64,000 nucleotides of DNA from Clostridiales bacterium. GTDB lineage: Bacteria; Bacillota; Clostridia; Peptostreptococcales; Acidaminobacteraceae. Every line of letters begins with the position of its first letter. Within the stretch, counting starts at the first letter, position 1. The notes below the pieces were generated by a model. The model was not told the origin of the DNA and searched no databases. It saw only the letters and a list, made by a program, of their open reading frames with translations. Positions 1-64,000 of this stretch are shown here, piece after piece. The stretch covers positions 124,001-188,000 of the forward strand of contig JAEIOD010000008.1 of assembly GCA_016342415.1 (NCBI GenBank), written 5' to 3'. The position numbers were made by a program, and so were the translations under genes.

Positions 1-437
1 GTTCATTTGGTGCTCAAGTCTATAAAGTAGATACAAAAGAAGCTTTGTTAGAACAAGTAAAAGCAATCGGTAATAAACCGCATCTCTTCCAGGAATACAT
101 AAAAAACAGTCACGGACGAGACATCAGACTTAATATAGTAAACGGTAAAGTCATCACCTCAATGATGCGTGTTTCCGAAACAGATTTTAGAGCCAATATA
201 ACAAGTGGTGCAAAAGCAGTCTTGTATACACCTACTGATGCTGAAAAAGAATTAGCCCTGAAATGTACCAAGTTGTTGAAATTGGATTTTTCAGGTGTGG
301 ATCTTCTATTTGGAGAAGATGGTCCCATACTATGTGAAATCAACGGCAATCCACATTTTAAAAGCATTTTTGAATGTACGGGCATTGATGTTTCAAAATA
401 TATTATAGAATACATCCTTGAGGATTTATCATGTTAG
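1..437 (+). CDS. RimK-like ATP-grasp ligase, 5' truncated by window edge
   Basis: The reading frame is open from base 3 with no stop, so the gene begins upstream of the window; a TTG at 45 is only an internal leucine. Visible features are the central to C-terminal part of an ATP-grasp fold: FQEYI (ATP-binding Glu), GRDIRL, a FRANITSGA segment typical of RimK-type enzymes, and the metal-binding end LDFSGVDLLF...CEINGNP. Such enzymes join a carboxylate to an amine using ATP. Its stop overlaps the start of the next ATP-grasp gene by 7 bp, so the two are probably translationally coupled. The substrate cannot be told from sequence. Confidence 0.85.
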   Translation, partial: SFGAQVYKVDTKEALLEQVKAIGNKPHLFQEYIKNSHGRDIRLNIVNGKVITSMMRVSETDFRANITSGAKAVLYTPTDAEKELALKCTKLLKLDFSGVDLLFGEDGPILCEINGNPHFKSIFECTGIDVSKYIIEYILEDLSC

Positions 438-1198
438 GGTATTTGTTTTATGACAAAAGAGATATTTCTAGAAATGAGAAGTTCATAGAATGGTTGATTG
501 AAGAAGCGTTGAAGTATGATTTGAACTTGATTTTACATCATACGGAAGATAATCTGGAAACATTGGAAACCCCAGAATTTATCATCAACAGATCTAGAGT
601 TGCTTTTATCAGTCACTTTTACAAAGATATAAAAGTTTTTAATAATGCTTTAGTAACAGAAATAGCCAATGACAAGTATAAGACCTATCACTATTTTAAA
701 GATGACATACCGATGCTTAAGACCTGTTTAGTCAGTGAGCGTACAACCTTTCCCTGTATCGTTAAAAGTAAGTCAGGGCATGGAGGTACGGATGTTTTCT
801 GGGTAACTTCAAAAGAGGAACTTACTTACTCTGATGAGTATATCGCACAGGATATCGCACCTCAATTGGGAAAAGACTTGCGTGTGTATATTTTGGATAA
901 TAAAATCATTCAAGGTATCTTAAGAACACACGAAACAGATTTTAAGTCCAATTACTCCTTAGGTGGACAGGCAAAGGTATACGATCTAAGCGAGCAAGAA
1001 AAAGCTCTCGTATATAAAATTCTAGAAAAACTGCCTTTAGTGTATGGTGGAATAGATTTTTTATTTGATGAACACAATCATCTGATTTTAAATGAAGTGG
1101 AAGATGCAGTGGGTGCAAGAATGCTTTATAACTTAACGGACATTAAGATTGTAGACGATTATATCGCTTGTATTGCTGCTAAATTAAAGAATTATTAA
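431..1198 (+). CDS. RimK-like ATP-grasp ligase (second of a pair)
   Basis: A 255-aa protein with an N-terminal pre-ATP-grasp region and an ATP-grasp core: CIVKSKSGHGG (glycine-rich loop), YIAQDI, GKDLRVYIL, FKSNYSLGG and YGGIDFLF. It overlaps the preceding RimK-like gene by 7 bp. In the first gene the C-terminal metal motif is E-I-N; here the matching stretch reads NEVED, so the usual Asn ligand appears to be Glu, which may alter activity. Paired ATP-grasp genes often act on the same peptide or amino-acid-like substrate, but no substrate or carrier gene is visible here. Confidence 0.8.
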   Translation: MLGYLFYDKRDISRNEKFIEWLIEEALKYDLNLILHHTEDNLETLETPEFIINRSRVAFISHFYKDIKVFNNALVTEIANDKYKTYHYFKDDIPMLKTCLVSERTTFPCIVKSKSGHGGTDVFWVTSKEELTYSDEYIAQDIAPQLGKDLRVYILDNKIIQGILRTHETDFKSNYSLGGQAKVYDLSEQEKALVYKILEKLPLVYGGIDFLFDEHNHLILNEVEDAVGARMLYNLTDIKIVDDYIACIAAKLKNY

Positions 1199-1273
1199 AG
1201 CTCAATTAGAAAACCATACATCCCCTTCTACTCTTAATATAAAGGTATATAATTAAGATATGGAGGTGATGAT

Positions 1274-1699
1274 ATGGTTTTTACTTTAATCAATGCTAAT
1301 CTAGATAATCAAGCTCTCGATATGAAATTATCCGAATTGATTTACGCATTAGAGTCAATGAACATCATCTTAAGAAATATTCAACTCAAACATATTAGAA
1401 CTATTGAAGCATGTGAAGAGGTACACCAACTCGTAGAATCCTCAGATTTTGTTATTTATGTAGCCCCTCTAGATTCAGAGGCTTCTATTAGAAGGTTGGA
1501 ACTGTTTCAGACGAGTTATAAAGAAGAGAGTCACCCCCCACTCTTTCTAATACTGGATTCAAATCATCTACTCTCAGTAGACGATGTCACAAGTTATATT
1601 GAAACGTTTGAACAATTCGCATTAAATCACAAAAGCCGTATAGTTGATGTTAAGTATTTTAAAGATGCAATAGAAACCTTTAACAAGCTAAAAATTTAA
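1274..1699 (+). CDS. small protein of unknown function, flavodoxin/reductase-like pattern
   Basis: A 141-aa soluble protein with a strong GGAGGTGAT ribosome binding site before the ATG. An alternating beta-alpha pattern (FTLINANLDN at the start, then SSDFVIYVAPLDSEASIRR around residues 55-75) resembles small NADPH-dependent FMN-reductase or flavodoxin-like folds, but no diagnostic FMN-binding loop is clear. It follows the ATP-grasp pair by 75 bp in the same direction and is closed by a strong terminator, so it may be the last gene of that operon. Function unknown. Confidence 0.6.
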   Translation: MVFTLINANLDNQALDMKLSELIYALESMNIILRNIQLKHIRTIEACEEVHQLVESSDFVIYVAPLDSEASIRRLELFQTSYKEESHPPLFLILDSNHLLSVDDVTSYIETFEQFALNHKSRIVDVKYFKDAIETFNKLKI

Positions 1700-1727
1700 G
1701 GCCACGAGAGTATTCTCGAGGCCTTTT
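1698..1727 (+). terminator. Rho-independent terminator
   Basis: A hairpin with arms AAGGCC-A-CGAGA and TCTCG-A-GGCCTT, followed by TTT. It overlaps the stop codon of the preceding small gene. Confidence 0.85.
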
Positions 1728-1823
1728 TCCTATATATATTATACCATAATAGTAAGCGTAAAAAAAGACTACCCTTTTTATCTGTAATCCTCTATAATTA
1801 AACTCGAAAGCTTAGGAGGTTGA

Positions 1824-3923
1824 ATGTTAGAGTTAAATAAAGAGCAACAATATCTAGACGAAACAATACAAGTTATTTACAAGCATTTAGAAAAAGAAAA
1901 TGCCTTTTTAAGCTATCTTAGGAAAGATGCACGTCAGCATAACAAAGAAATGATTGAAGAAACATCACATGATTACAGTGACATTGATGTTCGTGCTGAG
2001 CTCAGTCAATACTTACAAAGTTACCAAAGAAATGAAACCAATCTTAAAGCCTCTACCAACAAGGTTGAGAAACTCAATCGTATGCTTGAAAAACCTTATT
2101 TCGGGAGATTGGATTTCACTGAAGAAGGTTATGACACTGAAAAACTATATATTGGTATTTCACATCTTTTTGATAATGAAACACTTGATATCAAGGTGTA
2201 TGATTGGCGTTCACCCATAGCAGGACTTTACTATGAAAACAAATACGGTCAACTCAGTTACCAATCACCTGATGGAGAAGTTAAAGGAAATGTCAGTTTG
2301 AAACGACAATTCCTATTTGATCAAGAACGCATTGAATCTTATTATGATTTAAAAGACAATGCTGTAGATTCTCAGTTGCTTGAAGTCTTGTCTTCAAAAG
2401 GTAATGAGAAGTTGCATTCCGTTGTAGAAACCATTCAACAAAAGCAAAATGATATCATTAGAACCGATGACATTGATTTACTATTTGTAAAAGGTGTTCC
2501 CGGTAGTGGTAAATCTATTATAGCCATGCATCGCTTGGCTTATTTGATGTACCATGGTCAGAAAAAATACACTGCACAGAACATGCTCATTATTTCTCCT
2601 AACCAATTCTTTAAACAATATATAGATGAAGTCTTACCAGAACTCGGTGAACAAGCTGTCTCTCAGAAAACTTACGAAGACTTGCTGGTAGATATTTTAG
2701 GAGATGGTATAGAAACCTATGCCAATCATATGGATAGAGTCATGAAGAAACATATTTCTTCTTTTAAAAACTCAAAAGAGTATTTTGTACTTTTAGAAAA
2801 GTGGTTTGAATACTATTTAAAACATCTTCATCCATATGAAGATATTTATTACAATCATAAAGTCTTGATTCAAAAGGACATCATAAAGAACTGGTACTTG
2901 AGGCATAAAGAAAAAACACCTCTATCAGTAGGTGTGGATCAATTTAGAACAAAAGCGTATTCTGAACAAAATTATTTGCAAAATGCAGTTAGAGACAAGC
3001 TAAAAAAGATTACTCTGCAACTTGGCAATCATCCCCTTCACACTTCTGAAGCTGTTGATACAAAGTTAAGACAGTATAACAATAAATTCAAACAACATAT
3101 GAAACGAAGTTTGAAACTAAGCCCCAAAGCAATTTACTTTAAGATGTTTGAGAACAAAGAGCTCTTAAGATCTCTTGTAGATTTTGATATTCCAAATGAT
3201 TTCTTTAGCAGATACAATCAATATGAGGATTTCCATGGCATATTCCTGTATCATAGTTGGATTAATCCAATACAAAACTACAAACATTATAAGTATATTG
3301 TGATTGATGAATCGCAGGATTACAATTATGTTCAACTGTACTTGATGAAAAAACTCTTTAAACAGGCAAACTTCACAATTCTTGGTGATATGAACCAAAC
3401 ACTTCATCATACAAAACGTGCAACCTATCATCATGATTTGGAGAAAATATTCAAACCAAATCAAATGAAAATGATTGAACTGGAAACCTGTTATCGATCG
3501 ACTGCTTCTATTACAGAGTTTGCGAGCCAATTTATAAAAACCGAAGTCAAGGCATTTTCTAGATCTGGTGATATGCCAACTGTGATACAGTCGACTTATT
3601 ACAAACAACATTTGCATATTTCAGACGCTATTGAAGAATTCTCTGACTTGGAGTCCGTTGCAGTCATTGTACATACATCGCAAGAAGCAGAAAGACTATA
3701 TCACAAACTCAAAAAAACTTTTGATATCAGTTGTATGATGGGATATCATACAAAACTCAAACATAGGCTGGTGATACTGCCTATCTATTATGCAAAAGGT
3801 CTGGAATTTGATGGTGTTATTTATGTCAGCAATCAGCAAACTCATCATCTATATGACCAGTTTGCTTACACGGCTGCAACAAGAGCAAAACATCAACTTA
3901 AATTTATAGAAATACAAAAATAA
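1824..3923 (+). CDS. helD: HelD-type superfamily 1 helicase (RNA polymerase recycling factor)
   Basis: A 699-aa UvrD/Rep-like ATPase. The N-terminal part is a long charged helical arm (residues about 1-80, coiled-coil-like), then YDWRSPIAGLYYE, the hallmark of HelD proteins, Walker A GVPGSGKS near residue 226, the Walker B region VIDESQDYNYVQ near 490, and C-terminal helicase motifs ending in YTAATRAKHQL. Family members bind RNA polymerase and use ATP to release it from stalled or post-termination complexes. The ATG at 1824 is preceded by AGGAGG. The gene stands alone, with a terminator on each side. Confidence 0.92.
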   Translation: MLELNKEQQYLDETIQVIYKHLEKENAFLSYLRKDARQHNKEMIEETSHDYSDIDVRAELSQYLQSYQRNETNLKASTNKVEKLNRMLEKPYFGRLDFTEEGYDTEKLYIGISHLFDNETLDIKVYDWRSPIAGLYYENKYGQLSYQSPDGEVKGNVSLKRQFLFDQERIESYYDLKDNAVDSQLLEVLSSKGNEKLHSVVETIQQKQNDIIRTDDIDLLFVKGVPGSGKSIIAMHRLAYLMYHGQKKYTAQNMLIISPNQFFKQYIDEVLPELGEQAVSQKTYEDLLVDILGDGIETYANHMDRVMKKHISSFKNSKEYFVLLEKWFEYYLKHLHPYEDIYYNHKVLIQKDIIKNWYLRHKEKTPLSVGVDQFRTKAYSEQNYLQNAVRDKLKKITLQLGNHPLHTSEAVDTKLRQYNNKFKQHMKRSLKLSPKAIYFKMFENKELLRSLVDFDIPNDFFSRYNQYEDFHGIFLYHSWINPIQNYKHYKYIVIDESQDYNYVQLYLMKKLFKQANFTILGDMNQTLHHTKRATYHHDLEKIFKPNQMKMIELETCYRSTASITEFASQFIKTEVKAFSRSGDMPTVIQSTYYKQHLHISDAIEEFSDLESVAVIVHTSQEAERLYHKLKKTFDISCMMGYHTKLKHRLVILPIYYAKGLEFDGVIYVSNQQTHHLYDQFAYTAATRAKHQLKFIEIQK

Positions 3924-3950
3924 GGGAATGACGTCGTCATTCCCTTTTCT
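3924..3950. terminator. Bidirectional terminator between convergent genes
   Basis: A GGGAATGAC / GTCATTCCC hairpin followed by TTTT on the plus strand and by TTATTTTTG on the minus strand. It lies between the ends of helD and the convergent ABC permease gene. Confidence 0.85.
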
Positions 3951-3952
3951 TA

Positions 3953-5689
3953 TTAATTTAAATCTTCAATAAAAGCTCTCGTATGAACAAAGTAACCAGG
4001 AATATCAAAGTTTTTAAATCGACTATCGCCAGACCAAATTTCAATATATAAGTAATCATTCTCTATATCTCCTTCATAATCATCACCTTTTATTACTGAT
4101 GGGAAATTAATATAGTTGTCTTGATAACCAATCGTAACAACGCCATCATCTTTATGTCCGAGGTAATAATCTATATCCTGCTTCACTGCAAATGCGAATT
4201 GTTCCACTTCACTTTTAGACAGATAAATCTTTTCATTGTATGATTTTGAACTCATCTCTATACGGATGTTTTTCAATGAATTTCGATAGTCGTCATTATA
4301 GAAGAACGGATAAACAATTTTCTTATGTTCTTTAGTACTCATCAACTTTGTGAGAATCACTTCTAATTTCTCATTATAATCCTCTCCATGATAACCTAAG
4401 TCAAAGTATCTTGATGTCTTACTGCCGTCTTTTAGGTAATAGACAATATTCACATTGGTGTGATAATAGTAATTTGGGTTGTCAATCAAAGATTTATGTA
4501 AATCCAAAACCAATTGTTTTGCCTCATCTGATTGATAAACAGGTAACTTAATTTTTTCTACATCTTCTGTATCAATGTCTCTTAAATGAACATAATCATT
4601 ATCACCTGGCAGTAAAATATAATCTGTTGATGAAACAAATATACTGTCTATCTCAGAAATATCAGGAATATTCTTTTCAATCAACTTCACTGCAAATCCA
4701 GAGGCCAAAACAATACTTAAAAAGACCACCATAAATATAACCAGTAGTTTGATGGCTACCTTCTTTAGCGTAAATGACTTCTCTAAGATAACCAGCGCTA
4801 CATAATAGGTTAGAGTTCCTAAAATCACAAATGATATAAGTTTTGTAACATACTCATGATTGTATAATGCGTTGGTAAATATAAACGGCACCATAATTGA
4901 GAAAATAAGTGCAATAAAGTATTTGTAACCGTTGAAGACAATATGCTCTCCAATACGTTCATTTTTTCTGTGTTTTAGAGCCCATCTCATAAAACCATAG
5001 ATAACAAGACAGTTACACCCAAGAACGACAAAATACATAATAGACATATTGTATCCATACTCGATCAAGTACAGTGATTCTATTTTGTAGATATTTTGAA
5101 TGATGTAATCCATGATGATATCCACATTGATTCCGATTACAATATCACCAACGATATCCATGGCAAAGTACATCACACCCATTATAAAAAGGGGTAATGC
5201 AAAGTTAAAAGCAGTTGATAATCCGGCAATGATTGTATTACCAGAAAGCAAACTCGATAATGAGGTTAAAAGTATCAGCATTAATAACCACGCCGATGAT
5301 ACTAAAAACATCTCAAAGATCTCCAATTTCAAAATAATGCCTATAAGACATAAGAGTCCCATAAAAAATGTTGCAAATAATGCATTTGAAATTAAAACCA
5401 TATGTATTCTTTTAATACTGCTTATGGGCTTTGATAAATAGTAGCCATATTTTTTGCTGTCATGCAAATAGTTAAAGTCAATCAAACAATTCACTAGAAT
5501 GACAATAAAGACTTCTGCAACACCCATTGCAATATATTCTTCACTTATATCCGTATCCATTAACATCGGAAGAATCATGACCGTAATTATAAGCACAATC
5601 AGTGTTAATACTGCCCAGTTCTTTTTTTCCAGTAAATGATGAATCAAAAGTTGTTTAGATTTATTCATTGATGTATTCTTCGTTTCCAT
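3953..5689 (-). CDS. ABC-2-like transporter permease
   Basis: A 578-aa membrane protein. Residues about 25-330 contain roughly eight hydrophobic segments; the C-terminal about 230 residues are polar and probably extracytoplasmic. The start codon lies inside the end of the upstream ATPase gene (29-bp overlap), with GGAGG 8 nt before the ATG, which indicates translational coupling. Together with the ATPase and the GntR-type repressor this forms a YtrA/YtrB-like cassette. Such cassettes in Firmicutes often respond to cell-envelope stress or peptide antibiotics; that role is inferred here. The large polar C-terminal domain is unusual for a simple ABC-2 permease. Confidence 0.8.
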   Translation of the reverse strand: METKNTSMNKSKQLLIHHLLEKKNWAVLTLIVLIITVMILPMLMDTDISEEYIAMGVAEVFIVILVNCLIDFNYLHDSKKYGYYLSKPISSIKRIHMVLISNALFATFFMGLLCLIGIILKLEIFEMFLVSSAWLLMLILLTSLSSLLSGNTIIAGLSTAFNFALPLFIMGVMYFAMDIVGDIVIGINVDIIMDYIIQNIYKIESLYLIEYGYNMSIMYFVVLGCNCLVIYGFMRWALKHRKNERIGEHIVFNGYKYFIALIFSIMVPFIFTNALYNHEYVTKLISFVILGTLTYYVALVILEKSFTLKKVAIKLLVIFMVVFLSIVLASGFAVKLIEKNIPDISEIDSIFVSSTDYILLPGDNDYVHLRDIDTEDVEKIKLPVYQSDEAKQLVLDLHKSLIDNPNYYYHTNVNIVYYLKDGSKTSRYFDLGYHGEDYNEKLEVILTKLMSTKEHKKIVYPFFYNDDYRNSLKNIRIEMSSKSYNEKIYLSKSEVEQFAFAVKQDIDYYLGHKDDGVVTIGYQDNYINFPSVIKGDDYEGDIENDYLYIEIWSGDSRFKNFDIPGYFVHTRAFIEDLN

Positions 5690-6563
5690 AACCCAAACCT
5701 CCTAATTCTGTCACAAATATTTCTTCTAAATTCATATGAAGTTCATCGTATAATAAAACATCGCTCTCTTCATAAAGATCATCTTTAAATTGATCACTAT
5801 CACCTCTTACTACAGCAAAGTGAACTTTACCAACTAAAGTGACTTTTAGAATTTCGTAAGCACCACTGTCCTTTGCTTCAAATTCACCTTTGATTGCAAA
5901 CTGAATACGTTTTGTTTCATCTTTTAATGTTTCTATAGTGTCTTCTCTTACAATATGTCCTTCATGTAAAATACCGACTTTGTCACATATATTGTCCAGT
6001 TCAGTTAAAGCATGAGAGGAAATAACAACGGTTAAATCTCGGTCCATTACTTCTGACATCAATACTTTCCAGAACTTCTTTCTAATAACAGCATCCAAAC
6101 CATCTACGATTTCATCTAAAATCAGCGTTTCAGTCATAGATGCAATTGCCAGTATAAAAGCCGCTTGTTTCTTCTGACCTTTAGACAACGTTCTTAATTT
6201 TTTTTGCCCATCCATCTTAAAGAATGTTTTTAAATTGTTGTATTTATCAAAACTCATCGTAGAATATAACATGGTTTCATATTCATATAAATCGTCTAGA
6301 CAGTAGTTCGTCGGAAAAAACAGATCATCTTGGACATAATAGATATGATTCATATACTCATCATTTGGAATATGGGTTTCACTATATAAAATCTGACCAC
6401 TGTCCGCTTTGTAAATATTCATAATATGCTTAAAAACGGTTGTTTTACCACATCCATTTGATCCTACCAATCCATATATTTTGCCTTTTTCAGCATGTAA
6501 ACTGATACCTTTTAATACATGACTTGTATCAAACGACTTTTTCAATTCTATTATTTTTATCAT
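5661..6563 (-). CDS. ABC transporter ATP-binding protein (YtrB-like)
   Basis: A 300-aa ATPase subunit. Visible motifs are Walker A GSNGCGKTT near residue 35, a variant signature LSKGQKK near 130, Walker B LILDEIVDGLD near 150 and the switch histidine in VISSHALTE. The C-terminal 80 residues lack motifs and match the accessory extension common in ABC-2 type ATPases. It overlaps the GntR gene by 4 bp (ATGA) and the permease gene by 29 bp, so the three genes form one operon. Confidence 0.93.
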   Translation of the reverse strand: MIKIIELKKSFDTSHVLKGISLHAEKGKIYGLVGSNGCGKTTVFKHIMNIYKADSGQILYSETHIPNDEYMNHIYYVQDDLFFPTNYCLDDLYEYETMLYSTMSFDKYNNLKTFFKMDGQKKLRTLSKGQKKQAAFILAIASMTETLILDEIVDGLDAVIRKKFWKVLMSEVMDRDLTVVISSHALTELDNICDKVGILHEGHIVREDTIETLKDETKRIQFAIKGEFEAKDSGAYEILKVTLVGKVHFAVVRGDSDQFKDDLYEESDVLLYDELHMNLEEIFVTELGGLGYGNEEYINE

Positions 6564-6931
6564 AAGATTGACTCCTTAATAATCTTAGAAACGCGATCAA
6601 TGATACTCTCTTTAGTTTCTCCAACTAAAATCAGCTCTTTAATCACATCTTCAAATTTTTGATCTAAATCGGTTTTATAATTAGAAAGGACCTGATTGTA
6701 TGGACATACGAAATTACCTTTGCCTTTTTCAGACTCTATAAACCGATCTTTTTCTAATGACTTATATGCTTTCTGAATAGTATTTGGATTGATTTCCAAC
6801 ATCAAAGCCAATTCTCTTACAGATGGTAGCTTGTCACCTTCTTCTAACACTTTGTGAATGATCAATTGTAATAAGCCATCGTATACCTGCTGATAAATAG
6901 GCACTTGACTGTTTTCATTTAATTGAATCAC
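6560..6931 (-). CDS. GntR family repressor, YtrA subfamily
   Basis: A 123-aa protein with an N-terminal winged helix (PIYQQVYDGLLQLI..., LPSVRELALMLEINPNTIQKAYKSLE) and only a short C-terminal dimerisation tail, the architecture of YtrA regulators. It is the first gene of an operon with an ABC ATPase and permease. Two inverted repeats containing CTGTAT lie over and just downstream of a consensus promoter immediately upstream, so the protein very likely represses its own operon until an inducer appears. Confidence 0.92.
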   Translation of the reverse strand: MIQLNENSQVPIYQQVYDGLLQLIIHKVLEEGDKLPSVRELALMLEINPNTIQKAYKSLEKDRFIESEKGKGNFVCPYNQVLSNYKTDLDQKFEDVIKELILVGETKESIIDRVSKIIKESIL

Positions 6932-6945
6932 ATCATCACTCCTAA

Positions 6946-7007
6946 CTGTATTATATTATGTAGTACACTTCTAGCTGTATTATATATAGTAATACAGTTC
7001 ATGTCAA
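6946..7007 (-). promoter_or_regulatory. SigA promoter with two GntR operators
   Basis: Read on the minus strand: TTGACA (7007-7002), a 17-nt spacer, then TATAAT, a perfect vegetative promoter. The inverted repeat CTGTATTA-N7-TAATACAG (6975-6997) covers the spacer and -10, and a second weaker copy (6946-6967, CTGTATTA...TAGTACA) lies downstream. The repeat centres are about 30 bp apart, close to three helical turns. This is the expected arrangement for autorepression by the adjacent YtrA-type regulator. Confidence 0.85.
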
Positions 7008-7513
7008 CACAAAAGTATGATTTGTTTTTCTATCCTAAATCCAGCATGATCTTTTAAGCAATCAGTCACTTGATTTAGCAGTTCGAATTTTCATATGATA
7101 CATATTCAATCAAAATGCTATCATATAAATACCATAATAATTTCTTGATACAAGTGGTTTTGTTATGGTTAATACACCTTTAAATTTCTCTACTATTCCT
7201 TTTTAGTCCTCTTTTTAGTACATCCTACAGGTAAAAACAAACACAATATCAGTATCCTGTTTTCAGATCAATAACTATTGAAGTTTGAAATGTTACAAAA
7301 TAATATCAATTATTTCATAAGAAATATTAAAATAAAGTTACAATACTTTATTGCTGGCGTATTTTTGTGGTACACTATATGTAGTAGTTGTCACAACATT
7401 CAAAATATTCCATCACCAATAAGGAATATCCGAATCATCCGATGTAAAACATAAGAATTCTGAATAATAATGTTTAAATTGGATATATATCTAAAAATAT
7501 AGAGGAGGTATGT
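7008..7513. other. Intergenic region upstream of the L25 gene
   Basis: About 500 bp, AT-rich, without a convincing reading frame. Small inverted repeats occur near 7405-7435 (ATATTCC / GGAATAT), which may lie in the 5' leader of the L25/Ctc gene. A possible -10 (TACACT or TATATG) lies near 7370-7380 but no confident -35 could be assigned. Confidence 0.4.
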
Positions 7514-8143
7514 ATGTCAAACGATCTATTAAAAGCAAGCCTAAGAACCAGAACAGGTAAAAACGCAGTTAAAAAAGTAAGAAACGAACATTTCATCCCT
7601 GGAGTTTTATACGGTCATCACATTGATAATGTTAATATTAGTATTGCTCAACATGATATGGATAAGTTTTATAAGAAGCATGGTATTGGTGCAAGTTTAG
7701 ATTTAGAAATCGATGGTAAGAAAACTTTTGCACTTTTTAAAAATGCTGATATTGATACGTTAAAAAATCAAACTGTTCATGTAGAATTCCAAGCTTTATC
7801 TGCAGGTGAAAAGATTAAGATTAAAGTACCTGTACATTATAAAAACAAGGATAGTATTCCTGCAGGTCTAATCTTCCAAGAATTACATCATGAAGTTGAA
7901 GTCCAAGTATTACCTAAAGATCTATTTGAGTCTATAGATATTGATTTAACAAATGCTGGATTGGGTGATAGTATGTGTATTGAGGAATTGGATATCTTTA
8001 AAAACGATGCAATTGAGTTCTTAGATACACAAGATACATTACTTTATACAATTACTGAATCACAAGTTCATTTAGAATTAGATCCTGATTTAGAAGCTGT
8101 ACCGGCAGATGAAATCCCACAAGTTGGTAAAGATGAAGAATAA
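7514..8143 (+). CDS. rplY: 50S ribosomal protein L25 / general stress protein Ctc
   Basis: A 209-aa protein of the long (Ctc-type) L25 family: an N-terminal 5S-rRNA-binding domain (LKASLRTRTGKNAVKKVR..., PGVLYGH) and a C-terminal TL5-like domain ending in an acidic tail (LDPDLEAVPADEIPQ). It binds 5S rRNA in the large ribosomal subunit; in Bacillus the orthologue is stress-induced. GAGGAGGT precedes the ATG and the gene is monocistronic with a strong terminator. Confidence 0.93.
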   Translation: MSNDLLKASLRTRTGKNAVKKVRNEHFIPGVLYGHHIDNVNISIAQHDMDKFYKKHGIGASLDLEIDGKKTFALFKNADIDTLKNQTVHVEFQALSAGEKIKIKVPVHYKNKDSIPAGLIFQELHHEVEVQVLPKDLFESIDIDLTNAGLGDSMCIEELDIFKNDAIEFLDTQDTLLYTITESQVHLELDPDLEAVPADEIPQVGKDEE

Positions 8144-8150
8144 AATTTGA

Positions 8151-8178
8151 GAGATGCAGCCTTGCATCTCTTTTTTTT
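8151..8178 (+). terminator. Rho-independent terminator of L25
   Basis: An 8-bp hairpin GAGATGCA / TGCATCTC with a 4-nt loop, followed by eight T. Confidence 0.92.
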
Positions 8179-8246
8179 ATTTTCTTTTAATCCTTTCTTC
8201 ATAATTAAAATGTAATTTTTTGCTATGCTTGTCATAGGAGGACACT

Positions 8247-9463
8247 ATGAAAAAATACATTTTAATCATACTAGCCATTTGCCTTATGGGATGTGAGGAT
8301 AATATCAAAGCAGGTACTGGAAGCAACAATAAAAATGTCACTATCAGTAAAGTGATTATTGATAATGAACTCTACTACGAAGATTTTGATTACATGCTCA
8401 CTACTCTTGAACAAACCTACCCTTTCTTTGGTGTTTTAGAGCGTTCAGGGATAGATTATGACGAGATAACCCTCAGATATAGATCAAAACTAAAAGACAA
8501 ACAAATGACGGATGTGAGGTTTTATCACTTGGTGGATAACATGCTCAGTGAACTACAGTATACTGGTCATATCCATATAGTTGATAAAAACAACTACAGT
8601 TATTACGAGAACACCAATATGTTACCATGGAGAGATGCAGCAGGTACGGATCAAACCAAAGCGTTCTATGAAACTTTGATATTACCACAATATCCTATCA
8701 AAAGTTCAAAATCATCAGCCAATATCAATACTCAGGCCTATGATGACATCAGTACAGTTTATATTGGCATCAACAGCTTCAGTTACGAACTCATAGAAGA
8801 AGATTACAAAACACTGACGGATTACTATAAAATCGCAGAGCATTACGATAATATCGTTATTGATATCAGAAGCAATGGTGGTGGTTCAACAAACTATTAT
8901 ATCGAGAATATCGTACAACCACTTATGAATGATAAAATGTATTATCAAACGCATATGTTGTTTAATAAAGACGACCACAACCTTCCGTTTATAATACATA
9001 AGTTAGGTGGTAATCAGAGGTTAATCAGAGGTTAATCTCTGATATCAATGATATAGACCTTACTCTGTTTCCAAAGTTTAATACAGCTGATTTAAAATAT
9101 CTCAGTCATGCAATAATTAATACTGAAATTATCGCCCCTACTGGTGACGGTTATAAAGGCAATATCTACGTTTTGGTAGGACCAAGGGTTTATTCATCGT
9201 CTGAAGCATTTGTTAACTTTTGCAAGGATAGTGGATTTGCTACTTTAGTGGGTCACCAAACCGGTGGAGATGGTATTGGATTTGATCCAATCGTCCTCAG
9301 CATGCCTAACTCAGGTATCATGGTTGCTTACTCTACCATTTATGGTATGGATCAATTCGGACAAAATAGCGAAGAATTTGGCACAACACCAGATATCTTA
9401 TTAGATAATGATACTAACGCATTTGAGTATATAATGAACGCAATAAAAGATGGCTCTTTATAG
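8247..9463 (+). pseudogene. S41-like peptidase lipoprotein, frameshifted by an 11-bp tandem duplication
   Basis: The first frame (8247-9035) encodes a lipoprotein signal peptide (LAICLMGCED) and the first part of an S41/tail-specific-protease-like protein. It stops just after two perfect tandem copies of an 11-bp unit (9011-9021 and 9022-9032). Removing one copy joins this frame exactly to the frame ending at 9463, which carries VGPRVYSSSEAF (the S41 serine region) and GHQTGGDG. The restored protein (about 400 aa) closely resembles the intact lipoprotein at 47267-48472; both share a FGVLERSGID segment. An AGGAGG site precedes the ATG. It is either a recent pseudogene or a slippage-controlled gene. 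Confidence 0.9.
9011..9032 (+). repeat. Perfect 11-bp tandem duplication
   Basis: The unit TAATCAGAGGT occurs twice head to tail and is followed by a partial third TAATC. It shifts the frame of the S41-like lipoprotein gene; deletion of one unit restores it. Confidence 0.97.
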
Positions 9464-9498
9464 AGTCATTCTCTTATTAAATAAGCTTATATTGACTA

Positions 9499-9527
9499 TT
9501 GACATTCCTTATAAATCCCATTACAAT
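9499..9527 (+). promoter_or_regulatory. SigA promoter of the tRNA-Sec gene
   Basis: TTGACA (9499-9504), 17-nt spacer, TACAAT (9522-9527). It sits 54 bp upstream of the tRNA-Sec 5' end and points toward it. Confidence 0.85.
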
Positions 9528-9581
9528 ATTAAAGTACTCAACTTTAGTAGAAAATGAGTATGGTGGAATGAAACACTTTTT

Positions 9582-9678
9582 GGGAGTGGATGGGCGCTGG
9601 TGTGTCCTCTGGTCTTCAAAACCAGCTTGAGGGGTTAGTAGCTTCTTAGGTGGGTTCGATTCCCACGCATTCCCGCCA
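9582..9678 (+). tRNA. selC: Selenocysteine tRNA (anticodon UCA)
   Basis: A 97-nt tRNA with encoded CCA. The anticodon stem CTGGT/ACCAG holds the loop CTTCAAA, giving anticodon TCA. It has a long variable arm (GAGG...CTTC), a 5-bp T stem (GTGGG/CCCAC) with TTCGATT loop, and an 8-position acceptor (GGGAGTGG against GCATTCCC, with the last pair G-G). The size, UCA anticodon and 8+5 acceptor/T arrangement are specific to tRNA-Sec, which is charged with serine and converted by SelA for UGA decoding. No selA, selB or selenoprotein gene was found in the window. The 3' end lies 125 bp upstream of an integrase remnant, so the gene has served as an integration site. Confidence 0.95.
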
Positions 9679-9692
9679 GTAGAAGTATTTGC

Positions 9693-9729
9693 AATGACTT
9701 TAGAATTTATTCTGAGGTCATTTTGCGTT
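9693..9729 (+). terminator. Terminator of tRNA-Sec
   Basis: A near-perfect 14-bp hairpin, from AATGACTTTAGAAT to ATTCTGAGGTCATT, followed by TTGCGTTTTT. A diverged copy of the same hairpin follows the selC-like relic at 14.5 kb. Confidence 0.85.
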
Positions 9730-9802
9730 TTTGATATTTACTATAGACCAAGGGATACAATTTGCTTTTCCTTCACTCATCAAATCAACGGAGGTGTTGG
9801 AA

Positions 9803-10480
9803 ATGGCTATAACTTTAAAACAGAAACATAGAGTACAAACCATCGGACAAAACGACCAAGCAAAATCATGCAATCTTAGTTATCATGACTTCATAGAATT
9901 ACATTCTGATTTCATACGTGAGAAACAACTGGAAAACCTTAGTCCTAGAACAATCAACGACCACATAATGTTGTTCGGTTACTTTGTAAAGTGGCTAAAG
10001 TCTACACATTGGTTTGGTACTGACCAAGGGATACAAAAGGCACTGTTTTTAGACTATAAAGAGTATATGATGGATGACAAGAAGTATGCCCCTTGTACAA
10101 TTAACATTCGTTTAAGACCAATTAAAGCATACATTACTTGGCTATTTTCAAGTAAACATATTAGTATTAACTACAACAACTTTATTAAGCTTGTAAAAGT
10201 ATCTGACAACAGGATGCAACCTCTCTCGAAGACAGAAATACGAAAGTTATTGGATAGTATTGGTACAGAAACATACGCACGTTTTAGAGATTTAGCACTT
10301 AGCATTATGATACTAGACTGTGGGATTAGGACTACAGAAGCTTTAACACTTACAATACACGATATCAATTTCAAAGATTCATTCATAATAGTTCAAACTT
10401 CAAAATAAAAGACTCATACTGAGCGCATTTCACTTATATTAGGACATGTATTTCTATCAAGTTGCGGAACAAAACCATAA
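9803..10480 (+). pseudogene. Decayed tyrosine recombinase (integrase)
   Basis: Start chosen at ATG 9803 behind GGAGGTGTTGGAA. The intact part (to the stop at 10406-10408, 201 aa) holds the SAM-like core-binding domain (YHDFIELHSDFIREKQLENLS..., TINDHIMLFGYFVKWLK) and the start of the catalytic domain up to the first catalytic Arg (DCGIRTTEAL). In the same frame beyond the stop the DNA still encodes TERISLILGHV, a remnant of the C-terminal LGH motif. The roughly 80 residues between, with the His-x-x-Arg box, and the catalytic Tyr are missing. It is therefore an inactivated integrase with an internal deletion, placed directly downstream of its likely target tRNA gene. Confidence 0.85.
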
Positions 10481-10571
10481 CAATATACTCTCTAATATTT
10501 CTGCAATCATTCTTTCGATTGTATATTCATCTTACAAAAGATGCCTACAGAAGTGTAAACATCTTTTCTAA

Positions 10572-11738
10572 TTAACATGTGTTTTTTAGTAATTCAATTT
10601 TTACAGCCATATAAAGCTGTTCATAAAAATCATTGTTATTCTCGTTGTATCCTATTACATCTTTTACTTTATTAAGTCTGTTTCTTATGGTATTAACATG
10701 TTGTCCGATTACTTCAGATGTCTTTTTTAGTTCTCCCCTGTTCTTAATATACTCAACTACAGTTGGGTATAGTTTTAACTTTGCATGTTCATCATGTTTT
10801 TTAATTTTATCTAATAATTCATCACTGTAAGCCGATACCCAGTTGTTTTTTAGTAAAGGGAGCATCAATTGATCCAACCCTAAATCATCAAAGCTTACAT
10901 AGATCTCTTTGTCCGATTTACTATATGAATTCGATGCTATCGCTTCTGAAATGCCATATACCATTTCATCTAACATAACTTTATTTCTACTTATACCAAT
11001 ATTGAATTCATTCTTATTCAAACCAATGTTTTGGATTAAATCCTCTAAGTAACCCTCTTGGTGAACACATTTATTATAAGTATGCATAATAAAAATACCA
11101 TTTTTATACACGAATATAGTGTTGTGTATACTGTTGATGCCTTTTATTTTTCTAGATCTAACATTGCTCATGATTTTACCAATCAACTTTTGATTACTCA
11201 ATCGATTGCTTCCTAAAGGTGTACAAAATGCACATACTGAAGAACTTAAAAAGGAACTATTGATTTCACTGAGTTTTTTTAATACATATTGTTTACTCTT
11301 GTGTGGCTTCATCAACTCATCAACACGTATTTCAAAATACTTAACAACTTCTTTTTTCCTGATTTCATCAGAGACCGACACTATAATATCCTCGAAAGAT
11401 AAATCATTAAATACCATCAATTGTATCTTATATTTGTTGGCATATAATTGAACTTTTTCAGTGACAAAATCAAAGTAAATTTTCTTTATGGCAATTGCAG
11501 AAACTCTTTGTTTCATCAGCTTAATTAACGCTTCCTCCGCTAATTCTGGTTTCCCTCGTGCAAACATAAGTGTCGTTAGGACAATATCACCTTTTCGAAA
11601 TAGACTATACTTATTTTCTACTGCTTCGTAATCTAAAATACCAATACTGTCAATTTCATTATCATAGCAAATGTTCTCACCTAAAAGTGTCATTTCTTTA
11701 AACAAATCAATTTTTAAGAGTTCCCTTATTTTTATCAT
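10572..11738 (-). CDS. PucR family transcriptional regulator
   Basis: A 388-aa protein. The N-terminal about 125 residues are a PucR-type ligand-binding domain (MIKIRELLKID..., RKGDIVLTTLMFARG), followed by a GGDEF-like linker region, and the C-terminal 60 residues are the helix-turn-helix of this family (LYPTVVEYIKNRGELKKTSEVIGQHVNTIRNRLNKV, split here only for description). Such regulators usually activate catabolic genes for purines or amino acids. It is divergent from an NhaC-type antiporter and a threonine dehydratase gene, which are its likely targets. Confidence 0.88.
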   Translation of the reverse strand: MIKIRELLKIDLFKEMTLLGENICYDNEIDSIGILDYEAVENKYSLFRKGDIVLTTLMFARGKPELAEEALIKLMKQRVSAIAIKKIYFDFVTEKVQLYANKYKIQLMVFNDLSFEDIIVSVSDEIRKKEVVKYFEIRVDELMKPHKSKQYVLKKLSEINSSFLSSSVCAFCTPLGSNRLSNQKLIGKIMSNVRSRKIKGINSIHNTIFVYKNGIFIMHTYNKCVHQEGYLEDLIQNIGLNKNEFNIGISRNKVMLDEMVYGISEAIASNSYSKSDKEIYVSFDDLGLDQLMLPLLKNNWVSAYSDELLDKIKKHDEHAKLKLYPTVVEYIKNRGELKKTSEVIGQHVNTIRNRLNKVKDVIGYNENNNDFYEQLYMAVKIELLKNTC

Positions 11739-11833
11739 CTCATTCCCTCGTTGTATGAGTCTACATATTTTCAGTTATTTCACTGTGTTTTACTTCATTG
11801 ACTGATTATTCCCACAATGATACTATTTGTTTA

Positions 11834-11849
11834 AATTTAAGCTTAAATT
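11834..11849. promoter_or_regulatory. 16-bp perfect palindrome in divergent promoter region
   Basis: AATTTAAGCTTAAATT is a perfect palindrome located 35 bp upstream of the antiporter start and about 95 bp upstream of the divergent PucR gene. It is a candidate operator for PucR; AT-richness makes chance occurrence possible. Confidence 0.4.
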
Positions 11850-11883
11850 ATTTTGTTGTCAAGTGTATCTTAAGGGAGGTAAC

Positions 11884-13359
11884 ATGAAATCATTAGTAAA
11901 ATTTATACCAATACTAGCATTTGTAGGATTGTTGATGAGTAAGTTCGATATACTTATCGCCGCACCGATCGCAGTAGTCTTAGCAGCAATAGTTGCTATG
12001 GTTGTACAGAAACATTCTTTTGAAACAGTACTTGAAAACGCCTTAAATAACGTAAAAGATATGGTTATGATATTCTTTATTATCATGGTAGCATATGCTC
12101 TAGCAGAGGTATTACTCTCTACTGGTGTTGGTGCTTCGATTATATCAGTATCACTTAAACTCGGAATCACTGCAAGAACAATCGCAGTTATAGGTTTCCT
12201 TGTTACATGTATTCTATCAATAGCTACAGGTACTTCATGGGGTACTTTTGCAGCCTGTGCACCTGTATTTTTATGGCTTAATTACATAGTTGGCGGAAAC
12301 GTTGTTTTAACAGCATGTGCTATTGCTGGTGGAGCATGTTTCGGAGATAACATCGGTCTTATCTCTGATACAACCGTTTTATCCTCAGGTATACAAAATG
12401 TAAAGGTTATAGATAGAATCAGACATCAAGGGGTTTGGTCACTACTATGTGCAGCTTTATCAGCTATAGCCTTCTTCGTAGCATCATTAGTTATGAACCT
12501 ACCAAACTTTGTTGGTAATTCATCTGAAGCAATTCAATCTATAACACCTGAAGCTTGGCAAGCAATTGCTGATGCTAAGCCTGTTGCAGTAACATTATTA
12601 GAACAAGTAGAACAAGGTGTGCCTATCTATATGGTTATCCCAATCATCATCGTTATAGCTCTTGCTATTAAAGGCGTTCAAACATTACTGTGTTTAGGTG
12701 CAGGTATTGTATCATCGTTGGTATTAGGTGTCGTTGCAGGAACCGTGACGTCATTATCGGGTAGTTTTGAAATGATAACAAATGGCTTTTCTAGTGCTGG
12801 TAGCTGGACGATTTTAATGATTATGTGGGTAGCTGCATTCGGTGGTATTATGAATAGTATCAATGCATTTGAACCACTTGCTAAGTTAGTCGTTAAGTTT
12901 TCAAATAACATACGTCAGTTGATGTTCTCAAATGCGTTGTTATGTCTGATAGGTAATCTTATCCTAGGTGATGAAATAGCTGAAATTGTAACCATCAGTC
13001 CAGTGATTAAATCAATTACGGATAAACATGTTGTAACATCAGAAGAAAATATGTATAAACTTAGACTTAGAAATGCAACATTTGCAGATGCATTAGGCGT
13101 ATATGGTTCACAGCTTATACCATGGCATGTATTTATCATCTTCTACACTTCTATGGCTAATGCTGTATTCCCATTATATGAGTTTAAAACCTTTGATCTA
13201 ATCAAATACAACTTTATGGCATACATTGCTGTAGGTTCAATTCTAATTCTTACGATTACAGGATTAGACAGATTTATACCACTATTTGGTTTACCTAAGG
13301 ATTCCGAAGTTGAAATCGTTAAAGACATCAAAGAAATCAATGAACAAGCAATTATCTAA
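11884..13359 (+). CDS. NhaC-family Na+/H+ antiporter-like transporter
   Basis: A 491-aa membrane protein of the NhaC/ion-transporter superfamily with about 11-12 hydrophobic segments and conserved stretches SIATGTSWGTFAACAPV and GDNIGLISDTTV. The ATG at 11884 follows GGGAGGT; upstream in-frame starts lack a ribosome binding site. NhaC-type carriers include Na+/H+ antiporters and carboxylate or amino-acid exchangers. Linkage to a threonine/serine dehydratase 12 bp downstream and a PucR regulator suggests it imports or exchanges an amino acid or its deaminated product. The substrate is inferred only from this context. Confidence 0.88.
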   Translation: MKSLVKFIPILAFVGLLMSKFDILIAAPIAVVLAAIVAMVVQKHSFETVLENALNNVKDMVMIFFIIMVAYALAEVLLSTGVGASIISVSLKLGITARTIAVIGFLVTCILSIATGTSWGTFAACAPVFLWLNYIVGGNVVLTACAIAGGACFGDNIGLISDTTVLSSGIQNVKVIDRIRHQGVWSLLCAALSAIAFFVASLVMNLPNFVGNSSEAIQSITPEAWQAIADAKPVAVTLLEQVEQGVPIYMVIPIIIVIALAIKGVQTLLCLGAGIVSSLVLGVVAGTVTSLSGSFEMITNGFSSAGSWTILMIMWVAAFGGIMNSINAFEPLAKLVVKFSNNIRQLMFSNALLCLIGNLILGDEIAEIVTISPVIKSITDKHVVTSEENMYKLRLRNATFADALGVYGSQLIPWHVFIIFYTSMANAVFPLYEFKTFDLIKYNFMAYIAVGSILILTITGLDRFIPLFGLPKDSEVEIVKDIKEINEQAII

Positions 13360-13371
13360 CAAGGAGAATTT

Positions 13372-14343
13372 ATGCTAACTTACAAAGACATCGAAGAATC
13401 TTATAAAAGGATTTCAAAATACATTTATAAAACACCACTTGAAAAATCATTCTATTTGAGTCATGATACAACTAATTTTTACTTAAAACTTGAATCACTT
13501 CAAAGAGTTAAAAGTTTTAAAATTAGAGGTGCTTTTAGTAAGATGACATTATTAACAAAAGAAGAAAAATCTAGAGGCGTTGTTGCTATATCATCTGGTA
13601 ATCATGGTGTTGCTGTAAGTTATGCCGCTACACAGTTAGGTGTTGAAAAGGTTATTATCATAGCACCTAAAACGACACCATCAAGTAAAGTTGAGCGTAT
13701 TAAATTTTATGGTGGTCAAGTCATTTTAGAAGGCCAGAACTATGATGAAGCTCATCACTTTGGTGAACAGTATATTAAAGACAATCAAATGACCGAGATC
13801 GATGCCTATTACAAAGACGAAGATGTTTATGCCGGTCAAGGCACAACAGGATTGGAAATTCTAAATGAGCGACCAGAAATTGATACTATATTGGTTCCAA
13901 TTGGTGGAGGAGGTTTAATCACAGGGATTGCTGTTGCAGCAAAAGCTATTAACCCTAATCTAAAAATCATTGGCATTCAGCCTGAAGCTTGTGCTGCCAT
14001 GTTAAAAGCCATGGAGGATCAAGTTTTTTACAAAGATTACCCAACAGAACCTTCTACATGCGACGCTCTCGTTGGTGGTGTAGGTGAACTATCTTATAAG
14101 ATGTCAGAATCATGTATAGATGAGGTCGTTCTAGTGAGTGAAGCTTATATCTTAAAAGGACTATCACATGTTATTTTACAGGAAAAATTTATTGTTGAAC
14201 CTTCTAGTGCAATATGTGTTGGGGCAGTTTTACAACATAAAAATAAATACTGGGGAAAGAATGTGGCAATGGTTATGTCTGGGGGCAATCTAGATGAAAC
14301 ATTAGCAGTACAATCCATCAAACAACAATCGAATAAGAAGTAA
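13372..14343 (+). CDS. Threonine/serine ammonia-lyase, catabolic type
   Basis: A 323-aa PLP fold-type II enzyme. The PLP lysine is in SFKIRGAF near residue 57, the substrate loop is SSGNHGVAVSYAA near 80, and the phosphate-binding glycine loop is GGGGLITG near 180. There is no C-terminal ACT regulatory domain, so it matches degradative enzymes (TdcB-like) rather than biosynthetic IlvA. It deaminates L-threonine to 2-oxobutyrate or L-serine to pyruvate; hydroxyaspartate lyases are close relatives and remain possible. It follows the transporter gene by 12 bp with an AAGGAG site, so the two form an operon. Confidence 0.9.
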   Translation: MLTYKDIEESYKRISKYIYKTPLEKSFYLSHDTTNFYLKLESLQRVKSFKIRGAFSKMTLLTKEEKSRGVVAISSGNHGVAVSYAATQLGVEKVIIIAPKTTPSSKVERIKFYGGQVILEGQNYDEAHHFGEQYIKDNQMTEIDAYYKDEDVYAGQGTTGLEILNERPEIDTILVPIGGGGLITGIAVAAKAINPNLKIIGIQPEACAAMLKAMEDQVFYKDYPTEPSTCDALVGGVGELSYKMSESCIDEVVLVSEAYILKGLSHVILQEKFIVEPSSAICVGAVLQHKNKYWGKNVAMVMSGGNLDETLAVQSIKQQSNKK

Positions 14344-14532
14344 CTGATTAGTTCTGATAACGTCCTCTCACACCATCTAGCATCCCAAACGGTACTAGCT
14401 GGTTCACTAAGACAATCTGACTTTCTGATACTGTGAAGATAGACTTTTTTAATCAGGCCATATGAGTTTCTTATTCGTTATGGTACAATTGAGCACCTAG
14501 CTATTGGATATTCTCCAGTAGTCTTTGCGGAG

Positions 14533-14632
14533 CTTCAAAACTAGTTTGAGGAATTAAGAGCTTCTTAGACGGTTTCGATTCCCGCCAATAATCGACGATA
14601 AATGACTCTAGATAATATCTATGAGTCATTTA
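14533..14632 (+). other. selC-like relic A with decayed terminator
   Basis: From 14533 to 14583, 42 of 51 bases match the tRNA-Sec sequence 9614-9664 without gaps (anticodon loop, variable arm, T arm). A 10-nt deletion then removes most of the 3' acceptor strand, and GCCA follows. About 13 nt downstream lies a diverged version of the selC terminator hairpin (AATGACTC...GAGTCATT). The 5' half of the tRNA is not recognisable. It is a decayed duplicate or attachment-site scar of selC. Confidence 0.85.
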
Positions 14633-14702
14633 TCATTTTTGAGATAACGTTAAACCAGTATGTATAGCTCACATTTTCTCACTATCAACAACCTATGGTA
14701 TT

Positions 14703-14768
14703 GTTGGAAATGGCTATAAACACTAACTATACTTGACTGTGATATCAAATTCAAAGATGACAGAAAAT
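14703..14768 (+). pseudogene. Integrase remnant following relic A
   Basis: GTTGGAAATGGCTATAA here is identical to the start region of the integrase remnant near 9797. About 20 bp later CTTGACTGTGATATCAAATT resembles the 3' part of that integrase (near 10355-10378). The order is selC-like sequence, terminator, integrase start, integrase end, as at 9.6-10.4 kb, but with almost the whole gene deleted. The rest of 14344-14955 holds no other recognisable gene. Confidence 0.7.
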
Positions 14769-14955
14769 GAATAAGACAAGTTAAATGCTCAACTTAAGCT
14801 ATTAGAGAATTTACTTTAATTATTGAAAAGCGACTTTTATATAAAAATTGCTTTTATTTGAAATCAAACTAAATTATTACTTAATGCCTATTAATAGAAC
14901 CAATAACACTGATAAGACAAGCTCTTTTTGGGTATGTTTAAACCGAGGTGAGAAT

Positions 14956-16491
14956 ATGAAAAAAATGACGCTATTAGTAGTTAGTTTATGTTTATTATGT
15001 AGCATTGCTTATGGTGATGATAAAAGTTTTATAGATGTATCTGAAGAGGATTGGTTTGGTTATGATGTTATCCAGCTAATGAGTCAAGGATATGTAAGTG
15101 GATTTCCAGATGGTACATTTAGACCTAATGTAAATATTTCAGTTGAGGAGTTCATTACCATCACTATAAAAGTAGTGGGTGAAGATGAAGTTATCATGGA
15201 TAAAACAAGGTGGTCAGACGGCTTTATTCAAAAGTCTCTCAATCTAGAGTATGTAGTTGAAGGTGAATTTGATACTTATCAAAGAAACATTACTAGAGGT
15301 GAAATGAGTCGAATCATCTTAAGAGCGAGTAAATTAGATATTCCTGATAATTATCAGGAATATTCAAGTATGATTGTTGATTTTAATGATATGGATGCTT
15401 ATTGGCAGGATATTTCTTTAAGAGTATATACGACAGGTATCATTGGTGGCTATCCAGATGGTACATTTGCATTAAACAAAGAAGCAACCAGAGCTCAAGC
15501 TTCAGTAGTTTTAAATAAACTTTTAGAACCAGACAGAAGAAGTATTCCAACACTGGTAATTAAAAGTTCTTTTGATGATAGAGTGTTATACCTTAGATAT
15601 AAATGGAACTTGCTTAAACCAACATATAATGGTGAAAGGTTTATTGAAAAACCAAGTATAGTGGCGCCTTATTCAGTAGGAACACTAGTTGATTTATTTA
15701 TTCAAGATGCAGTTAATACTCTAAAATATGTTAGAATCCTAGCTGGTGTGAGTGAGGATATTTATGATTCAGACTCAGCCAATAAAGCCGCCCAACACGG
15801 TGCACTGTTAAATGCAGTTTCTGGTTTTTCACATACACCCGATCAGCCTTCAGATATGGACGATGAGTTATATAATATTGCTTATGATGCCACTTCATCA
15901 AGTAACATAGCAATGGGAAGCAGAAACCTATCAGAGGCTGTAAGATATCTTATGGAAGATGCTGATACTTCAAACATTGATAGAGTCGGACATAGAAGAT
16001 GGTTTTTACTTCCGAAATTAAATGAAGTTGGATTTGGTCACGTAAAAGGAACTGAAAGTTGGCGTTATTTTAGTGTTATGAAAGTATTTAGAAATCTAAA
16101 TACCATTGAAAGAGAATATGACTATGTTCTTTGGCCAAATGAAACTGCCTTCCCTACTGAATTTATGTCATCAGGTACGCCTTGGTCAGTTACCTTAAAT
16201 CCAGCACTGTATGATAGATCAAAGACATCTGAAATAAGTGTTGTTTTGACAAGAGTTAACGACAATAAGGTATGGAATATCAACTGGAGTAACACTGATA
16301 AAAGTGGAGAGTACTTCAATGTAGAAACAAACTATTATGCGATACCATTTTGCATCATATTCAGACCACTTATGAATGGAGAAACATATAAAAATGGGGA
16401 TATATACACTATAAAAATAGATGGATTATATACCGTTTCGGGGCAAAAAACTACCTTTGAATATGAACTTGAGTTTTTTGACTTAGACTAA
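14956..16491 (+). CDS. SLH-domain surface protein with CAP/SCP domain
   Basis: A 511-aa secreted protein; the start at 14956 follows GAGGTGAGAAT. Residues 1-20 form a signal peptide (LLVVSLCLLCSIAYG). Two SLH repeats follow (SFIDVSEEDWFGYDVI...GFPDGTFRP near 25-65 and YWQDISLRVY...GGYPDGTFALN near 155-190), which bind secondary cell wall polymer. Residues about 245-400 match a CAP (SCP/PR1-like) domain with HGALLNAVSGFSH and VGHRRWFLLP. The C-terminal part is unassigned. It is a cell-wall-anchored protein whose CAP domain function is unknown. Confidence 0.87.
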   Translation: MKKMTLLVVSLCLLCSIAYGDDKSFIDVSEEDWFGYDVIQLMSQGYVSGFPDGTFRPNVNISVEEFITITIKVVGEDEVIMDKTRWSDGFIQKSLNLEYVVEGEFDTYQRNITRGEMSRIILRASKLDIPDNYQEYSSMIVDFNDMDAYWQDISLRVYTTGIIGGYPDGTFALNKEATRAQASVVLNKLLEPDRRSIPTLVIKSSFDDRVLYLRYKWNLLKPTYNGERFIEKPSIVAPYSVGTLVDLFIQDAVNTLKYVRILAGVSEDIYDSDSANKAAQHGALLNAVSGFSHTPDQPSDMDDELYNIAYDATSSSNIAMGSRNLSEAVRYLMEDADTSNIDRVGHRRWFLLPKLNEVGFGHVKGTESWRYFSVMKVFRNLNTIEREYDYVLWPNETAFPTEFMSSGTPWSVTLNPALYDRSKTSEISVVLTRVNDNKVWNINWSNTDKSGEYFNVETNYYAIPFCIIFRPLMNGETYKNGDIYTIKIDGLYTVSGQKTTFEYELEFFDLD

Positions 16492-16500
16492 GGAGCTCTA

Positions 16501-16575
16501 ATGCGAGATAAAAGATTTGTAATGGAACATAAAGGAAGTCAAGTATATTATACAAGCCATTACAATATACGATGA
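16501..16575 (+). CDS. 24-aa small ORF or truncated gene start
   Basis: ATG at 16501 is preceded by AAGGAGCTCTA, a good ribosome binding site, 9 bp after the SLH-CAP stop. The peptide begins MRDKRFVMEHKG, which recalls the N terminus of a family of putative immunity proteins (RDKRFV.xHRGG), then stops after 24 codons. It is most simply the surviving start of a deleted gene; a genuine small protein is also possible. A terminator follows 40 bp later. Confidence 0.4.
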   Translation: MRDKRFVMEHKGSQVYYTSHYNIR

Positions 16576-16615
16576 CTAAAATATTCGGATAACATGAAGC
16601 TCTTGTCTTCAAAAG

Positions 16616-16650
16616 AACACCCCCTATATAATTTATAGAGGGTGTTTTGT
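16616..16650 (+). terminator. Rho-independent terminator
   Basis: AACACCCCCTATA / TATAGAGGGTGTT hairpin with one mismatch, 5-nt loop, followed by TTGT. It closes the SLH-CAP transcription unit. Confidence 0.8.
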
Positions 16651-16691
16651 GTATAGAATTTAAAGGCTGTTAATAGAAAACAAGCAATACC

Positions 16692-17480
16692 TTATTGATT
16701 TTCATCAGGCTCGCTATCTGTTGTAGGATACGACACATTATACGGTTGGACTTGTTTATAAAGAATTGTTATCAAGACCATACCGATTACGTTTACAATT
16801 GTGTTTAAAGTGCTATTTATAAATAATACTAAAATATCCTTACTGTAAAGTGTTACACTGATAATACCAATAACAACACCGATACCGATCAATACAACTA
16901 AATATCTAAAGAAATTACTCTTTACGACTGTAAAGCTTTCTTCAATTGAGTCAAAAATGTCAGCGCCACTGATTAAAATGGCATGGTTAACGAACGAAAT
17001 AAAAATGGCATATATAACCAAAACAATTGACACAATCAAATATATGATTAAATTACTGAAAGCTAATGTAGGTATAAATCTGATAGAAATAAATAATAGT
17101 GTTGCAGCAGGTATCATAAGAATAATCCAAACACCAATCAGCTTTGGCAACTTACCTATAATAAAACCGATTCTAAATAATAAGTGATGTTCCTGGTTCT
17201 CCTTCAGATCATCTGTTGTCTTTATGATATTAACTTGAATAAGTAATAAAATAAAACATACAACCAAAGACATCATGATGATGGTTGAGATGTCAGTGCT
17301 CTTGATAAAAGAGTCAAGTCCTGAAAAATCTGACTTTGAAGTGTGTTCAATCAACTTATTAGCATAAACATATATGACAGCTGTTTGTAAAATCATATAC
17401 AAAATATATGAATTCCAATCCTTCACGATACATTTTGCAGTATCAGTAATTCCTTGTACTATATCCATCTTTTTAAACAT
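16692..17480 (-). CDS. Multi-pass membrane protein of unknown function
   Basis: A 262-aa protein with about six hydrophobic segments (for example ISTIIMMSLVVCFILLLIQV and LIIYLIVSIVLVIYAIFIS). No catalytic motif is visible. The overall pattern (GITDTAKCIVKDWNSYILYMIL at the start, FDSIEESFTVVKSNFFRYLV in the middle) resembles uncharacterised DUF4013/YciC-like integral membrane proteins. It is transcribed alone with GGGAGGT before the ATG. No function is proposed. Confidence 0.75.
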   Translation of the reverse strand: MFKKMDIVQGITDTAKCIVKDWNSYILYMILQTAVIYVYANKLIEHTSKSDFSGLDSFIKSTDISTIIMMSLVVCFILLLIQVNIIKTTDDLKENQEHHLLFRIGFIIGKLPKLIGVWIILMIPAATLLFISIRFIPTLAFSNLIIYLIVSIVLVIYAIFISFVNHAILISGADIFDSIEESFTVVKSNFFRYLVVLIGIGVVIGIISVTLYSKDILVLFINSTLNTIVNVIGMVLITILYKQVQPYNVSYPTTDSEPDENQ

Positions 17481-17574
17481 AATACCTCCCTTGTATCATC
17501 TCTCTTATATTACATATGTGTCATAGGTTTTGTCAATGATTTGTTATGGACGTAATCGTGTTTTGGGACATAAA

Positions 17575-17635
17575 AAACTCCCTTTGCAGTATGTAGATTT
17601 TGGTTATTAAATCAGTCTACTATATAGGGAGGTTT
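17575..17635 (-). terminator. Long hairpin terminator downstream of serpin gene
   Basis: Outer arms AAACCTCCCT / AGGGAGTTTTTT and an inner stem GTAG..CTAC, read on the minus strand and ending in a T run. It lies about 40 bp past the serpin stop codon. Confidence 0.65.
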
Positions 17636-17674
17636 CACTTTTTTTACCATTCATGGAGGTATCTTTTCATCTAT

Positions 17675-18943
17675 TTAGTTTTTAGATGGATCCTGTACGA
17701 TACCGATAAACAAGTCGCAGTCGCTACTTCTCTCTTTTATGATTATCATGAAAGGCCTGTTGCAGTTCATAAGCACAGGCTCTTCTGGTTCTACCATAGC
17801 ACTTTCCGTTACTGCAATTACAGTTACAGCAGCAGCCTCAGTCCCTTCTTCATCCACTTCAATTATGGTATTCTGAAACGCTTTTGAAACAGCAAAGTCG
17901 CCTGAGGATTCAATCATATCATCGAACTCAGCTGTAGAGTAATCGAACGCAGATGGCATGCCAAGCGATTTTAAAATCTTAATCAAATCATTATTACTAC
18001 TGAATTTAAACTTAGGGAAATACAGATCCACTTCCTTATATTCAGCGTCACTGATCATATCATGAATATCCTCATAATCATGTTTCTCAATAAACATCCC
18101 TATATTTTCCTTAGGAAGAACCACATACATGGAAGCGTTTGAGTAGTTAAGAGCAACAACCTGAACATCCTCCGATTCAAAATAACTCCTGCCAGCCAAG
18201 CTGTGCATCATGTCTACCGTCACCTTTTGCTGGTTATCAAGAGTGAAATCTTCTTTTTTTGTGTTGTGTTTGGGGAACTCGTCCATCCACTGCCCTTTGA
18301 AGTAAAGCGTGTTGATCAGATAAGCAATGTCAAGACTGCTTGTTTTACCGATAGTGTTCTTGAGTAGACCATTGGTCCTATCTTCAATCCACGTATTCAT
18401 CGAATCTTTTGTTTCGCTCTTTCCGAAATCGACCGAATAGATATCTCCGTCGTAGAATGACCTAACTATATCAATGTAACTCTGTTTGATGTCCAGATTA
18501 TTGTTCCTGAACCAGAACGAATTAGCTAAATTGATGGTTATAACAGGCCTATCTTCTACATCGTCATTATCCGAAATGGTATAGAAGCGATTGATGAGAG
18601 CATTGTAAGTTTCGTTTAAGTTCAAATCACTTTCTATATTGAGTACATCAAGTATTTCATCCTTTGTGATACCACTAGCACCGTTTTCTAACATCGATAA
18701 TGCACTGGTCATACTAATAGGTGAAAAAAGCAAATTTCCTGAGGCATCATTACTATACAATAAATCAAGCACATCATAACCGGTCTGATTTATACCAGCA
18801 ATAATCTCTTTGTTAAAATCACCTGTTTTGTTCTCAACTTTGTTGAACTCAATATCACTGTTCATTTCTTGAGTGCCGCCACATCCAATAAGTAACATCA
18901 TTACAAGTGAAAAGAGCATAAACAGTTTGCGATTTTTTCTCAT
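17675..18943 (-). CDS. Serpin family lipoprotein (protease inhibitor)
   Basis: A 422-aa protein with lipobox (MMLLIGCGG), so it is probably membrane-tethered on the outside. The serpin core starts near residue 45 (INQTGYDVLDLLYS...NLLFSPISMTSALSML). The hinge of the reactive-centre loop is present (VDEEGTEAAAVTV), followed by the loop TESAMVEPEEP and the signature NRPFMIIIKE. The alanine-rich hinge is that of an inhibitory serpin. The scissile bond is probably near Ser-Ala or Met-Val, pointing to an elastase/chymotrypsin-like target; this is inferred. Lipoprotein proteases are encoded nearby. Confidence 0.93.
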   Translation of the reverse strand: MRKNRKLFMLFSLVMMLLIGCGGTQEMNSDIEFNKVENKTGDFNKEIIAGINQTGYDVLDLLYSNDASGNLLFSPISMTSALSMLENGASGITKDEILDVLNIESDLNLNETYNALINRFYTISDNDDVEDRPVITINLANSFWFRNNNLDIKQSYIDIVRSFYDGDIYSVDFGKSETKDSMNTWIEDRTNGLLKNTIGKTSSLDIAYLINTLYFKGQWMDEFPKHNTKKEDFTLDNQQKVTVDMMHSLAGRSYFESEDVQVVALNYSNASMYVVLPKENIGMFIEKHDYEDIHDMISDAEYKEVDLYFPKFKFSSNNDLIKILKSLGMPSAFDYSTAEFDDMIESSGDFAVSKAFQNTIIEVDEEGTEAAAVTVIAVTESAMVEPEEPVLMNCNRPFMIIIKERSSDCDLFIGIVQDPSKN

Positions 18944-19238
18944 ATATAACCTCCATCATAGATATTACCATTATCCTGCAATTACAATGTCATTATATCT
19001 GTATTGCAATTTAGAATTCATTAATCCACTTCCGACCAATATAAAGGAACAATAGTTAACAATTAATTAGTCTCCTAATCGCTTTATACCCTCTTACATA
19101 TAACTGAAATATTTTTTAGTGGAATTCAGTACTTGTGTCTACGAGACCCTTCTAATCTCCACATATTAAGTATTTCTATCACGTACTATCACTTTAAAAT
19201 CTATGCTTCTCCTAAACAAAATAAAAGAGTTAACTTAT

Positions 19239-20132
19239 TTAGTTATCATAAGTCTCTTGAATAAAACTGCGCCATTCTCTTTCAAATTCTTCTCTTGTAA
19301 TACCGATTGTAGTTTCAGGATCAGTCGTACTTTTTATTATTTTTGGTATAATATCTTCGCCGTATTTACTCACAATGTATTCTACTATTGACGCTGAATT
19401 TCTGTAATATTCACTTGCATCAACTGTTCCTTCATACAATCCATCAATGCTAGATAGTTTTTCATTTGATAATTCTGTATAAATACTCTTTCTTTGATAA
19501 TCATCGAATTGACCGGATTCATATACTGAAAATCCTTCTCCAAACCATCCTGGCACTTTTAGTTCATCATCAATTATGCGAGTGACAATATGAACCAGTT
19601 CGTGAACTGCTACTTTTTTAAAATCAGAAATACCAATTTCAATATCCTCATAATAAGGTGACAACAGCGATAACTTTCCGTCTTTTGCAAAACCAACGAC
19701 CCATTTAGGCATGTTAGGTTTACCACGCGCTTCTTCTAAACTATCAAAATCAGGATAAATATTTACAATTATATGTTCTGATAGTTCCGCATCATATTTT
19801 TCTGCTAATCTTTGCAAGTTTTCTTCTAGTAAAGCTGATACCAATTCAATACATTCTTTGTCTTTATTAAAAGAGTAGAATATGAAGTTTTCAGTAGTCT
19901 GTTGCAAGACCATTTCATCTTCTTCAATTGTTATATCATCATTCGAAGTCGATTCCTCATCATTACTATCTTGATTATTTGTCGATTCAGATTGATCTTC
20001 AGTGCTAGAATCAACATTGACTTGACTACTAATATTTTCAGTTGGATTTCCATTACTATTGTTTATAACAGCATCAGCTTTGCAGCTAACTAATAACAGT
20101 GAACATATAACTAAATAGATAAGTTTTTTCAT
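19239..20132 (-). CDS. Lipoprotein gluzincin metallopeptidase-like protein
   Basis: A 297-aa protein with lipobox (LVICSLLLVSCKA), a Ser/Asp/Glu-rich linker to residue about 75, then a peptidase-MA-like domain: zinc motif HELVH near residue 180 and downstream Glu in GWFGEGFSVYESG. The polar linker is typical of surface lipoproteins. It shares its domain order and motif context (AVHELxHI, NAPKW/MPKW) with the cytosolic paralogue at 57634-58338. Transcribed alone with GGGAGGC before the ATG. Confidence 0.82.
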   Translation of the reverse strand: MKKLIYLVICSLLLVSCKADAVINNSNGNPTENISSQVNVDSSTEDQSESTNNQDSNDEESTSNDDITIEEDEMVLQQTTENFIFYSFNKDKECIELVSALLEENLQRLAEKYDAELSEHIIVNIYPDFDSLEEARGKPNMPKWVVGFAKDGKLSLLSPYYEDIEIGISDFKKVAVHELVHIVTRIIDDELKVPGWFGEGFSVYESGQFDDYQRKSIYTELSNEKLSSIDGLYEGTVDASEYYRNSASIVEYIVSKYGEDIIPKIIKSTTDPETTIGITREEFEREWRSFIQETYDN

Positions 20133-20345
20133 TATTGCCTCCCATAGTTTAGTGTAAATGGTTAATATGCTTTTCCTATATTATACCATTTATGTTATCT
20201 TTTCATATTGCCGGAGTTCAATTCGAATTTAAGTTTTCTTAATATTTCGACATTAAAACTGTCCTAAACATGATATTTGAGGTGATTATTTATAGCATGC
20301 ATTATACACACTCTCTCATATGTGACTAATTCTTAACAACTCAAG

Positions 20346-20391
20346 CCTGACTTGGAAGATTAAAAGCTTTTTTAGTGTGTTAGAGCCTAAG
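20346..20391 (+). other. selC-like relic B (weak)
   Basis: The stretch GATTAAAAGCTTTTTTAGTG resembles the variable arm and T-stem start of selC and shares the ATTAAAAGCTT variant with relic C. The flanks are too decayed for a full alignment. The rest of the gap 20133-20546 shows no gene. Confidence 0.45.
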
Positions 20392-20505
20392 TATTACCGT
20401 TAATCGAAGTGCATCTACGATTACATCAATTCTAATACTCAATTGATTAAATGTTATACCTCTTTTTTAGCATCTCAATAAAATTGTTGGAAAAAGCAAA
20501 AAAAA

Positions 20506-20535
20506 ACAAAGATTCACTAGACCTTTGGTTTTTTT
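20506..20535 (-). terminator. Probable terminator of the PNPOx-ferredoxin gene
   Basis: On the minus strand AACCAAAG pairs with CTTTGTT around a 10-nt loop, followed by a run of T. Stem weak. Confidence 0.5.
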
Positions 20536-20546
20536 AATATATTGGA

Positions 20547-21150
20547 TTACATTTTCTTTGGCAGTTCAATAGCGTTTTGTGTACAGACTTTATAACATAG
20601 ACCACATTCAACACAATATCTTGAATTAATGACATATGCCTCCTCTTTGTATATACAGTCAAAAGGACAGATCTCCTCACAATCACTACAGCCCGTGCAT
20701 GAATCATTTATAAAACAGCCGGCATTATTTACAGTGTATCCTCCGAATGCAAACCGTTTTCTTACTTTTGCAGCTTCTCGTCCACTAATGTCAAAAGTTT
20801 CTCCTTTTCCTTTTGAAAGATAGAATAAAACAAATTTTCCGCTTTTATCTTTAGTCTCAAATAGCCCTTCATATCTTTGCTTATCATTAATAAATTTCAA
20901 CAATTCAGTCTCTTTATTTCTTTAACCTCTCCTATAACTCTAACTTGAACGTTTTCATCATTTATACAAGTCATAGAAACATTATTATTTTCTTTTAGTT
21001 CGCGATAAAAGGACTTTGTTTTGCATGTAAGAAAATACAATCCTCCTTCATCATAGTGGAATACCGATATGATTCTTCCTTGAGTTATGCCATCTACCGA
21101 TGTCGATATTACAACATCTTTAACATCGCCTATGATCTCAAAAGCTTTTT
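20547..21150 (-). pseudogene. PNPOx-like flavin domain fused to 2[4Fe-4S] ferredoxin, frameshifted
   Basis: The downstream frame (20547-20903) encodes the end of a PNPOx-like domain and a ferredoxin with CTGCSDCEEICPFDC and CVECGLCYKVC, binding two [4Fe-4S] clusters. The upstream minus-strand frame (about 20905-21150) encodes the preceding flavin-binding part (GDVKDVVIS, GRIISVFHYDEGGLYFLTCK). The two are joined by a one-base frameshift near 20905-20925, and no good start codon remains: ATA-TAA lies where MKKAFE would begin. Intact relatives are single proteins of about 200 aa in Clostridia, so this looks inactivated. The ferredoxin half could still be made from TTG 20903, but no strong ribosome binding site is seen. 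Confidence 0.78.
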
Positions 21151-21385
21151 ATATTTTCTTCTCCCTTTTTATATAACTTCCTCAGTATATAAAAATATCT
21201 TATCATATCAGAAGTTTTTTTGACCTGCTTAGTTTAATTATAATCAAAATATAAATTTATATTGCTACAATTTCAGATGAAACCTCTTCAAATATCTAAT
21301 GAAGTGAAAATCAATTATGTTTGATTTAGATTAAGTCATTGAACTCACTCTACTGGAATGAGCACTTAAAGTTCCTTAATCTCAT

Positions 21386-21443
21386 AACCAGTTTGGAGGT
21401 TAAAAGCTTTTTAGACGGATTAAATTTTCACTCGTTCCCCCCA
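21386..21443 (+). other. selC-like relic C
   Basis: Across 33 aligned positions (ACCAG to the start of the T stem) 24 match selC with one gap; the 3' end CTCGTTCC...CCCA mirrors the selC acceptor and CCA. GGAATGAG at 21355-21362 can pair with CTCGTTCC over 8 bp. The anticodon loop is lost. Shares GACGG and TTAAAAGCTT variants with relics A and B. Nothing else is recognised in 21151-21532. Confidence 0.65.
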
Positions 21444-21532
21444 ATAGCAATAGAATCAATGATTGTAGTCTTTGGTTGCAACCTTTTACCGTTCTTAAAA
21501 TAGTTGTATTCCATTCAACATATCAAATAAAA

Positions 21533-21560
21533 TAGAAAGTTGTGTTTAAATACAACTTCC
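21533..21560 (-). terminator. Terminator of the 358-aa unknown gene
   Basis: AAGTTGT / ACAACTT hairpin overlapping the stop codon, followed on the minus strand by TTCTATTTTATTT. Confidence 0.65.
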
Positions 21561-22636
21561 TACTTCTTCAACCCTAGTTCAAGGAGTTTTATATAATGAG
21601 GTATATCTTTTTCTAAGGGTTTAAAATAAAACGGGGCATTGCAACAGCCACATTTCCAGTGTGTTTTGCCTTCAAAGTTATACTCCTGACCGAAGTTACA
21701 TATCCCAAGCTTACGACTTTCACATCCCTCATCTGATTTTCTAAAGATGTCTCTTACAGATTCAGGACACCCTTTCAAGTAGTCAATACATCTTGAAGCA
21801 TTTCTTATTCTTAAATAAAGGATGAGTTCCGTTTTCCAAGACAGTAGCCAATAATGATAAGGACCATTTCTTAACATCGTACTTTCCTTGTCATAATAGG
21901 CATAACCAAGACCTTCATTCCATGATTTTTCTTTTGAGAAATAACCTTTCTTTTTAAGCAATGAATCCATTCTGTAGATTATGTTCTTTTCATCATCCGT
22001 ATGCATCTTATCAGCAACTATATCAGCACCATCGCCATAATTAGCGGTATTCATATCATCTTGAAACAACTTATAATGACAACTCAAGAAATCGTTCGTT
22101 CTATCAGTCGCATTTGCTTTTTCAGCCATATTTTTTAATACTATAATAACGTTCTTATTATCAGGATACTCAATTGTAATATCTTGTTCTGATACCTTAC
22201 CATTTTTTAATCCCTCAAATGTAAAACCATAATTTCCAAAAGCTTCAAAAATATTTTTGTTGTTTTTAATAGTCTTCCTTTCTCTTAATTTTTTTATATC
22301 TACGATGAAATCACTGTTTTGAAACTCACCAGATAATAATAAATTATACAAAAGGTTAAATGGTCGATAAGGTCCACTTCTTGATTCTCTTACTTGTCTC
22401 GTAAACGAATTAAAGTCTTCAAACTTGTGTAAAGGCATGCCAAACACTTCTGGAGAAAGTGTTATTTCTTCATAAACTTCATAAAACAAGTGCCATATCT
22501 CTTCAAATGCAGCCATTAGTTCATCTTTTGATAACACTGTTGTATATGAATTATGAACTAGAAATTCTTTCTTATACCTCACAAGCTCCTTTTGTCTTAC
22601 CCTTGCCCACTCTTGTACCCAGTACATATCCTGCAT
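21560..22636 (-). CDS. Conserved-looking protein of unknown function with C-terminal Cys cluster
   Basis: A 358-aa protein, not recognised. It has no signal peptide or membrane segment. The first 100 residues are helical and aromatic-rich (MYWVQEWARVRQKELVRYKKEF, EEIWHLFYEVYEEITLSP). Near the C terminus four or five cysteines are grouped (GCESRKLGICNF, then HWKCGCC), suggesting a zinc site. The ATG is 3 bp after the stop of the MerR/GyrI-type regulator gene, so the two are co-transcribed. A role downstream of the regulator is likely but its nature is unknown. Confidence 0.75.
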   Translation of the reverse strand: MQDMYWVQEWARVRQKELVRYKKEFLVHNSYTTVLSKDELMAAFEEIWHLFYEVYEEITLSPEVFGMPLHKFEDFNSFTRQVRESRSGPYRPFNLLYNLLLSGEFQNSDFIVDIKKLRERKTIKNNKNIFEAFGNYGFTFEGLKNGKVSEQDITIEYPDNKNVIIVLKNMAEKANATDRTNDFLSCHYKLFQDDMNTANYGDGADIVADKMHTDDEKNIIYRMDSLLKKKGYFSKEKSWNEGLGYAYYDKESTMLRNGPYHYWLLSWKTELILYLRIRNASRCIDYLKGCPESVRDIFRKSDEGCESRKLGICNFGQEYNFEGKTHWKCGCCNAPFYFKPLEKDIPHYIKLLELGLKK

Positions 22637-22639
22637 ATA

Positions 22640-23563
22640 TCAATCTACCTTTCTAATAATCGGTATAAACAAATCCATTTGAGGTCGTGATACTCCTATT
22701 GGAGTAATAACATGTCCCATATCGTACCGTTCATTTTCCTCATTCGTATTTATATGTTCTTCATAGTCATCACTATCATGTACCCATTTATGTACGAGTG
22801 TATTAATTCTATTTATTTCCTCCCCTTCATCATATGCAGTTGCAACTGCATATAAACCTCCAGGAAAGTCAAATACTTCATAACCATTTGTATCACTCAT
22901 ATCATCTGGTATAACAAACAGCCATTCAAAGCAATCAATTCTAGTGTTATACCACATAAAATCCCTTGGAAACATTGATTGAGGTACTTTAACACGACTC
23001 CACCACTCATCAAAGATGCTTAAATCCGTATGACCGGAGCGTGCCATCTTCATGTTGGGTAATTCAATAATTCTTATATCAGGCATACGTTCAAGTTTAC
23101 TTGTTACTTCAAGTAGTTTTTTAGCAGTTTGATTAGTATCCTGTTTCTCAGTCATCAGTTTCGTATCAATTTCATTTGCTTTTTCATATAATTCAATTAA
23201 ATCCAGATTGGATTCAACATCAGATTTCTCCAGTTGTTTTATGATGGTTACTACAATTTCCTTCAGCTCATATAGTAGGGTTATCTCTTCATCAATTACA
23301 TTAACTTTACTTCCCAGCACCTCCAGAATGACATCCACACTATTCGCTGAGAATATTTTTTTTATATCTTTAATTGATATATTTAATTTTCTTAAGACAA
23401 GAATCTGTTCAATACGTTTTATTGCTATGTCATCGTATAATCTATAGGCATAATCCTCGGTCCGGATGCTCTCGATCAATCCTTTATCTTCATAGTAACG
23501 CAGTGCTCTTGTTGAAATATCGTATTTTAAGGACACTTCAGATATTTTAATTAGTTCTTCCAT
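22640..23563 (-). CDS. MerR family regulator with GyrI-like effector domain
   Basis: A 307-aa protein. Residues 1-75 are a MerR winged helix (ISEVSLKYDISTRALRYYEDKGLIES), followed by a coiled-coil dimerisation helix (residues 80-145). The C-terminal half resembles a GyrI-like/AraC effector-binding domain (WWSRVKVPQSMFPRDFMWYNTR, FDFPGGLYAVATAYD), as in BmrR-type multidrug sensors. It heads a two-gene operon with a 358-aa unknown protein and probably senses a small hydrophobic molecule. Confidence 0.88.
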   Translation of the reverse strand: MEELIKISEVSLKYDISTRALRYYEDKGLIESIRTEDYAYRLYDDIAIKRIEQILVLRKLNISIKDIKKIFSANSVDVILEVLGSKVNVIDEEITLLYELKEIVVTIIKQLEKSDVESNLDLIELYEKANEIDTKLMTEKQDTNQTAKKLLEVTSKLERMPDIRIIELPNMKMARSGHTDLSIFDEWWSRVKVPQSMFPRDFMWYNTRIDCFEWLFVIPDDMSDTNGYEVFDFPGGLYAVATAYDEGEEINRINTLVHKWVHDSDDYEEHINTNEENERYDMGHVITPIGVSRPQMDLFIPIIRKVD

Positions 23564-23732
23564 TAAATTCCCTCCACTTTCTATTATAGTTTAAGACTAT
23601 CCGTTTACCCAAGGTCAAAGTCAATATTTCTGATAAAATTTTTATTTCAACTTATTTTGCTTATAAAGTGGAGGACACTAGAAATAAACGTAAAAAAATA
23701 TGACATATAAAGATATATCATATTTCCCTTAA

Positions 23733-24146
23733 CTATTTTAATCCATAATATGCAACTTCAAAAGCTACCTGTTGATACTTTTTTAAATCATTATCATTTA
23801 ATTCAAATTCTTCATCCTTTAAGAAAGTTTTTAGTATTTGAGGTTTAAGCAAATTCACTTCAACTCCACTCATCTGTATTATTGTTTCAATTTTAAATAC
23901 TGGAGATCCACTGGTGAATTTTCCTTTTGAAACACCTTCCTTAATAACAACTTTTTCTACTTTCTCATTTAAAAAGAAATTGTTTATTTCATCTGAAAAA
24001 GTTTTAATACTTTCTTGTGATGAGCTATCAGATAACTCAATTTTTAATGGTTTTGATTTTCTTAAAGTAAAATCATCTCTTGTCCCATCAAGAACCACCA
24101 AAGTAGCCGTTTTACTTTTTATTTCTATTCCACAAACTGCAGACAT
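23733..24146 (-). CDS. DUF3010 family protein
   Basis: A 137-aa protein matching the length and pattern of DUF3010: MSAVCGIEIKSKTATLVVLDG at the start (RNase H-like first strand), VEKVVIKEGVSKGKFTSGS in the middle and a C-terminal helix with KYQQVAFEVAYYGLK. Function unknown; the N-terminal pattern resembles actin/RNase H-fold proteins. AGGAGG precedes the ATG and the gene stands alone. Confidence 0.82.
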   Translation of the reverse strand: MSAVCGIEIKSKTATLVVLDGTRDDFTLRKSKPLKIELSDSSSQESIKTFSDEINNFFLNEKVEKVVIKEGVSKGKFTSGSPVFKIETIIQMSGVEVNLLKPQILKTFLKDEEFELNDNDLKKYQQVAFEVAYYGLK

Positions 24147-24240
24147 ATATCCTCCTAAATATAGTTTATTTATATAATAACATATGACTTAAGTTTTTTG
24201 ATACTTATCCATGGTAGTATCATATTTATTACATACTAGT

Positions 24241-24273
24241 TACTACCGGATTCATAGGTAGGTTTGATACCCT
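24241..24273 (+). other. selC-like relic D (T-arm region only)
   Basis: GATTCATAGGTAGGTTTGATA followed by CCCTTAC can be aligned with the end of the variable arm and the T arm of selC (CTTCTTAGGTGGGTTCGATTCCCAC). Short and diverged, but in the same orientation as the other relics. Confidence 0.45.
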
Positions 24274-24318
24274 TACAATAATTGAATGAAATAGCTATTG
24301 TATGACCACCTTTGATGA

Positions 24319-25653
24319 TCACGTAATATCACAAACACCAGAATCATCCTGACAGATGTCTCTTTTAATATTTTGATAAAATCGTTTTATTGTAAGACCT
24401 TGAACCAATATTGAAAATGCGACAACTGCATAAGTTCCAGCAACCACATAGTGATACTGTTCTACAGAAAACATAGATTTAGTACCCATTGCCAGCGCAA
24501 TACAAATACCACCTTTTAGGCCACCCCATGTTAATAGCTTTGCCATCGTTAGTTTATCCATCATCCTTACTTTACTCTTATATTTTGTTGGATCGACGTT
24601 TTTATCTCTACTAAACATATACACAGGAATTAAAATGCTTATTAAGCGAGATAGTAATGCAAGCGGAATAGCAGTAAGTGATATAATCAATATACTTTTT
24701 GTATCACGTAAGAACAATACTGCAAATCCAATCAATATATAAAGGGAGCCATTTAATAATTTATCAATTACGTCCCAAAAACTATAGAATTTCAAATAAT
24801 AAGCTTCATTGTCCTCATGCAGTTTTGACATATTTGTTGCAAAGAAAATTCCTACAACAACAGCTGCGATTGGTGCTGAAACATGTAAATGTTCACTGAT
24901 TGCATATGCAGAAGTAACTGCCGCTAAACTGACGAGCACTTCTGTATGCTTTTGGTGTGTGTGTTTGAACATAAAAAACATGAGATATGAAACAACTAGT
25001 CCTACTACTATTGCACCAAAGATTTCCTCTAAAATAATCTTGAAAAAAGTTGCATAAGGATTAACTTGAACGCTTACATTAATCGCACTAAACGTAACAA
25101 ATAAAGCAACCGATACACCGTCATTAAAAAGTGACTCTCCTTCCATGATTAAAGATAATCTTTTAGGCAGTCCAGCCTTTTGGAGTATGCTCATTGCAGA
25201 TATCGGATCAGTAGGTGCAATAATTGCCCCTACAATACATGAATGTAAAAATGTAAATCCCAAATCTAATATATTGGACAGGAAAAAAAATAATCCAGCA
25301 TATAAAAAAGTTGCTATCAGAGTTGAAAAAAATGACAGTGTTGAAATCAAAAATTTATCATGTGTTAAATCATTAAATTTTATTTTAGCGGATCCACTAA
25401 ACAATAGAAAACATAAAAATCCGTTCATAACAATATCATTGAAATCGATATTCTGCATCTCATTAAAGATAACACTGAAATTTGTTATTCCCATTTTATC
25501 GGTAATAATAATAATTAAGGAAACGATTAATGCAATTGCCATCAAACCAATTTCAGTAGGTAGTTTTAATACCTTTTCATTAAAAAAACTAAATACTGCC
25601 AGGATTACAAACATTGCAGTTATTAAATAGAGTAAATCTAAAAACGAAATCAT
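24319..25653 (-). CDS. CPA1-type Na+/H+ antiporter
   Basis: A 444-aa protein with 12 or so hydrophobic segments and the CPA1 hallmarks SCIVGAIIAPTDPISAMSIL, EGESLFNDGVSVALF and LTWGGLKGGICIALAMG. It exchanges Na+ or K+ for protons across the cytoplasmic membrane. The start at 25653 is preceded by GGAAGG on the minus strand; an upstream in-frame start exists but lacks a ribosome binding site. It has a short polar C-terminal tail (residues about 425-444) with two Cys. Confidence 0.92.
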   Translation of the reverse strand: MISFLDLLYLITAMFVILAVFSFFNEKVLKLPTEIGLMAIALIVSLIIIITDKMGITNFSVIFNEMQNIDFNDIVMNGFLCFLLFSGSAKIKFNDLTHDKFLISTLSFFSTLIATFLYAGLFFFLSNILDLGFTFLHSCIVGAIIAPTDPISAMSILQKAGLPKRLSLIMEGESLFNDGVSVALFVTFSAINVSVQVNPYATFFKIILEEIFGAIVVGLVVSYLMFFMFKHTHQKHTEVLVSLAAVTSAYAISEHLHVSAPIAAVVVGIFFATNMSKLHEDNEAYYLKFYSFWDVIDKLLNGSLYILIGFAVLFLRDTKSILIISLTAIPLALLSRLISILIPVYMFSRDKNVDPTKYKSKVRMMDKLTMAKLLTWGGLKGGICIALAMGTKSMFSVEQYHYVVAGTYAVVAFSILVQGLTIKRFYQNIKRDICQDDSGVCDIT

Positions 25654-25872
25654 AAAAACCTTCCTTCCAAATAATACTGAGTACATTACTGTATACCCTA
25701 TAAATATTAAAGGCAACTAATTTCTTAGTAAAATGATTTAATCATGAGTTACATCTACTGTTTTATTGTCATAAAAGGTATGAACATAAACTAACTAGAT
25801 CTATAAAAGTTCAATTATACTCCTGTTTTAATCATGTAGTATCTTGAGAATGATTACATTATCTATTATAAC

Positions 25873-25884
25873 GAACGCTCGTTC
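25873..25884. promoter_or_regulatory. TetR-like operator palindrome
   Basis: GAACG-CT-CGTTC, an inverted repeat of the type bound by AcrR/TetR proteins, in the divergent region between the antiporter and thioesterase genes. No tetR gene is adjacent, so the regulator would be encoded elsewhere. Confidence 0.5.
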
Positions 25885-25962
25885 TTTTGCAAACAACTTC
25901 TACAAATAGTCATGGATGACATATATGAAAAAAAAATAATATTTTTTAAACTGTAGAACTTG

Positions 25963-25994
25963 TTTTGCAAGTATGTTAATATAAACTTGCAAAA
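25963..25994. promoter_or_regulatory. Inverted repeat upstream of thioesterase gene
   Basis: Perfect 10-bp arms TTTTGCAAGT and ACTTGCAAAA separated by 12 bp, ending 28 bp before the thioesterase ATG. Size and symmetry suggest a repressor operator overlapping the promoter. The rest of 25654-26021 holds only AT-rich sequence. Confidence 0.6.
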
Positions 25995-26021
25995 TAAAGC
26001 AAAACTAAAGCGAGGGATAAA

Positions 26022-26444
26022 ATGAAAACTAAATGGGTAACAACTTCAAGACTTATCAAATCGGAAGAATTGAATCACCACGGTACATTGTTTGCAGGCA
26101 GGCTGGCAGAATGGTTTGTAGAAGCTAGTTTTAGTGCTGCTGCCATAGAAGTTAAAAACACGAATCAAATAGTATGTTTGAAATTACATGGTCTTACTTT
26201 TAAGAAGCCTGCAAAAAAAGGCGACCTTTTGCAACTGATATCACAAGTAGTTGCACATGGCACAACCAGTATCACTGTTTATTGTAAAGCTCAGTCAGGT
26301 ATTACCAACGAAGCTTTCGTTGATGGGTTTGTAACTTTTGTTAACGTTGATGAAGCGGGTAAGAAAATGCCACACGGTTTGAATCTGTCATTTGATACAC
26401 CTGAACTCATTGAATTGAATGAACAGGCAAAAAATCTTAAATAG
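26022..26444 (+). CDS. Hotdog-fold acyl-CoA thioesterase (YciA/BACH-like)
   Basis: A 140-aa single hotdog domain: LNHHGTLFAGRLAEWFVEASFSAA holds the conserved Asn-His-x-Gly-x-x-x-x-G helix region, followed by GLTFKKPAKKGDLL. Proteins of this type hydrolyse acyl-CoA esters in the cytosol. It is monocistronic with GAGGGAT before the ATG, a perfect inverted repeat in its promoter and a terminator directly after the stop. Confidence 0.87.
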   Translation: MKTKWVTTSRLIKSEELNHHGTLFAGRLAEWFVEASFSAAAIEVKNTNQIVCLKLHGLTFKKPAKKGDLLQLISQVVAHGTTSITVYCKAQSGITNEAFVDGFVTFVNVDEAGKKMPHGLNLSFDTPELIELNEQAKNLK

Positions 26445-26446
26445 AA

Positions 26447-26481
26447 AAATGACCGTCAATGATGGTCATTTGCTCTTTTTT
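26447..26481 (+). terminator. Rho-independent terminator of thioesterase gene
   Basis: AAATGACC / GGTCATTT hairpin followed by GCTCTTTTTTT. Confidence 0.85.
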
Positions 26482-26670
26482 TATATCAAAAGTCCCCACT
26501 TCTACAAGCGATGGGAGCATGTCACTATTCTTCTAATCTTTTCTGATAACAAAAGCGTTAGATTAAACTGTCGAAAGTCATCCCAAGAAGAACTATCACA
26601 TAGTTTATGCTCCAGCTCTTAAGTAGTATACTAAACTAGTCATATACTAAATATTCAGTTTCATCAATAC

Positions 26671-27309
26671 TCAATAGACCAGAAACTCAACAGTTACAGA
26701 ATCAACGTCCCACAAATTCTCAAGTTTCTCAATAATATCTTCTTTGATAGCCGTTGAAAACTGTTCGTTTTCAGCACTATTTACTTTTATTAATATGTTA
26801 TGATTTTCGATCGTTATTTCATTTACTAAATTCGTTCTTACAATATCTAAACCACTAACGGGATTCATCACTCTTTTCAAACGTTTTTTTATTATTTCTA
26901 CAGTAGTCTTCTCTACGTTCTTCAACAAGCCATTACGCTCTTCATAATCTTGAATAGCTGCATGAAGACCTTCAACTGCTAGTACCGAACAATGTACCTT
27001 AATCGAAGGTAATCCTCCTAAAGCCTCGGATGCTTCTTGCCATGTGATTTTTTTTGCATCATCCAAAGACTTATTTAAAGCCAAGTCGGTGATAATGGAT
27101 GCTGTTGCAATGTTCGAAGCACAACCATATGATTCAAACCTGATATCTGTGATGATTTTGGAATCTGAATCCACTTTAATATATACGGCTACCATATCAC
27201 CGCATGCTGCACTTCCTTCCATAGCTTTCCCATCAGGATCCTCAATACGGCCTACATTGTGAGGATGAAGAAAGTGTTCTAGTACTTTTTCATTATATGG
27301 AAACTTCAT
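26671..27309 (-). CDS. NifU/IscU-like Fe-S scaffold fused to DUF59 (MIP18-like) domain
   Basis: A 212-aa protein. Residues 1-130 are an IscU-type scaffold with all three cluster ligands in their usual contexts: AACGD, SYGCAS and KVHCSVLA. Residues about 140-212 (KRVMNPVSGLDIVRTNLVNEI...) match a MIP18/DUF59 domain, known from Fe-S assembly or carrier factors. Last gene of the TusA - DsrE - NifS-like - NifU operon, 11 bp after the NifS-like gene. It should hold or pass a nascent Fe-S cluster. The scaffold-DUF59 fusion is uncommon. Confidence 0.88.
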   Translation of the reverse strand: MKFPYNEKVLEHFLHPHNVGRIEDPDGKAMEGSAACGDMVAVYIKVDSDSKIITDIRFESYGCASNIATASIITDLALNKSLDDAKKITWQEASEALGGLPSIKVHCSVLAVEGLHAAIQDYEERNGLLKNVEKTTVEIIKKRLKRVMNPVSGLDIVRTNLVNEITIENHNILIKVNSAENEQFSTAIKEDIIEKLENLWDVDSVTVEFLVY

Positions 27310-27320
27310 TTTTCTCCTCC

Positions 27321-28511
27321 TTACTGTTTTGCATCATAAACAGAGTTGCTTTTACCTAGTGGACTAATAATACGAAGTTCCTTAACAACTCTGGTAATTG
27401 CCTCTACCATTTTTTCTATGTCTTCTATTGAATTATAGCGCCCTAGAGTAAACCTTATTGAACCATGTGCTCTCTCATGGTCCCCACCAATGCCCCTAAT
27501 GACATGACTTGCCTCCAAAGATCGACTAAAACATGCCGAGCCAGTACTGACTGCAAATCCGTTCATATCTAGATGTAAAGTCAGCGATTCCCCCTCCACA
27601 TAATGAAATGTGATATTTACGTTTTGGGGTATTCTATTTTGCGGATGTCCATTAAGCGTTACATCAGGGATCTCCTTAAATATTTTATCTATCAATAAAC
27701 GACTCATTTTCTTAAGTTGTTTGTTTTCCTCCGGCGTTACTAACTCAATTGCCTTCGCAAATCCAACAGCACCTGGAATGTTTTCTAGCCCACCACGATA
27801 ATTAAATTCCTGAAAACCACCATCATTAATCTTTGTAATAGAAGTACCTTTTCTAATGTATAAACCCCCTATTCCTTTTGGACCGTGAATCGTATGTGCA
27901 GATATTGTAATCAAATCAACTGAAATCTCTTTTACATCAATAGGAACTCTTGTCATTGTATGTGTTGCATCTGTATGAAACAACACACCTCTGGCTTTGC
28001 ATATTTCTCCAATTTTTTTTATATCCTGAAGGGTTCCAATTTCTTGGTTTCCATGTTGGATTGATACTAAAATAGTATCTTCCCTGATTAAATTCTCCAA
28101 TTCATCAGTATTGATTAGCCCGACTTCATCTACAGGAAGATACGACACTTCAAAGCCTTGCTTTTCAAGTGATTTCGCACTTCTTAGCACTGGAAAGTCT
28201 TCAATCTCTGAAATGATGATGTGTTTACCAAGCTTACTCCCTAGCGCTAAGGCAACTCCTTTTATTGCGAGATTACTTGATTCCGTACTACCTGATGTAA
28301 ATATCAATTCATCACTATTCGCACCCAGAAAATCAGCAATAGATGACCTTGCTTTTTCAAGTGCTTCTTTTGCTTCTATACCAAGTGAATATCCAAATTC
28401 AGACGTTGCTACAGAGTAGTTCTCGAAAAAAAATGGTATCATTGCTTCCAACACTCTTTCATCTAGTCTGGTTGCAGCAGCATTGTCCATATATATTGTT
28501 TTGTTAAACAT
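27321..28511 (-). CDS. NifS/IscS-like protein lacking the PLP lysine
   Basis: A 396-aa class-V aminotransferase-fold protein with NifS/IscS features: YMDNAAATRLDE at the start, TSGSTESSN near 72-80, TDATHT at 180, catalytic Cys327 in STGSACFSRS and SIRFTLGR at the end. The Schiff-base lysine, expected in S-x-H-K-x-x-GPKG, is Thr207 (SAHTIHGPKG; codon ACG at 27893-27891). The PLP-stacking His (normally EHKAV) is Asp105 and the usual Gln of DATQS is His184. Ordinary desulfurase chemistry is therefore doubtful. Third gene of an operon with TusA, DsrE-like and NifU-like genes, 10-11 bp apart. Confidence 0.9.
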   Translation of the reverse strand: MFNKTIYMDNAAATRLDERVLEAMIPFFFENYSVATSEFGYSLGIEAKEALEKARSSIADFLGANSDELIFTSGSTESSNLAIKGVALALGSKLGKHIIISEIEDFPVLRSAKSLEKQGFEVSYLPVDEVGLINTDELENLIREDTILVSIQHGNQEIGTLQDIKKIGEICKARGVLFHTDATHTMTRVPIDVKEISVDLITISAHTIHGPKGIGGLYIRKGTSITKINDGGFQEFNYRGGLENIPGAVGFAKAIELVTPEENKQLKKMSRLLIDKIFKEIPDVTLNGHPQNRIPQNVNITFHYVEGESLTLHLDMNGFAVSTGSACFSRSLEASHVIRGIGGDHERAHGSIRFTLGRYNSIEDIEKMVEAITRVVKELRIISPLGKSNSVYDAKQ

Positions 28512-28521
28512 TAGATTCTCC

Positions 28522-28941
28522 TTATATAAATAAAGTTATAGATGCATTCTTTGATTCCTGAATGTAAGTTCCAACAGCACCATAGTCGTCAATGATGTCT
28601 TCCATCAAATCAGCCCTTGATACACCCATAATTTCCATAGTCATTTCACATGCTATTATCTTTCCACCTAGCTCTTTAAAGTCTCGAATCAGCCTATCTA
28701 ATGAAGCGACATTAGCCTTCTTCATACGATGTTTTATCATCAATCTTCCGAGTCCAAAAAAGTTCATTTTTGAAAGAGGACCTTTATTCAGACCATTTTT
28801 CTTAAGTCTAAGCAAACCCCAAAACGTGAAATATATTGAAGCTTCCAATCCCATTGCCAGAGCTCCATTTCCAAGGATTAAAGCACTGTAAACCTTATCC
28901 ATGTCGCCACTGTGCACGATAATTGTCATTTTTTCAGACAT
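28522..28941 (-). CDS. DsrE/DsrF-like sulfur-relay protein
   Basis: A 139-aa protein of the DsrE_2/peroxiredoxin-like family (COG2210 type): MTIIVHSGDMDKVYSALILGNGALAMG at the start and IIACEMTMEIMGV near residue 95, whose Cys is the candidate persulfide carrier. Such proteins accept sulfur from TusA-like partners. It lies 13 bp after the TusA-like gene and 10 bp before the NifS-like gene, so it is the middle of a sulfur-transfer operon. It may be membrane-associated through its hydrophobic middle (ASIYFTFWGLLRL). Confidence 0.87.
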   Translation of the reverse strand: MSEKMTIIVHSGDMDKVYSALILGNGALAMGLEASIYFTFWGLLRLKKNGLNKGPLSKMNFFGLGRLMIKHRMKKANVASLDRLIRDFKELGGKIIACEMTMEIMGVSRADLMEDIIDDYGAVGTYIQESKNASITLFI

Positions 28942-28954
28942 CTCAACACTTCCT

Positions 28955-29176
28955 TCAACATTGTATTCTTATTCTCCAATAGTCATCTTCTTCTTTTATT
29001 TCCAATAGCTCTAACCCTAAATTCCGAATTGCCATAGGTATTTCTTTCATGGATGCAGGATGATTACCTAATATTTCAACAACATCTCCTATATTTGCTT
29101 TTCTTACTGCTTTTCTTGTTTCTATCAATGGAACAGGGCAATTTTCACCACGTACGTCTACACTTATATTAGCCAT
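28955..29176 (-). CDS. TusA-like sulfur carrier
   Basis: A 73-aa TusA/SirA/YedF-type protein with the signature RGENCPVPLIETRKAV; Cys13 before Pro is the persulfide-carrying residue. The rest shows the beta-alpha-beta pattern of the family (GDVVEILGNHPASMKEIP). First gene of the operon, AGGAGG site before the ATG, with a Fur-like box about 40 bp upstream. In known systems TusA takes sulfur from IscS and passes it to DsrE-type proteins; the adjacent genes fit such a relay. Confidence 0.93.
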   Translation of the reverse strand: MANISVDVRGENCPVPLIETRKAVRKANIGDVVEILGNHPASMKEIPMAIRNLGLELLEIKEEDDYWRIRIQC

Positions 29177-29213
29177 AACCGTTCCTCCTCACTTATTTAT
29201 ATACCCACATTAA

Positions 29214-29228
29214 TGATAATTATTCTCA
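29214..29228 (-). promoter_or_regulatory. Fur-like box upstream of the TusA operon
   Basis: On the minus strand TGAGAAT-A-ATTATCA fits the 7-1-7 Fur consensus TGATAATNATTATCA with one mismatch. It lies 38 bp upstream of the TusA-like start codon. Iron control fits an operon ending in an Fe-S scaffold gene. Confidence 0.72.
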
Positions 29229-29407
29229 ATCAGAGAAAATATTTTTATACACTCAAACTTAGTATTCATTGTAAAATATTAAGTAGGCAGATATTTAAAA
29301 TGCAATGTTTCTCTCTGAAATAAACTATTAAATATATATTCAATAATGTGTTATACTTTATTAAACACAAATATTATAAGTATTTATAATCTAAAAAAGG
29401 TGCTCAC

Positions 29408-29842
29408 ATGAAAATAGTAATCGAGGAAGTCCAAAACAATCAAGAAGAAGAGATTATTATACGTTGTCATGAAGTCAACAATGATCTACTTGAATTGGTC
29501 AATAACCTAAAAAAAAGAAACGCCTATTTAATAGGTTATAAAGACAACGAAATACATAGAATCAAAAAAAGTGATGTCTATTATATAGAAGCAGTAGATA
29601 ATAGAGTTTTTATTTACTGTAACAAACAAGTCTATGAATCGAAACTAAAATTATACGAATTCGAATCCAAATTTGGCAGTGATTTTTTCAGAGCCTCTAA
29701 ATCTACAATATTAAATATAACCGTTATTTCGTCTCTTAGACCTTCTGTCAGCGGTCGGTTCAAAGCATCTCTAAAAAACGGTGAAAATGTAGAAATTTCT
29801 AGAAAGTATGTGCCTATACTAAAAAGCAAATTAGGCTTGTAG
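29408..29842 (+). CDS. LytTR-domain transcriptional regulator
   Basis: A 144-aa protein with a short N-terminal segment and a LytTR DNA-binding domain from about residue 45 (IHRIKKSDVYYIEAVDNRVFIY..., FFRASKSTILNI, GENVEISRKYVPILKSKL). It has no receiver domain. It is followed 14 bp later by a DUF3021 membrane protein, a pairing common in Firmicutes, where the membrane partner is thought to inhibit the regulator. Confidence 0.92.
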   Translation: MKIVIEEVQNNQEEEIIIRCHEVNNDLLELVNNLKKRNAYLIGYKDNEIHRIKKSDVYYIEAVDNRVFIYCNKQVYESKLKLYEFESKFGSDFFRASKSTILNITVISSLRPSVSGRFKASLKNGENVEISRKYVPILKSKLGL

Positions 29843-29856
29843 AAGGGATAATAATT

Positions 29857-30273
29857 ATGACTTATATCATTAAAAAACTAGTTAGAGATTATTTTATAAT
29901 ATTCGGGTGCATCATATTTATCATTACTCATTTACGACTACTATTTAGTCCTCAACCTTTTGATTTAGGATTTATTCTGGATGTGATGTTATTTGCTTTG
30001 CTTGGTGACTTGCTCAGTCTAATCCTGTATTCACCTAAAGAGATAAGTGAAAAAGAACTTAAGATGCGTTATATTATACATTTTATATCACTTGAGATTG
30101 TACTACTATCCTTTGGATATGTCGGTGGATATGTAACCGAACCTTTGGCTATGATGATATTTGCAGCTCAGATAGCGATAATATACTTACTCATTCGCTT
30201 CTTAGGATATCGTAGTGATAAAAATATCACAGATCAGATTAACAAAAGACTCAATGAACTCAAGAAGGATTAA
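29857..30273 (+). CDS. DUF3021 family membrane protein
   Basis: A 138-aa protein with four hydrophobic segments (YFIIFGCIIFIITHLRLL, FILDVMLFALLGDLLSLIL, FISLEIVLLSFGYVGGYV, MIFAAQIAIIYLLIRFLG) and a short charged tail. The size, topology and position directly behind a LytTR gene match DUF3021. Likely a membrane partner that controls the LytTR protein. Confidence 0.9.
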   Translation: MTYIIKKLVRDYFIIFGCIIFIITHLRLLFSPQPFDLGFILDVMLFALLGDLLSLILYSPKEISEKELKMRYIIHFISLEIVLLSFGYVGGYVTEPLAMMIFAAQIAIIYLLIRFLGYRSDKNITDQINKRLNELKKD

Positions 30274-30296
30274 GCATCAAAGTACATTAAACCACT

Positions 30297-30338
30297 AAGC
30301 AGAATCTGTATTATTTACAGGTTACTGCTTTTTTTTTA
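30297..30338 (+). terminator. Terminator of LytTR-DUF3021 operon
   Basis: AAGCAG..TCTGTA / TACAG..CTGCTT hairpin followed by TTTTTTT. Confidence 0.8.
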
Positions 30339-30444
30339 CACCTTACCAAGGATAATAGCACCTTACTTATAAACTATTGTATCTTCTTTCTATTATTTGT
30401 AAGCTATGACTATAAAACATTGGATCGTAATAAGGAGGATTTAT

Positions 30445-31752
30445 ATGGGAGTCATTATTTTATTAATCACATTATTTATATCAGCACTATTGGTTCTATT
30501 TTGTTTGACAACAAAATCCAATCAAACAAAAGTAAACAGTTGGTTGTGGATTGGTACTTATCTAATTTTTATTCTATTGATCTTGTCACCAATTATAAAA
30601 TGGGGATTTCAGTGGTATTTAATATTCTTTGTATTGTCTGTAAAGGCAATCATCTCATTAGTATCTGTTTTAAATAATAAGAAGACAGAAAAACCTTTTA
30701 AAGAAACTCTTATTATTGTCAAATCGGCCGGGATGGTATTACTCTTATTTATAGTGACTATTCCAGTTGTTGTATTTCCTCAATATGATGAACCAACTAA
30801 AACCGGGGTTAATAAAGTTATGACAACTTCATATACTTACATCGATGAAAGCCGAATAGAAACGTTTGACGATAACAATGGCTTTAGAGAAGTTAATGTT
30901 GATTTTTGGTATCCCGAAAACTCAATGGAAAAATACCCAATAGTATTCTTCTCTCATGGTGCTTTTGGTATAAATTTCAGCAATGAATCTACATATCAAG
31001 AACTTGCTAGTAATGGATATATTGTCTGTTCGATTGATCATCCATATCATTCTCTGTTTACTGAAAATGAAAGCGGTAAAATAACTGTAGTTGACTCAGA
31101 ATTTATAAATGAAGTCATCGATGCTAACACAACTGGCATTTACTGTGAAGAAGAAGCCTTTAAACTCACACAAAATTGGAATAAAATTCGCTCTGATGAC
31201 ATGAATTTTGTCATCGACAGCGTTTTAAATTCTGCCAAATCGAATGATATGAACAGCTTGTATCATCTTATTGATATTGAGAAAATTGGGGTATTTGGAC
31301 ATTCCTTAGGTGGTAGTGCCAGTGCAAAAGTTGCTAGAGAACGAAATGATATTGGAGCTGTAATTAACATTGACGGACCTCTAACAAGTGAAATCACAAT
31401 ATTTGAAAATGATGTTTGTACACTTTATAATGAAATTTTTCCGGTTCCATTACTGAATATATATTCCGATGATGTATGGAAACAACTTGATAATAATGCT
31501 TTCTACTTAGCTAACAATAACTTAAAAGGTACTGGAAATAATATGTTCGATGTCTATTTTCAAGGATCAAAACACATGAGTTTAACGGATTTATCATTGA
31601 TTTCTCCAATTATTGCTGAAAAGCTACAAGGAGGTAAAGCCAATATCGATTCATATGACTGTATTAAAACAATGAATAGCGTTATATTAGACTTTTTTAA
31701 CTGTTATTTAAAGGATATTGGCCCATTCAAATCAGATGCCATATACTTTTAG
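30445..31752 (+). CDS. Membrane-anchored alpha/beta hydrolase (PAF-acetylhydrolase-like)
   Basis: A 435-aa protein; start at 30445 after AAGGAGGATTTAT. Residues 1-125 contain about four membrane segments, followed by an extracytoplasmic alpha/beta hydrolase domain: oxyanion region VFFSHGAFGINF near 180, nucleophile Ser in VFGHSLGGSA near 295, then NIDGPL and a late His (GSKHMSLTDL) near 385. The closest recognisable pattern is dienelactone hydrolase/PAF acetylhydrolase. Transcribed alone with a terminator 50 bp downstream. Substrate probably a lipid or ester. Confidence 0.85.
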   Translation: MGVIILLITLFISALLVLFCLTTKSNQTKVNSWLWIGTYLIFILLILSPIIKWGFQWYLIFFVLSVKAIISLVSVLNNKKTEKPFKETLIIVKSAGMVLLLFIVTIPVVVFPQYDEPTKTGVNKVMTTSYTYIDESRIETFDDNNGFREVNVDFWYPENSMEKYPIVFFSHGAFGINFSNESTYQELASNGYIVCSIDHPYHSLFTENESGKITVVDSEFINEVIDANTTGIYCEEEAFKLTQNWNKIRSDDMNFVIDSVLNSAKSNDMNSLYHLIDIEKIGVFGHSLGGSASAKVARERNDIGAVINIDGPLTSEITIFENDVCTLYNEIFPVPLLNIYSDDVWKQLDNNAFYLANNNLKGTGNNMFDVYFQGSKHMSLTDLSLISPIIAEKLQGGKANIDSYDCIKTMNSVILDFFNCYLKDIGPFKSDAIYF

Positions 31753-31803
31753 CAAATTTCATTTTTATCTAACTTAATTTGATTCTTTCCAAGCCTTCGC
31801 GCA

Positions 31804-31835
31804 AAAACTCAAGAAATCATTCTTGAGTTTTTTAT
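31804..31835 (+). terminator. Rho-independent terminator
   Basis: AAAACTCAAGAA / TTCTTGAGTTTT hairpin with 4-nt loop and T run. Confidence 0.9.
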
Positions 31836-31950
31836 ATATTTCATGACTCAAAATCCTATTTGATTTTGAATGAAAAACTATTAACTTGACTATCTCAATT
31901 AAAACCCTTTAATGAGATTTTCCTACATAATCTGTTCAGAATACCACTCA

Positions 31951-33621
31951 TTAATTTGATATAAGTTCAAGAATTTCCTGCATTACCGGGTCGATATTAT
32001 TGAAATAATCACTTGCACGCATTTCTATTATGATGTCAGGAACAAAAGTGTTATGATCTTCATTTGAATTTTCAAAATAAACCGTCGACAGTTTGAGCTC
32101 TGTGTCTGTGTTGCTCAGTTCAAATGTTTGAACCTGACCATAATGGTTTAATCTGCCACCAGTTGGCTCACCAATGAATACAGCCTTGGTCTTTTTATCA
32201 AAATCAGAAATGTTTAACATTGTAGACGAATAACTGTCTTTTCCTACGATAACATATAGTTTTCCTTGTTGATTGAGATTCTGTCTTTTTTTAAGTTCAT
32301 CAAAAAACGGATTTAAAACATTTGAAGAACCACCACCGTTATTTCTTATGTCAACGACTAAGTATTCCACTGAATTTTCATCGATAAAATCAAACAATTC
32401 ATTGTTAAATTCTAAATAAGGTTTTCCTTCCATATCATAACAACTATTGTAGTTGAAATATAATACATGCTCTTCTTCAAGAAATTCGTACCAATAATTT
32501 TTATCACTATTTTTCAGATACAACATCTCTACATTATTTTTTTTATAATCACTATATCCACTAGGTTCAACTTGGACATATATACTGTCCTGACTGCCGT
32601 CTGAAAATTCAAATTTTATCATCTCGCTGTCAATGATCTTCAATCCCTTTAAATATTCAGGAACTTTTAAATATGTTGCGAACTTACGGTTAAACCACGA
32701 TTCATTTTCATGAGAAATAACAGGACGATACAGATCTCTTATTTCTTCAATGTCTCTACCATTTATACTCAGAAGTTTACTGCCAACCAATTCGCTATGT
32801 TCAGCCGTCGTCTCTAATAAATATATGCCATCCTCAAAACAGTAAAAAATAAATGGATAAGTTTTATCGTAATAGTAAACCAACTGTGTATGAGCATCTC
32901 CCACTGAAGCTATCAGTTTGCTGACTTCCACAATGACTTCTTCATCTGACATCGTAAGTAATTTCTCTTTTATGCCTTCGATATTATTATAAAAATCTAT
33001 TTCAGTCATTTGATTGAAAGAATTTGCATGATATTTAGGTAACTGAGATGATATAAAGTCGATATCAGCCAACCATTTATGATACCCATCACCATCAATA
33101 GTTTCACTTCGATACTCTTTTTCAAAGTCAGCAAATTCAAATGAGGTTATAATTTGTTCTATCAAGGATTGATGATTTTCATAATCATCAGTTTGATACT
33201 CAAACTTAATTTCGTAAGAAATATCTTCTTCTTGAACATAAAACCATGTTAGACTCAATACATCACTTTCTTCGACATCAATTCTATATCCCTTGTTGCC
33301 ATCGATGACATGATCTTTTATAACAACATCATTTCGAGCAGTTTCCATCCCCTTCTCGATGAAATCCACACCATAACGCATAGTCTTCACTGTCATCGAA
33401 AGTTGATCCTCCTTCATGGAAAAATAAACTGAATTATCTCCCACACCTTGTACGCCATTTTCTACAGGCCCCATCCAACTTGATGGATATTGCACTTGGA
33501 AATGAGTATTTGAATAGGTTTTTAAGTCACCCGCTTTGTTACTTGTACTGGTGCAGGATAAAAGTAAAAAACATATTAGAATCAAAGATGTCAATAAACT
33601 CATTCTTTTAATACCGTTCAT
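31951..33621 (-). CDS. S41 family peptidase-like lipoprotein
   Basis: A 556-aa protein with lipobox (LICFLLLSCTS). Residues about 30-170 form an N-terminal domain, and the C-terminal half is an S41 (tail-specific protease) fold: VDIRNNGGGSSNV, then VIVGKDSYSSTMLN with the nucleophile serine region, then FIGEPTGGRLNHYG. A lysine of the catalytic pair cannot be placed with certainty. It is located at the cell surface and belongs to the same broad family as the broken gene at 8247 and the intact one at 47267. Confidence 0.85.
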   Translation of the reverse strand: MNGIKRMSLLTSLILICFLLLSCTSTSNKAGDLKTYSNTHFQVQYPSSWMGPVENGVQGVGDNSVYFSMKEDQLSMTVKTMRYGVDFIEKGMETARNDVVIKDHVIDGNKGYRIDVEESDVLSLTWFYVQEEDISYEIKFEYQTDDYENHQSLIEQIITSFEFADFEKEYRSETIDGDGYHKWLADIDFISSQLPKYHANSFNQMTEIDFYNNIEGIKEKLLTMSDEEVIVEVSKLIASVGDAHTQLVYYYDKTYPFIFYCFEDGIYLLETTAEHSELVGSKLLSINGRDIEEIRDLYRPVISHENESWFNRKFATYLKVPEYLKGLKIIDSEMIKFEFSDGSQDSIYVQVEPSGYSDYKKNNVEMLYLKNSDKNYWYEFLEEEHVLYFNYNSCYDMEGKPYLEFNNELFDFIDENSVEYLVVDIRNNGGGSSNVLNPFFDELKKRQNLNQQGKLYVIVGKDSYSSTMLNISDFDKKTKAVFIGEPTGGRLNHYGQVQTFELSNTDTELKLSTVYFENSNEDHNTFVPDIIIEMRASDYFNNIDPVMQEILELISN

Positions 33622-34412
33622 AAAGTGATCCTCCTAAATAATTGCTTGTAACATGGAATATTATGCGTAACTTATTCTGTGCTTGCAACTTCCACTATAT
33701 TTTTATAACATAACAATATTTTACAAACAAGATTTATTATTACATGTTAACCGAAACTTAATTACATCATTTGTCATTTATCAACTGACACTCTACACGA
33801 ATAACTTACGCAAGTTCATTAAAGCTTATAAAGTTAAATCGAAGCGATCCTGTATGAAAGACAACCAGTTACAAGAGGGCAATTTAACCATTGTTGATTG
33901 TCCTGATTTACATAAAGCATTATAAGACTCTTTTGACTCAAAATCCTGAGTTCTGCAAAACGCTTGGATTCTATTCCCACTATCGAGTTGAACTCTCACC
34001 AAAACAAAAATACTTTACATGGTAATGTGGTTCTGATGGCTCGTTGGAATGAGAGTTTCATGACTGAATAATAGTCAACAAAGTAATTCTCTTTTCAATC
34101 ATACATAGAACTAATTTTCTCATTATTATCACCTTCTTTCTCAATATGCTATTTCACTTGAAATGATTAAATTTTCTTAGTCAATGGGTCTCACCTCTAC
34201 ATACAGAGAAAACTCCTAGAAAGGGGAAATAAAATACACACTGGATTTTTGACTTCCTCCTTTGCTTATAATATCTATATTTATTAAAACAATTCGTAAA
34301 TGAGACTTTTTTCATCGAACGCAAAAAAATATGAGCATACATAATAATCACTCTATTATGTATGCTCTGAGAATCTTTATTTTAAGCTAAAAATCATGTA
34401 TTTAGATACAAA
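33622..34412. other. Intergenic region without a convincing gene
   Basis: About 790 bp. A plus-strand reading frame of 80 codons (33683-33925) lacks a ribosome binding site and family likeness; its last part (MKDNQLQEGNLTIVDCPDLH) could be a gene fragment. A hairpin TGACT/AGTCA sits near 34060. The reverse strand downstream of the YfcC gene has the hairpin AGCATACATAATA / TATTATGTATGCT (about 34333-34364), a likely terminator for that gene. Confidence 0.45.
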
Positions 34413-36056
34413 CTAACTTAAGCCTGTCATGACTCCTAATACTATGAATATTGAACCAAATACTATTAACACGCCTTGAAACTTGATCTGGAACTTAATC
34501 CATGAAGTCCACTCTACTCTTGCAACTCCTAAAACTGCCATTAGACATGCAGAAGTTGGAACAATTAGATTTGTAAACCCATCACCTAATTGGAATGCAA
34601 GAACTGCTACTTGTTTTGTTACACCAATCAGTTCAGCAAGTGGTGCCATGAGCGGCATCGTAAGTGCTGCCTGCCCAGAACCAGATACAACAAAGAAGTT
34701 GAACACCGATTGGAAAACAAACATTAACCATGCCGAAAATACTGCAGGTAGGTTTCCTAATACATTAGCCATTCCACTTAAAATGGTATTCAGTATTGAA
34801 GGAGTTGCTGCACCAGAACCACCTAATACCAACACGATACCTTTTGCAAGACCTACAACCATTGCTGCCCCTAATAAATCTTTTGCACCTTCTCTAAACG
34901 ATGATGCTATATCATTCACATGCATATTTTCGAGTTTGAAAATAACGCCGATAATACCTGAAACTAATCCCAGGGTAAAAAATATAGTTGCAATTTCAGG
35001 TAAGTAATACTCCGATTCTTTTACACCTACAACAATCCAGACTATAGCAGCTAAAAGAGATAACAAAACTAGTATATGACCGATTCCGAAATGTACGTGT
35101 TCATCTTTCTTTTGCTTAAATTCATTTCTGAAATATTCATCAGTTTTATAAGAAATTGATTTTTCTGGGTGCCTTTTAATTTTAACTGCATACATAATCG
35201 TAAATACTATTCCTAAAACAGTAAAGAATGTAAACATTATTATTCTAAAACCAGCTCCCGACTGAATGGGTAGTCCAGCTATTCCCTGTGCAATCGAAAC
35301 TGAAAACGGATTCATCCATGAAGTCGCAAATCCAATTTGAGTTGCAACATAAGTAATTAAAATACCTGTTACCGCATCATAACCCATTGCAACCATTAAC
35401 GGTACTAACATCAATGTAAATGGTATTGCTTCTTCGCCCATTCCAAAGATTGCACCACCAGCAGCGAATGCAACAAACAATGCAGCAATCATAACCAGTT
35501 CAAATCCTTTTGTCTTTTTTATAAGTTTTAGGATACCATTTTCAACAGCACCTGTCTTTATTACTATACCAAAAGATCCACCTACAATAAGAATGAACAT
35601 CATTACTCCTACTGCCGAACCCCACTTATCACCTGATACAAATCCTTCAAAGGCAAAGTTTAGGAAACCTACTCCACCCCATTTTTCAAATAATTTTATT
35701 TTTGATTTAGTACCATCAGTTGAATAATCACCATATTTTTGGATAACTTTAAACTTCTCTGTTTCCACAGCTTTTGCCTTAGATTTCTTAATGGATCCAA
35801 GTTCTTCTTCACCTTTAAATACATATGTTTTGTCACCACTTGCATCTATGACAAAATTCTCACCTTCAAAAGTAAATTCACCTACTTCACCTTCAGCTAC
35901 ATCTACTATTAACTCATCATTGTAATCCAATGCTTGATATGAAACATCAAAAGTTCCATTTGGTATCACATAAGTCAATAAAGCTGCTAATACCACAACA
36001 AAGAATATAATTACATAAGTATCTGGCATGCGCCATTTTTTGTTCTTTAATTCCAT
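34413..36056 (-). CDS. YfcC family transporter
   Basis: A 547-aa membrane protein of the YfcC/AbgT-like superfamily. The first helix (residues 12-30) is followed by an unusually long polar loop (about 32-140), then about ten hydrophobic segments with FAAGGAIFGMGEEAIPFTLM, GFATSWMNPFSVSIAQGIAGLP and VSGSGQAALTMPLMAPLAE. Relatives carry amino acids or short peptides. It belongs to a minus-strand cluster with a sigma-54 activator and isoaspartyl dipeptidase and has its own sigma-54 promoter, so it probably imports isoaspartyl peptides or exports the released amino acids. Confidence 0.9.
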   Translation of the reverse strand: MELKNKKWRMPDTYVIIFFVVVLAALLTYVIPNGTFDVSYQALDYNDELIVDVAEGEVGEFTFEGENFVIDASGDKTYVFKGEEELGSIKKSKAKAVETEKFKVIQKYGDYSTDGTKSKIKLFEKWGGVGFLNFAFEGFVSGDKWGSAVGVMMFILIVGGSFGIVIKTGAVENGILKLIKKTKGFELVMIAALFVAFAAGGAIFGMGEEAIPFTLMLVPLMVAMGYDAVTGILITYVATQIGFATSWMNPFSVSIAQGIAGLPIQSGAGFRIIMFTFFTVLGIVFTIMYAVKIKRHPEKSISYKTDEYFRNEFKQKKDEHVHFGIGHILVLLSLLAAIVWIVVGVKESEYYLPEIATIFFTLGLVSGIIGVIFKLENMHVNDIASSFREGAKDLLGAAMVVGLAKGIVLVLGGSGAATPSILNTILSGMANVLGNLPAVFSAWLMFVFQSVFNFFVVSGSGQAALTMPLMAPLAELIGVTKQVAVLAFQLGDGFTNLIVPTSACLMAVLGVARVEWTSWIKFQIKFQGVLIVFGSIFIVLGVMTGLS

Positions 36057-36098
36057 TTTATCCCCCTTAATATACTATAATTCCGACACTAATTATAA

Positions 36099-36114
36099 TG
36101 CAATTCACGTGCCA
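36099..36114 (-). promoter_or_regulatory. Sigma-54 promoter of the YfcC gene
   Basis: Read on the minus strand: TGGCAC-GTGAA-TTGCA, a full match to the -24/-12 consensus TGGCAC-N5-TTGCW, 43 bp upstream of the YfcC start codon. Confidence 0.9.
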
Positions 36115-36170
36115 ATTATAAACGTAAAAATAATCAGAGATTCTATGTATTTTGGGTGGAATTCGCTGTT

Positions 36171-36197
36171 TAATGGTTAACCAATATAACACCAAAT
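36171..36197. promoter_or_regulatory. Candidate upstream activator site for the sigma-54 regulator
   Basis: TAATGGTTA and the palindrome TGGTTAACCA (36174-36183), followed by AACACCAAAT, lie 60-85 bp upstream of the YfcC -24 box, the usual place for enhancer-binding proteins. Related ACACCATTA units occur near iadA. Confidence 0.55.
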
Positions 36198-36200
36198 AGC

Positions 36201-38237
36201 TTAATGCCCCATTATAAGACCAATAGCTTTTTCAGTTATAACTGTACCTTTTTTTCCTTTACTCATAATGATCAAATCTTTTTCCATCAAATGTTTTAAT
36301 CTCGTTCTCATTTGATACTTAGTCATCATAAAATCAGTACCAATTGTATCCTCAGATAACTTCTCCCTCCCACAAGGTATATCATTATTATTATAGTAAT
36401 GAATTTTTTTCAGAATAAAGTGATACTCCGAACTTAAATTGTCAATAACATTAACTTGATTTACGCTTTCATGAAGAGTCTCTCTTTCCTGAAAAAACTC
36501 TGTATCAGGAAAACAATCCATATTTAATTCAGTACCATCAGAAACTGCAACCATATAGTCTATTGTATTTTTTAACTCACGAACATTTCCATACCAGTTA
36601 TATTGGAAAAGTTTGTCCCTAACATCATTAGAGATTGTTTTTATTTCTGATGTGGCGTTTACAAGCATATAAGAAATCAGATTGGGTATGTCTGACTTTC
36701 TTTCTCTTAAAGGAGGTACTTTAATATACCCCATTTTTAACCTATGATATAAATCCTCTCTAAACTCATTATTCTTAACCATTTCAAATAGATTTTTATT
36801 TGTAGCTGCTACTATTCTTACATCAATCGGCTTAATTTCACTACCGCCTACGCGCATTATTTCTTTTTCCTGCAAAACTCTAAGGAGTCTTGCTTGAAGC
36901 TTAACAGATATATCACCAATTTCATCTAAGAAAATCGTACCGCCATCAGCTTGTTCGAACAAACCGATTTTCCCACCTTTTTTTGCACCCGTAAACGCTC
37001 CCTCTTCATAACCGAATAATTCACTTTCAATCAGGTCATCAGAAAGTGCACTAAAATTAACTGCCAAATAAGGTCCGTTTTTTCTATTAGAAGCGTTGTG
37101 TATTGCACTTGCAAACAATTCCTTGCCAGAACCATTTTCTCCATATATAAGCATTGTTAATTCTGACTTAGCTAGTTTTCTTGAAATTCTTATGACTTTC
37201 TGCATCCTTTCAGAGTTACCTATGATGTCATCAAATTCATACTTTGCAAAGTACCCTTTTTTTATTAGTTCTCGTTTTAATCTGTCAGATTCAGTAATTG
37301 TTTCTTTTATACTTTTAAATTTAGCTATGGTTGAAGTACTACTGTTTAGCCTTATTTTAGAAACTGAGTATTCTGTATGATTCACTTTAAACACTTTATC
37401 TTCAAAGTGATTCTCATCAAGTAAGAATTCAAGTAAATCAGGATTATAAAGAATCTCTTTTAAGTTTCTACCTATATGAAAGACAAAATTAGAATTTAAT
37501 ATTTTTCTTAAGTTCTCATTTGAGACGCTAATAATGCCATACTTGTCATATACCAATAACCCATCAGACAAACCATCAATAACACTCTCCAGGTGTGTAT
37601 TCAGTTCAAGTATTCTATTTTTAGACTCTGCTAATCTTCTAGCTATTTGAATTGTTTTTTCCAAATATTTTTGGGAGAATTGTCCTGCTTTTGTATCTAA
37701 AATCCCTAATTTGTTTAAAATTTTGGTAATAGTAGTAAAGTCCATGATCCTTGGTCCAATATCATATATCTGCGTAATGAAATCAGGTACAATTTCCTCT
37801 TCACCAGGTGTAATTGCAACTCTTATTGATCGATCTACATCCTCTATGCCAGGATAATACGGAACGTAATCTACATGAGTTAAACCCAGATCCTTGATAT
37901 GTTCAATTACATCATAAACAATTTCAGGCAGTTCATTTACAAATAATACCCTAGTGTTATCTGGTATTCCTACAATTTGATCAAGAAAATCATTATTAAT
38001 TGTACGTTTAGCGACAATTAATTCTAAATCATCTCTATATAGATTTAAATCTTTAATCTCATCTAAAACAAACTCAGAAGATATTATTACTAAATTGTCA
38101 TTAAGAATGGGGATAATATCTTCATTTGTAGCATAACCTTTAATTTCAAACGAGTCATCTAAATATTCTTTTAACTGATTTATCAAAGTATCCTTTGTCC
38201 TTATTGATCCTGCTATCAAAGAAATTATCTTTCTCAT
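36201..38237 (-). CDS. Sigma-54-dependent transcriptional activator
   Basis: A 678-aa enhancer-binding protein. The N-terminal about 200 residues are a PrpR-like sensor domain, followed by a PAS-like domain (VIDGLSDGLLVYDKYGIISVSN near 215-240) and a AAA+ domain: Walker A GENGSGKE near 365, the sigma-54 contact loop GAFTGAKKGG near 420, Walker B GGTIFLDEIGD near 440 and the arginine finger region FREDLYHRL. The C terminus is a winged-helix-like domain instead of the usual Fis helix-turn-helix. It lies between iadA and the YfcC gene, both of which have consensus sigma-54 promoters. Confidence 0.93.
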   Translation of the reverse strand: MRKIISLIAGSIRTKDTLINQLKEYLDDSFEIKGYATNEDIIPILNDNLVIISSEFVLDEIKDLNLYRDDLELIVAKRTINNDFLDQIVGIPDNTRVLFVNELPEIVYDVIEHIKDLGLTHVDYVPYYPGIEDVDRSIRVAITPGEEEIVPDFITQIYDIGPRIMDFTTITKILNKLGILDTKAGQFSQKYLEKTIQIARRLAESKNRILELNTHLESVIDGLSDGLLVYDKYGIISVSNENLRKILNSNFVFHIGRNLKEILYNPDLLEFLLDENHFEDKVFKVNHTEYSVSKIRLNSSTSTIAKFKSIKETITESDRLKRELIKKGYFAKYEFDDIIGNSERMQKVIRISRKLAKSELTMLIYGENGSGKELFASAIHNASNRKNGPYLAVNFSALSDDLIESELFGYEEGAFTGAKKGGKIGLFEQADGGTIFLDEIGDISVKLQARLLRVLQEKEIMRVGGSEIKPIDVRIVAATNKNLFEMVKNNEFREDLYHRLKMGYIKVPPLRERKSDIPNLISYMLVNATSEIKTISNDVRDKLFQYNWYGNVRELKNTIDYMVAVSDGTELNMDCFPDTEFFQERETLHESVNQVNVIDNLSSEYHFILKKIHYYNNNDIPCGREKLSEDTIGTDFMMTKYQMRTRLKHLMEKDLIIMSKGKKGTVITEKAIGLIMGH

Positions 38238-38256
38238 ACATCCTCCTCATTGATAT

Positions 38257-38284
38257 AAAAGCGCTACCAAAAGATAGCGCTTTT
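38257..38284. terminator. Hairpin between iadA and the regulator gene
   Basis: AAAAGCGCTA / TAGCGCTTTT with an 8-nt loop, just past the iadA stop and before the regulator start. It can limit read-through from iadA into the regulator. Confidence 0.75.
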
Positions 38285-38286
38285 AT

Positions 38287-39459
38287 TTACTCAAAAGTAC
38301 CTTTTACTAGCACTTCTTTATTTTTTACCATTATTACGCCTTTTGCAATTACTGTTTCAATACTTAAATCCTTTGAATCTGCAATTACTATATCTCCATC
38401 ATTCCCAACTACCAGATTACCTTTTTTAGATAGTTTAAGTATTCTTGCGGGATTTTCAGTTATAACCTTGAGAGCTATTTCTAATGGAATATTTTCTTTT
38501 TTTACAGAATCAATCACGGCTTGATATAAAGACTGTAAACTACCTACTTTTAAGCCAATCAAATTATTGTTTTTGTCGAAGATGGGTAAACTACCTTGCC
38601 CATCAGAAGTGAAAGTAACTTGATCAACAGATATCTTTTCATCTATAATCCTTCTAAGTGCCTTTGGGCAGCTGACTTCACCTTCTTCAATAAATTTATC
38701 AATTGTTGAAGTAGTAAAATCCAAATAACCACCATTCTTAGCATAATCTATGCCTTCTTCAAATAATTCCTTATTTCTATTCATATGAGTCGGTAAAAAT
38801 TGTGTAAATGGAATTTCCGACTTTTCTCTTATCTCATACAACTTATCCATGTTACTCTTTCCATCACCCATGTGTATATTTATAATACCCGCTTTGTTTG
38901 ATAACATCCCACCGACTCTGGCAGAGGAAGCTATTTTCATTAATTCCTCTACAGTTGGTACTGAAGATCTATGATCAGAAACAGCAATTTCTCCAACTCC
39001 AATTATTTTTTCAACTAAGACGATATCATCCTGTATATCACCAGTTAATGTCCGAACAGGCACATGATACGATCCGCTGTATACAAATGTGCTGATCCCC
39101 TCTTCTTCTAATGCATAGGCTTTAGCTAAAAGATTTGTCATAGAACGAGTTGTACCATCGGTTCCCAAACAACCTACAACAGTTGTTACACCTGCAGTTG
39201 TTATTTCACTAAGCTTAATTTCCGGTGTCCGAGTTCTAAAACTTCCTTCCCCACCGCCTCCAGTGATATGAACATGACCATCGATAAAACCAGGATATAC
39301 ATTTTTATCAATACAATTTATAACTTCTATATTCACTTCGTTACTTTTTAAATCTATTTTATCTTCAATAGCTAGGATTTCCTTACCAGCAAGAAGAATA
39401 TCTTTTCGCCCCAAAAACTCTGGTGCATACACATTTCCATTCTTTAATAAAATAAGCAT
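38287..39459 (-). CDS. iadA: Isoaspartyl dipeptidase
   Basis: A 390-aa amidohydrolase. Start set at 39459, behind GGAGG; a TTG five codons earlier is less likely. Metal-site motifs are GFIDGHVHITGGGG, VSDHRSS, IINIHMGDG, LPTHMNRN and FTSDGQGS, all typical of IadA, which splits beta-aspartyl dipeptides released from damaged proteins. Where E. coli IadA has the carbamylated bridging lysine a few residues before SDHR, this protein has Glu (GVGEIAVSDHR). First of three clustered genes; regulated by sigma-54. Confidence 0.92.
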   Translation of the reverse strand: MLILLKNGNVYAPEFLGRKDILLAGKEILAIEDKIDLKSNEVNIEVINCIDKNVYPGFIDGHVHITGGGGEGSFRTRTPEIKLSEITTAGVTTVVGCLGTDGTTRSMTNLLAKAYALEEEGISTFVYSGSYHVPVRTLTGDIQDDIVLVEKIIGVGEIAVSDHRSSVPTVEELMKIASSARVGGMLSNKAGIINIHMGDGKSNMDKLYEIREKSEIPFTQFLPTHMNRNKELFEEGIDYAKNGGYLDFTTSTIDKFIEEGEVSCPKALRRIIDEKISVDQVTFTSDGQGSLPIFDKNNNLIGLKVGSLQSLYQAVIDSVKKENIPLEIALKVITENPARILKLSKKGNLVVGNDGDIVIADSKDLSIETVIAKGVIMVKNKEVLVKGTFE

Positions 39460-39550
39460 ATTCGTCCTCCACAATATATTATGATATTCAGGTACTATGC
39501 CATATATTCATATGTCATTATATCACATTTTTGTTGTAATAGTGATATAC

Positions 39551-39592
39551 ACACCATTAAAAAGCCTTTAAAACACCATTAAAACACCATTA
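39551..39592. repeat. Three helically phased ACACCATTA repeats
   Basis: Copies start at 39551, 39573 and 39584, so the spacings are 22 and 11 bp and all face the same side of the helix. They lie between the iadA sigma-54 promoter and its start codon. Similar units (TAATGGTTA, AACACCAAA) lie upstream of the YfcC promoter, so they may bind the sigma-54 activator. Confidence 0.6.
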
Positions 39593-39678
39593 TTTTTTCA
39601 ACTGTACAATACCAAATCAGCTCGAATCACAGCTATTTATTATTTTACATTTCATCCTCCTTCTTTGTATAAATATAG

Positions 39679-39694
39679 AGCAATATTTGTGCCA
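39679..39694 (-). promoter_or_regulatory. Sigma-54 promoter of iadA
   Basis: Read on the minus strand: TGGCAC-AAATA-TTGCT, a full match to TGGCAC-N5-TTGCW. It lies about 220 bp upstream of the iadA ATG, giving a leader of roughly 200 nt. Confidence 0.88.
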
Positions 39695-39908
39695 AAAGAA
39701 AAGAAGAGTCCTCTATTTGCTTTATTAAGTAAAACATTCAATATAAAACCATTCTCAATTATTACAGCAAATGACTTCATGACTTTAACGATTTTATTGA
39801 TTACATTTCATAAAACATTTACATAGCCTTATAACCAACTCACAGAATTAAGTCATTATAGTGGAATTAACAATACTGTTATGTTAAAATTTAGGAGGAA
39901 AGATTTAT

Positions 39909-39932
39909 ATGGTTCCAAGAAAACAAATGTAG
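39909..39932 (+). CDS. Possible 7-aa leader peptide of the MFS exporter
   Basis: AGGAGG (39893-39898), then 10 nt, then ATG and the peptide MVPRKQM followed by TAG. It lies 46 bp upstream of the MFS transporter start codon. Short leader peptides ahead of drug exporters can act in ribosome-stalling attenuation; that role is inferred. Confidence 0.4.
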   Translation: MVPRKQM

Positions 39933-39978
39933 TATTTTTGAGTACAAAACTCGTTGACATGCAGAAACAGGAGGTCTA

Positions 39979-41274
39979 ATGAAAAACACTAATTCAATTT
40001 TCAAAAACCGAAACTTCAGTCTTTTTTTTGCCGGTAGTATCGTTTCTCAAATCGGTAGTATTTTCATTAATTTCGCAACAGGTTTATTCATTTTGGATTT
40101 AACGGGAAAAGCCATGTATATGTCGGTATTTATGGCCATCTCAGCAGCCATGTATATTTTTATGCAGCCTTTCTTGGGTGCTGTTGTCGATCGTTTAAAC
40201 AAGGTCAAAGTACTCTATCGGTTAGACTACGCCAGTGGTGTGACGGATTTAGCTCTTGCTGCTTTACTGTTTTCAACCGATGATCCAACATTAATATTAA
40301 TCGGTTTGTTCATAAACGGCATCATCAATTCAACCATGATGGCAATGTATCAACCAACCTCTCAAAGCATGGTGCCACTGATGTTAAAAGAGGAAGAACT
40401 CACCCCTGCTTATTCATTCATGTCTACGCTTGGTAACTTCCAAAACATTCTCGGTGTGCTCTTTGCTGCGATTTGTTACGTAACTTTCGGATTCAAATGG
40501 TTGCTTGTTTTTAACGGTACAAGCTTTGTTATCGCTGCATTTCTAGAAATGTTTATTAAAATCGAACACTCACCAAAGATTTCCGAAGGTGGATTGAACA
40601 AACTGATAAGCGAAGTAAAAGAAGGTTATTCTTACATGCACAAAAAGAAAGAACTCATAAATATGGCAAAAGTTGCCGTGATCATGAACTTCTTCCTAGT
40701 TGGAGCCTTTGGTATTACAATGCCTTATATGATTAACAACGATCTAGGATTACCACCTTATATCTTAGCGGGTGTAAGTGTGGCTATGAGCATAGGTGGC
40801 ATCATCATGTCACTGAGAATTGCCAATCAACAAGTCACTGATGCAGGCAACAGAATATACTATGGATTTTTATGGGGATGGTTCTGTTTAGTTGCCATAT
40901 TATTAGACTATTACTTATTCTCAATTCAGGTGATACCACAGCTTGCCTTTATCTGCATTCTTTTTATAACGCTGATTCTATTTGGAGCCTCAGGCAGTTA
41001 TATTCAAATTCCATTAAACACATCTTATGCCAAACGTGTTGATAAAGAGATGATGGCTAGAGTCATGGCTCTAAGACATGCACTTTCATCAGTGGCGACG
41101 CCTCTTGCCATGATAGTTTACGGATTTGTTATTGATGGTCTTGGTGTACTTGCAGCTCTCAGCTTGGGAGTAATCGGAATCGGAGTTGCAACGCTTTATT
41201 CAAAATTCAACGTTCATATACGTTCACTCAACGATACACCTGAAATATCCATAGAAAAAATCAATATAGAATAA
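39979..41274 (+). CDS. MFS transporter, drug-efflux (MFS_3) type
   Basis: A 431-aa protein with 12 predicted membrane segments. The N terminus (FKNRNFSLFFAGSIVSQIGS) and the loop-2 motif GAVVDRLNKVKVLYRLD are those of the macrolide-efflux-like MFS_3 group; such exporters use the proton gradient to remove drugs. CAGGAGG precedes the ATG. A short upstream reading frame with its own ribosome binding site may control it. Substrate unknown. Confidence 0.88.
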   Translation: MKNTNSIFKNRNFSLFFAGSIVSQIGSIFINFATGLFILDLTGKAMYMSVFMAISAAMYIFMQPFLGAVVDRLNKVKVLYRLDYASGVTDLALAALLFSTDDPTLILIGLFINGIINSTMMAMYQPTSQSMVPLMLKEEELTPAYSFMSTLGNFQNILGVLFAAICYVTFGFKWLLVFNGTSFVIAAFLEMFIKIEHSPKISEGGLNKLISEVKEGYSYMHKKKELINMAKVAVIMNFFLVGAFGITMPYMINNDLGLPPYILAGVSVAMSIGGIIMSLRIANQQVTDAGNRIYYGFLWGWFCLVAILLDYYLFSIQVIPQLAFICILFITLILFGASGSYIQIPLNTSYAKRVDKEMMARVMALRHALSSVATPLAMIVYGFVIDGLGVLAALSLGVIGIGVATLYSKFNVHIRSLNDTPEISIEKINIE

Positions 41275-41310
41275 CGTATTGAAAATATATCTAACAGATG
41301 CTAATACAAT

Positions 41311-41383
41311 ACATAATCGAACTGGTCAAAACCAGTCTGAGAAGTAAAGTGCTTCTTAAATCTGTTTCTTTTCATGTATTACA
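41311..41383 (+). other. selC-like relic E
   Basis: ACTGGTCAAAACCAGT recalls the selC anticodon arm with three loop bases lost. The following TGAGAAG-N7-CTTCTTA forms a perfect 7-bp variable-arm-like stem, and AATACAT (5') can pair with ATGTATT (3') as an acceptor-like stem. The D arm is missing. A terminator follows about 10 nt later, as at selC. Confidence 0.6.
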
Positions 41384-41392
41384 CTCATAACA

Positions 41393-41429
41393 AACAGCAG
41401 TAGAAATTTCTCTACTGCTGTTATTTTTT
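41393..41429 (+). terminator. Rho-independent terminator
   Basis: Perfect 12-bp hairpin AACAGCAGTAGA / TCTACTGCTGTT with a 6-nt loop and a following ATTTTTTG. It ends the MFS transcript or the selC-like relic. Confidence 0.9.
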
Positions 41430-41617
41430 GCTGTAAAAATCAAATTACACATTTTAACACTACTTTTGATACTTATAACACCTGTTGCTATAAGCACAAT
41501 TCCAACTAAAACCAATTTAGTTCAATAACAACAGTCATATATCATATCCAGACCTTGTTCTTTTGTACACAAATTTCATTACAGTACAATCATTACAGAT
41601 ATGAACTATGACCAAAC

Positions 41618-43522
41618 TTACTTAGGTACTTGAACTACTGCAATTACGGGCTTGTGGTCTGATGCACGACTCTGTACTATTTTACTGCTCAATGTAATAA
41701 TATCCGATGTAGTAAAAATGTAGTCCAATCTCTCTGCATCTCCATCTAAACCTGCCCAGAATGTAGGGGTATCATATAAACCGTAGAGCTGCAATGTGTC
41801 TGTATACCCTGTATCATAAATCATTTGAATTTCCTCTGAATCAGGGATACTGTTCAGATCTCCCATCAAGACTGTATATGGCTTATTCTCATATGTCAGT
41901 AGCAATTCTTCTACTTGATCAGATCTGACGCTTTTTCGATTGTTTTCAGGTTCATCAACAATATAGTTTAAATGCGTATTAACAAATGTGAGTATCTTTC
42001 CATTGTGATTCACATTGATGGTGAGATAACCTCTTCGATCCTCTTTGTTGACTGTATATATATCGTTTTTTATTGACTCTACAGGTAAATTCGTCAGAAA
42101 TGCATTTCCTAATAATTGGTCCTCATAAGTACTGCCATAATAATACTTCATGTAAACTCTGTCTGATATGTACTTAAGGTTGTCAACCATCCCACTCATC
42201 ACCTGACCACGATTAACTTCTTGCAGAGCTATTATATCCGCTTCAGATGCATTTATCTCATCAATGATTGCATCCAGATCCATTCTATAGTCTGCATCAA
42301 AACCTTGATGAATATTATATGTCATCACAACAAGGTTTTCGGATTCTGCTGACACATAGATCGGTGTTGGTAACAATTTATTGGCACCGACAATCACAAG
42401 ACAAACTGCTAAAACAAGATAGATTTTCTTGCTCAAACCGTCATATCCTACGACTGTTCCTTTATCAGAATGCGATACAATCGGAAGCAAACTTAATGTT
42501 GCAACTCCAATGACTGTTGATTGTATCAATAACATCTCATAATTTAAAAATGTTAATACAATCATTATCACAAATCCAAGAAATTGAAATAGTGTACTCA
42601 TGATTAAAGATGACCTGGTTTTTAAACTTGTAGAAATCTCATCAAGAATATACCCCACAACGAACCAACTCGATAGACAGACTAGAATGATTGAAGCCAA
42701 CTTGGATGGATCAACAAATAAAAAACGATATGTAAAAAATGTAAAAGTAAAACCTGCCAACACTTTTAACCACAGTCTACTAAAATATCTTATTTTTATA
42801 CAGACTATCAGACCGACAGCATTAATTACCGTTAACAACAGATACCCATCAACGTCCGTCAATTTTCCAAATTCAATAAATACATTTGCATTTTGCAATA
42901 CCACCATATACAAATAGAAATACATTCCAAAGAATATGAACAAAATATTTTTAGATACAGTTGATTCCTGTACTACATCCAGTTCACTGTTATTGCTTAC
43001 AATCTGTTTCAGCAAATAGAGAGAACAGATTGAAACGACAATGACTAAGCCGTTTGATACATAACTATGTATCCAGCTCAAATCATAACCTTTCAGCAAT
43101 ACTTTTATAAATATATCCACAAAAACAGCGAGAGGAAATCCATATAGTATTAAAGGCAGTCCGTCTTTTTCGTCCATGATTTTACGGTTTACTATAATCG
43201 GTATGACCACGGTTGTTGCAAGCATGCCTATAGACGAAGTAATAAAAAGCAATAACGGATTGTCAACGAACTGAACAACTAACCGTACAGCTATTATGAC
43301 AATAGAAGCACCAATCAATATTTTTTTTGGTTTAAGTCTCTTTGACAACGGTATCAATAAAAATGAACCTAGAAACACCACTAGAGCGATTATCGCCAGA
43401 TACACCGGATTACCAACAGCGAAAGATACCTTCCACATCATTGTCGCGATAAAAACTCGTATAAAATGAAATGAGAATAAGAAAGTAAATAAAAGGAACA
43501 ATACTTTGTTTTGTTTTTGCAC
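41618..43522 (-). CDS. Polytopic membrane protein with C-terminal EEP phosphodiesterase domain
   Basis: A 634-aa protein. Residues 1-395 hold about 12 hydrophobic segments. Residues 405-634 are an endonuclease/exonuclease/phosphatase domain with MTYNIHQGFDADYRMDL, DIIALQEVNRG, FVNTHLNYI, VLMGDLNSIPDS, RLDYIFTT and the final SDHKPV, so all catalytic Asn, Glu, Asp and His positions look intact. The EEP domain follows the last helix and probably faces outside. Related domains cut nucleic acids or phospholipid/inositol phosphodiesters; the fused membrane part is not a known transporter to me. Confidence 0.87.
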   Translation of the reverse strand: MQKQNKVLFLLFTFLFSFHFIRVFIATMMWKVSFAVGNPVYLAIIALVVFLGSFLLIPLSKRLKPKKILIGASIVIIAVRLVVQFVDNPLLLFITSSIGMLATTVVIPIIVNRKIMDEKDGLPLILYGFPLAVFVDIFIKVLLKGYDLSWIHSYVSNGLVIVVSICSLYLLKQIVSNNSELDVVQESTVSKNILFIFFGMYFYLYMVVLQNANVFIEFGKLTDVDGYLLLTVINAVGLIVCIKIRYFSRLWLKVLAGFTFTFFTYRFLFVDPSKLASIILVCLSSWFVVGYILDEISTSLKTRSSLIMSTLFQFLGFVIMIVLTFLNYEMLLIQSTVIGVATLSLLPIVSHSDKGTVVGYDGLSKKIYLVLAVCLVIVGANKLLPTPIYVSAESENLVVMTYNIHQGFDADYRMDLDAIIDEINASEADIIALQEVNRGQVMSGMVDNLKYISDRVYMKYYYGSTYEDQLLGNAFLTNLPVESIKNDIYTVNKEDRRGYLTINVNHNGKILTFVNTHLNYIVDEPENNRKSVRSDQVEELLLTYENKPYTVLMGDLNSIPDSEEIQMIYDTGYTDTLQLYGLYDTPTFWAGLDGDAERLDYIFTTSDIITLSSKIVQSRASDHKPVIAVVQVPK

Positions 43523-43624
43523 TTGATAACCTCCTGAGTAAATAAATTAATTACGCCTTAAAATTATATAAAATAGCTCAACCAATTTCATTTTTTCTAT
43601 AATAGACTATTGGATTCAACTATT

Positions 43625-43642
43625 ACGCCACACGCGTGGCGT
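43625..43642. promoter_or_regulatory. Inverted repeat upstream of the membrane-EEP gene
   Basis: ACGCCAC-ACGC-GTGGCGT, 7-bp arms, about 100 bp upstream of the minus-strand start at 43522. GC-rich against an AT-rich background; candidate operator. Confidence 0.5.
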
Positions 43643-43767
43643 CTTTGATATGAGTGTACCTCTTTTTAATTACTATTGTCAAGTGAGAGCCAACTTTTTA
43701 TTACCTTAAAATAGAAGAACACCTGTTAAGCTTATTTAGTAAAATCTCAAGTAGTTTTTAAAATCAG

Positions 43768-43803
43768 CAAAAAAAATCCTTGTTGCATACACAACAAGGA
43801 TTT
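43768..43803 (-). terminator. Terminator of the 226-aa membrane protein gene
   Basis: On the minus strand AAATCCTTGTTG / CAACAAGGATTT hairpin followed by TTTTTTG. Confidence 0.88.
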
Positions 43804-43853
43804 CCTATTCATATCATTTATTTATATTTAAATATTTTGTTAAATTACATAGA

Positions 43854-44534
43854 CTATCCTATCAAATCTTCTTCTGATCTGTTTTTAAAACTATTAAAAC
43901 CCATGAATACAATCCAAACATATGCTAACGTCTTTGGAATCATAAGCATCCCAATCCAAGTTGCGGTTTTAGCCCATAATACAACAGGTACATAAAAAGC
44001 AAATGAAAGAGTTACGGCCAACCACATAAATTGGAAAAATTGATCATCTCTTTTTTTAGCTTCGTTATAGAATAAACCAAGAATAATCAAACCCATCAGA
44101 GCAAAAGGTATATTTCTATAAATCCCCCAACTGATACTCGCATTGTAATTGAACCAATCGTTTTGTGGAAAGAAGCATAAAATGATTCGAATAATAGCTA
44201 AACCGTAGATTAAATTTGATAGCCATTTCCTTTCTGTAATTTGATACCTTTTTCTCCAAAATAGATAAAGGAGTACATAGAAAATAGTCATTGTAATTGA
44301 TGTGATCAGTTTCCCCATACCTAAAGCTGCAGCATTTGCCTCAAGTCCAGTAGTAAAAAGTGCATATGATCTTGGTATAAGATGAAAAGCATCCCCTACT
44401 CCAAGAATTAGAGCCATTAGACCAAATAATTTATATTTCTTGTTATCACCAGTTTTTTTAATCATCATAATACCAATTATAATCACTGTTGATAGGTAAA
44501 TAACGTCAAAAGCTGTTTCCATTATGGCTTGCAT
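43854..44534 (-). CDS. Membrane protein of unknown function, TetR-linked
   Basis: A 226-aa protein with about seven hydrophobic segments (VIYLSTVIIIGIMMIKK, LFGLMALILGVGDAFHLIP, MTIFYVLLYLFWRKRY and others). The early His/Asp in GVGDAFHLIPR is notable but no family is recognised. It is divergent from a tetR gene with a palindrome between them, so it is probably the repressed target of that regulator. Confidence 0.75.
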   Translation of the reverse strand: MQAIMETAFDVIYLSTVIIIGIMMIKKTGDNKKYKLFGLMALILGVGDAFHLIPRSYALFTTGLEANAAALGMGKLITSITMTIFYVLLYLFWRKRYQITERKWLSNLIYGLAIIRIILCFFPQNDWFNYNASISWGIYRNIPFALMGLIILGLFYNEAKKRDDQFFQFMWLAVTLSFAFYVPVVLWAKTATWIGMLMIPKTLAYVWIVFMGFNSFKNRSEEDLIG

Positions 44535-44609
44535 ATACCCCTCCTATAGTGTTTCACCATTTGATTATTTTATCTTCGTTTACGAACGATACTCTAGTTC
44601 GAGTAACAT

Positions 44610-44625
44610 TACACATACGTGTGTA
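44610..44625. promoter_or_regulatory. Probable TetR operator
   Basis: TACACA-TACG-TGTGTA inverted repeat in the 167-bp region between the divergent membrane protein gene and tetR. Confidence 0.6.
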
Positions 44626-44701
44626 GTTGTTGTTATTTACATCATAATATAGTACAGTAGATTTGTAAAGAGATTATTTAGATTTGTGATATGAGGTAAG
44701 A

Positions 44702-45265
44702 ATGAAAACAATGAATAGAACCGAAAAAAGAAAATTAGAAACCCGAGAACATATCAAAGCAGTTGCAATAGAGATGCTAAAACAAAGCAGATCCACTGAA
44801 CTCAAAATGGAACAGGTTGCACTAAAAGCGGACATCTCTCGGAAAACAATATACAACCACTTCTCCAATAAGGAAAATCTATTAAGTGATATCATCAATC
44901 CAATACTTTCATTCTGTATTGAGTCTGTGAAGGAGATTGATGTAAAAACAGAAATAAATATCAGTGATATCACTGATTTATGCATAAAATTCTACAATAT
45001 GTACGGTTCAAAACTCAACTTGATGTACAACATCGATTTTAAGGATTTGCATGATTCCTACGATTTGCATAAAGAATATACTCAACTCTTTATTGGACTT
45101 TTCAAGAAAATAGATGATTTGTCGTATACACAAATCGAGTATCGACAAGCTGCATTCATTGTGTTCAAAACATTCGTGCCTTTACTTAATACTTTGAGCA
45201 ATAACGAAAACAAAGAGGCTCTGTTTAGTAATGCTATATACGGCCTTTTAAGAGGTCTCGAGTAA
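44702..45265 (+). CDS. TetR/AcrR family regulator
   Basis: A 187-aa protein with an N-terminal helix-turn-helix (TREHIKAVAIEML..., MEQVALKADISRKTIYNHFSNKENLL) and an unassigned C-terminal ligand domain. Divergent from a membrane protein gene with a palindromic site between, so it likely represses that gene and itself. The ATG follows GAGGTAAGA. Confidence 0.92.
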   Translation: MKTMNRTEKRKLETREHIKAVAIEMLKQSRSTELKMEQVALKADISRKTIYNHFSNKENLLSDIINPILSFCIESVKEIDVKTEINISDITDLCIKFYNMYGSKLNLMYNIDFKDLHDSYDLHKEYTQLFIGLFKKIDDLSYTQIEYRQAAFIVFKTFVPLLNTLSNNENKEALFSNAIYGLLRGLE

Positions 45266-45564
45266 AAAATCATGATGTACCCAAGTCATCAAATGCTTCT
45301 GATTGAAATACTCTATCAGGTTAATTATTGATTACAAATATTATGACCATATACCATCTTCTAAATCAAAGCTGTCAACTATGACCTTCTTTGAAAATTG
45401 TATAAGGTCTTATATTTATACAGTCAACAAAGACATGTTCAATAAATATATTTATCATTGAGTATAGTGGGTATACGATGTTCAACAAAGTAATTAAATG
45501 AGACGTGTTGCAATTATTATATAATCCCATAATATAGCTTAAATACTCAAATTGAAAAATGTTA

Positions 45565-45593
45565 TTGCATTCTTATTGATTTGTATATATAAT
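45565..45593 (+). promoter_or_regulatory. SigA promoter of serS
   Basis: TTGCAT, 17-nt spacer, TATAAT, just upstream of the T-box leader. The earlier part of the gap (45266-45560) shows no gene. Confidence 0.75.
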
Positions 45594-45610
45594 CGTTATA
45601 AATATAAATT

Positions 45611-45818
45611 AGCGATGACGAAAACTATGATTGTTAGTTTCTTCAGAGAGTTGATGGTAGGTGAAAATCAACGAAATGATCAGTCTTTCTACTTTCGGAG
45701 CTATTAGGATAACCTAAAGGTTTATACCCTATATCGTATAATCAAGTGGTCATATGACAATTTGGGTGGCAACGCGGAACTCTTTCGTCCCATATCTAGG
45801 GATAGAAGAGTTTTTTTG
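45611..45818 (+). promoter_or_regulatory. T-box riboswitch (serine) with terminator
   Basis: The leader has the stem I features AGAGAG and GGTGAAAATC, and the T-box core GGGTGGCAACGCGG (45764-45777). UGGC in the antiterminator bulge is complementary to a tRNA 3' end GCCA, as in tRNA-Ser. The terminator AACTCTTTCGTCCC / GGGATAGAAGAGTT (45778-45812) plus T run overlaps the T-box core. Uncharged tRNA-Ser should favour antitermination and serS expression. The specifier codon could not be fixed by eye. Confidence 0.92.
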
Positions 45819-45842
45819 TACATAAAATGAGAGGAGAGACGA

Positions 45843-47129
45843 ATGATAGACATTAAATTAGTCAGAAATAATCCTGACATGGTTAAAGAGAACATGAAAA
45901 AGAAGTTTCAGGAAAGTAAATTACCGTTAGTAGATGAAATCTTGGAACTAGATATTAAAAGAAGAGATACCACTACAGAGGTAGATGAACTTAGAGCAAG
46001 CAGAAATACATTGTCTAAACAAATTGGTAAACTAATGGCTCAAGGTATGAAAGAAGAAGCTGAAGATATAAAAGCTAAAGTTACTGCTAACGCTCAGAAA
46101 CTTGCAGAACTTGAAGATGTTAAAAGAGAATTAGATGAAAAAGTGACAGCAATCATGATGAAAATACCAAATATCATTGATGATTCTGTTCCAATTGGTA
46201 AAGACGATTCTGAAAATGTAGAAATTGAAAAATTCGGAGAACCAGTTGTTCCAGATTTTGAGATTCCTTACCACATTGATATCATGAAAACTTTCTCAGG
46301 TGTAGATTTAGAAAGTTCTGCCAAAGTAGCCGGAAATGGTTTTTACTATTTAATGGGAGATATCGCACGATTACACAGTGCCCTCTTATCGTACGCAAGA
46401 GACTTTATGATTGACAAAGGATTCACTTATTGCATACCACCTTATATGATTAGAAGTGATGTTGTAAAAGGTGTGATGAGTTTTGCTGAAATGGATGCGA
46501 TGATGTATAAGATTGAAGGAGAAGATTTATATTTAATCGGTACAAGTGAACATTCTATGATTGGTAAATACATAGATTCTATTGTAAAAGAAGATACTCT
46601 GCCACATACTTTGACAAGTTACTCTCCTTGCTTTAGAAAAGAAAAAGGTGCTCACGGCATCGAAGAGAGAGGCGTTTATCGTATCCACCAATTCGAAAAA
46701 CAGGAAATGATTGTACTTTGTATGCCAGAAGATAGTATGGAGTGGTACCATAAATTATGGCAAAGTACGGTAGATTACTTCAAAACTCTTGATATTCCTG
46801 TACGTACTTTGGAATGTTGTTCAGGTGATTTGGCTGATCTAAAAGTAAAGTCTGTAGACATAGAAGCTTGGTCTCCTAGACAACAAAAATACTTTGAAGT
46901 TGGAAGTTGTTCTAACCTAGGAGATGCACAAGCAAGAAGACTTAAAATTCGTCGTCATGGCGACAGAGGAAAAGGATTTGTACACACGCTCAACAATACG
47001 GTAGTTGCTCCTCCTAGAATGCTGATTGCATTTTTAGAAAACAACTTAAATGCTGATGGTTCTGTTAATATTCCTGAGGCACTTAGAATGTATATGGGTA
47101 ACAAGGAAATGATTACTCCAAACAAATAA
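45843..47129 (+). CDS. serS: Seryl-tRNA synthetase
   Basis: A 428-aa class II synthetase that charges tRNA-Ser and also tRNA-Sec with serine. Residues 1-105 are the tRNA-binding coiled-coil arm (LVRNNPDMVKENMKKKF...); class II motif 2 is seen in SPCFRKEKGAHGIEERGVYRIHQFEK and motif 3 in VAPPRMLIAFLENN. Normal length. It is controlled by a T-box leader. It supplies Ser-tRNA-Sec, the substrate for SelA, for the selC gene present in this window. Confidence 0.97.
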   Translation: MIDIKLVRNNPDMVKENMKKKFQESKLPLVDEILELDIKRRDTTTEVDELRASRNTLSKQIGKLMAQGMKEEAEDIKAKVTANAQKLAELEDVKRELDEKVTAIMMKIPNIIDDSVPIGKDDSENVEIEKFGEPVVPDFEIPYHIDIMKTFSGVDLESSAKVAGNGFYYLMGDIARLHSALLSYARDFMIDKGFTYCIPPYMIRSDVVKGVMSFAEMDAMMYKIEGEDLYLIGTSEHSMIGKYIDSIVKEDTLPHTLTSYSPCFRKEKGAHGIEERGVYRIHQFEKQEMIVLCMPEDSMEWYHKLWQSTVDYFKTLDIPVRTLECCSGDLADLKVKSVDIEAWSPRQQKYFEVGSCSNLGDAQARRLKIRRHGDRGKGFVHTLNNTVVAPPRMLIAFLENNLNADGSVNIPEALRMYMGNKEMITPNK

Positions 47130-47165
47130 AAACACTCTTGTTCAATTTAAAACAATTAAAATGAT

Positions 47166-47217
47166 ACTTCTGAAGTAGACACGTAATTAATTACATTTCT
47201 ACTTCGGAAGTACTTTT
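47166..47217 (+). terminator. Terminator of serS
   Basis: A 14-bp stem ACTTCTGAAGTAGA / TCTACTTCGGAAGT with an 18-nt loop, followed by ACTTTTATT. Confidence 0.8.
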
Positions 47218-47266
47218 ATTGGAATGATCCTGAGATATAGTTGATGTGATAATAAAGTCTATTCCC

Positions 47267-48472
47267 TTACTTATTTTCTCTAATCAACTCTAAAACCTTC
47301 TCATAGGCTGAGTCGTCATAATCTAGAAGAATATCAGGAGTTGTACCGAATTCTTCATTGTTTTGTCCATTCAAGTTTAATCCATAGTGAGTAGAAAAGC
47401 GTATTATGATGCCAGATTCAGGTAGAGATATTAAAATAGGATCTAACCCTACTCCGTCTCCACCAGTCGAATGCCCAACCAAGGTCGCAAAACCTGTTTG
47501 CTCACACATCTGTGCAAATGCGTCTGATGCAGAATAGACACGGTTACCGACAAGTACCCAGATTCGTCCATTGAACTCAAACTCATTGTTAGGTACAAAC
47601 TGAGTTGAAAATTTTATTACACGGTTAAGATTCAATAGATCTGACTCGTTGATCATTTCAAATTCAGGCATTTGATCCAAAGAAAGTATTTCTCCGTATC
47701 TTTGGCTGAGTTCAGTTTCATTATTATTTTTAAGCTTCTCAATTGCACACTCAATAAAGGGTTTATTGTAGTCGTTCTCTGAGTAAAGCATGTATTCTTC
47801 AATATAAAGAGGTTCATTGATTAAAGGTTCAACAATATTTCTGGAAAAGTATCTGGTGGCGCCGCCACGATTTTCTCTGATATCGATTATTAGATCATCA
47901 TAAGCTTCAATCTGTTCATATAGATCAAAAAGAATGTCTTGTTCATGTTCTATATTCTCGTATCGGAATGACTTCACATTGATATACAAAATCCCTTCTT
48001 CTTGAAACAATTCGGACTCAATATTGCCATTATTAAATGATTCGTTGGCGTCAAAGTGATTTTCATCGTAATTGTAGAAAACTTCACTTCGGGGCTTTTC
48101 CAGTATGGATAACCATTCTGTTGTTCCAGAATCCGAGTAAACATATCTGGCCATATGATAAAAGTCCCTGCTGATTACGTTTAAATGTCCGTTTCCTCTA
48201 AATTCGTCGAGCATCTGATCCAAAAGTTTTGAAAACACAGAATTATCCATATACGTATTTTTTATCATCTCTCGGTAATCATGCTTCACACTTACCCAGT
48301 CAATACCCGAACGTTCCAATACACCAAAGTAAGGATAACTCTCTTCTAATGAAACCCATAAGTAATCATAATCCTGTAGATAACTACTGTTGTCATAAAC
48401 CTTCTCTGAACACGAGATAAAAACTATTGATATTATTGAAACTAAAAATATTTTTTTTATTATATTGCTCAT
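47267..48472 (-). CDS. S41-like peptidase lipoprotein, intact paralogue of the broken gene at 8.2 kb
   Basis: A 401-aa protein; the start at 48472 gives a lipoprotein signal (LVSIISIVFISCSE). The domain carries LEESYPYFGVLERSGIDW, DIRENRGGATRYF, WVLVGNRVYSASDAFAQMC (S41 serine region) and LVGHSTGGDGVG, matching the frameshifted gene at 8247-9463 through most of its length. In S41 proteases the serine sits at the place of SAS here. A surface proteolytic role is inferred; the catalytic Lys is not certain, so a non-catalytic role is possible. Confidence 0.85.
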   Translation of the reverse strand: MSNIIKKIFLVSIISIVFISCSEKVYDNSSYLQDYDYLWVSLEESYPYFGVLERSGIDWVSVKHDYREMIKNTYMDNSVFSKLLDQMLDEFRGNGHLNVISRDFYHMARYVYSDSGTTEWLSILEKPRSEVFYNYDENHFDANESFNNGNIESELFQEEGILYINVKSFRYENIEHEQDILFDLYEQIEAYDDLIIDIRENRGGATRYFSRNIVEPLINEPLYIEEYMLYSENDYNKPFIECAIEKLKNNNETELSQRYGEILSLDQMPEFEMINESDLLNLNRVIKFSTQFVPNNEFEFNGRIWVLVGNRVYSASDAFAQMCEQTGFATLVGHSTGGDGVGLDPILISLPESGIIIRFSTHYGLNLNGQNNEEFGTTPDILLDYDDSAYEKVLELIRENK

Positions 48473-48654
48473 TGTTTTAACTCTCCATATTTCCAACGTT
48501 TCCTTATACGATATACAACCCTTAGATTTCGACATTAAATTAATCAAGGCATTTAACATTTTTCATGTTGTTTCCATACTATTTTAGCATTTTTTTACAT
48601 TGTTCTGCAATTAAATATAATCTTGTACTCGTTTATTTAATTTTTAAATATATT

Positions 48655-48771
48655 GATTCTGTTGCTAAGGTTATCATTTGCTCAGCAGCTGGTAGTATTA
48701 AAGTCACTAAAACTGCAATAGCACTTAGAAAGATTGATTACATCATAAAGCCTGTAGACGAAGAACGATAA
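48655..48771 (+). pseudogene. Fragment of a CheY-like receiver domain
   Basis: AKVIICSAAGSIKVTKTAIA followed by IDYIIKPVDEER matches the beta4-alpha4-beta5 part of CheY-type receivers, including the conserved Lys-Pro pair. There is no upstream phospho-acceptor half and no downstream helix. Probably the remnant of a deleted response regulator next to the two-component genes at 48.8-53.6 kb. Confidence 0.5.
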
Positions 48772-48792
48772 TAAGAAGTTCTATGGCGAAAT

Positions 48793-48830
48793 ACGCCCCT
48801 ATAAGTATTTAACTTATAAGAGCGTTTTTT
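48793..48830. terminator. Bidirectional terminator
   Basis: ACGC..CTATAAGT / ACTTATAAG.GCGT hairpin; T run on the plus strand (GTTTTTTACC). It lies just past the minus-strand REC-kinase gene. Confidence 0.75.
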
Positions 48831-48845
48831 ACCTTTTAATATTTA

Positions 48846-50090
48846 TCAAACCGAATCTTCCTTGTGTAAGATTGGAAGCCTAATCTTACAGGTTGTTCCA
48901 TTACCTATTTCACTCCTTAGAATAATATCCCCTTTATGTCTATTGGTTACTATACAGTGAGCAATACTGAGTCCCAGCCCTTTCCCAACAGATACATCCT
49001 TGGTTGTAAAAAAGGGATGAAAAACAAGATTCATATCTTTGTCTTCAATACCTACACCATTGTCGTTAATTTCACAGTACACTGACTCCTGATCACAGTA
49101 TGTTCGGATATTGATTAAGTTAGAAGTTTTATTGCTTTTCTCAATTGCATAAACAGCATTTTTTAAAACCTCAAATAATGCTTGATTTACATCTTTACCA
49201 AAACATTGAATCTGTGGAATATCACCAAAGTTTTTTTCTATGGAAATAGGTTTATCCATCTCACTGTTGATGATCTCAAGAGTGGTTAAAATATTGTTGT
49301 TCAGATCATAAATTTCGATCTGATCCATAGCGTCCACCTTGGTAAACTCTCTTAAAATTCTTATAATGAATTCAATCCTTTCAAGTCCTTCACCCATTTC
49401 ATCAAATATACTTTCTACATCGTCATTCATCATTTTAAGCTCATCAAACATATCGCTTTGTTTATATTCTTCATTTGTATTATTATGATGCAAATCCTTT
49501 CCTTTATCATTTATAAAAAGTTTTGCTACTTCACGGTACTTGTCTACGTATTCCATCAGTATTTTTAAGTTTACCTTTATAAAAGACAGAGGATTATTAA
49601 TTTCATGAGCCATTCCACCAGCCAATTGTGCCAAGCTTGCAAGTTTCTCTTTATGAAACAGTTGAAACTTAGCTTGTTTCAAGTTATTCATAAGCCTTTT
49701 GTTTTCCAAATCGAGTTCGAACTTATACAAAGACATTTCTATGGACACCCTTAAGTCATTTGCATTCACAGGTTTTATCAAGTAGTCGTTTGGATTGGTC
49801 GATATGGCTCGATTTAGTACAGTTTTATCCGAATGCGCGGTCAAAAATATTATCGGAACCTCATAACTCTCTTTTATAAGCTTAGCGGTTTCTATACCGT
49901 CCAAACTCTCTTCTCCAAGTGAGATGTCCATTAAAACAAGGTCTAGACGGCTATTTTTAAACACATTGATTGCATCATCACAATTCGTTACAACAAACGG
50001 TTTATCATACCCTAGATTCATCACCATTTTTTCAAGTATTTTTGAATTTATTTTATCATCTTCTACTATAAGTATCCTAATACTATTCAT
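48846..50090 (-). CDS. Receiver-histidine kinase protein
   Basis: A 414-aa soluble protein with inverted hybrid order. Residues 1-125 are a receiver (IRILIVEDDKINS, phospho-acceptor Asp in LVLMDISLGEE, Lys in DYLIKPVN). A helical linker and HisKA-like segment follow with the His box GGMAHEINNPLSFIK near 165. The HATPase domain has NDNGVGIEDKD and GKGLGLSIAH near 355-385. It lies 29 bp downstream of a large hybrid kinase gene and probably acts after it in a phosphorelay. Confidence 0.9.
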   Translation of the reverse strand: MNSIRILIVEDDKINSKILEKMVMNLGYDKPFVVTNCDDAINVFKNSRLDLVLMDISLGEESLDGIETAKLIKESYEVPIIFLTAHSDKTVLNRAISTNPNDYLIKPVNANDLRVSIEMSLYKFELDLENKRLMNNLKQAKFQLFHKEKLASLAQLAGGMAHEINNPLSFIKVNLKILMEYVDKYREVAKLFINDKGKDLHHNNTNEEYKQSDMFDELKMMNDDVESIFDEMGEGLERIEFIIRILREFTKVDAMDQIEIYDLNNNILTTLEIINSEMDKPISIEKNFGDIPQIQCFGKDVNQALFEVLKNAVYAIEKSNKTSNLINIRTYCDQESVYCEINDNGVGIEDKDMNLVFHPFFTTKDVSVGKGLGLSIAHCIVTNRHKGDIILRSEIGNGTTCKIRLPILHKEDSV

Positions 50091-50119
50091 GCGACCGTCT
50101 CCTTAATATATGTTATAGG

Positions 50120-53100
50120 TTACTGCTCATCTAAAGATGCTTTTATGTTTTTAAGCTCTTCTACAAAAAGTTCAACGTTCTTTTTAATCTCAGAAAACAT
50201 TTCATATAACTCTTTTGTGTCACTGTTTGAAGCTTTTAAATCCAGTTCACTTGACATATCTTTGAGCTTATTGGCCCTAAAGTTTGCGAAAACACCCTTT
50301 AGATTGTGCATATTATGTTTCAATTTAATAACATCATTTTCTCTTATATTCTTTTCAATAAGATCAAATCTAGTCAAATAATCTTCAAAAAAACAATCAA
50401 CCATTTCAATTACAAATTGATTCTCAAAAATTCCAAAAGTACTCCAAAACTCGTCTAAATCAATCATACCCTTTAATGAGCTATTCAAGATGGGTTTTAT
50501 ATCTGACTCTTCTTTTGAAATTTTATGTTTAAATATACTTTCTAACGTCGATATGAGTTTTTCTTCATTTAATGGTTTTATTATATAATCATCTATCCCT
50601 ACATTCATAAACTCATTGACTTCATTCTTCAATGCTGATGCCGTTAAAGCTATAATCGGAATCCTTTTTTCTAAATCTTTCTCTAGTCTTCTGATTTTTT
50701 TTGTTGCATTTGCACCATCCATAATGGGCATCTGCATATCCATTAATATGCAATCATAATATTCGGCTTCGTACTTTTCAACTGCTTCAGCACCATTGCT
50801 GACAACTGTATAGGCGTTTACATAAATTTTTAAAAGCTCTGTAATGTATATCTGATTGATATAGTTATCCTCGGCTATCAACACTTTTACATCTAGTTTG
50901 GTTTCAGCGAACCTCCTTGAGATGTTATTATGTTCATTACGTATCATCTTAATTTCATTTTCATCGGCAGGTGTGAATGGAATGACAACACGGAAGTCAG
51001 AACCTACACCGACTACACTTTTTACATCTATGCTTCCTCCCATCAGATCGACTAGATTCTTGGTAATATTAAGACCAAGTCCTGTACCTCCAAACTTTCT
51101 AGTCGTACTGATATCGGATTGTGTGAAACTCTCAAATATTCTCTCAATATTTTGATCAGAAATGCCTATACCAGTGTCTTTAACAGTAATATCTATAAAT
51201 ACACTTTTTGAACCTCCACCAATCATATTCACCTTAAGTATTATGTGCCCCTTTTCAGTGAATTTTAACGCATTGCTCAAAAGATTTCTCAATACTTGTT
51301 TTGTCCTGGCAGAATCTCCATTTAAATATTCTGGGATATTTTCATCTAACTCATAAATCATCTCTACTTTTTTCTCAATAGCTCTATAGCTAAAAGTCTG
51401 AAAAACACCATTGACCATTTCAGGAAATTTAAATGTTGAGTTTTCAAGTTCAATTTTACCAGCCTCTATTTTTGAAATATCAAGAATGTTGTTGATTATT
51501 TCAAGTAATGCTTCAGATGATTCCTTCAAGATTAATAGATACTCTGCCTGTTTCTCATTTAATGTCATCTTGGATATTAAATTGGTCATACCAATGATTC
51601 CGTTCATTGGCGTTCTTATTTCATGGCTCATATTTGCTAGGAACCTTGTTTTTTCTTGATTTGCTTCTTCAGCGTGTTGTTTGGCTTCAATGAGCTCGGC
51701 TTCCACCTTTTTTAATGTTGAGATATCAAAAGCCGTTCCTACAATTCCTATAACATGACCATCTGAATCACGAAGCGGAACTTTTGTTGTATATGTGAAT
51801 ATACAATTTCCGTCTACACCCTGTACGACTTCATCTTCATTAATGACAGGCTTATCTGTTTCTATAACACTTCTATCGATTTTTGTATATGAACTTGCAA
51901 GCTCTTTAGGAAAAATATCATAATCCGTTTTCCCAATCAAATCTTCATGTTCAATATCAAGCATATCCAACAGCTTCTGGTTTCCATAAAGGTATCTTGA
52001 TTCAAGATCTTTTATAAATACAAAAGCTGGTATGGCAGCTAAAAGTGCTGTCTTTTCATCATTACTCTGCTGCAGAAGCATTTCCGATTCTTTTCTATTG
52101 GTAATATCATCAATAATAAGAGCAAACTGATTCATCTGAGGACTGTAAATCAATACAGATAACCATTTATCCAAAGCATGTAAATATCTTTCAACTTTTT
52201 TTGTACTTCCTAAAAAGGCTACTTCCTTAAAAATATCCATCCAGTAGTCTACATCTTCACTTAACATTCGAAGAATTGTAGTCACCTTTTGACCAACTAC
52301 ATCTTCCCTTCTTATTCCAGCTATTGTTTGAAAAACATCATTGGTCTCAAGAACTTGGAAATCATCTATTCCATCCGTATAACTGCTTATTACCTTACAA
52401 TATACGAAGCCACTCGTCATTGACATAAAGAGTGAAGAATACTTGATAACACTTTCTTTTAATCTCTCTTCCATCATTTTTCGCAAACTAAAATTCTGAG
52501 CAACACAAATAAAACCTTCACATCTACCTTCGGTAAGCAAGATGGAACAGGAAAGCAATACATGAAGTGGATTTCCATCCTTTGAAAGATATATTTCATT
52601 TTTACCTTCATAACTGTTTTTTATAAATTCTTCTTCCCACAAGTCTTTTGAGATTTTTCTTCCAAAAATGATATCAACTGATTTATCAATTAGTTCTTCT
52701 TCTTCATAACCAAGCAGGTTTTGTGTGGAAGGATTAATCTTTTGAATGATAAGGTCCTTTGACAATACAATTAAAGAATCATTCATTGACATAACGACAC
52801 TTTCAATGTAATCCTTGGATACAAGCGTATTGGAAAGAGCTATTGTCATTTTATCAAATTCTCTAGAAAGCTGTCCTATCTCATCCTTCGAATCACTTCC
52901 TACTATATGGTTTAAGTTGCCCGAACCTACTATTCTCGCACTTTTTTGCAACTCATACAGCGGTCTTATAATGGCTCTTCTTGTTAATAAAACAATCACA
53001 ACTAAAATAACAGTACATAAACTAGAAATTAAAAACAGGAGTCTTATTGATTTAGAATAGGAAATCGAAATCTTTTTCTCTTCTATGTAAAGTTGTTCCA

Positions 53101-53614
53101 AATGATAATCCTTATGCTGTTTTATCTTATTAAGTGTCGGAGTAAAAAGTGGTATACAGACCTCATCATCAAGTATGATCATTAGCTCTTCACTTTCTAC
53201 TCCCTGTTCCTTTAATTGAAGTACTTCTTCGTTTTTTTCAACCAATTTTATTACATCATCTTTTAAATCTACAGTGTCGATACCTATTTCACTGTTATAA
53301 TAACTGTCAGTTATTTCATCATGTTGAATCGCAATTTCTATCAATTCTTCTCTGATCTCATTCAGGATATCTTTTACAGGTTTGCCTTCAACAACAATGT
53401 CACCTCTTAATATATAGATAAAACTCCACTCCCGTAATTTCTCAATAGTCAACTCATACTCAAATGAACTAATTACGTTATTTAGTATATCCTGGTCAAT
53501 TTTTTTATGTCTGTCTTCCAAAGATGTATATAAACTAACTGAAAAAAATACTCCTCCCCATATGAGAAGTATTATCATAATCAAACCAATCGTCATTCTT
53601 GTCCGAATTTTCAT
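50120..53614 (-). CDS. Hybrid sensor histidine kinase with PAS, REC and HPt domains
   Basis: A 1164-aa membrane kinase. Order: membrane helix (8-28), extracytoplasmic sensor (about 30-190), second helix (about 192-212), HAMP, three PAS-like domains (about 270-395, 400-510, 530-650), HisKA with FLANMSHEIRTPMNGIIG near 670, HATPase (KDTGIGISDQNIER, GTGLGLNITKNLV), receiver (LIAEDNYINQ, MDMQMPIMDG, DYIIKPLN) and C-terminal HPt (KHNMHNLKGVFANF). All phospho-residues are present, so it can carry a full internal phosphorelay. Upstream of the REC-kinase gene in the same operon. Confidence 0.94.
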   Translation of the reverse strand: MKIRTRMTIGLIMIILLIWGGVFFSVSLYTSLEDRHKKIDQDILNNVISSFEYELTIEKLREWSFIYILRGDIVVEGKPVKDILNEIREELIEIAIQHDEITDSYYNSEIGIDTVDLKDDVIKLVEKNEEVLQLKEQGVESEELMIILDDEVCIPLFTPTLNKIKQHKDYHLEQLYIEEKKISISYSKSIRLLFLISSLCTVILVVIVLLTRRAIIRPLYELQKSARIVGSGNLNHIVGSDSKDEIGQLSREFDKMTIALSNTLVSKDYIESVVMSMNDSLIVLSKDLIIQKINPSTQNLLGYEEEELIDKSVDIIFGRKISKDLWEEEFIKNSYEGKNEIYLSKDGNPLHVLLSCSILLTEGRCEGFICVAQNFSLRKMMEERLKESVIKYSSLFMSMTSGFVYCKVISSYTDGIDDFQVLETNDVFQTIAGIRREDVVGQKVTTILRMLSEDVDYWMDIFKEVAFLGSTKKVERYLHALDKWLSVLIYSPQMNQFALIIDDITNRKESEMLLQQSNDEKTALLAAIPAFVFIKDLESRYLYGNQKLLDMLDIEHEDLIGKTDYDIFPKELASSYTKIDRSVIETDKPVINEDEVVQGVDGNCIFTYTTKVPLRDSDGHVIGIVGTAFDISTLKKVEAELIEAKQHAEEANQEKTRFLANMSHEIRTPMNGIIGMTNLISKMTLNEKQAEYLLILKESSEALLEIINNILDISKIEAGKIELENSTFKFPEMVNGVFQTFSYRAIEKKVEMIYELDENIPEYLNGDSARTKQVLRNLLSNALKFTEKGHIILKVNMIGGGSKSVFIDITVKDTGIGISDQNIERIFESFTQSDISTTRKFGGTGLGLNITKNLVDLMGGSIDVKSVVGVGSDFRVVIPFTPADENEIKMIRNEHNNISRRFAETKLDVKVLIAEDNYINQIYITELLKIYVNAYTVVSNGAEAVEKYEAEYYDCILMDMQMPIMDGANATKKIRRLEKDLEKRIPIIALTASALKNEVNEFMNVGIDDYIIKPLNEEKLISTLESIFKHKISKEESDIKPILNSSLKGMIDLDEFWSTFGIFENQFVIEMVDCFFEDYLTRFDLIEKNIRENDVIKLKHNMHNLKGVFANFRANKLKDMSSELDLKASNSDTKELYEMFSEIKKNVELFVEELKNIKASLDEQ

Positions 53615-53743
53615 TTAAGAACCTCCATAAGTATCGAATTATCTTTAAGAATTCTTTTTTACTTAATACCCCAGTTTATTAGTTTAAACAGCATATCAAC
53701 TCATCTTTTTTCTCACAAATCAAATATTTGGTACAATAATTAT

Positions 53744-53777
53744 CAAAAAAATGATAGTAGACATTATATCTACTATC
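53744..53777 (-). terminator. Terminator of ndk
   Basis: On the minus strand GATAGTAGA / TCTACTATC with a 7-nt loop, followed by ATTTTTTTG. Confidence 0.88.
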
Positions 53778-53865
53778 ACACATATGTATCCTTTTATAAG
53801 TTTTACTCCATTTTTGCTTTTTCACTCTTTTACCATAATCAATCGTTTATACTGTTGAGATCAAT

Positions 53866-54261
53866 TTAAAACCATAGTGTCAATTCTCTTTCAGCTTCCA
53901 TCTTTGACTCAGAACCATGAACACAATTCATCTGGATATCACTTCCAAACATATAACGAATTGATCCTGGTGCTGACTCCTTTGGATTTGTGGCACCATT
54001 AATTTTTCTCACCTTTTCAATGGCATTGATGCCTTTTAAACGAACTGCAACAACTGGTCCGCTAGACATGAACTCTGCAAGTTCCGGATAGAAGTCTCTG
54101 TTAACATGATCTCTGTAATGTTGATCAAGTAATGCTCTATCAACTTGTCTTTTATGTAAGTCTTCAACTACTAACCCCTGTTCTTCATATTTCATTAAAA
54201 TTCTCCCTATCAAATTTTGCTCAACAGCATCTGGTTTGATAAGTACGAGCGTGTTTTCCAT
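53866..54261 (-). CDS. ndk: Nucleoside-diphosphate kinase
   Basis: A 131-aa enzyme that moves the gamma phosphate between NTPs and NDPs. NTLVLIKPDAVEQNLIGRIL starts the fold and the active-site His lies in NCVHGSESKM near the end. Start set at 54261 (MENTLVL) behind GGGGGT; an in-frame start five codons earlier has no ribosome binding site. Length is slightly short of the usual 135-150. Confidence 0.96.
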   Translation of the reverse strand: MENTLVLIKPDAVEQNLIGRILMKYEEQGLVVEDLHKRQVDRALLDQHYRDHVNRDFYPELAEFMSSGPVVAVRLKGINAIEKVRKINGATNPKESAPGSIRYMFGSDIQMNCVHGSESKMEAERELTLWF

Positions 54262-54354
54262 AAGTTTTACCCCCATATATAACTATATCTATGTTAAAGT
54301 ACATTTTTTCTTCAATTTCTATTATATCTGTTAGAACTACTAACCATTCAATTA

Positions 54355-55143
54355 TTATCTTACCTTCAAAGTCACATCACCTAAAATCCCAAAATCAGCA
54401 TGATACTCACCTCTATAAAGTGCCTTAGGCACAGAATACGTACCAGCAGTAACTATCATGCCCTTTTTGAGAAACTTACCATGTTTCGCAAGTTTCTCTG
54501 TTAACATGTTAAGTGCGGTCAAAGGATTAACTACGTTTCTGTTGTGATTGTTCATTACTACAAATTCACCATCACACTTAAGATTAACTTCTAATTTATC
54601 AAAAAAATCAATTGAATCAATCTTAACAGGATTGCCTAGTACAACTTGACCTGCCAAACTATTGTTTTTAATAAGTTTATCAACTGAAAGTTTGGAATGC
54701 CAATTTTTGATATTGGAATCTAAAATTTCAATACTAGAGGCAACATAAGTTTTTTTTAGAATTTCATCCATATCCGCTGTTGGGTAAATATCCTCATTAA
54801 CAACAAATAAAAGATTTGCTATGATCTGAGGCTCCAACAAGTTGTCATAAATAGCAATGCCGTTTGAAATGCTAGTACTTGCCAGTGTTCCATAAATGAT
54901 TTCATGAGAATTTATGGAATCTCTGATGGTATTATTAGTCATCGCTACCCGATAACCCATTGCAGGCTCCACGTGATCAGATATGTAATCAGCTAAGTTT
55001 ACTTTTAAACTATATGCCATATCATGCGTAACTCGATTAAATTTCCTAGAATGACCTCTGCAGTTTTTGTAATTACCATCCAAATGATTAACTAATGAAT
55101 CCAAATTTGACAAACCATCCTTATTTTCCATCATGTCCTTCAT
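54355..55143 (-). CDS. MhpD-like FAH-superfamily protein without metal ligands
   Basis: A 262-aa protein that aligns along its length with 2-oxopent-4-enoate hydratase (MhpD): YGTLASTSISNG, LLEPQIIANLLFVV, SSIEILDSNIKNWHS, LAGQVVLG, VVNPLTALNMLTEKL and MIVTAGTYSVP. The Glu-x-Glu metal pair of MhpD (RIEAEIALV) reads Q-I-I-A-N here and the conserved Lys of GRKVGL is Arg (GYRVAM). The third metal Glu (SIEIL) remains. Hydratase activity is therefore doubtful. Lone gene with a GGGGGA site before the ATG. Confidence 0.82.
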   Translation of the reverse strand: MKDMMENKDGLSNLDSLVNHLDGNYKNCRGHSRKFNRVTHDMAYSLKVNLADYISDHVEPAMGYRVAMTNNTIRDSINSHEIIYGTLASTSISNGIAIYDNLLEPQIIANLLFVVNEDIYPTADMDEILKKTYVASSIEILDSNIKNWHSKLSVDKLIKNNSLAGQVVLGNPVKIDSIDFFDKLEVNLKCDGEFVVMNNHNRNVVNPLTALNMLTEKLAKHGKFLKKGMIVTAGTYSVPKALYRGEYHADFGILGDVTLKVR

Positions 55144-55700
55144 ACTTTTCCCCCTAATGTAATACTGCGATATGAAATAATCTTTAATAGAGATGAATAG
55201 ATTTATAACTTATGTTTTCTATCCAACAGATCTCAGAATCAAAGGATAAATTTAAACATCACTTATAATCTAAACTGACACAAAACCATTTCACGTCGTT
55301 TCGATATCCCTATCAGGCTACCAAGTGTCCGATTCGGAATTTATATTAACCGAATACTGCGCTTTGGTTATTAGTATAGCACCTAGTAATTTATAGAGCA
55401 AGTAATTATTAGAATTTTCGAACAATTACTCGCAAAATTTACCTCTCCTTGATTAAAAATATAATAATAATGCAAGTTCCTCCAAATTAATTCCAATAAA
55501 TATATTTGCCTATGGTTGATCTAGTGACTCAAACGGACACACCATCAACTAAATAATTATATGCCTTACCCAAAAAGTAAAAACTACTCAAAAGAGTAGT
55601 TTAGCCATGATCTGAGCCAACTGATTTGATTTTTATCTTCGGTATCTTGGATAAATAGACAGTGGATAAAATATTATATTTACTTACATGTTATTTTAGT
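55144..55700. other. Intergenic region with one terminator
   Basis: About 550 bp, no convincing reading frame. Only the hairpin near 55580-55602 and its repeated flank stand out. Confidence 0.5.
55576..55602 (-). terminator. Terminator of the Cache-GGDEF gene, part of a repeated element
   Basis: On the minus strand AAACTACTC / GAGTAGTTT followed by TTACTTTTT. The hairpin and its flank (ATGATCTGA at 55607-55615) recur at 57591-57626. Confidence 0.75.
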
Positions 55701-57374
55701 TCAATCACTATAAATAGAAAAAGTATTTTTTCCTTTATCTTTTGAGTTGTAAAGTGCTACATCAGCATACTTGAATAAAATGTTACTTTCAGAAATTTCA
55801 TCATTCAATATAGCAACCCCGATACTGCAAGTGACATGAAGTGTATTACTTTTAAGAATAACAGGTTCTGATGTTGCATCATTGATACGTTTTGCCAAAT
55901 GTTCAACACTTGATACAGAATCCATATTATTGAAAATAATCATAAATTCATCACCACCGATTCGATAAACGGTGTCTTTTGACCTTAAACACTCTTTCAT
56001 TAATTTTGAAACTGCTCTTAGAAGTTGATCCCCAACATCGTGTCCTAGGGTGTCATTAACGTCCTTGAAATCATCAATATCCACTAGCATAATACCTGAC
56101 AATAAGCGACTCTCATTCGGATTATTGATAATTGACTCTAAGTCCAATTTGGCAAACCTTCTATTTGGTAAACCAGTAAGAGCATCATGATAAGCAAGGT
56201 ATTCCAAGTTTTCACTTATACTTGTAAGTTCCTTATGAGATGTAACAAGTTTTTTAGTCATAACAGAAAAACTTTTTGCCAACTCTCCAATTTCATGTGT
56301 AAAATCCACATCAATATTAATATCATGATTACCATTTGCAATTTCTACTGCCAATTCACTTAAATGGACTATAGGTGCTGTAATCGTTTTTGCAAGTTTT
56401 ATACCGCTAAAGATAATCAAAGGTGTGATAACAATTAAAGCTAAAAAAATATTACGTCTCAATTTCAATATTGGTTGTGATATTTCATCTGAAACTACAG
56501 CTATAGCAAGAATCCAATCGTTGGTCAATTTTGAAAAACCCATCATCTTGTCTTGGTTCTCATACCGATATTCAACCACTGAGGAAGAAACATTCAGCAT
56601 CTGTGTCTCTAGATCCCTTAAGTCCTCACCTTCAATTTCTGATATTTTCACACCCACTTCTACTGTCGGATGAATCAGAATTCGGATTTGCTCATCTAAC
56701 AACAACGCATAACCAGTATCATAGATTTGCATATCATTGATAGCTTGTTGTATATCATCAAATTGAATATCTATTCCTGCAACGCCGACTAAATTTTCTC
56801 CTTGAAATATAGCTTTGGTATAGGATATCATATTAACATTGATTGTTGCATCAACATATGGCGTGGACCATACGCCTGTCTTAGAAGCTATTGGTTTGTA
56901 ATACCACTCGACACTTTCATTTTCTGGATAGAAGTCGGATATATCTTCAGGCTCCTGATAAACAAAGATATTTTCTTCGTTTTTTACATACCATGATTCG
57001 TATACCTCTTTGGTAAGTTCTGGATTAACAATGAAATAAACACCGTAAATCAGATCTGTGTTTCCTCCAATAGTCTCTATGATACTATTCATTTCACTCA
57101 TAAAAGTTTCTCTATAATCTGATTGATTCCTAAATGCATTTAAATGAAAGTTCCTCTCAATTGTAGAAGAAAGTGTATCAATGGTACTTTCAACTTTAAT
57201 CAATCTTTGACTAAAATTATACGCATAATTTTCCGACAAAAAACTAAACTTGTCGGTTGATTCAGTCTCAATTATTTTAGACGCTGCATTTAAACTTATA
57301 GATGCTATAACAATTGCAATAACTAGTGAGGAAATAACAATTGCACCTACAATTCTTGATTGTATCGAACTCAT
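55701..57374 (-). CDS. Cache-HAMP-GGDEF diguanylate cyclase
   Basis: A 557-aa membrane protein. Helix 1 (10-30), a double-Cache-like extracytoplasmic sensor (about 35-300, with ENLVGVAGIDIQFDDI and DTGYALLLDE), helix 2 (about 305-325), HAMP (KLAKTITAPIVHLSEL) and a C-terminal GGDEF domain (about 385-557). The active motif is GGDEF, and RSKD lies five residues before it, the product-inhibition I-site. It makes cyclic di-GMP from GTP in response to an external ligand. Monocistronic; AAGGAG before the ATG. Confidence 0.94.
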   Translation of the reverse strand: MSSIQSRIVGAIVISSLVIAIVIASISLNAASKIIETESTDKFSFLSENYAYNFSQRLIKVESTIDTLSSTIERNFHLNAFRNQSDYRETFMSEMNSIIETIGGNTDLIYGVYFIVNPELTKEVYESWYVKNEENIFVYQEPEDISDFYPENESVEWYYKPIASKTGVWSTPYVDATINVNMISYTKAIFQGENLVGVAGIDIQFDDIQQAINDMQIYDTGYALLLDEQIRILIHPTVEVGVKISEIEGEDLRDLETQMLNVSSSVVEYRYENQDKMMGFSKLTNDWILAIAVVSDEISQPILKLRRNIFLALIVITPLIIFSGIKLAKTITAPIVHLSELAVEIANGNHDINIDVDFTHEIGELAKSFSVMTKKLVTSHKELTSISENLEYLAYHDALTGLPNRRFAKLDLESIINNPNESRLLSGIMLVDIDDFKDVNDTLGHDVGDQLLRAVSKLMKECLRSKDTVYRIGGDEFMIIFNNMDSVSSVEHLAKRINDATSEPVILKSNTLHVTCSIGVAILNDEISESNILFKYADVALYNSKDKGKNTFSIYSD

Positions 57375-57586
57375 TTTTTACTCCTTATAAAATCCATTTT
57401 ATTTCTAACAAATACCCTAATACATTCAATTAAAACATTGTCCCCAATCCGTTTCACATAAAGTTTTCTACTGATAGTAATAATTGATTGACTTCTAATG
57501 GCATTTTACGGCTGTATTTTGGAAAAAAAAAGCAACTCGAATTGTATAAGTTATAGATACTCTCTAAAAAATCATATGTTTTACAA

Positions 57587-57613
57587 CAAAAAACTACTCT
57601 CAAAGAGTAGTTT
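57587..57613 (-). terminator. Terminator of the 234-aa gluzincin gene
   Basis: On the minus strand AAACTACTCT / AGAGTAGTTT followed by TTTG. Nearly the same element as at 55.58 kb. Confidence 0.78.
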
Positions 57614-57633
57614 AACTATGATCTGAAACAGTC

Positions 57634-58338
57634 TCAATAATGTTCTTTTATATAGTTAATCCATTGGTTCTGCAACTCCATTAAAGTAACACCTAATATT
57701 TCATGACTATGATCAGGCATTCTGACAAATTCATTAAGTTTTTCGTAACCGTAATTATGTACAATTGACTCCACAATAGAATATGAGTACTGATACCCAT
57801 CACGATTAAAGAACAACTCAAAATCCTTTCCAGTATCTAAATCATCAAATGTTGGAATTGAATTAGTTTGTACACCACTTGACACTGTTCTTCTTATCCG
57901 GTCTGCGTTATTATCCTTTGCTTCAAAAGACGCTATTCCCTCATCTAACCATCTCGGTAAATCATCGTTTATATGTCTTAAAATGATATGAATTAACTCA
58001 TGTACTGCTGTTTTAACAACATTATTAGAGTCAGAACCATATGGTGGATTAAGTGGTGAGGCTATCAATATTTTATTTGAATTAATGCCGCCCCTTACCC
58101 ACTTGGGAGCATTTGGAAATCCTAATGCTTTTAGTAATTGACAATGTTCATAATGAATCTCAATGTTTATCTTGTCTTCAAGCTCTTGATTTAATCTTTT
58201 TGTTAATATACTATAATTGTTTTCTAATATTTCAGCTATTTCATTGATGCAAGTTTCATCTGATACAGTATAGTAAATTGTAAACTTCTGAGTATTTTTT
58301 CTCAAATTTAACTTATAAGTATCCTTTGTATGATTCAT
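57634..58338 (-). CDS. Cytosolic gluzincin-like protein
   Basis: A 234-aa protein without signal peptide; the start at 58338 follows AAGGGGAAG. The zinc motif HELIH and downstream Glu in RWLDEGIASFEAK lie near residues 125-150. Its pattern (FPNAPKWVRGG, TAVHELIHII, SIVESIVHNYGYEKL) matches the lipoprotein at 19239-20132, but that protein is exported and this one is not. A substrate cannot be inferred. Downstream of an AraC/GyrI regulator gene by 21 bp in the same direction, so possibly co-regulated with it. Confidence 0.8.
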   Translation of the reverse strand: MNHTKDTYKLNLRKNTQKFTIYYTVSDETCINEIAEILENNYSILTKRLNQELEDKINIEIHYEHCQLLKALGFPNAPKWVRGGINSNKILIASPLNPPYGSDSNNVVKTAVHELIHIILRHINDDLPRWLDEGIASFEAKDNNADRIRRTVSSGVQTNSIPTFDDLDTGKDFELFFNRDGYQYSYSIVESIVHNYGYEKLNEFVRMPDHSHEILGVTLMELQNQWINYIKEHY

Positions 58339-58359
58339 TTTACTTCCCCTTATCACTAT

Positions 58360-59253
58360 CTAATATTTTCTTTGAACAGGAATCCATAACTCACAGAGAT
58401 ACTTTTCTTTTTCCTCTGGACACCAATAATTCTTTTCAATACACGGACCTTCAACCTGCTCAAATCCAGAAGATGGAAACCACTCTGTATAAACACGTTT
58501 CCAGAGGTTATGAAGAACAGAGTTATCAGGAACCTCTCCAACCCCTTCAAATACAACCCAAGTTAGTTCTGGAATCGTCAGAGTTATTAACTCATCAGAG
58601 ATAACAGCTTCCTCCATCTCACAACCCATCATGTACTTTCTAGCGCCATCGTCTTCAAAATCATAATGAAATCCATCTAACAAATTGTCTTTCGGTTTAC
58701 TCATAAGATCATTTATTCGGTCTCTTGTTCCGTTTTCAAATATACGATTGATAAACTCAGGGATATCATTGTATATTTTTTCGTCAGTCTTAGTTGTTGA
58801 AAAACCAACTCCAAATGCTTTGAAACCCTCTTTTTCCATTATCCTAAAAACAATTTCAGTTTCACCTTTTAGTGATAGTTGAACAGAGATTTTCGGAAAA
58901 TTCTTGATTTTAAATCCACCCTTTTTCAAAGCAGACGGTGTCATGCCATGAAGTCTCTTAAAGGCTTTAGAAAAAGACTCTGGACTTTCATAACCATACT
59001 TCAAAGCAATGGATATTATTTTTTCCTCTGTAGTCGCTATTTCCACTGCCGCTTGACTGAGTCTACGATTTCTTATATATTCAGCTACTGTAAATCCTGT
59101 TAAAGTATAAAACACTCTCTGAAAATGATATTTAGATGTATTTGATGTTTTGGCAATTTCATCGATATTTAATGTCATATCCAAATTATTTTCTATAAAC
59201 TCGATGGTATTATTTAGTAGTCGTACGGTATCCAAATTCCCATTCCCTTTCAA
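58360..59253 (-). CDS. AraC family regulator with GyrI-like domain
   Basis: A 297-aa protein. Residues 1-105 are an AraC double helix-turn-helix (IDEIAKTSNTSKYHFQRVFY, YGYESPESFSKAFKRLHGMTP); the C-terminal about 160 residues are a GyrI-like effector domain (KISVQLSLKGETEIVFRIME, WVVFEGVGEVPD, EKEKYLCELWIPVQ). The start codon is uncertain: TTG at 59253 or TTG at 59235; AAAGGG supports the latter. It likely senses a hydrophobic compound, perhaps controlling the gluzincin gene 21 bp downstream. Confidence 0.9.
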   Translation of the reverse strand: MKGNGNLDTVRLLNNTIEFIENNLDMTLNIDEIAKTSNTSKYHFQRVFYTLTGFTVAEYIRNRRLSQAAVEIATTEEKIISIALKYGYESPESFSKAFKRLHGMTPSALKKGGFKIKNFPKISVQLSLKGETEIVFRIMEKEGFKAFGVGFSTTKTDEKIYNDIPEFINRIFENGTRDRINDLMSKPKDNLLDGFHYDFEDDGARKYMMGCEMEEAVISDELITLTIPELTWVVFEGVGEVPDNSVLHNLWKRVYTEWFPSSGFEQVEGPCIEKNYWCPEEKEKYLCELWIPVQRKY

Positions 59254-59322
59254 TCATATTCTATAGGCATCATAGAACAACTTCCTGTTATTTTGTGCTT
59301 TCATTTGTCCATGACTAACTTA

Positions 59323-59916
59323 CTATCCATTTCTAGATTTACTAGATTGCTCAAATTTCCAAAAGTATATGATTCTAGGCCCTTTTGATACTCTATCACC
59401 CGTTCTAGGTATATGTATGATTTTTTTAGGTTTATGATGTAATGACCATTCTTCAATAATCTTTTCATCAATCATGTGATGTTCTGGGTAGTTTGCATTA
59501 TCTACAGGACAATCCCATTTATAGGGTAAGCTAAGTATTGCCATTTTTGATGTTCGTATCACTTCACCAAAAGCCTCTTTTTGCTTGTCATCAAGATGTT
59601 CCCAGACTTGTAATGCAATGATTAAATCGTATGACTTATCTTTGATAGGCCAAGGTATAACCGTCGCATCGTGTTGTAATTCAGTTGCTACATATTTATC
59701 AGGCTTTCCCCAAGCATCCTCTTCTGGTTTGACCATTATATCGCAGTTCTTTACAATCGTTTGAAATGCAGGTCCAATTTCAAGAACTTTATTTATACCG
59801 GTTTCTGTTTCAATTAATTTTATCACTTCTTCAAAATATGCCCATCTGCCTTCATAGTATTTCCCAAGCGTGCTATTTAGTAAGAGAGTAAAATCCTCTT
59901 TTGTCATCAATTCCAT
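59323..59916 (-). CDS. Class I SAM-dependent methyltransferase
   Basis: A 197-aa protein with motif I VLEIGPAF near residue 40, a DATVIPWPIKDKSYDLIIALQVWEHLDD stretch typical of small-molecule methyltransferases, and SLPYKWDCP later. AAGGAG lies 7 nt before the ATG. It stands alone; the substrate is unknown. Confidence 0.85.
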   Translation of the reverse strand: MELMTKEDFTLLLNSTLGKYYEGRWAYFEEVIKLIETETGINKVLEIGPAFQTIVKNCDIMVKPEEDAWGKPDKYVATELQHDATVIPWPIKDKSYDLIIALQVWEHLDDKQKEAFGEVIRTSKMAILSLPYKWDCPVDNANYPEHHMIDEKIIEEWSLHHKPKKIIHIPRTGDRVSKGPRIIYFWKFEQSSKSRNG

Positions 59917-60039
59917 ATCTAATACTCCTTCATTTTCTTTAACATTTCACTTTTTATATTATAACATGAAGCTTTTTTAAGAATATTTCTAAATTCTGAA
60001 GAAAAGATTAAATAACTCGAGAATTTTCAAATCCTATAT

Positions 60040-60071
60040 TTTAAAATGCGATTATAAAACTGTAATCGCAT
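60040..60071 (-). terminator. Terminator of metY-metA operon
   Basis: On the minus strand ATGCGATTA / TAATCGCAT with an 8-nt loop, then TTTAAAAT. Confidence 0.75.
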
Positions 60072-60149
60072 CCAAAACTTTCTTAAAAAAATTATTATAC
60101 TTGCCAATTTATCTTTTTATACTAAACATAAACAATAATAATAAATGAC

Positions 60150-61055
60150 TTATAGATAAAAAGGTGTCAGTTGATAGACACAGTAATTTATCCAGTTTGA
60201 AAACAATAAATGAGCATGCCCTCTCCAACTGACATTCACTGAGTTTTTAGGATCATCACCACCAAAATAATTTTTAGGGATACTTATATTCACTCCTTTA
60301 TCCAAATCTCTGAAATACTCTCCCGCCAATGATTCTTGATTGTATTCCGGATGGCCACTGATAAATATATGTTTTAAGTCTTTACTGGAAACCAGACATA
60401 CACCAACTTCTTCAGAGTAAGATAAAAGCTCCAACTTCTCATGTTTTATTATATCGTTTTTCCTTATTTCTGAATACCTTGAATGAGGCATTTTAAATGA
60501 TGTATCAAATCCTCTTAATAGAGAATGGGTATCAGATAATCTTTTATGATCATAGATGCCAAATATTTTTTTATTCAATAGGAACTTCTCAATACCATAG
60601 TGATGATACAATCCAGCTTGTGCCCCCCAACAGATGTGCAGTGTTGAAGTGACATGTTTTTGAGAGTAGTTCATGATGTCAACCAGTTCATCCCAGTAAT
60701 CTACTTCTTCAAATGCCATGTGTTCTACGGGTGCGCCTGTAATAATCATACCATCAAAATTTAAATCCTTAATCTGGTCAAATGTTTTATAAAAACTATT
60801 CAAATGTTCAACTGAAACATTTTTTGATTTATATGAACTTGTTTTTAACAACGTTAAGTTAACTTGTAAAGGTGTGTTACTTAACAATCTGATCAGTTGT
60901 GTTTCAGTCTCAACTTTTTCAGGCATCAAATTTAAAATAATAATTTCTAACGGTCTGATATCCTGATGTTCAGCACGTTTCTTATTCATTACAAATATGT
61001 TTTCCTGCCTTAATATTTCAGAAGCAGGCAGTGTTTTGGGAATTATTATCGGCAT
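60150..61055 (-). CDS. metA: Homoserine O-acetyltransferase (MetA type)
   Basis: A 301-aa enzyme of the MetA family. Catalytic Cys in LHICWGAQAG, His in FISGHPEYNQ and Glu two to three residues later are all present. The residue that decides acyl donor, after ITGAP-V, is Glu (GAPVEHM), whereas succinyl-specific E. coli MetA has Gly there; this points to acetyl-CoA as donor. It makes O-acetyl-L-homoserine for the MetY enzyme encoded 10 bp upstream. Controlled by the SAM riboswitch ahead of metY. Confidence 0.94.
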   Translation of the reverse strand: MPIIIPKTLPASEILRQENIFVMNKKRAEHQDIRPLEIIILNLMPEKVETETQLIRLLSNTPLQVNLTLLKTSSYKSKNVSVEHLNSFYKTFDQIKDLNFDGMIITGAPVEHMAFEEVDYWDELVDIMNYSQKHVTSTLHICWGAQAGLYHHYGIEKFLLNKKIFGIYDHKRLSDTHSLLRGFDTSFKMPHSRYSEIRKNDIIKHEKLELLSYSEEVGVCLVSSKDLKHIFISGHPEYNQESLAGEYFRDLDKGVNISIPKNYFGGDDPKNSVNVSWRGHAHLLFSNWINYCVYQLTPFYL

Positions 61056-61065
61056 TTCTCACTCC

Positions 61066-62340
61066 TTATTTTAATGCTTCTTCTAAGTCTATAATCAGAT
61101 CGTTTATATTCTCTAAACCGACTGACAACCTAATCAAATCGGGTGTCACACCTGACTTGTTTTGCTCCTCTTTTGATAATTGTCTGTGAGATGTTGAAGC
61201 AGGATGTAACACAGAGGTTCTCAGATCTCCAACATGAGTCACCAAAGAAATCAGTTCAATTTTTTCCATGAATTGAATCGCCTTATCATAGCCCCCTTTT
61301 ATACCAAATGACAACACACCAGATGCGCCTTTTGTAAGGTATTTCTTTGCTAAGTCATAAGTTTCATGACTCTCCAGCAAAGGATATTTGACCCACTCAA
61401 CCTTATCATTACCTTCTAAAAACAGTGCTAATTGTAGGGCATTCTCACAATGTTTTTCGACTCTTAGATGAAGTGTTTCCAAACTATTATGAAGCATAAA
61501 TGCATTGAACGGACTCAGTGCACCACCGAAATCTCTTAGTATATGGACTCGTGCTTTAAAAATATAGGCTGCTGGTCCAAATGCTTCTGTAAACACCAAT
61601 CCATGATACGAGCTATCTGGCTCGGTTAGGTCGGGATACCTTCCAGATGCTTTCCAATCAAAATTTCCACCATCAATGATAACACCACCCAAACTTGTTG
61701 CATGACCATCAATATACTTAGTCGCTGAGTGTATAACAATATTGGCACCATGCTCTAATGGTTTAAACAAAACAGGTGTTGCAAAAGTATTATCCACAAT
61801 AAAAACGATTTGATTTTCTTTGGCAACAGATGAAAATTTCTCAAAATCCAGTACGTTAAGACCAGGATTGCCAATTGTCTCACCATAAATAATTTTAGTG
61901 TTTTCTTTTATCAGAGATTCAATGTCTTCCTTCTTGGCATTTGGATCAACTAATGTTACCTCAATACCAAGTTTTTTAAGAGTACTTGTAAATAACGTGA
62001 TTGTACCACCATATAGATTGGTAGACGCTAGTATATGGTCTCCAGCACTACAAATCGTCAATATTGCTCCTGTAATAGCAGCTTGTCCAGAAGCAAAAGC
62101 CAACCCGCCAATACCACCTTCTAGATTTGATATTTTTTCTTCAAAATGCCCTACTGTTGGATTTCCAATTCTTGAATATATCCAACCCAACTCTTTTAGA
62201 TCAAATAGATCTGCTAAGTGTTCTGGCGAATCATGTCTATAAGTTGTACTTTGTGTGATTGGTAAAACCTGCGCTTCACCACTTTTTGCTCTATACCCGC
62301 CGTGAATGCATAATGTTTCAGTTGTAAATTCTCTACTCAT
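61066..62340 (-). CDS. metY: O-acetylhomoserine sulfhydrylase
   Basis: A 424-aa PLP enzyme. TLCIHGGYRAKSGEAQVLPI is the family start, the PLP lysine lies in VIHSATKYIDGHATSLGG and the C-terminal SVGLENINDLIIDL is typical. It turns O-acetylhomoserine plus sulfide into homocysteine. Start chosen at 62340 (MSREF) after AAGGAGG. First gene of the metY-metA operon under a SAM-I riboswitch. Confidence 0.95.
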   Translation of the reverse strand: MSREFTTETLCIHGGYRAKSGEAQVLPITQSTTYRHDSPEHLADLFDLKELGWIYSRIGNPTVGHFEEKISNLEGGIGGLAFASGQAAITGAILTICSAGDHILASTNLYGGTITLFTSTLKKLGIEVTLVDPNAKKEDIESLIKENTKIIYGETIGNPGLNVLDFEKFSSVAKENQIVFIVDNTFATPVLFKPLEHGANIVIHSATKYIDGHATSLGGVIIDGGNFDWKASGRYPDLTEPDSSYHGLVFTEAFGPAAYIFKARVHILRDFGGALSPFNAFMLHNSLETLHLRVEKHCENALQLALFLEGNDKVEWVKYPLLESHETYDLAKKYLTKGASGVLSFGIKGGYDKAIQFMEKIELISLVTHVGDLRTSVLHPASTSHRQLSKEEQNKSGVTPDLIRLSVGLENINDLIIDLEEALK

Positions 62341-62470
62341 AATTTCCTCCTTGTCTAATGTTTTAGTCCATAAATTCATTTTAATTCTCTTCAAGGATAG
62401 AACCGATTGTACAAAATCATATATATCACTTAAACAATGATATGTTTATATCCACACGCGTTTGAATATA

Positions 62471-62636
62471 AAAAAAAGATTATTTCTATAAAGAAATAAT
62501 CCCATGATTGTTAAACAATTAGATTTTTCCTTATCTATCAGCTATTAACTGCAGGATTTAGCACTTGTTATTACAAATTGTAATCTAAGTTGCCGGGTTT
62601 CATAGGGCCAGTCCCTCCACCACTCTTGATAAGAGT
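62471..62636 (-). promoter_or_regulatory. SAM-I riboswitch (S-box) with terminator
   Basis: On the minus strand the aptamer begins CTTATCAAGAG-TGGTGGAGGGA, with CTGGCCC-TATGAAACCCGGCAAC after it and ends AGATAAG (about 62529-62636), all hallmark S-box segments. The terminator GATTATTTC / GAAATAATC with T run follows (62471-62502). SAM binding should cause termination and lower metY-metA expression. Confidence 0.95.
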
Positions 62637-62655
62637 CTATTCAGTTATTGAATGT

Positions 62656-62685
62656 ATTGTATACTATTGAGGTGTAGAATGTCAA
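62656..62685 (-). promoter_or_regulatory. SigA promoter of metY-metA
   Basis: On the minus strand TTGACA (62685-62680), 18-nt spacer, TACAAT (62661-62656), just upstream of the SAM riboswitch. Confidence 0.8.
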
Positions 62686-62737
62686 CAGTTTATTATGAAT
62701 TTTCTTGAATTACTAATTCTGAGATAAAATATCAAGT

Positions 62738-62770
62738 ATAAAAAGTCAGTAGCTCAGACTACTGACTTTC
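62738..62770 (-). terminator. Terminator of the SLH protein gene
   Basis: On the minus strand AAGTCAGTAG / CTACTGACTT with a 6-nt loop and TTATA. Confidence 0.85.
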
Positions 62771-62772
62771 AG

Positions 62773-64000
62773 TTATTTCAACAGCTCAATTATTTTATTA
62801 ATTACAACAGCTGCTTCAGCTCTTGTTAAAAATGCTTGAGGATCAAATAAACCACCTGGCTTACCTGAAAGTATATTATTGGTTACACAGTAATCAACAC
62901 CGTTCATCGCATACTGATCGACTTGGTTACCATCTAGAAAGTTTGAAGACTTAGATTCGACAGGTAAAGACAAGCCCTTTAATTCCAGTCCTTTTTTGAT
63001 AACAATCGCCAGATCCTGTCTTTTAATATTATAATCCGGTTTAAAACTACCATCAGGATAACCACTGATCAAACCATTTGACGATGCTTTAACAACAAAA
63101 TTATATAATGCTGATGATTCATTCATATCTATAAAATTCTTCACGATTTCACCATCTTCCAACTCTAATGCTAAAGATAAAAACGCTGAAAACTCTGCTC
63201 TTGATATATAATCATTCGGACAAAACTCATTTTCTCCTCTATTGAATATGATGTTTTTAATCAATAGACTGTTAATGGTTTTATTGGCCCAATGCCCTTC
63301 GATATCAGAGGCGTTGGCACTTGAAATTATGATTGAATTATAAAGTGACTCACCTACGGTTACTGCAACGATCAGCTCTAAATCTTTAGCTAGTTCTTCT
63401 CGTGTAAATGTAAAATACTTCTCTTTTACTTCGCCAGACTTCAGAACATAAGTGTCCAATACCGTTTCCTCAGCACCTTTTGCAATTACTTTATATTCTC
63501 TAGATTTTGGTGATTCATTGGTTAAAGTTGCTTTGACAATATACTGATTGTCAAAGAAATCAACGGTCATCGGATGCGTCTGTGAAATATCAATATTTTC
63601 AATATTCAAGTAGTCAAAAGTAGGTAACCCATCTACAACCAAAACATCAAAATATGAGATTGTAACCACATGTGGATCTACTTTCGAATATACTTTAGCC
63701 GTATAACTTATATTGTTATCCAACTCGATTTTAAAATATGTCCAGTAACTTGAAAATACTTGTTTGCCCACCAACTCATCTTTAGAATCATAAATTTCCA
63801 TGATAACATCATTTTCAAAATCTGTTCCAATTGGCGTCAAGACATTACCATTCATGTCAGTTAACTCTGTATCAAGAAAGATATTCTCGCCATGTTTGCT
63901 CGCTTCAAAGCTTGAGTAATAGTAATAATCACTCAGGTTCAAAGATTTAACCTCATTAAATGAAATACATTTCTCATAGATTGAATTGGCTGTATTACTG
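62773..64000 (-). CDS. SLH-domain surface protein, 5' truncated by window edge
   Basis: The frame stays open to the end of the window, so the start lies beyond 64000. The visible 400 or so residues contain a beta-rich region (about 63360-64000) and, at the C terminus, three SLH repeats: DIEGHWANKTINSLL, ALYNFVVKASSNGLISGYPDG and QYAMNGVDYCVTNNILSGKPGG. SLH triplets anchor proteins to pyruvylated cell wall polymer. The function of the upstream part is not visible. Confidence 0.88.
   Translation of the reverse strand, partial: SNTANSIYEKCISFNEVKSLNLSDYYYYSSFEASKHGENIFLDTELTDMNGNVLTPIGTDFENDVIMEIYDSKDELVGKQVFSSYWTYFKIELDNNISYTAKVYSKVDPHVVTISYFDVLVVDGLPTFDYLNIENIDISQTHPMTVDFFDNQYIVKATLTNESPKSREYKVIAKGAEETVLDTYVLKSGEVKEKYFTFTREELAKDLELIVAVTVGESLYNSIIISSANASDIEGHWANKTINSLLIKNIIFNRGENEFCPNDYISRAEFSAFLSLALELEDGEIVKNFIDMNESSALYNFVVKASSNGLISGYPDGSFKPDYNIKRQDLAIVIKKGLELKGLSLPVESKSSNFLDGNQVDQYAMNGVDYCVTNNILSGKPGGLFDPQAFLTRAEAAVVINKIIELLK

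Follow-up and report, generated by a model that had tools for sequence, protein, structure and literature searches.

The window, that is, the whole 64,000-nucleotide stretch of DNA analysed, carries a gene for a NifS/IscS-type protein whose PLP lysine and nearby cofactor residues have been replaced and whose sulfur-carrying cysteine is kept. We propose, with a probability of roughly 0.6, that this protein would act as a cysteine-independent sulfur relay from the neighbouring TusA and DsrE2 proteins to an IscU-DUF59 scaffold. Lysine-less NifS proteins as such are already known; the one described here belongs to a separate clade (Thr-type), and among the genes that we sampled the state of the lysine column tracks the presence of TusA/DsrE neighbours.

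An intact NifS-like gene lacks the PLP lysine and keeps the sulfur cysteine

The gene occupies positions 27321 to 28511 (minus strand) and reads from an ATG start, with no internal stop, into a product of 396 aa, in agreement with the original prediction of an intact gene. The residues on which that prediction turned, namely three replacements in the cofactor site and a retained cysteine, were confirmed at the codon level. The column of the PLP lysine holds Thr207 (ACG, 27891-27893), that of the PLP-stacking His holds Asp105 (GAC, 28197-28199), that of the Gln in DAxQS holds His184 (CAT, 27960-27962), and the persulfide-carrying cysteine is present as Cys327 in the motif TGSACFS (TGT, 27531-27533), all on the minus strand. 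An additional change was found at Gln156 (CAA), which turns the NNE motif into NQE. PDB alignments placed Thr207 opposite a lysine in the 9wep desulfurase and in the D199K mutant of A. fulgidus IscS (4r5f), and opposite an aspartate in the unmutated A. fulgidus protein (4eb5).

Comparison at the level of sequence and predicted model revealed the aminotransferase class V fold; pLDDT in the model fell below 50 at the Cys loop and at residues 231-242. The protein scored below the curated NCBIfam cut-offs both for NifS (TIGR03402, 442.5 versus 530.75) and for IscS (TIGR02006, 384.3 versus 643.2). The PLP lysine forms the internal aldimine, and the columns of His105, Gln184, Asn156 and Thr242 contact PLP in canonical IscS. 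With no lysine there is no internal aldimine, and ordinary cysteine desulfuration is therefore not expected.

The gene is part of a TusA-DsrE2-NifS-scaffold operon

The NifS-like gene (28511-27321) lies third in a minus-strand operon of four genes, separated from one another by 13, 10 and 11 bp in the order of transcription. The first encodes a TusA-family sulfur carrier of 73 aa (29176-28955; PF01206, 80 bits) with Cys13 in the sequence CPVPL, and this CPxP cysteine was kept in 76/77 relatives, the remaining one having a gap at the position. The second encodes a DsrE2-like protein of 139 aa (28941-28522) that matched PF13686 (DrsE_2) with 121 bits against a cut-off of 25, remained under the cut-off of NCBIfam NF047629 (70.7 versus 210) and carries Cys98, which was found in 78/78 relatives. 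The fourth encodes a protein of 212 aa (27309-26671) in which an IscU/NifU_N scaffold domain (PF01592, 135 bits) is fused to FeS_assembly_P (DUF59; PF01883, 38 bits). Its Cys36, Asp38, Cys63 and Cys107 were each conserved in 80/80 relatives, and the IscU-type cluster cysteines are thus present.

The TusA-DsrE-NifU arrangement that had been read from the window was therefore correct, and it recurred elsewhere. TusA, DsrE2 and scaffold genes were found on the same strand near the Thr-type gene in 77/80 related loci, a count that was the same within 6 kb and within 4 kb, and the three other loci (L052, L062 and L082) start less than 250 bases from the upstream end of their contig. The scaffold gene adjoined the Thr-type gene in all 80 loci. 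Gene order differed from that of the other operons at one locus (L034).

The Thr-type family is conserved in bacteria and archaea

We scored 8000 candidates in a protein search and considered the best 120 rows, query included. Within these, the lysine column held Thr in 114, Ile in 5, Asn in 1 and Lys in none; Asp105 and Cys327 were present in 120/120 and His184 in 119/120. A scan of genomes, with one genome per species, yielded 221 stretches, 190 of which encode a relative. In the best 80 of these 190 loci, a set that is enriched for the Thr-type family by design because one of the two peptide patterns used in the scan contains the family's NQ, the lysine column held Thr in 79, Ser in one (L080) and Lys in none. 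Asp105, His184, His209, Lys227, Asp230, Arg239 and Cys327 were each present in all 80; among the residues tabulated for Lys-type genes, column 227 holds no Lys. These counts bear out the expectation, raised with the original prediction, that homologues in the same operon might have a fixed non-lysine residue at this column and still keep the cysteine. Some residues of the PLP site survive in the family, such as Asp181 (80/80), Thr76 (69/80) and Ser204 (64/80); Thr242 was kept in 1/80. The C-terminal SPL motif occurred in 21/21 Thr-type rows of the set used for the tree, and also in most Lys-type rows.

The dN/dS ratio ranged from 0.038 to 0.131 in those 12 of 13 pairs that gave a finite value; the Thr-type gene is under purifying selection. 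Judged from record titles, its bacterial hosts include Bacillota, Syntrophales and other delta-type bacteria, and Chloroflexota. Among archaea, it was found in Methanosarcina and its kin, Methanofastidiosa, Theionarchaea, Altiarchaeales and Thermoplasmata. A bacterial oddity is ruled out, since archaea carry the gene with the same operon.

The state of the lysine column tracks TusA/DsrE neighbours

We used A. fulgidus IscS, which has Asp in place of the PLP lysine, to search 246 genomes from the phylum to which Methanosarcina spelaei belongs. The search gave 30 loci, and Asp occupied the lysine column in 30/30. Flanks of about 5 kb, some of them shortened by contig ends, were taken for 20 of these 30 loci and for the genes of the two comparison sets below, and a gene was counted as a neighbour when it lay on the same strand within 4 kb. 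TusA was found beside 18/20 genes, DsrE beside 10/20 (11/20 with a smaller database) and at least one of the two beside 19/20; the DsrE matches near Asp-type genes are weak, at 17-39 bits. A. fulgidus itself had DsrE only beside IscS and no TusA in the flanks searched, and at L185 both genes were present at a distance of 4.6-4.9 kb. As Lys-type controls we took 20 genes from relatives (18 Clostridia-like, one from Chloroflexota and one archaeal), for 11 of which the residue was already known at the time of choosing; neither TusA nor DsrE was found beside any of the 20.

A further archaeal set comprised 40 matches with 47-54% identity that were chosen before the residue was read. It contained six Asp genes and one Glu gene, with TusA and DsrE both present in 7/7, and 33 Lys genes with neither of them nearby in 33/33 (Fisher p = 5.4e-8 within this 40-gene sample, relatedness being ignored). 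When all sets were pooled, TusA or DsrE adjoined 26/27 Asp/Glu-type genes versus 0/53 of the Lys-type genes sampled. These results indicate that the lysine state tracks TusA/DsrE neighbours. Partial exceptions are three Lys-type NifS genes, outside the 53 controls, that have a Thr-type operon some 1.5-2 kb away; the gene at L046 shares the operon's strand, and those at L038 and L042 are on the opposite one.

The archaeal gene with Glu in place of Asp at the lysine column is L210. At this locus and at L209, L215, L221 and L222, Asn replaces Asp181, the residue at the PLP nitrogen, which is a further step in the decay of the PLP site.

A careful tree, from which the changed columns were excluded, recovered the Thr-type clade with support of 100/100 and the Asp-type clade with 100/99 (bootstrap/SH-aLRT). 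The Thr-type is a clade separate from the Asp-type, and a larger part of its PLP site has been rebuilt. A tree joining the two was equally good (p-AU 0.496 for the careful tree and 0.842 for a quick tree), and the lysine may have been lost in one event or in two. If both lysine-less clades go back to a common origin, the neighbour rule may rest on a single event.

Thr-type genes coexist with lysine-bearing NifS genes

The genome that contains the window, a member of the same family as Acidaminobacter hydrogenoformans, also has a lysine-bearing NifS accompanied by a NifU of its own (L002, L016). It further has two more NifS-like genes of the Lys-type (L003, L004) and, next to each other, a SufS-like and a SufU-like gene (L001, L018), which were named from their position and a weak similarity. 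The Thr-type gene is patchily distributed, being found in 3/41 genomes searched, its own included, and in neither of two genomes of the same genus. A second match of at least 358 bits was present in 19/22 carrier genomes, although one of these 19 (G059) is fragmentary and the lysine column was inspected in only some of them; the remaining three, which may be incomplete genomes, gave no canonical-type match. Replacement of canonical NifS by the Thr-type protein is unlikely for most hosts in view of these second matches, and a separate role for the Thr-type protein is likely because a Lys-type NifS coexists with it in its own genome and a second match accompanies it in 19/22 carriers.

We also ran the comparison in reverse and searched 245 genomes from the class for DsrE2. 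Some DsrE2 match was obtained in 63/245, and only two genomes, the window's own included, reached 254-266 bits. Both high-scoring genes, a small number, adjoin a Thr-type NifS; the other matches scored at most 112 bits and many lay within longer frames. The window's own genome has another DsrE-type domain within an 826-aa open frame (contig C10, about 49821-50282), as do many genomes of the class.

Relation to known systems

The original prediction had pointed to an undescribed system. This does not hold in full, since IscS proteins without the lysine have been published in A. fulgidus and M. acetivorans. A. fulgidus IscS (PDB 4eb5, 4eb7 and 4hvk; Asp199) was the best PDB match and resembles the Thr-type protein in its missing lysine, its kept cysteine and its adjoining IscU, as do its relatives in having TusA and/or DsrE nearby (19/20 loci of the first set). 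It has been reported (PMC7585200, PMC9769115) to have no desulfurase activity and to provide a cysteine ligand to a [2Fe-2S] cluster on IscU. The two types differ at several columns: the A. fulgidus type has the acidic Asp at the lysine column and keeps His105, whereas the Thr-type has Thr and Asp at these positions, and it has Ala or Val at column 184 and Asn at 206, where the Thr-type has His, together with Thr or Ser at 242.

M. acetivorans IscS1 is noted in PMC7585200 to lack the PLP lysine. According to the same paper, IscS1 and IscU1 (MA0808-MA0807) have masses of 42.2 and 24.2 kDa, IscS1 carries STGSACFS at 318-325, the genes clustered with it are "of unknown function", and the recombinant protein went into inclusion bodies. 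Our Methanosarcina loci L087 and L092 encode proteins of 384 aa and 42.3 kDa with the motif at 318, and from motif position and mass IscS1 is very likely a member of the Thr-type family.

Canonical NifS/IscS working with IscU shares with the Thr-type protein the fold, the Cys loop motif, the C-terminal SPL and the IscU partner. It differs in having Lys, His105, Asn156, Gln184 and Thr242 in 53/53 genes, and TusA/DsrE beside none of the 53 sampled. In Metallosphaera cuprina, DsrE3A, DsrE2B and TusA are likewise co-encoded DsrE- and TusA-family proteins that pass sulfur species; these carriers are flanked by Hdr-like genes, and not by NifS and a scaffold (PMC4175335). The minimal iron-sulfur system MIS (MisS-MisU) is described in PMC12442378 as an IscS homologue paired with an IscU homologue. 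Such a pair is present at the window locus, which may or may not count as MIS, depending on the lysine state that the term covers. Neither a link between lysine loss and TusA/DsrE nor the Thr-type as a cross-domain system of four genes was found in the literature searched, whose coverage left out central papers, and we do not claim that the link is absent from print.

A proposed sulfur relay fed by TusA and DsrE2

Under the proposed relay, DsrE2/TusA would load sulfur onto Cys327, where PLP chemistry would otherwise do so, and Cys327 would then hand the sulfur to the scaffold cysteines. The flow would run in the reverse direction to that from E. coli IscS to TusA, and the sulfur would probably be derived from sulfide or sulfane. 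Cys327 may in addition serve as a ligand of the forming cluster, by analogy with A. fulgidus IscS. Onward transfer of the cluster is probably aided by the DUF59 domain. Most likely, the protein would serve as a cluster-assembly platform as well as a relay, fed by TusA/DsrE2 and not by cysteine. Delivery from DsrE2/TusA is the simplest reading because lysine-less genes have a TusA/DsrE supply beside them and the sampled Lys-type genes do not. The geometry is plausible because a single E. coli IscS dimer is able to accommodate TusA alongside IscU (PMC11302665). In favour of the relay are also the retention of Cys327 despite the lost lysine, the conserved operon, the conserved cysteines of its four products and the low dN/dS. 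Against it weigh the PLP depicted in A. fulgidus IscS, the low model confidence at the Cys loop and at 231-242, the scarce and weak DsrE matches of the first Asp-type set, the possible single origin of the lysine-less clades and the three Lys-type genes close to Thr-type operons. The original suggestion that the protein accepts persulfide and cooperates with TusA, DsrE and the scaffold gains support; Thr is nearly fixed (79/80) in homologues from the same operon.

Four other explanations were weighed against the relay. The NifS-like protein might be a structural partner only, which docks the IscU-like scaffold and offers Cys327 as a cluster ligand, sulfur coming directly from sulfide and TusA/DsrE2 doing something else. 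The lack of desulfurase activity and the cysteine ligand reported for A. fulgidus IscS (PMC7585200, PMC9769115) are consistent with this, as is the conserved SPL of Thr-type and most Lys-type proteins; we nevertheless find it unlikely, since it leaves without a cause the association with TusA/DsrE (77/80 and 26/27) versus 0/53 for Lys-type genes. Lysine loss need not mean PLP loss, because a figure legend in PMC9769115 depicts PLP in the solved complex of A. fulgidus IscS. The protein could be a PLP enzyme of altered chemistry that holds PLP or PMP with no ordinary aldimine, or binds it via a different lysine (the family-invariant Lys227, for instance), and acts on cysteine or on another sulfur or selenium compound. 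The kept fold and the remnants Asp181, Ser204 and Thr76 point the same way, yet the His105, Gln184, Asn156 and Thr242 columns have changed as well, and this explanation appears distinctly improbable.

Regulation of canonical NifS, for example through mixed dimers or competition for the scaffold, would fit the coexistence of a Lys-type NifS in the window's own genome and probably in 19/22 carriers. It is very unlikely given that the Thr-type gene has its own scaffold gene in 80/80 loci and TusA/DsrE2 in 77/80, and that three of the 22 carriers, possibly incomplete, gave no canonical-type match. A sequencing error or a decaying pseudogene, against which the original prediction had already argued, is ruled out by the recurrence of the same residues in 80 loci of other genomes and by the dN/dS values. 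The relay itself might be extended to a protein whose PLP pocket has been emptied and rebuilt (Asp105, Asp181, His184, His206, His209, Lys227 and Asp230), possibly holding iron or sulfane sulfur, so that with Cys327 charged by DsrE2/TusA one protein would give sulfur and perhaps iron to the scaffold, and clusters would be built independently of cysteine across bacteria and archaea; we offer this as a tentative and rather unlikely elaboration.

How sulfur enters iron-sulfur clusters without cysteine in anaerobes living with sulfide, methanogens above all, is an open question; free cysteine is not the cluster sulfur donor in methanogens according to PMC5372739. TusA/DsrE can be named as the likely replacement donor because they lie beside lysine-less NifS genes and not beside the sampled Lys-type ones, and the question becomes testable in Methanosarcina and Acetobacterium. 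Proteins labelled "cysteine desulfurase" in operons of this kind probably do not desulfurate cysteine.

Upstream sequence and further genes around the operon

A promoter scan of the operon gave no signal above shuffles. A candidate Fur-box-like site, without assigned strand, lies at 29214-29228, 38 bp before the TusA start, and agrees at 13/14 positions (one mismatch) with the Fur-box motif TGATAATNATTATCA. Four Fur-type sites with at most two mismatches were counted, near the chance level of 2.3, and in the 75 relatives scanned only one reached 13/14 and most were near the shuffle level. We do not regard Fur control as characteristic of the family, since the sites are near chance level and not conserved in relatives.

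Across about 230 bp from the operon, a divergent plus-strand gene (29408-29842) faces it and encodes what appears by eye to be a LytTR-type DNA-binding regulator. In six members of a cluster of nine Methanosarcina-type loci (L056, L057, L061, L066, L068 and L087), a small protein that by eye resembles HIT-family hydrolases is encoded upstream on the same strand.
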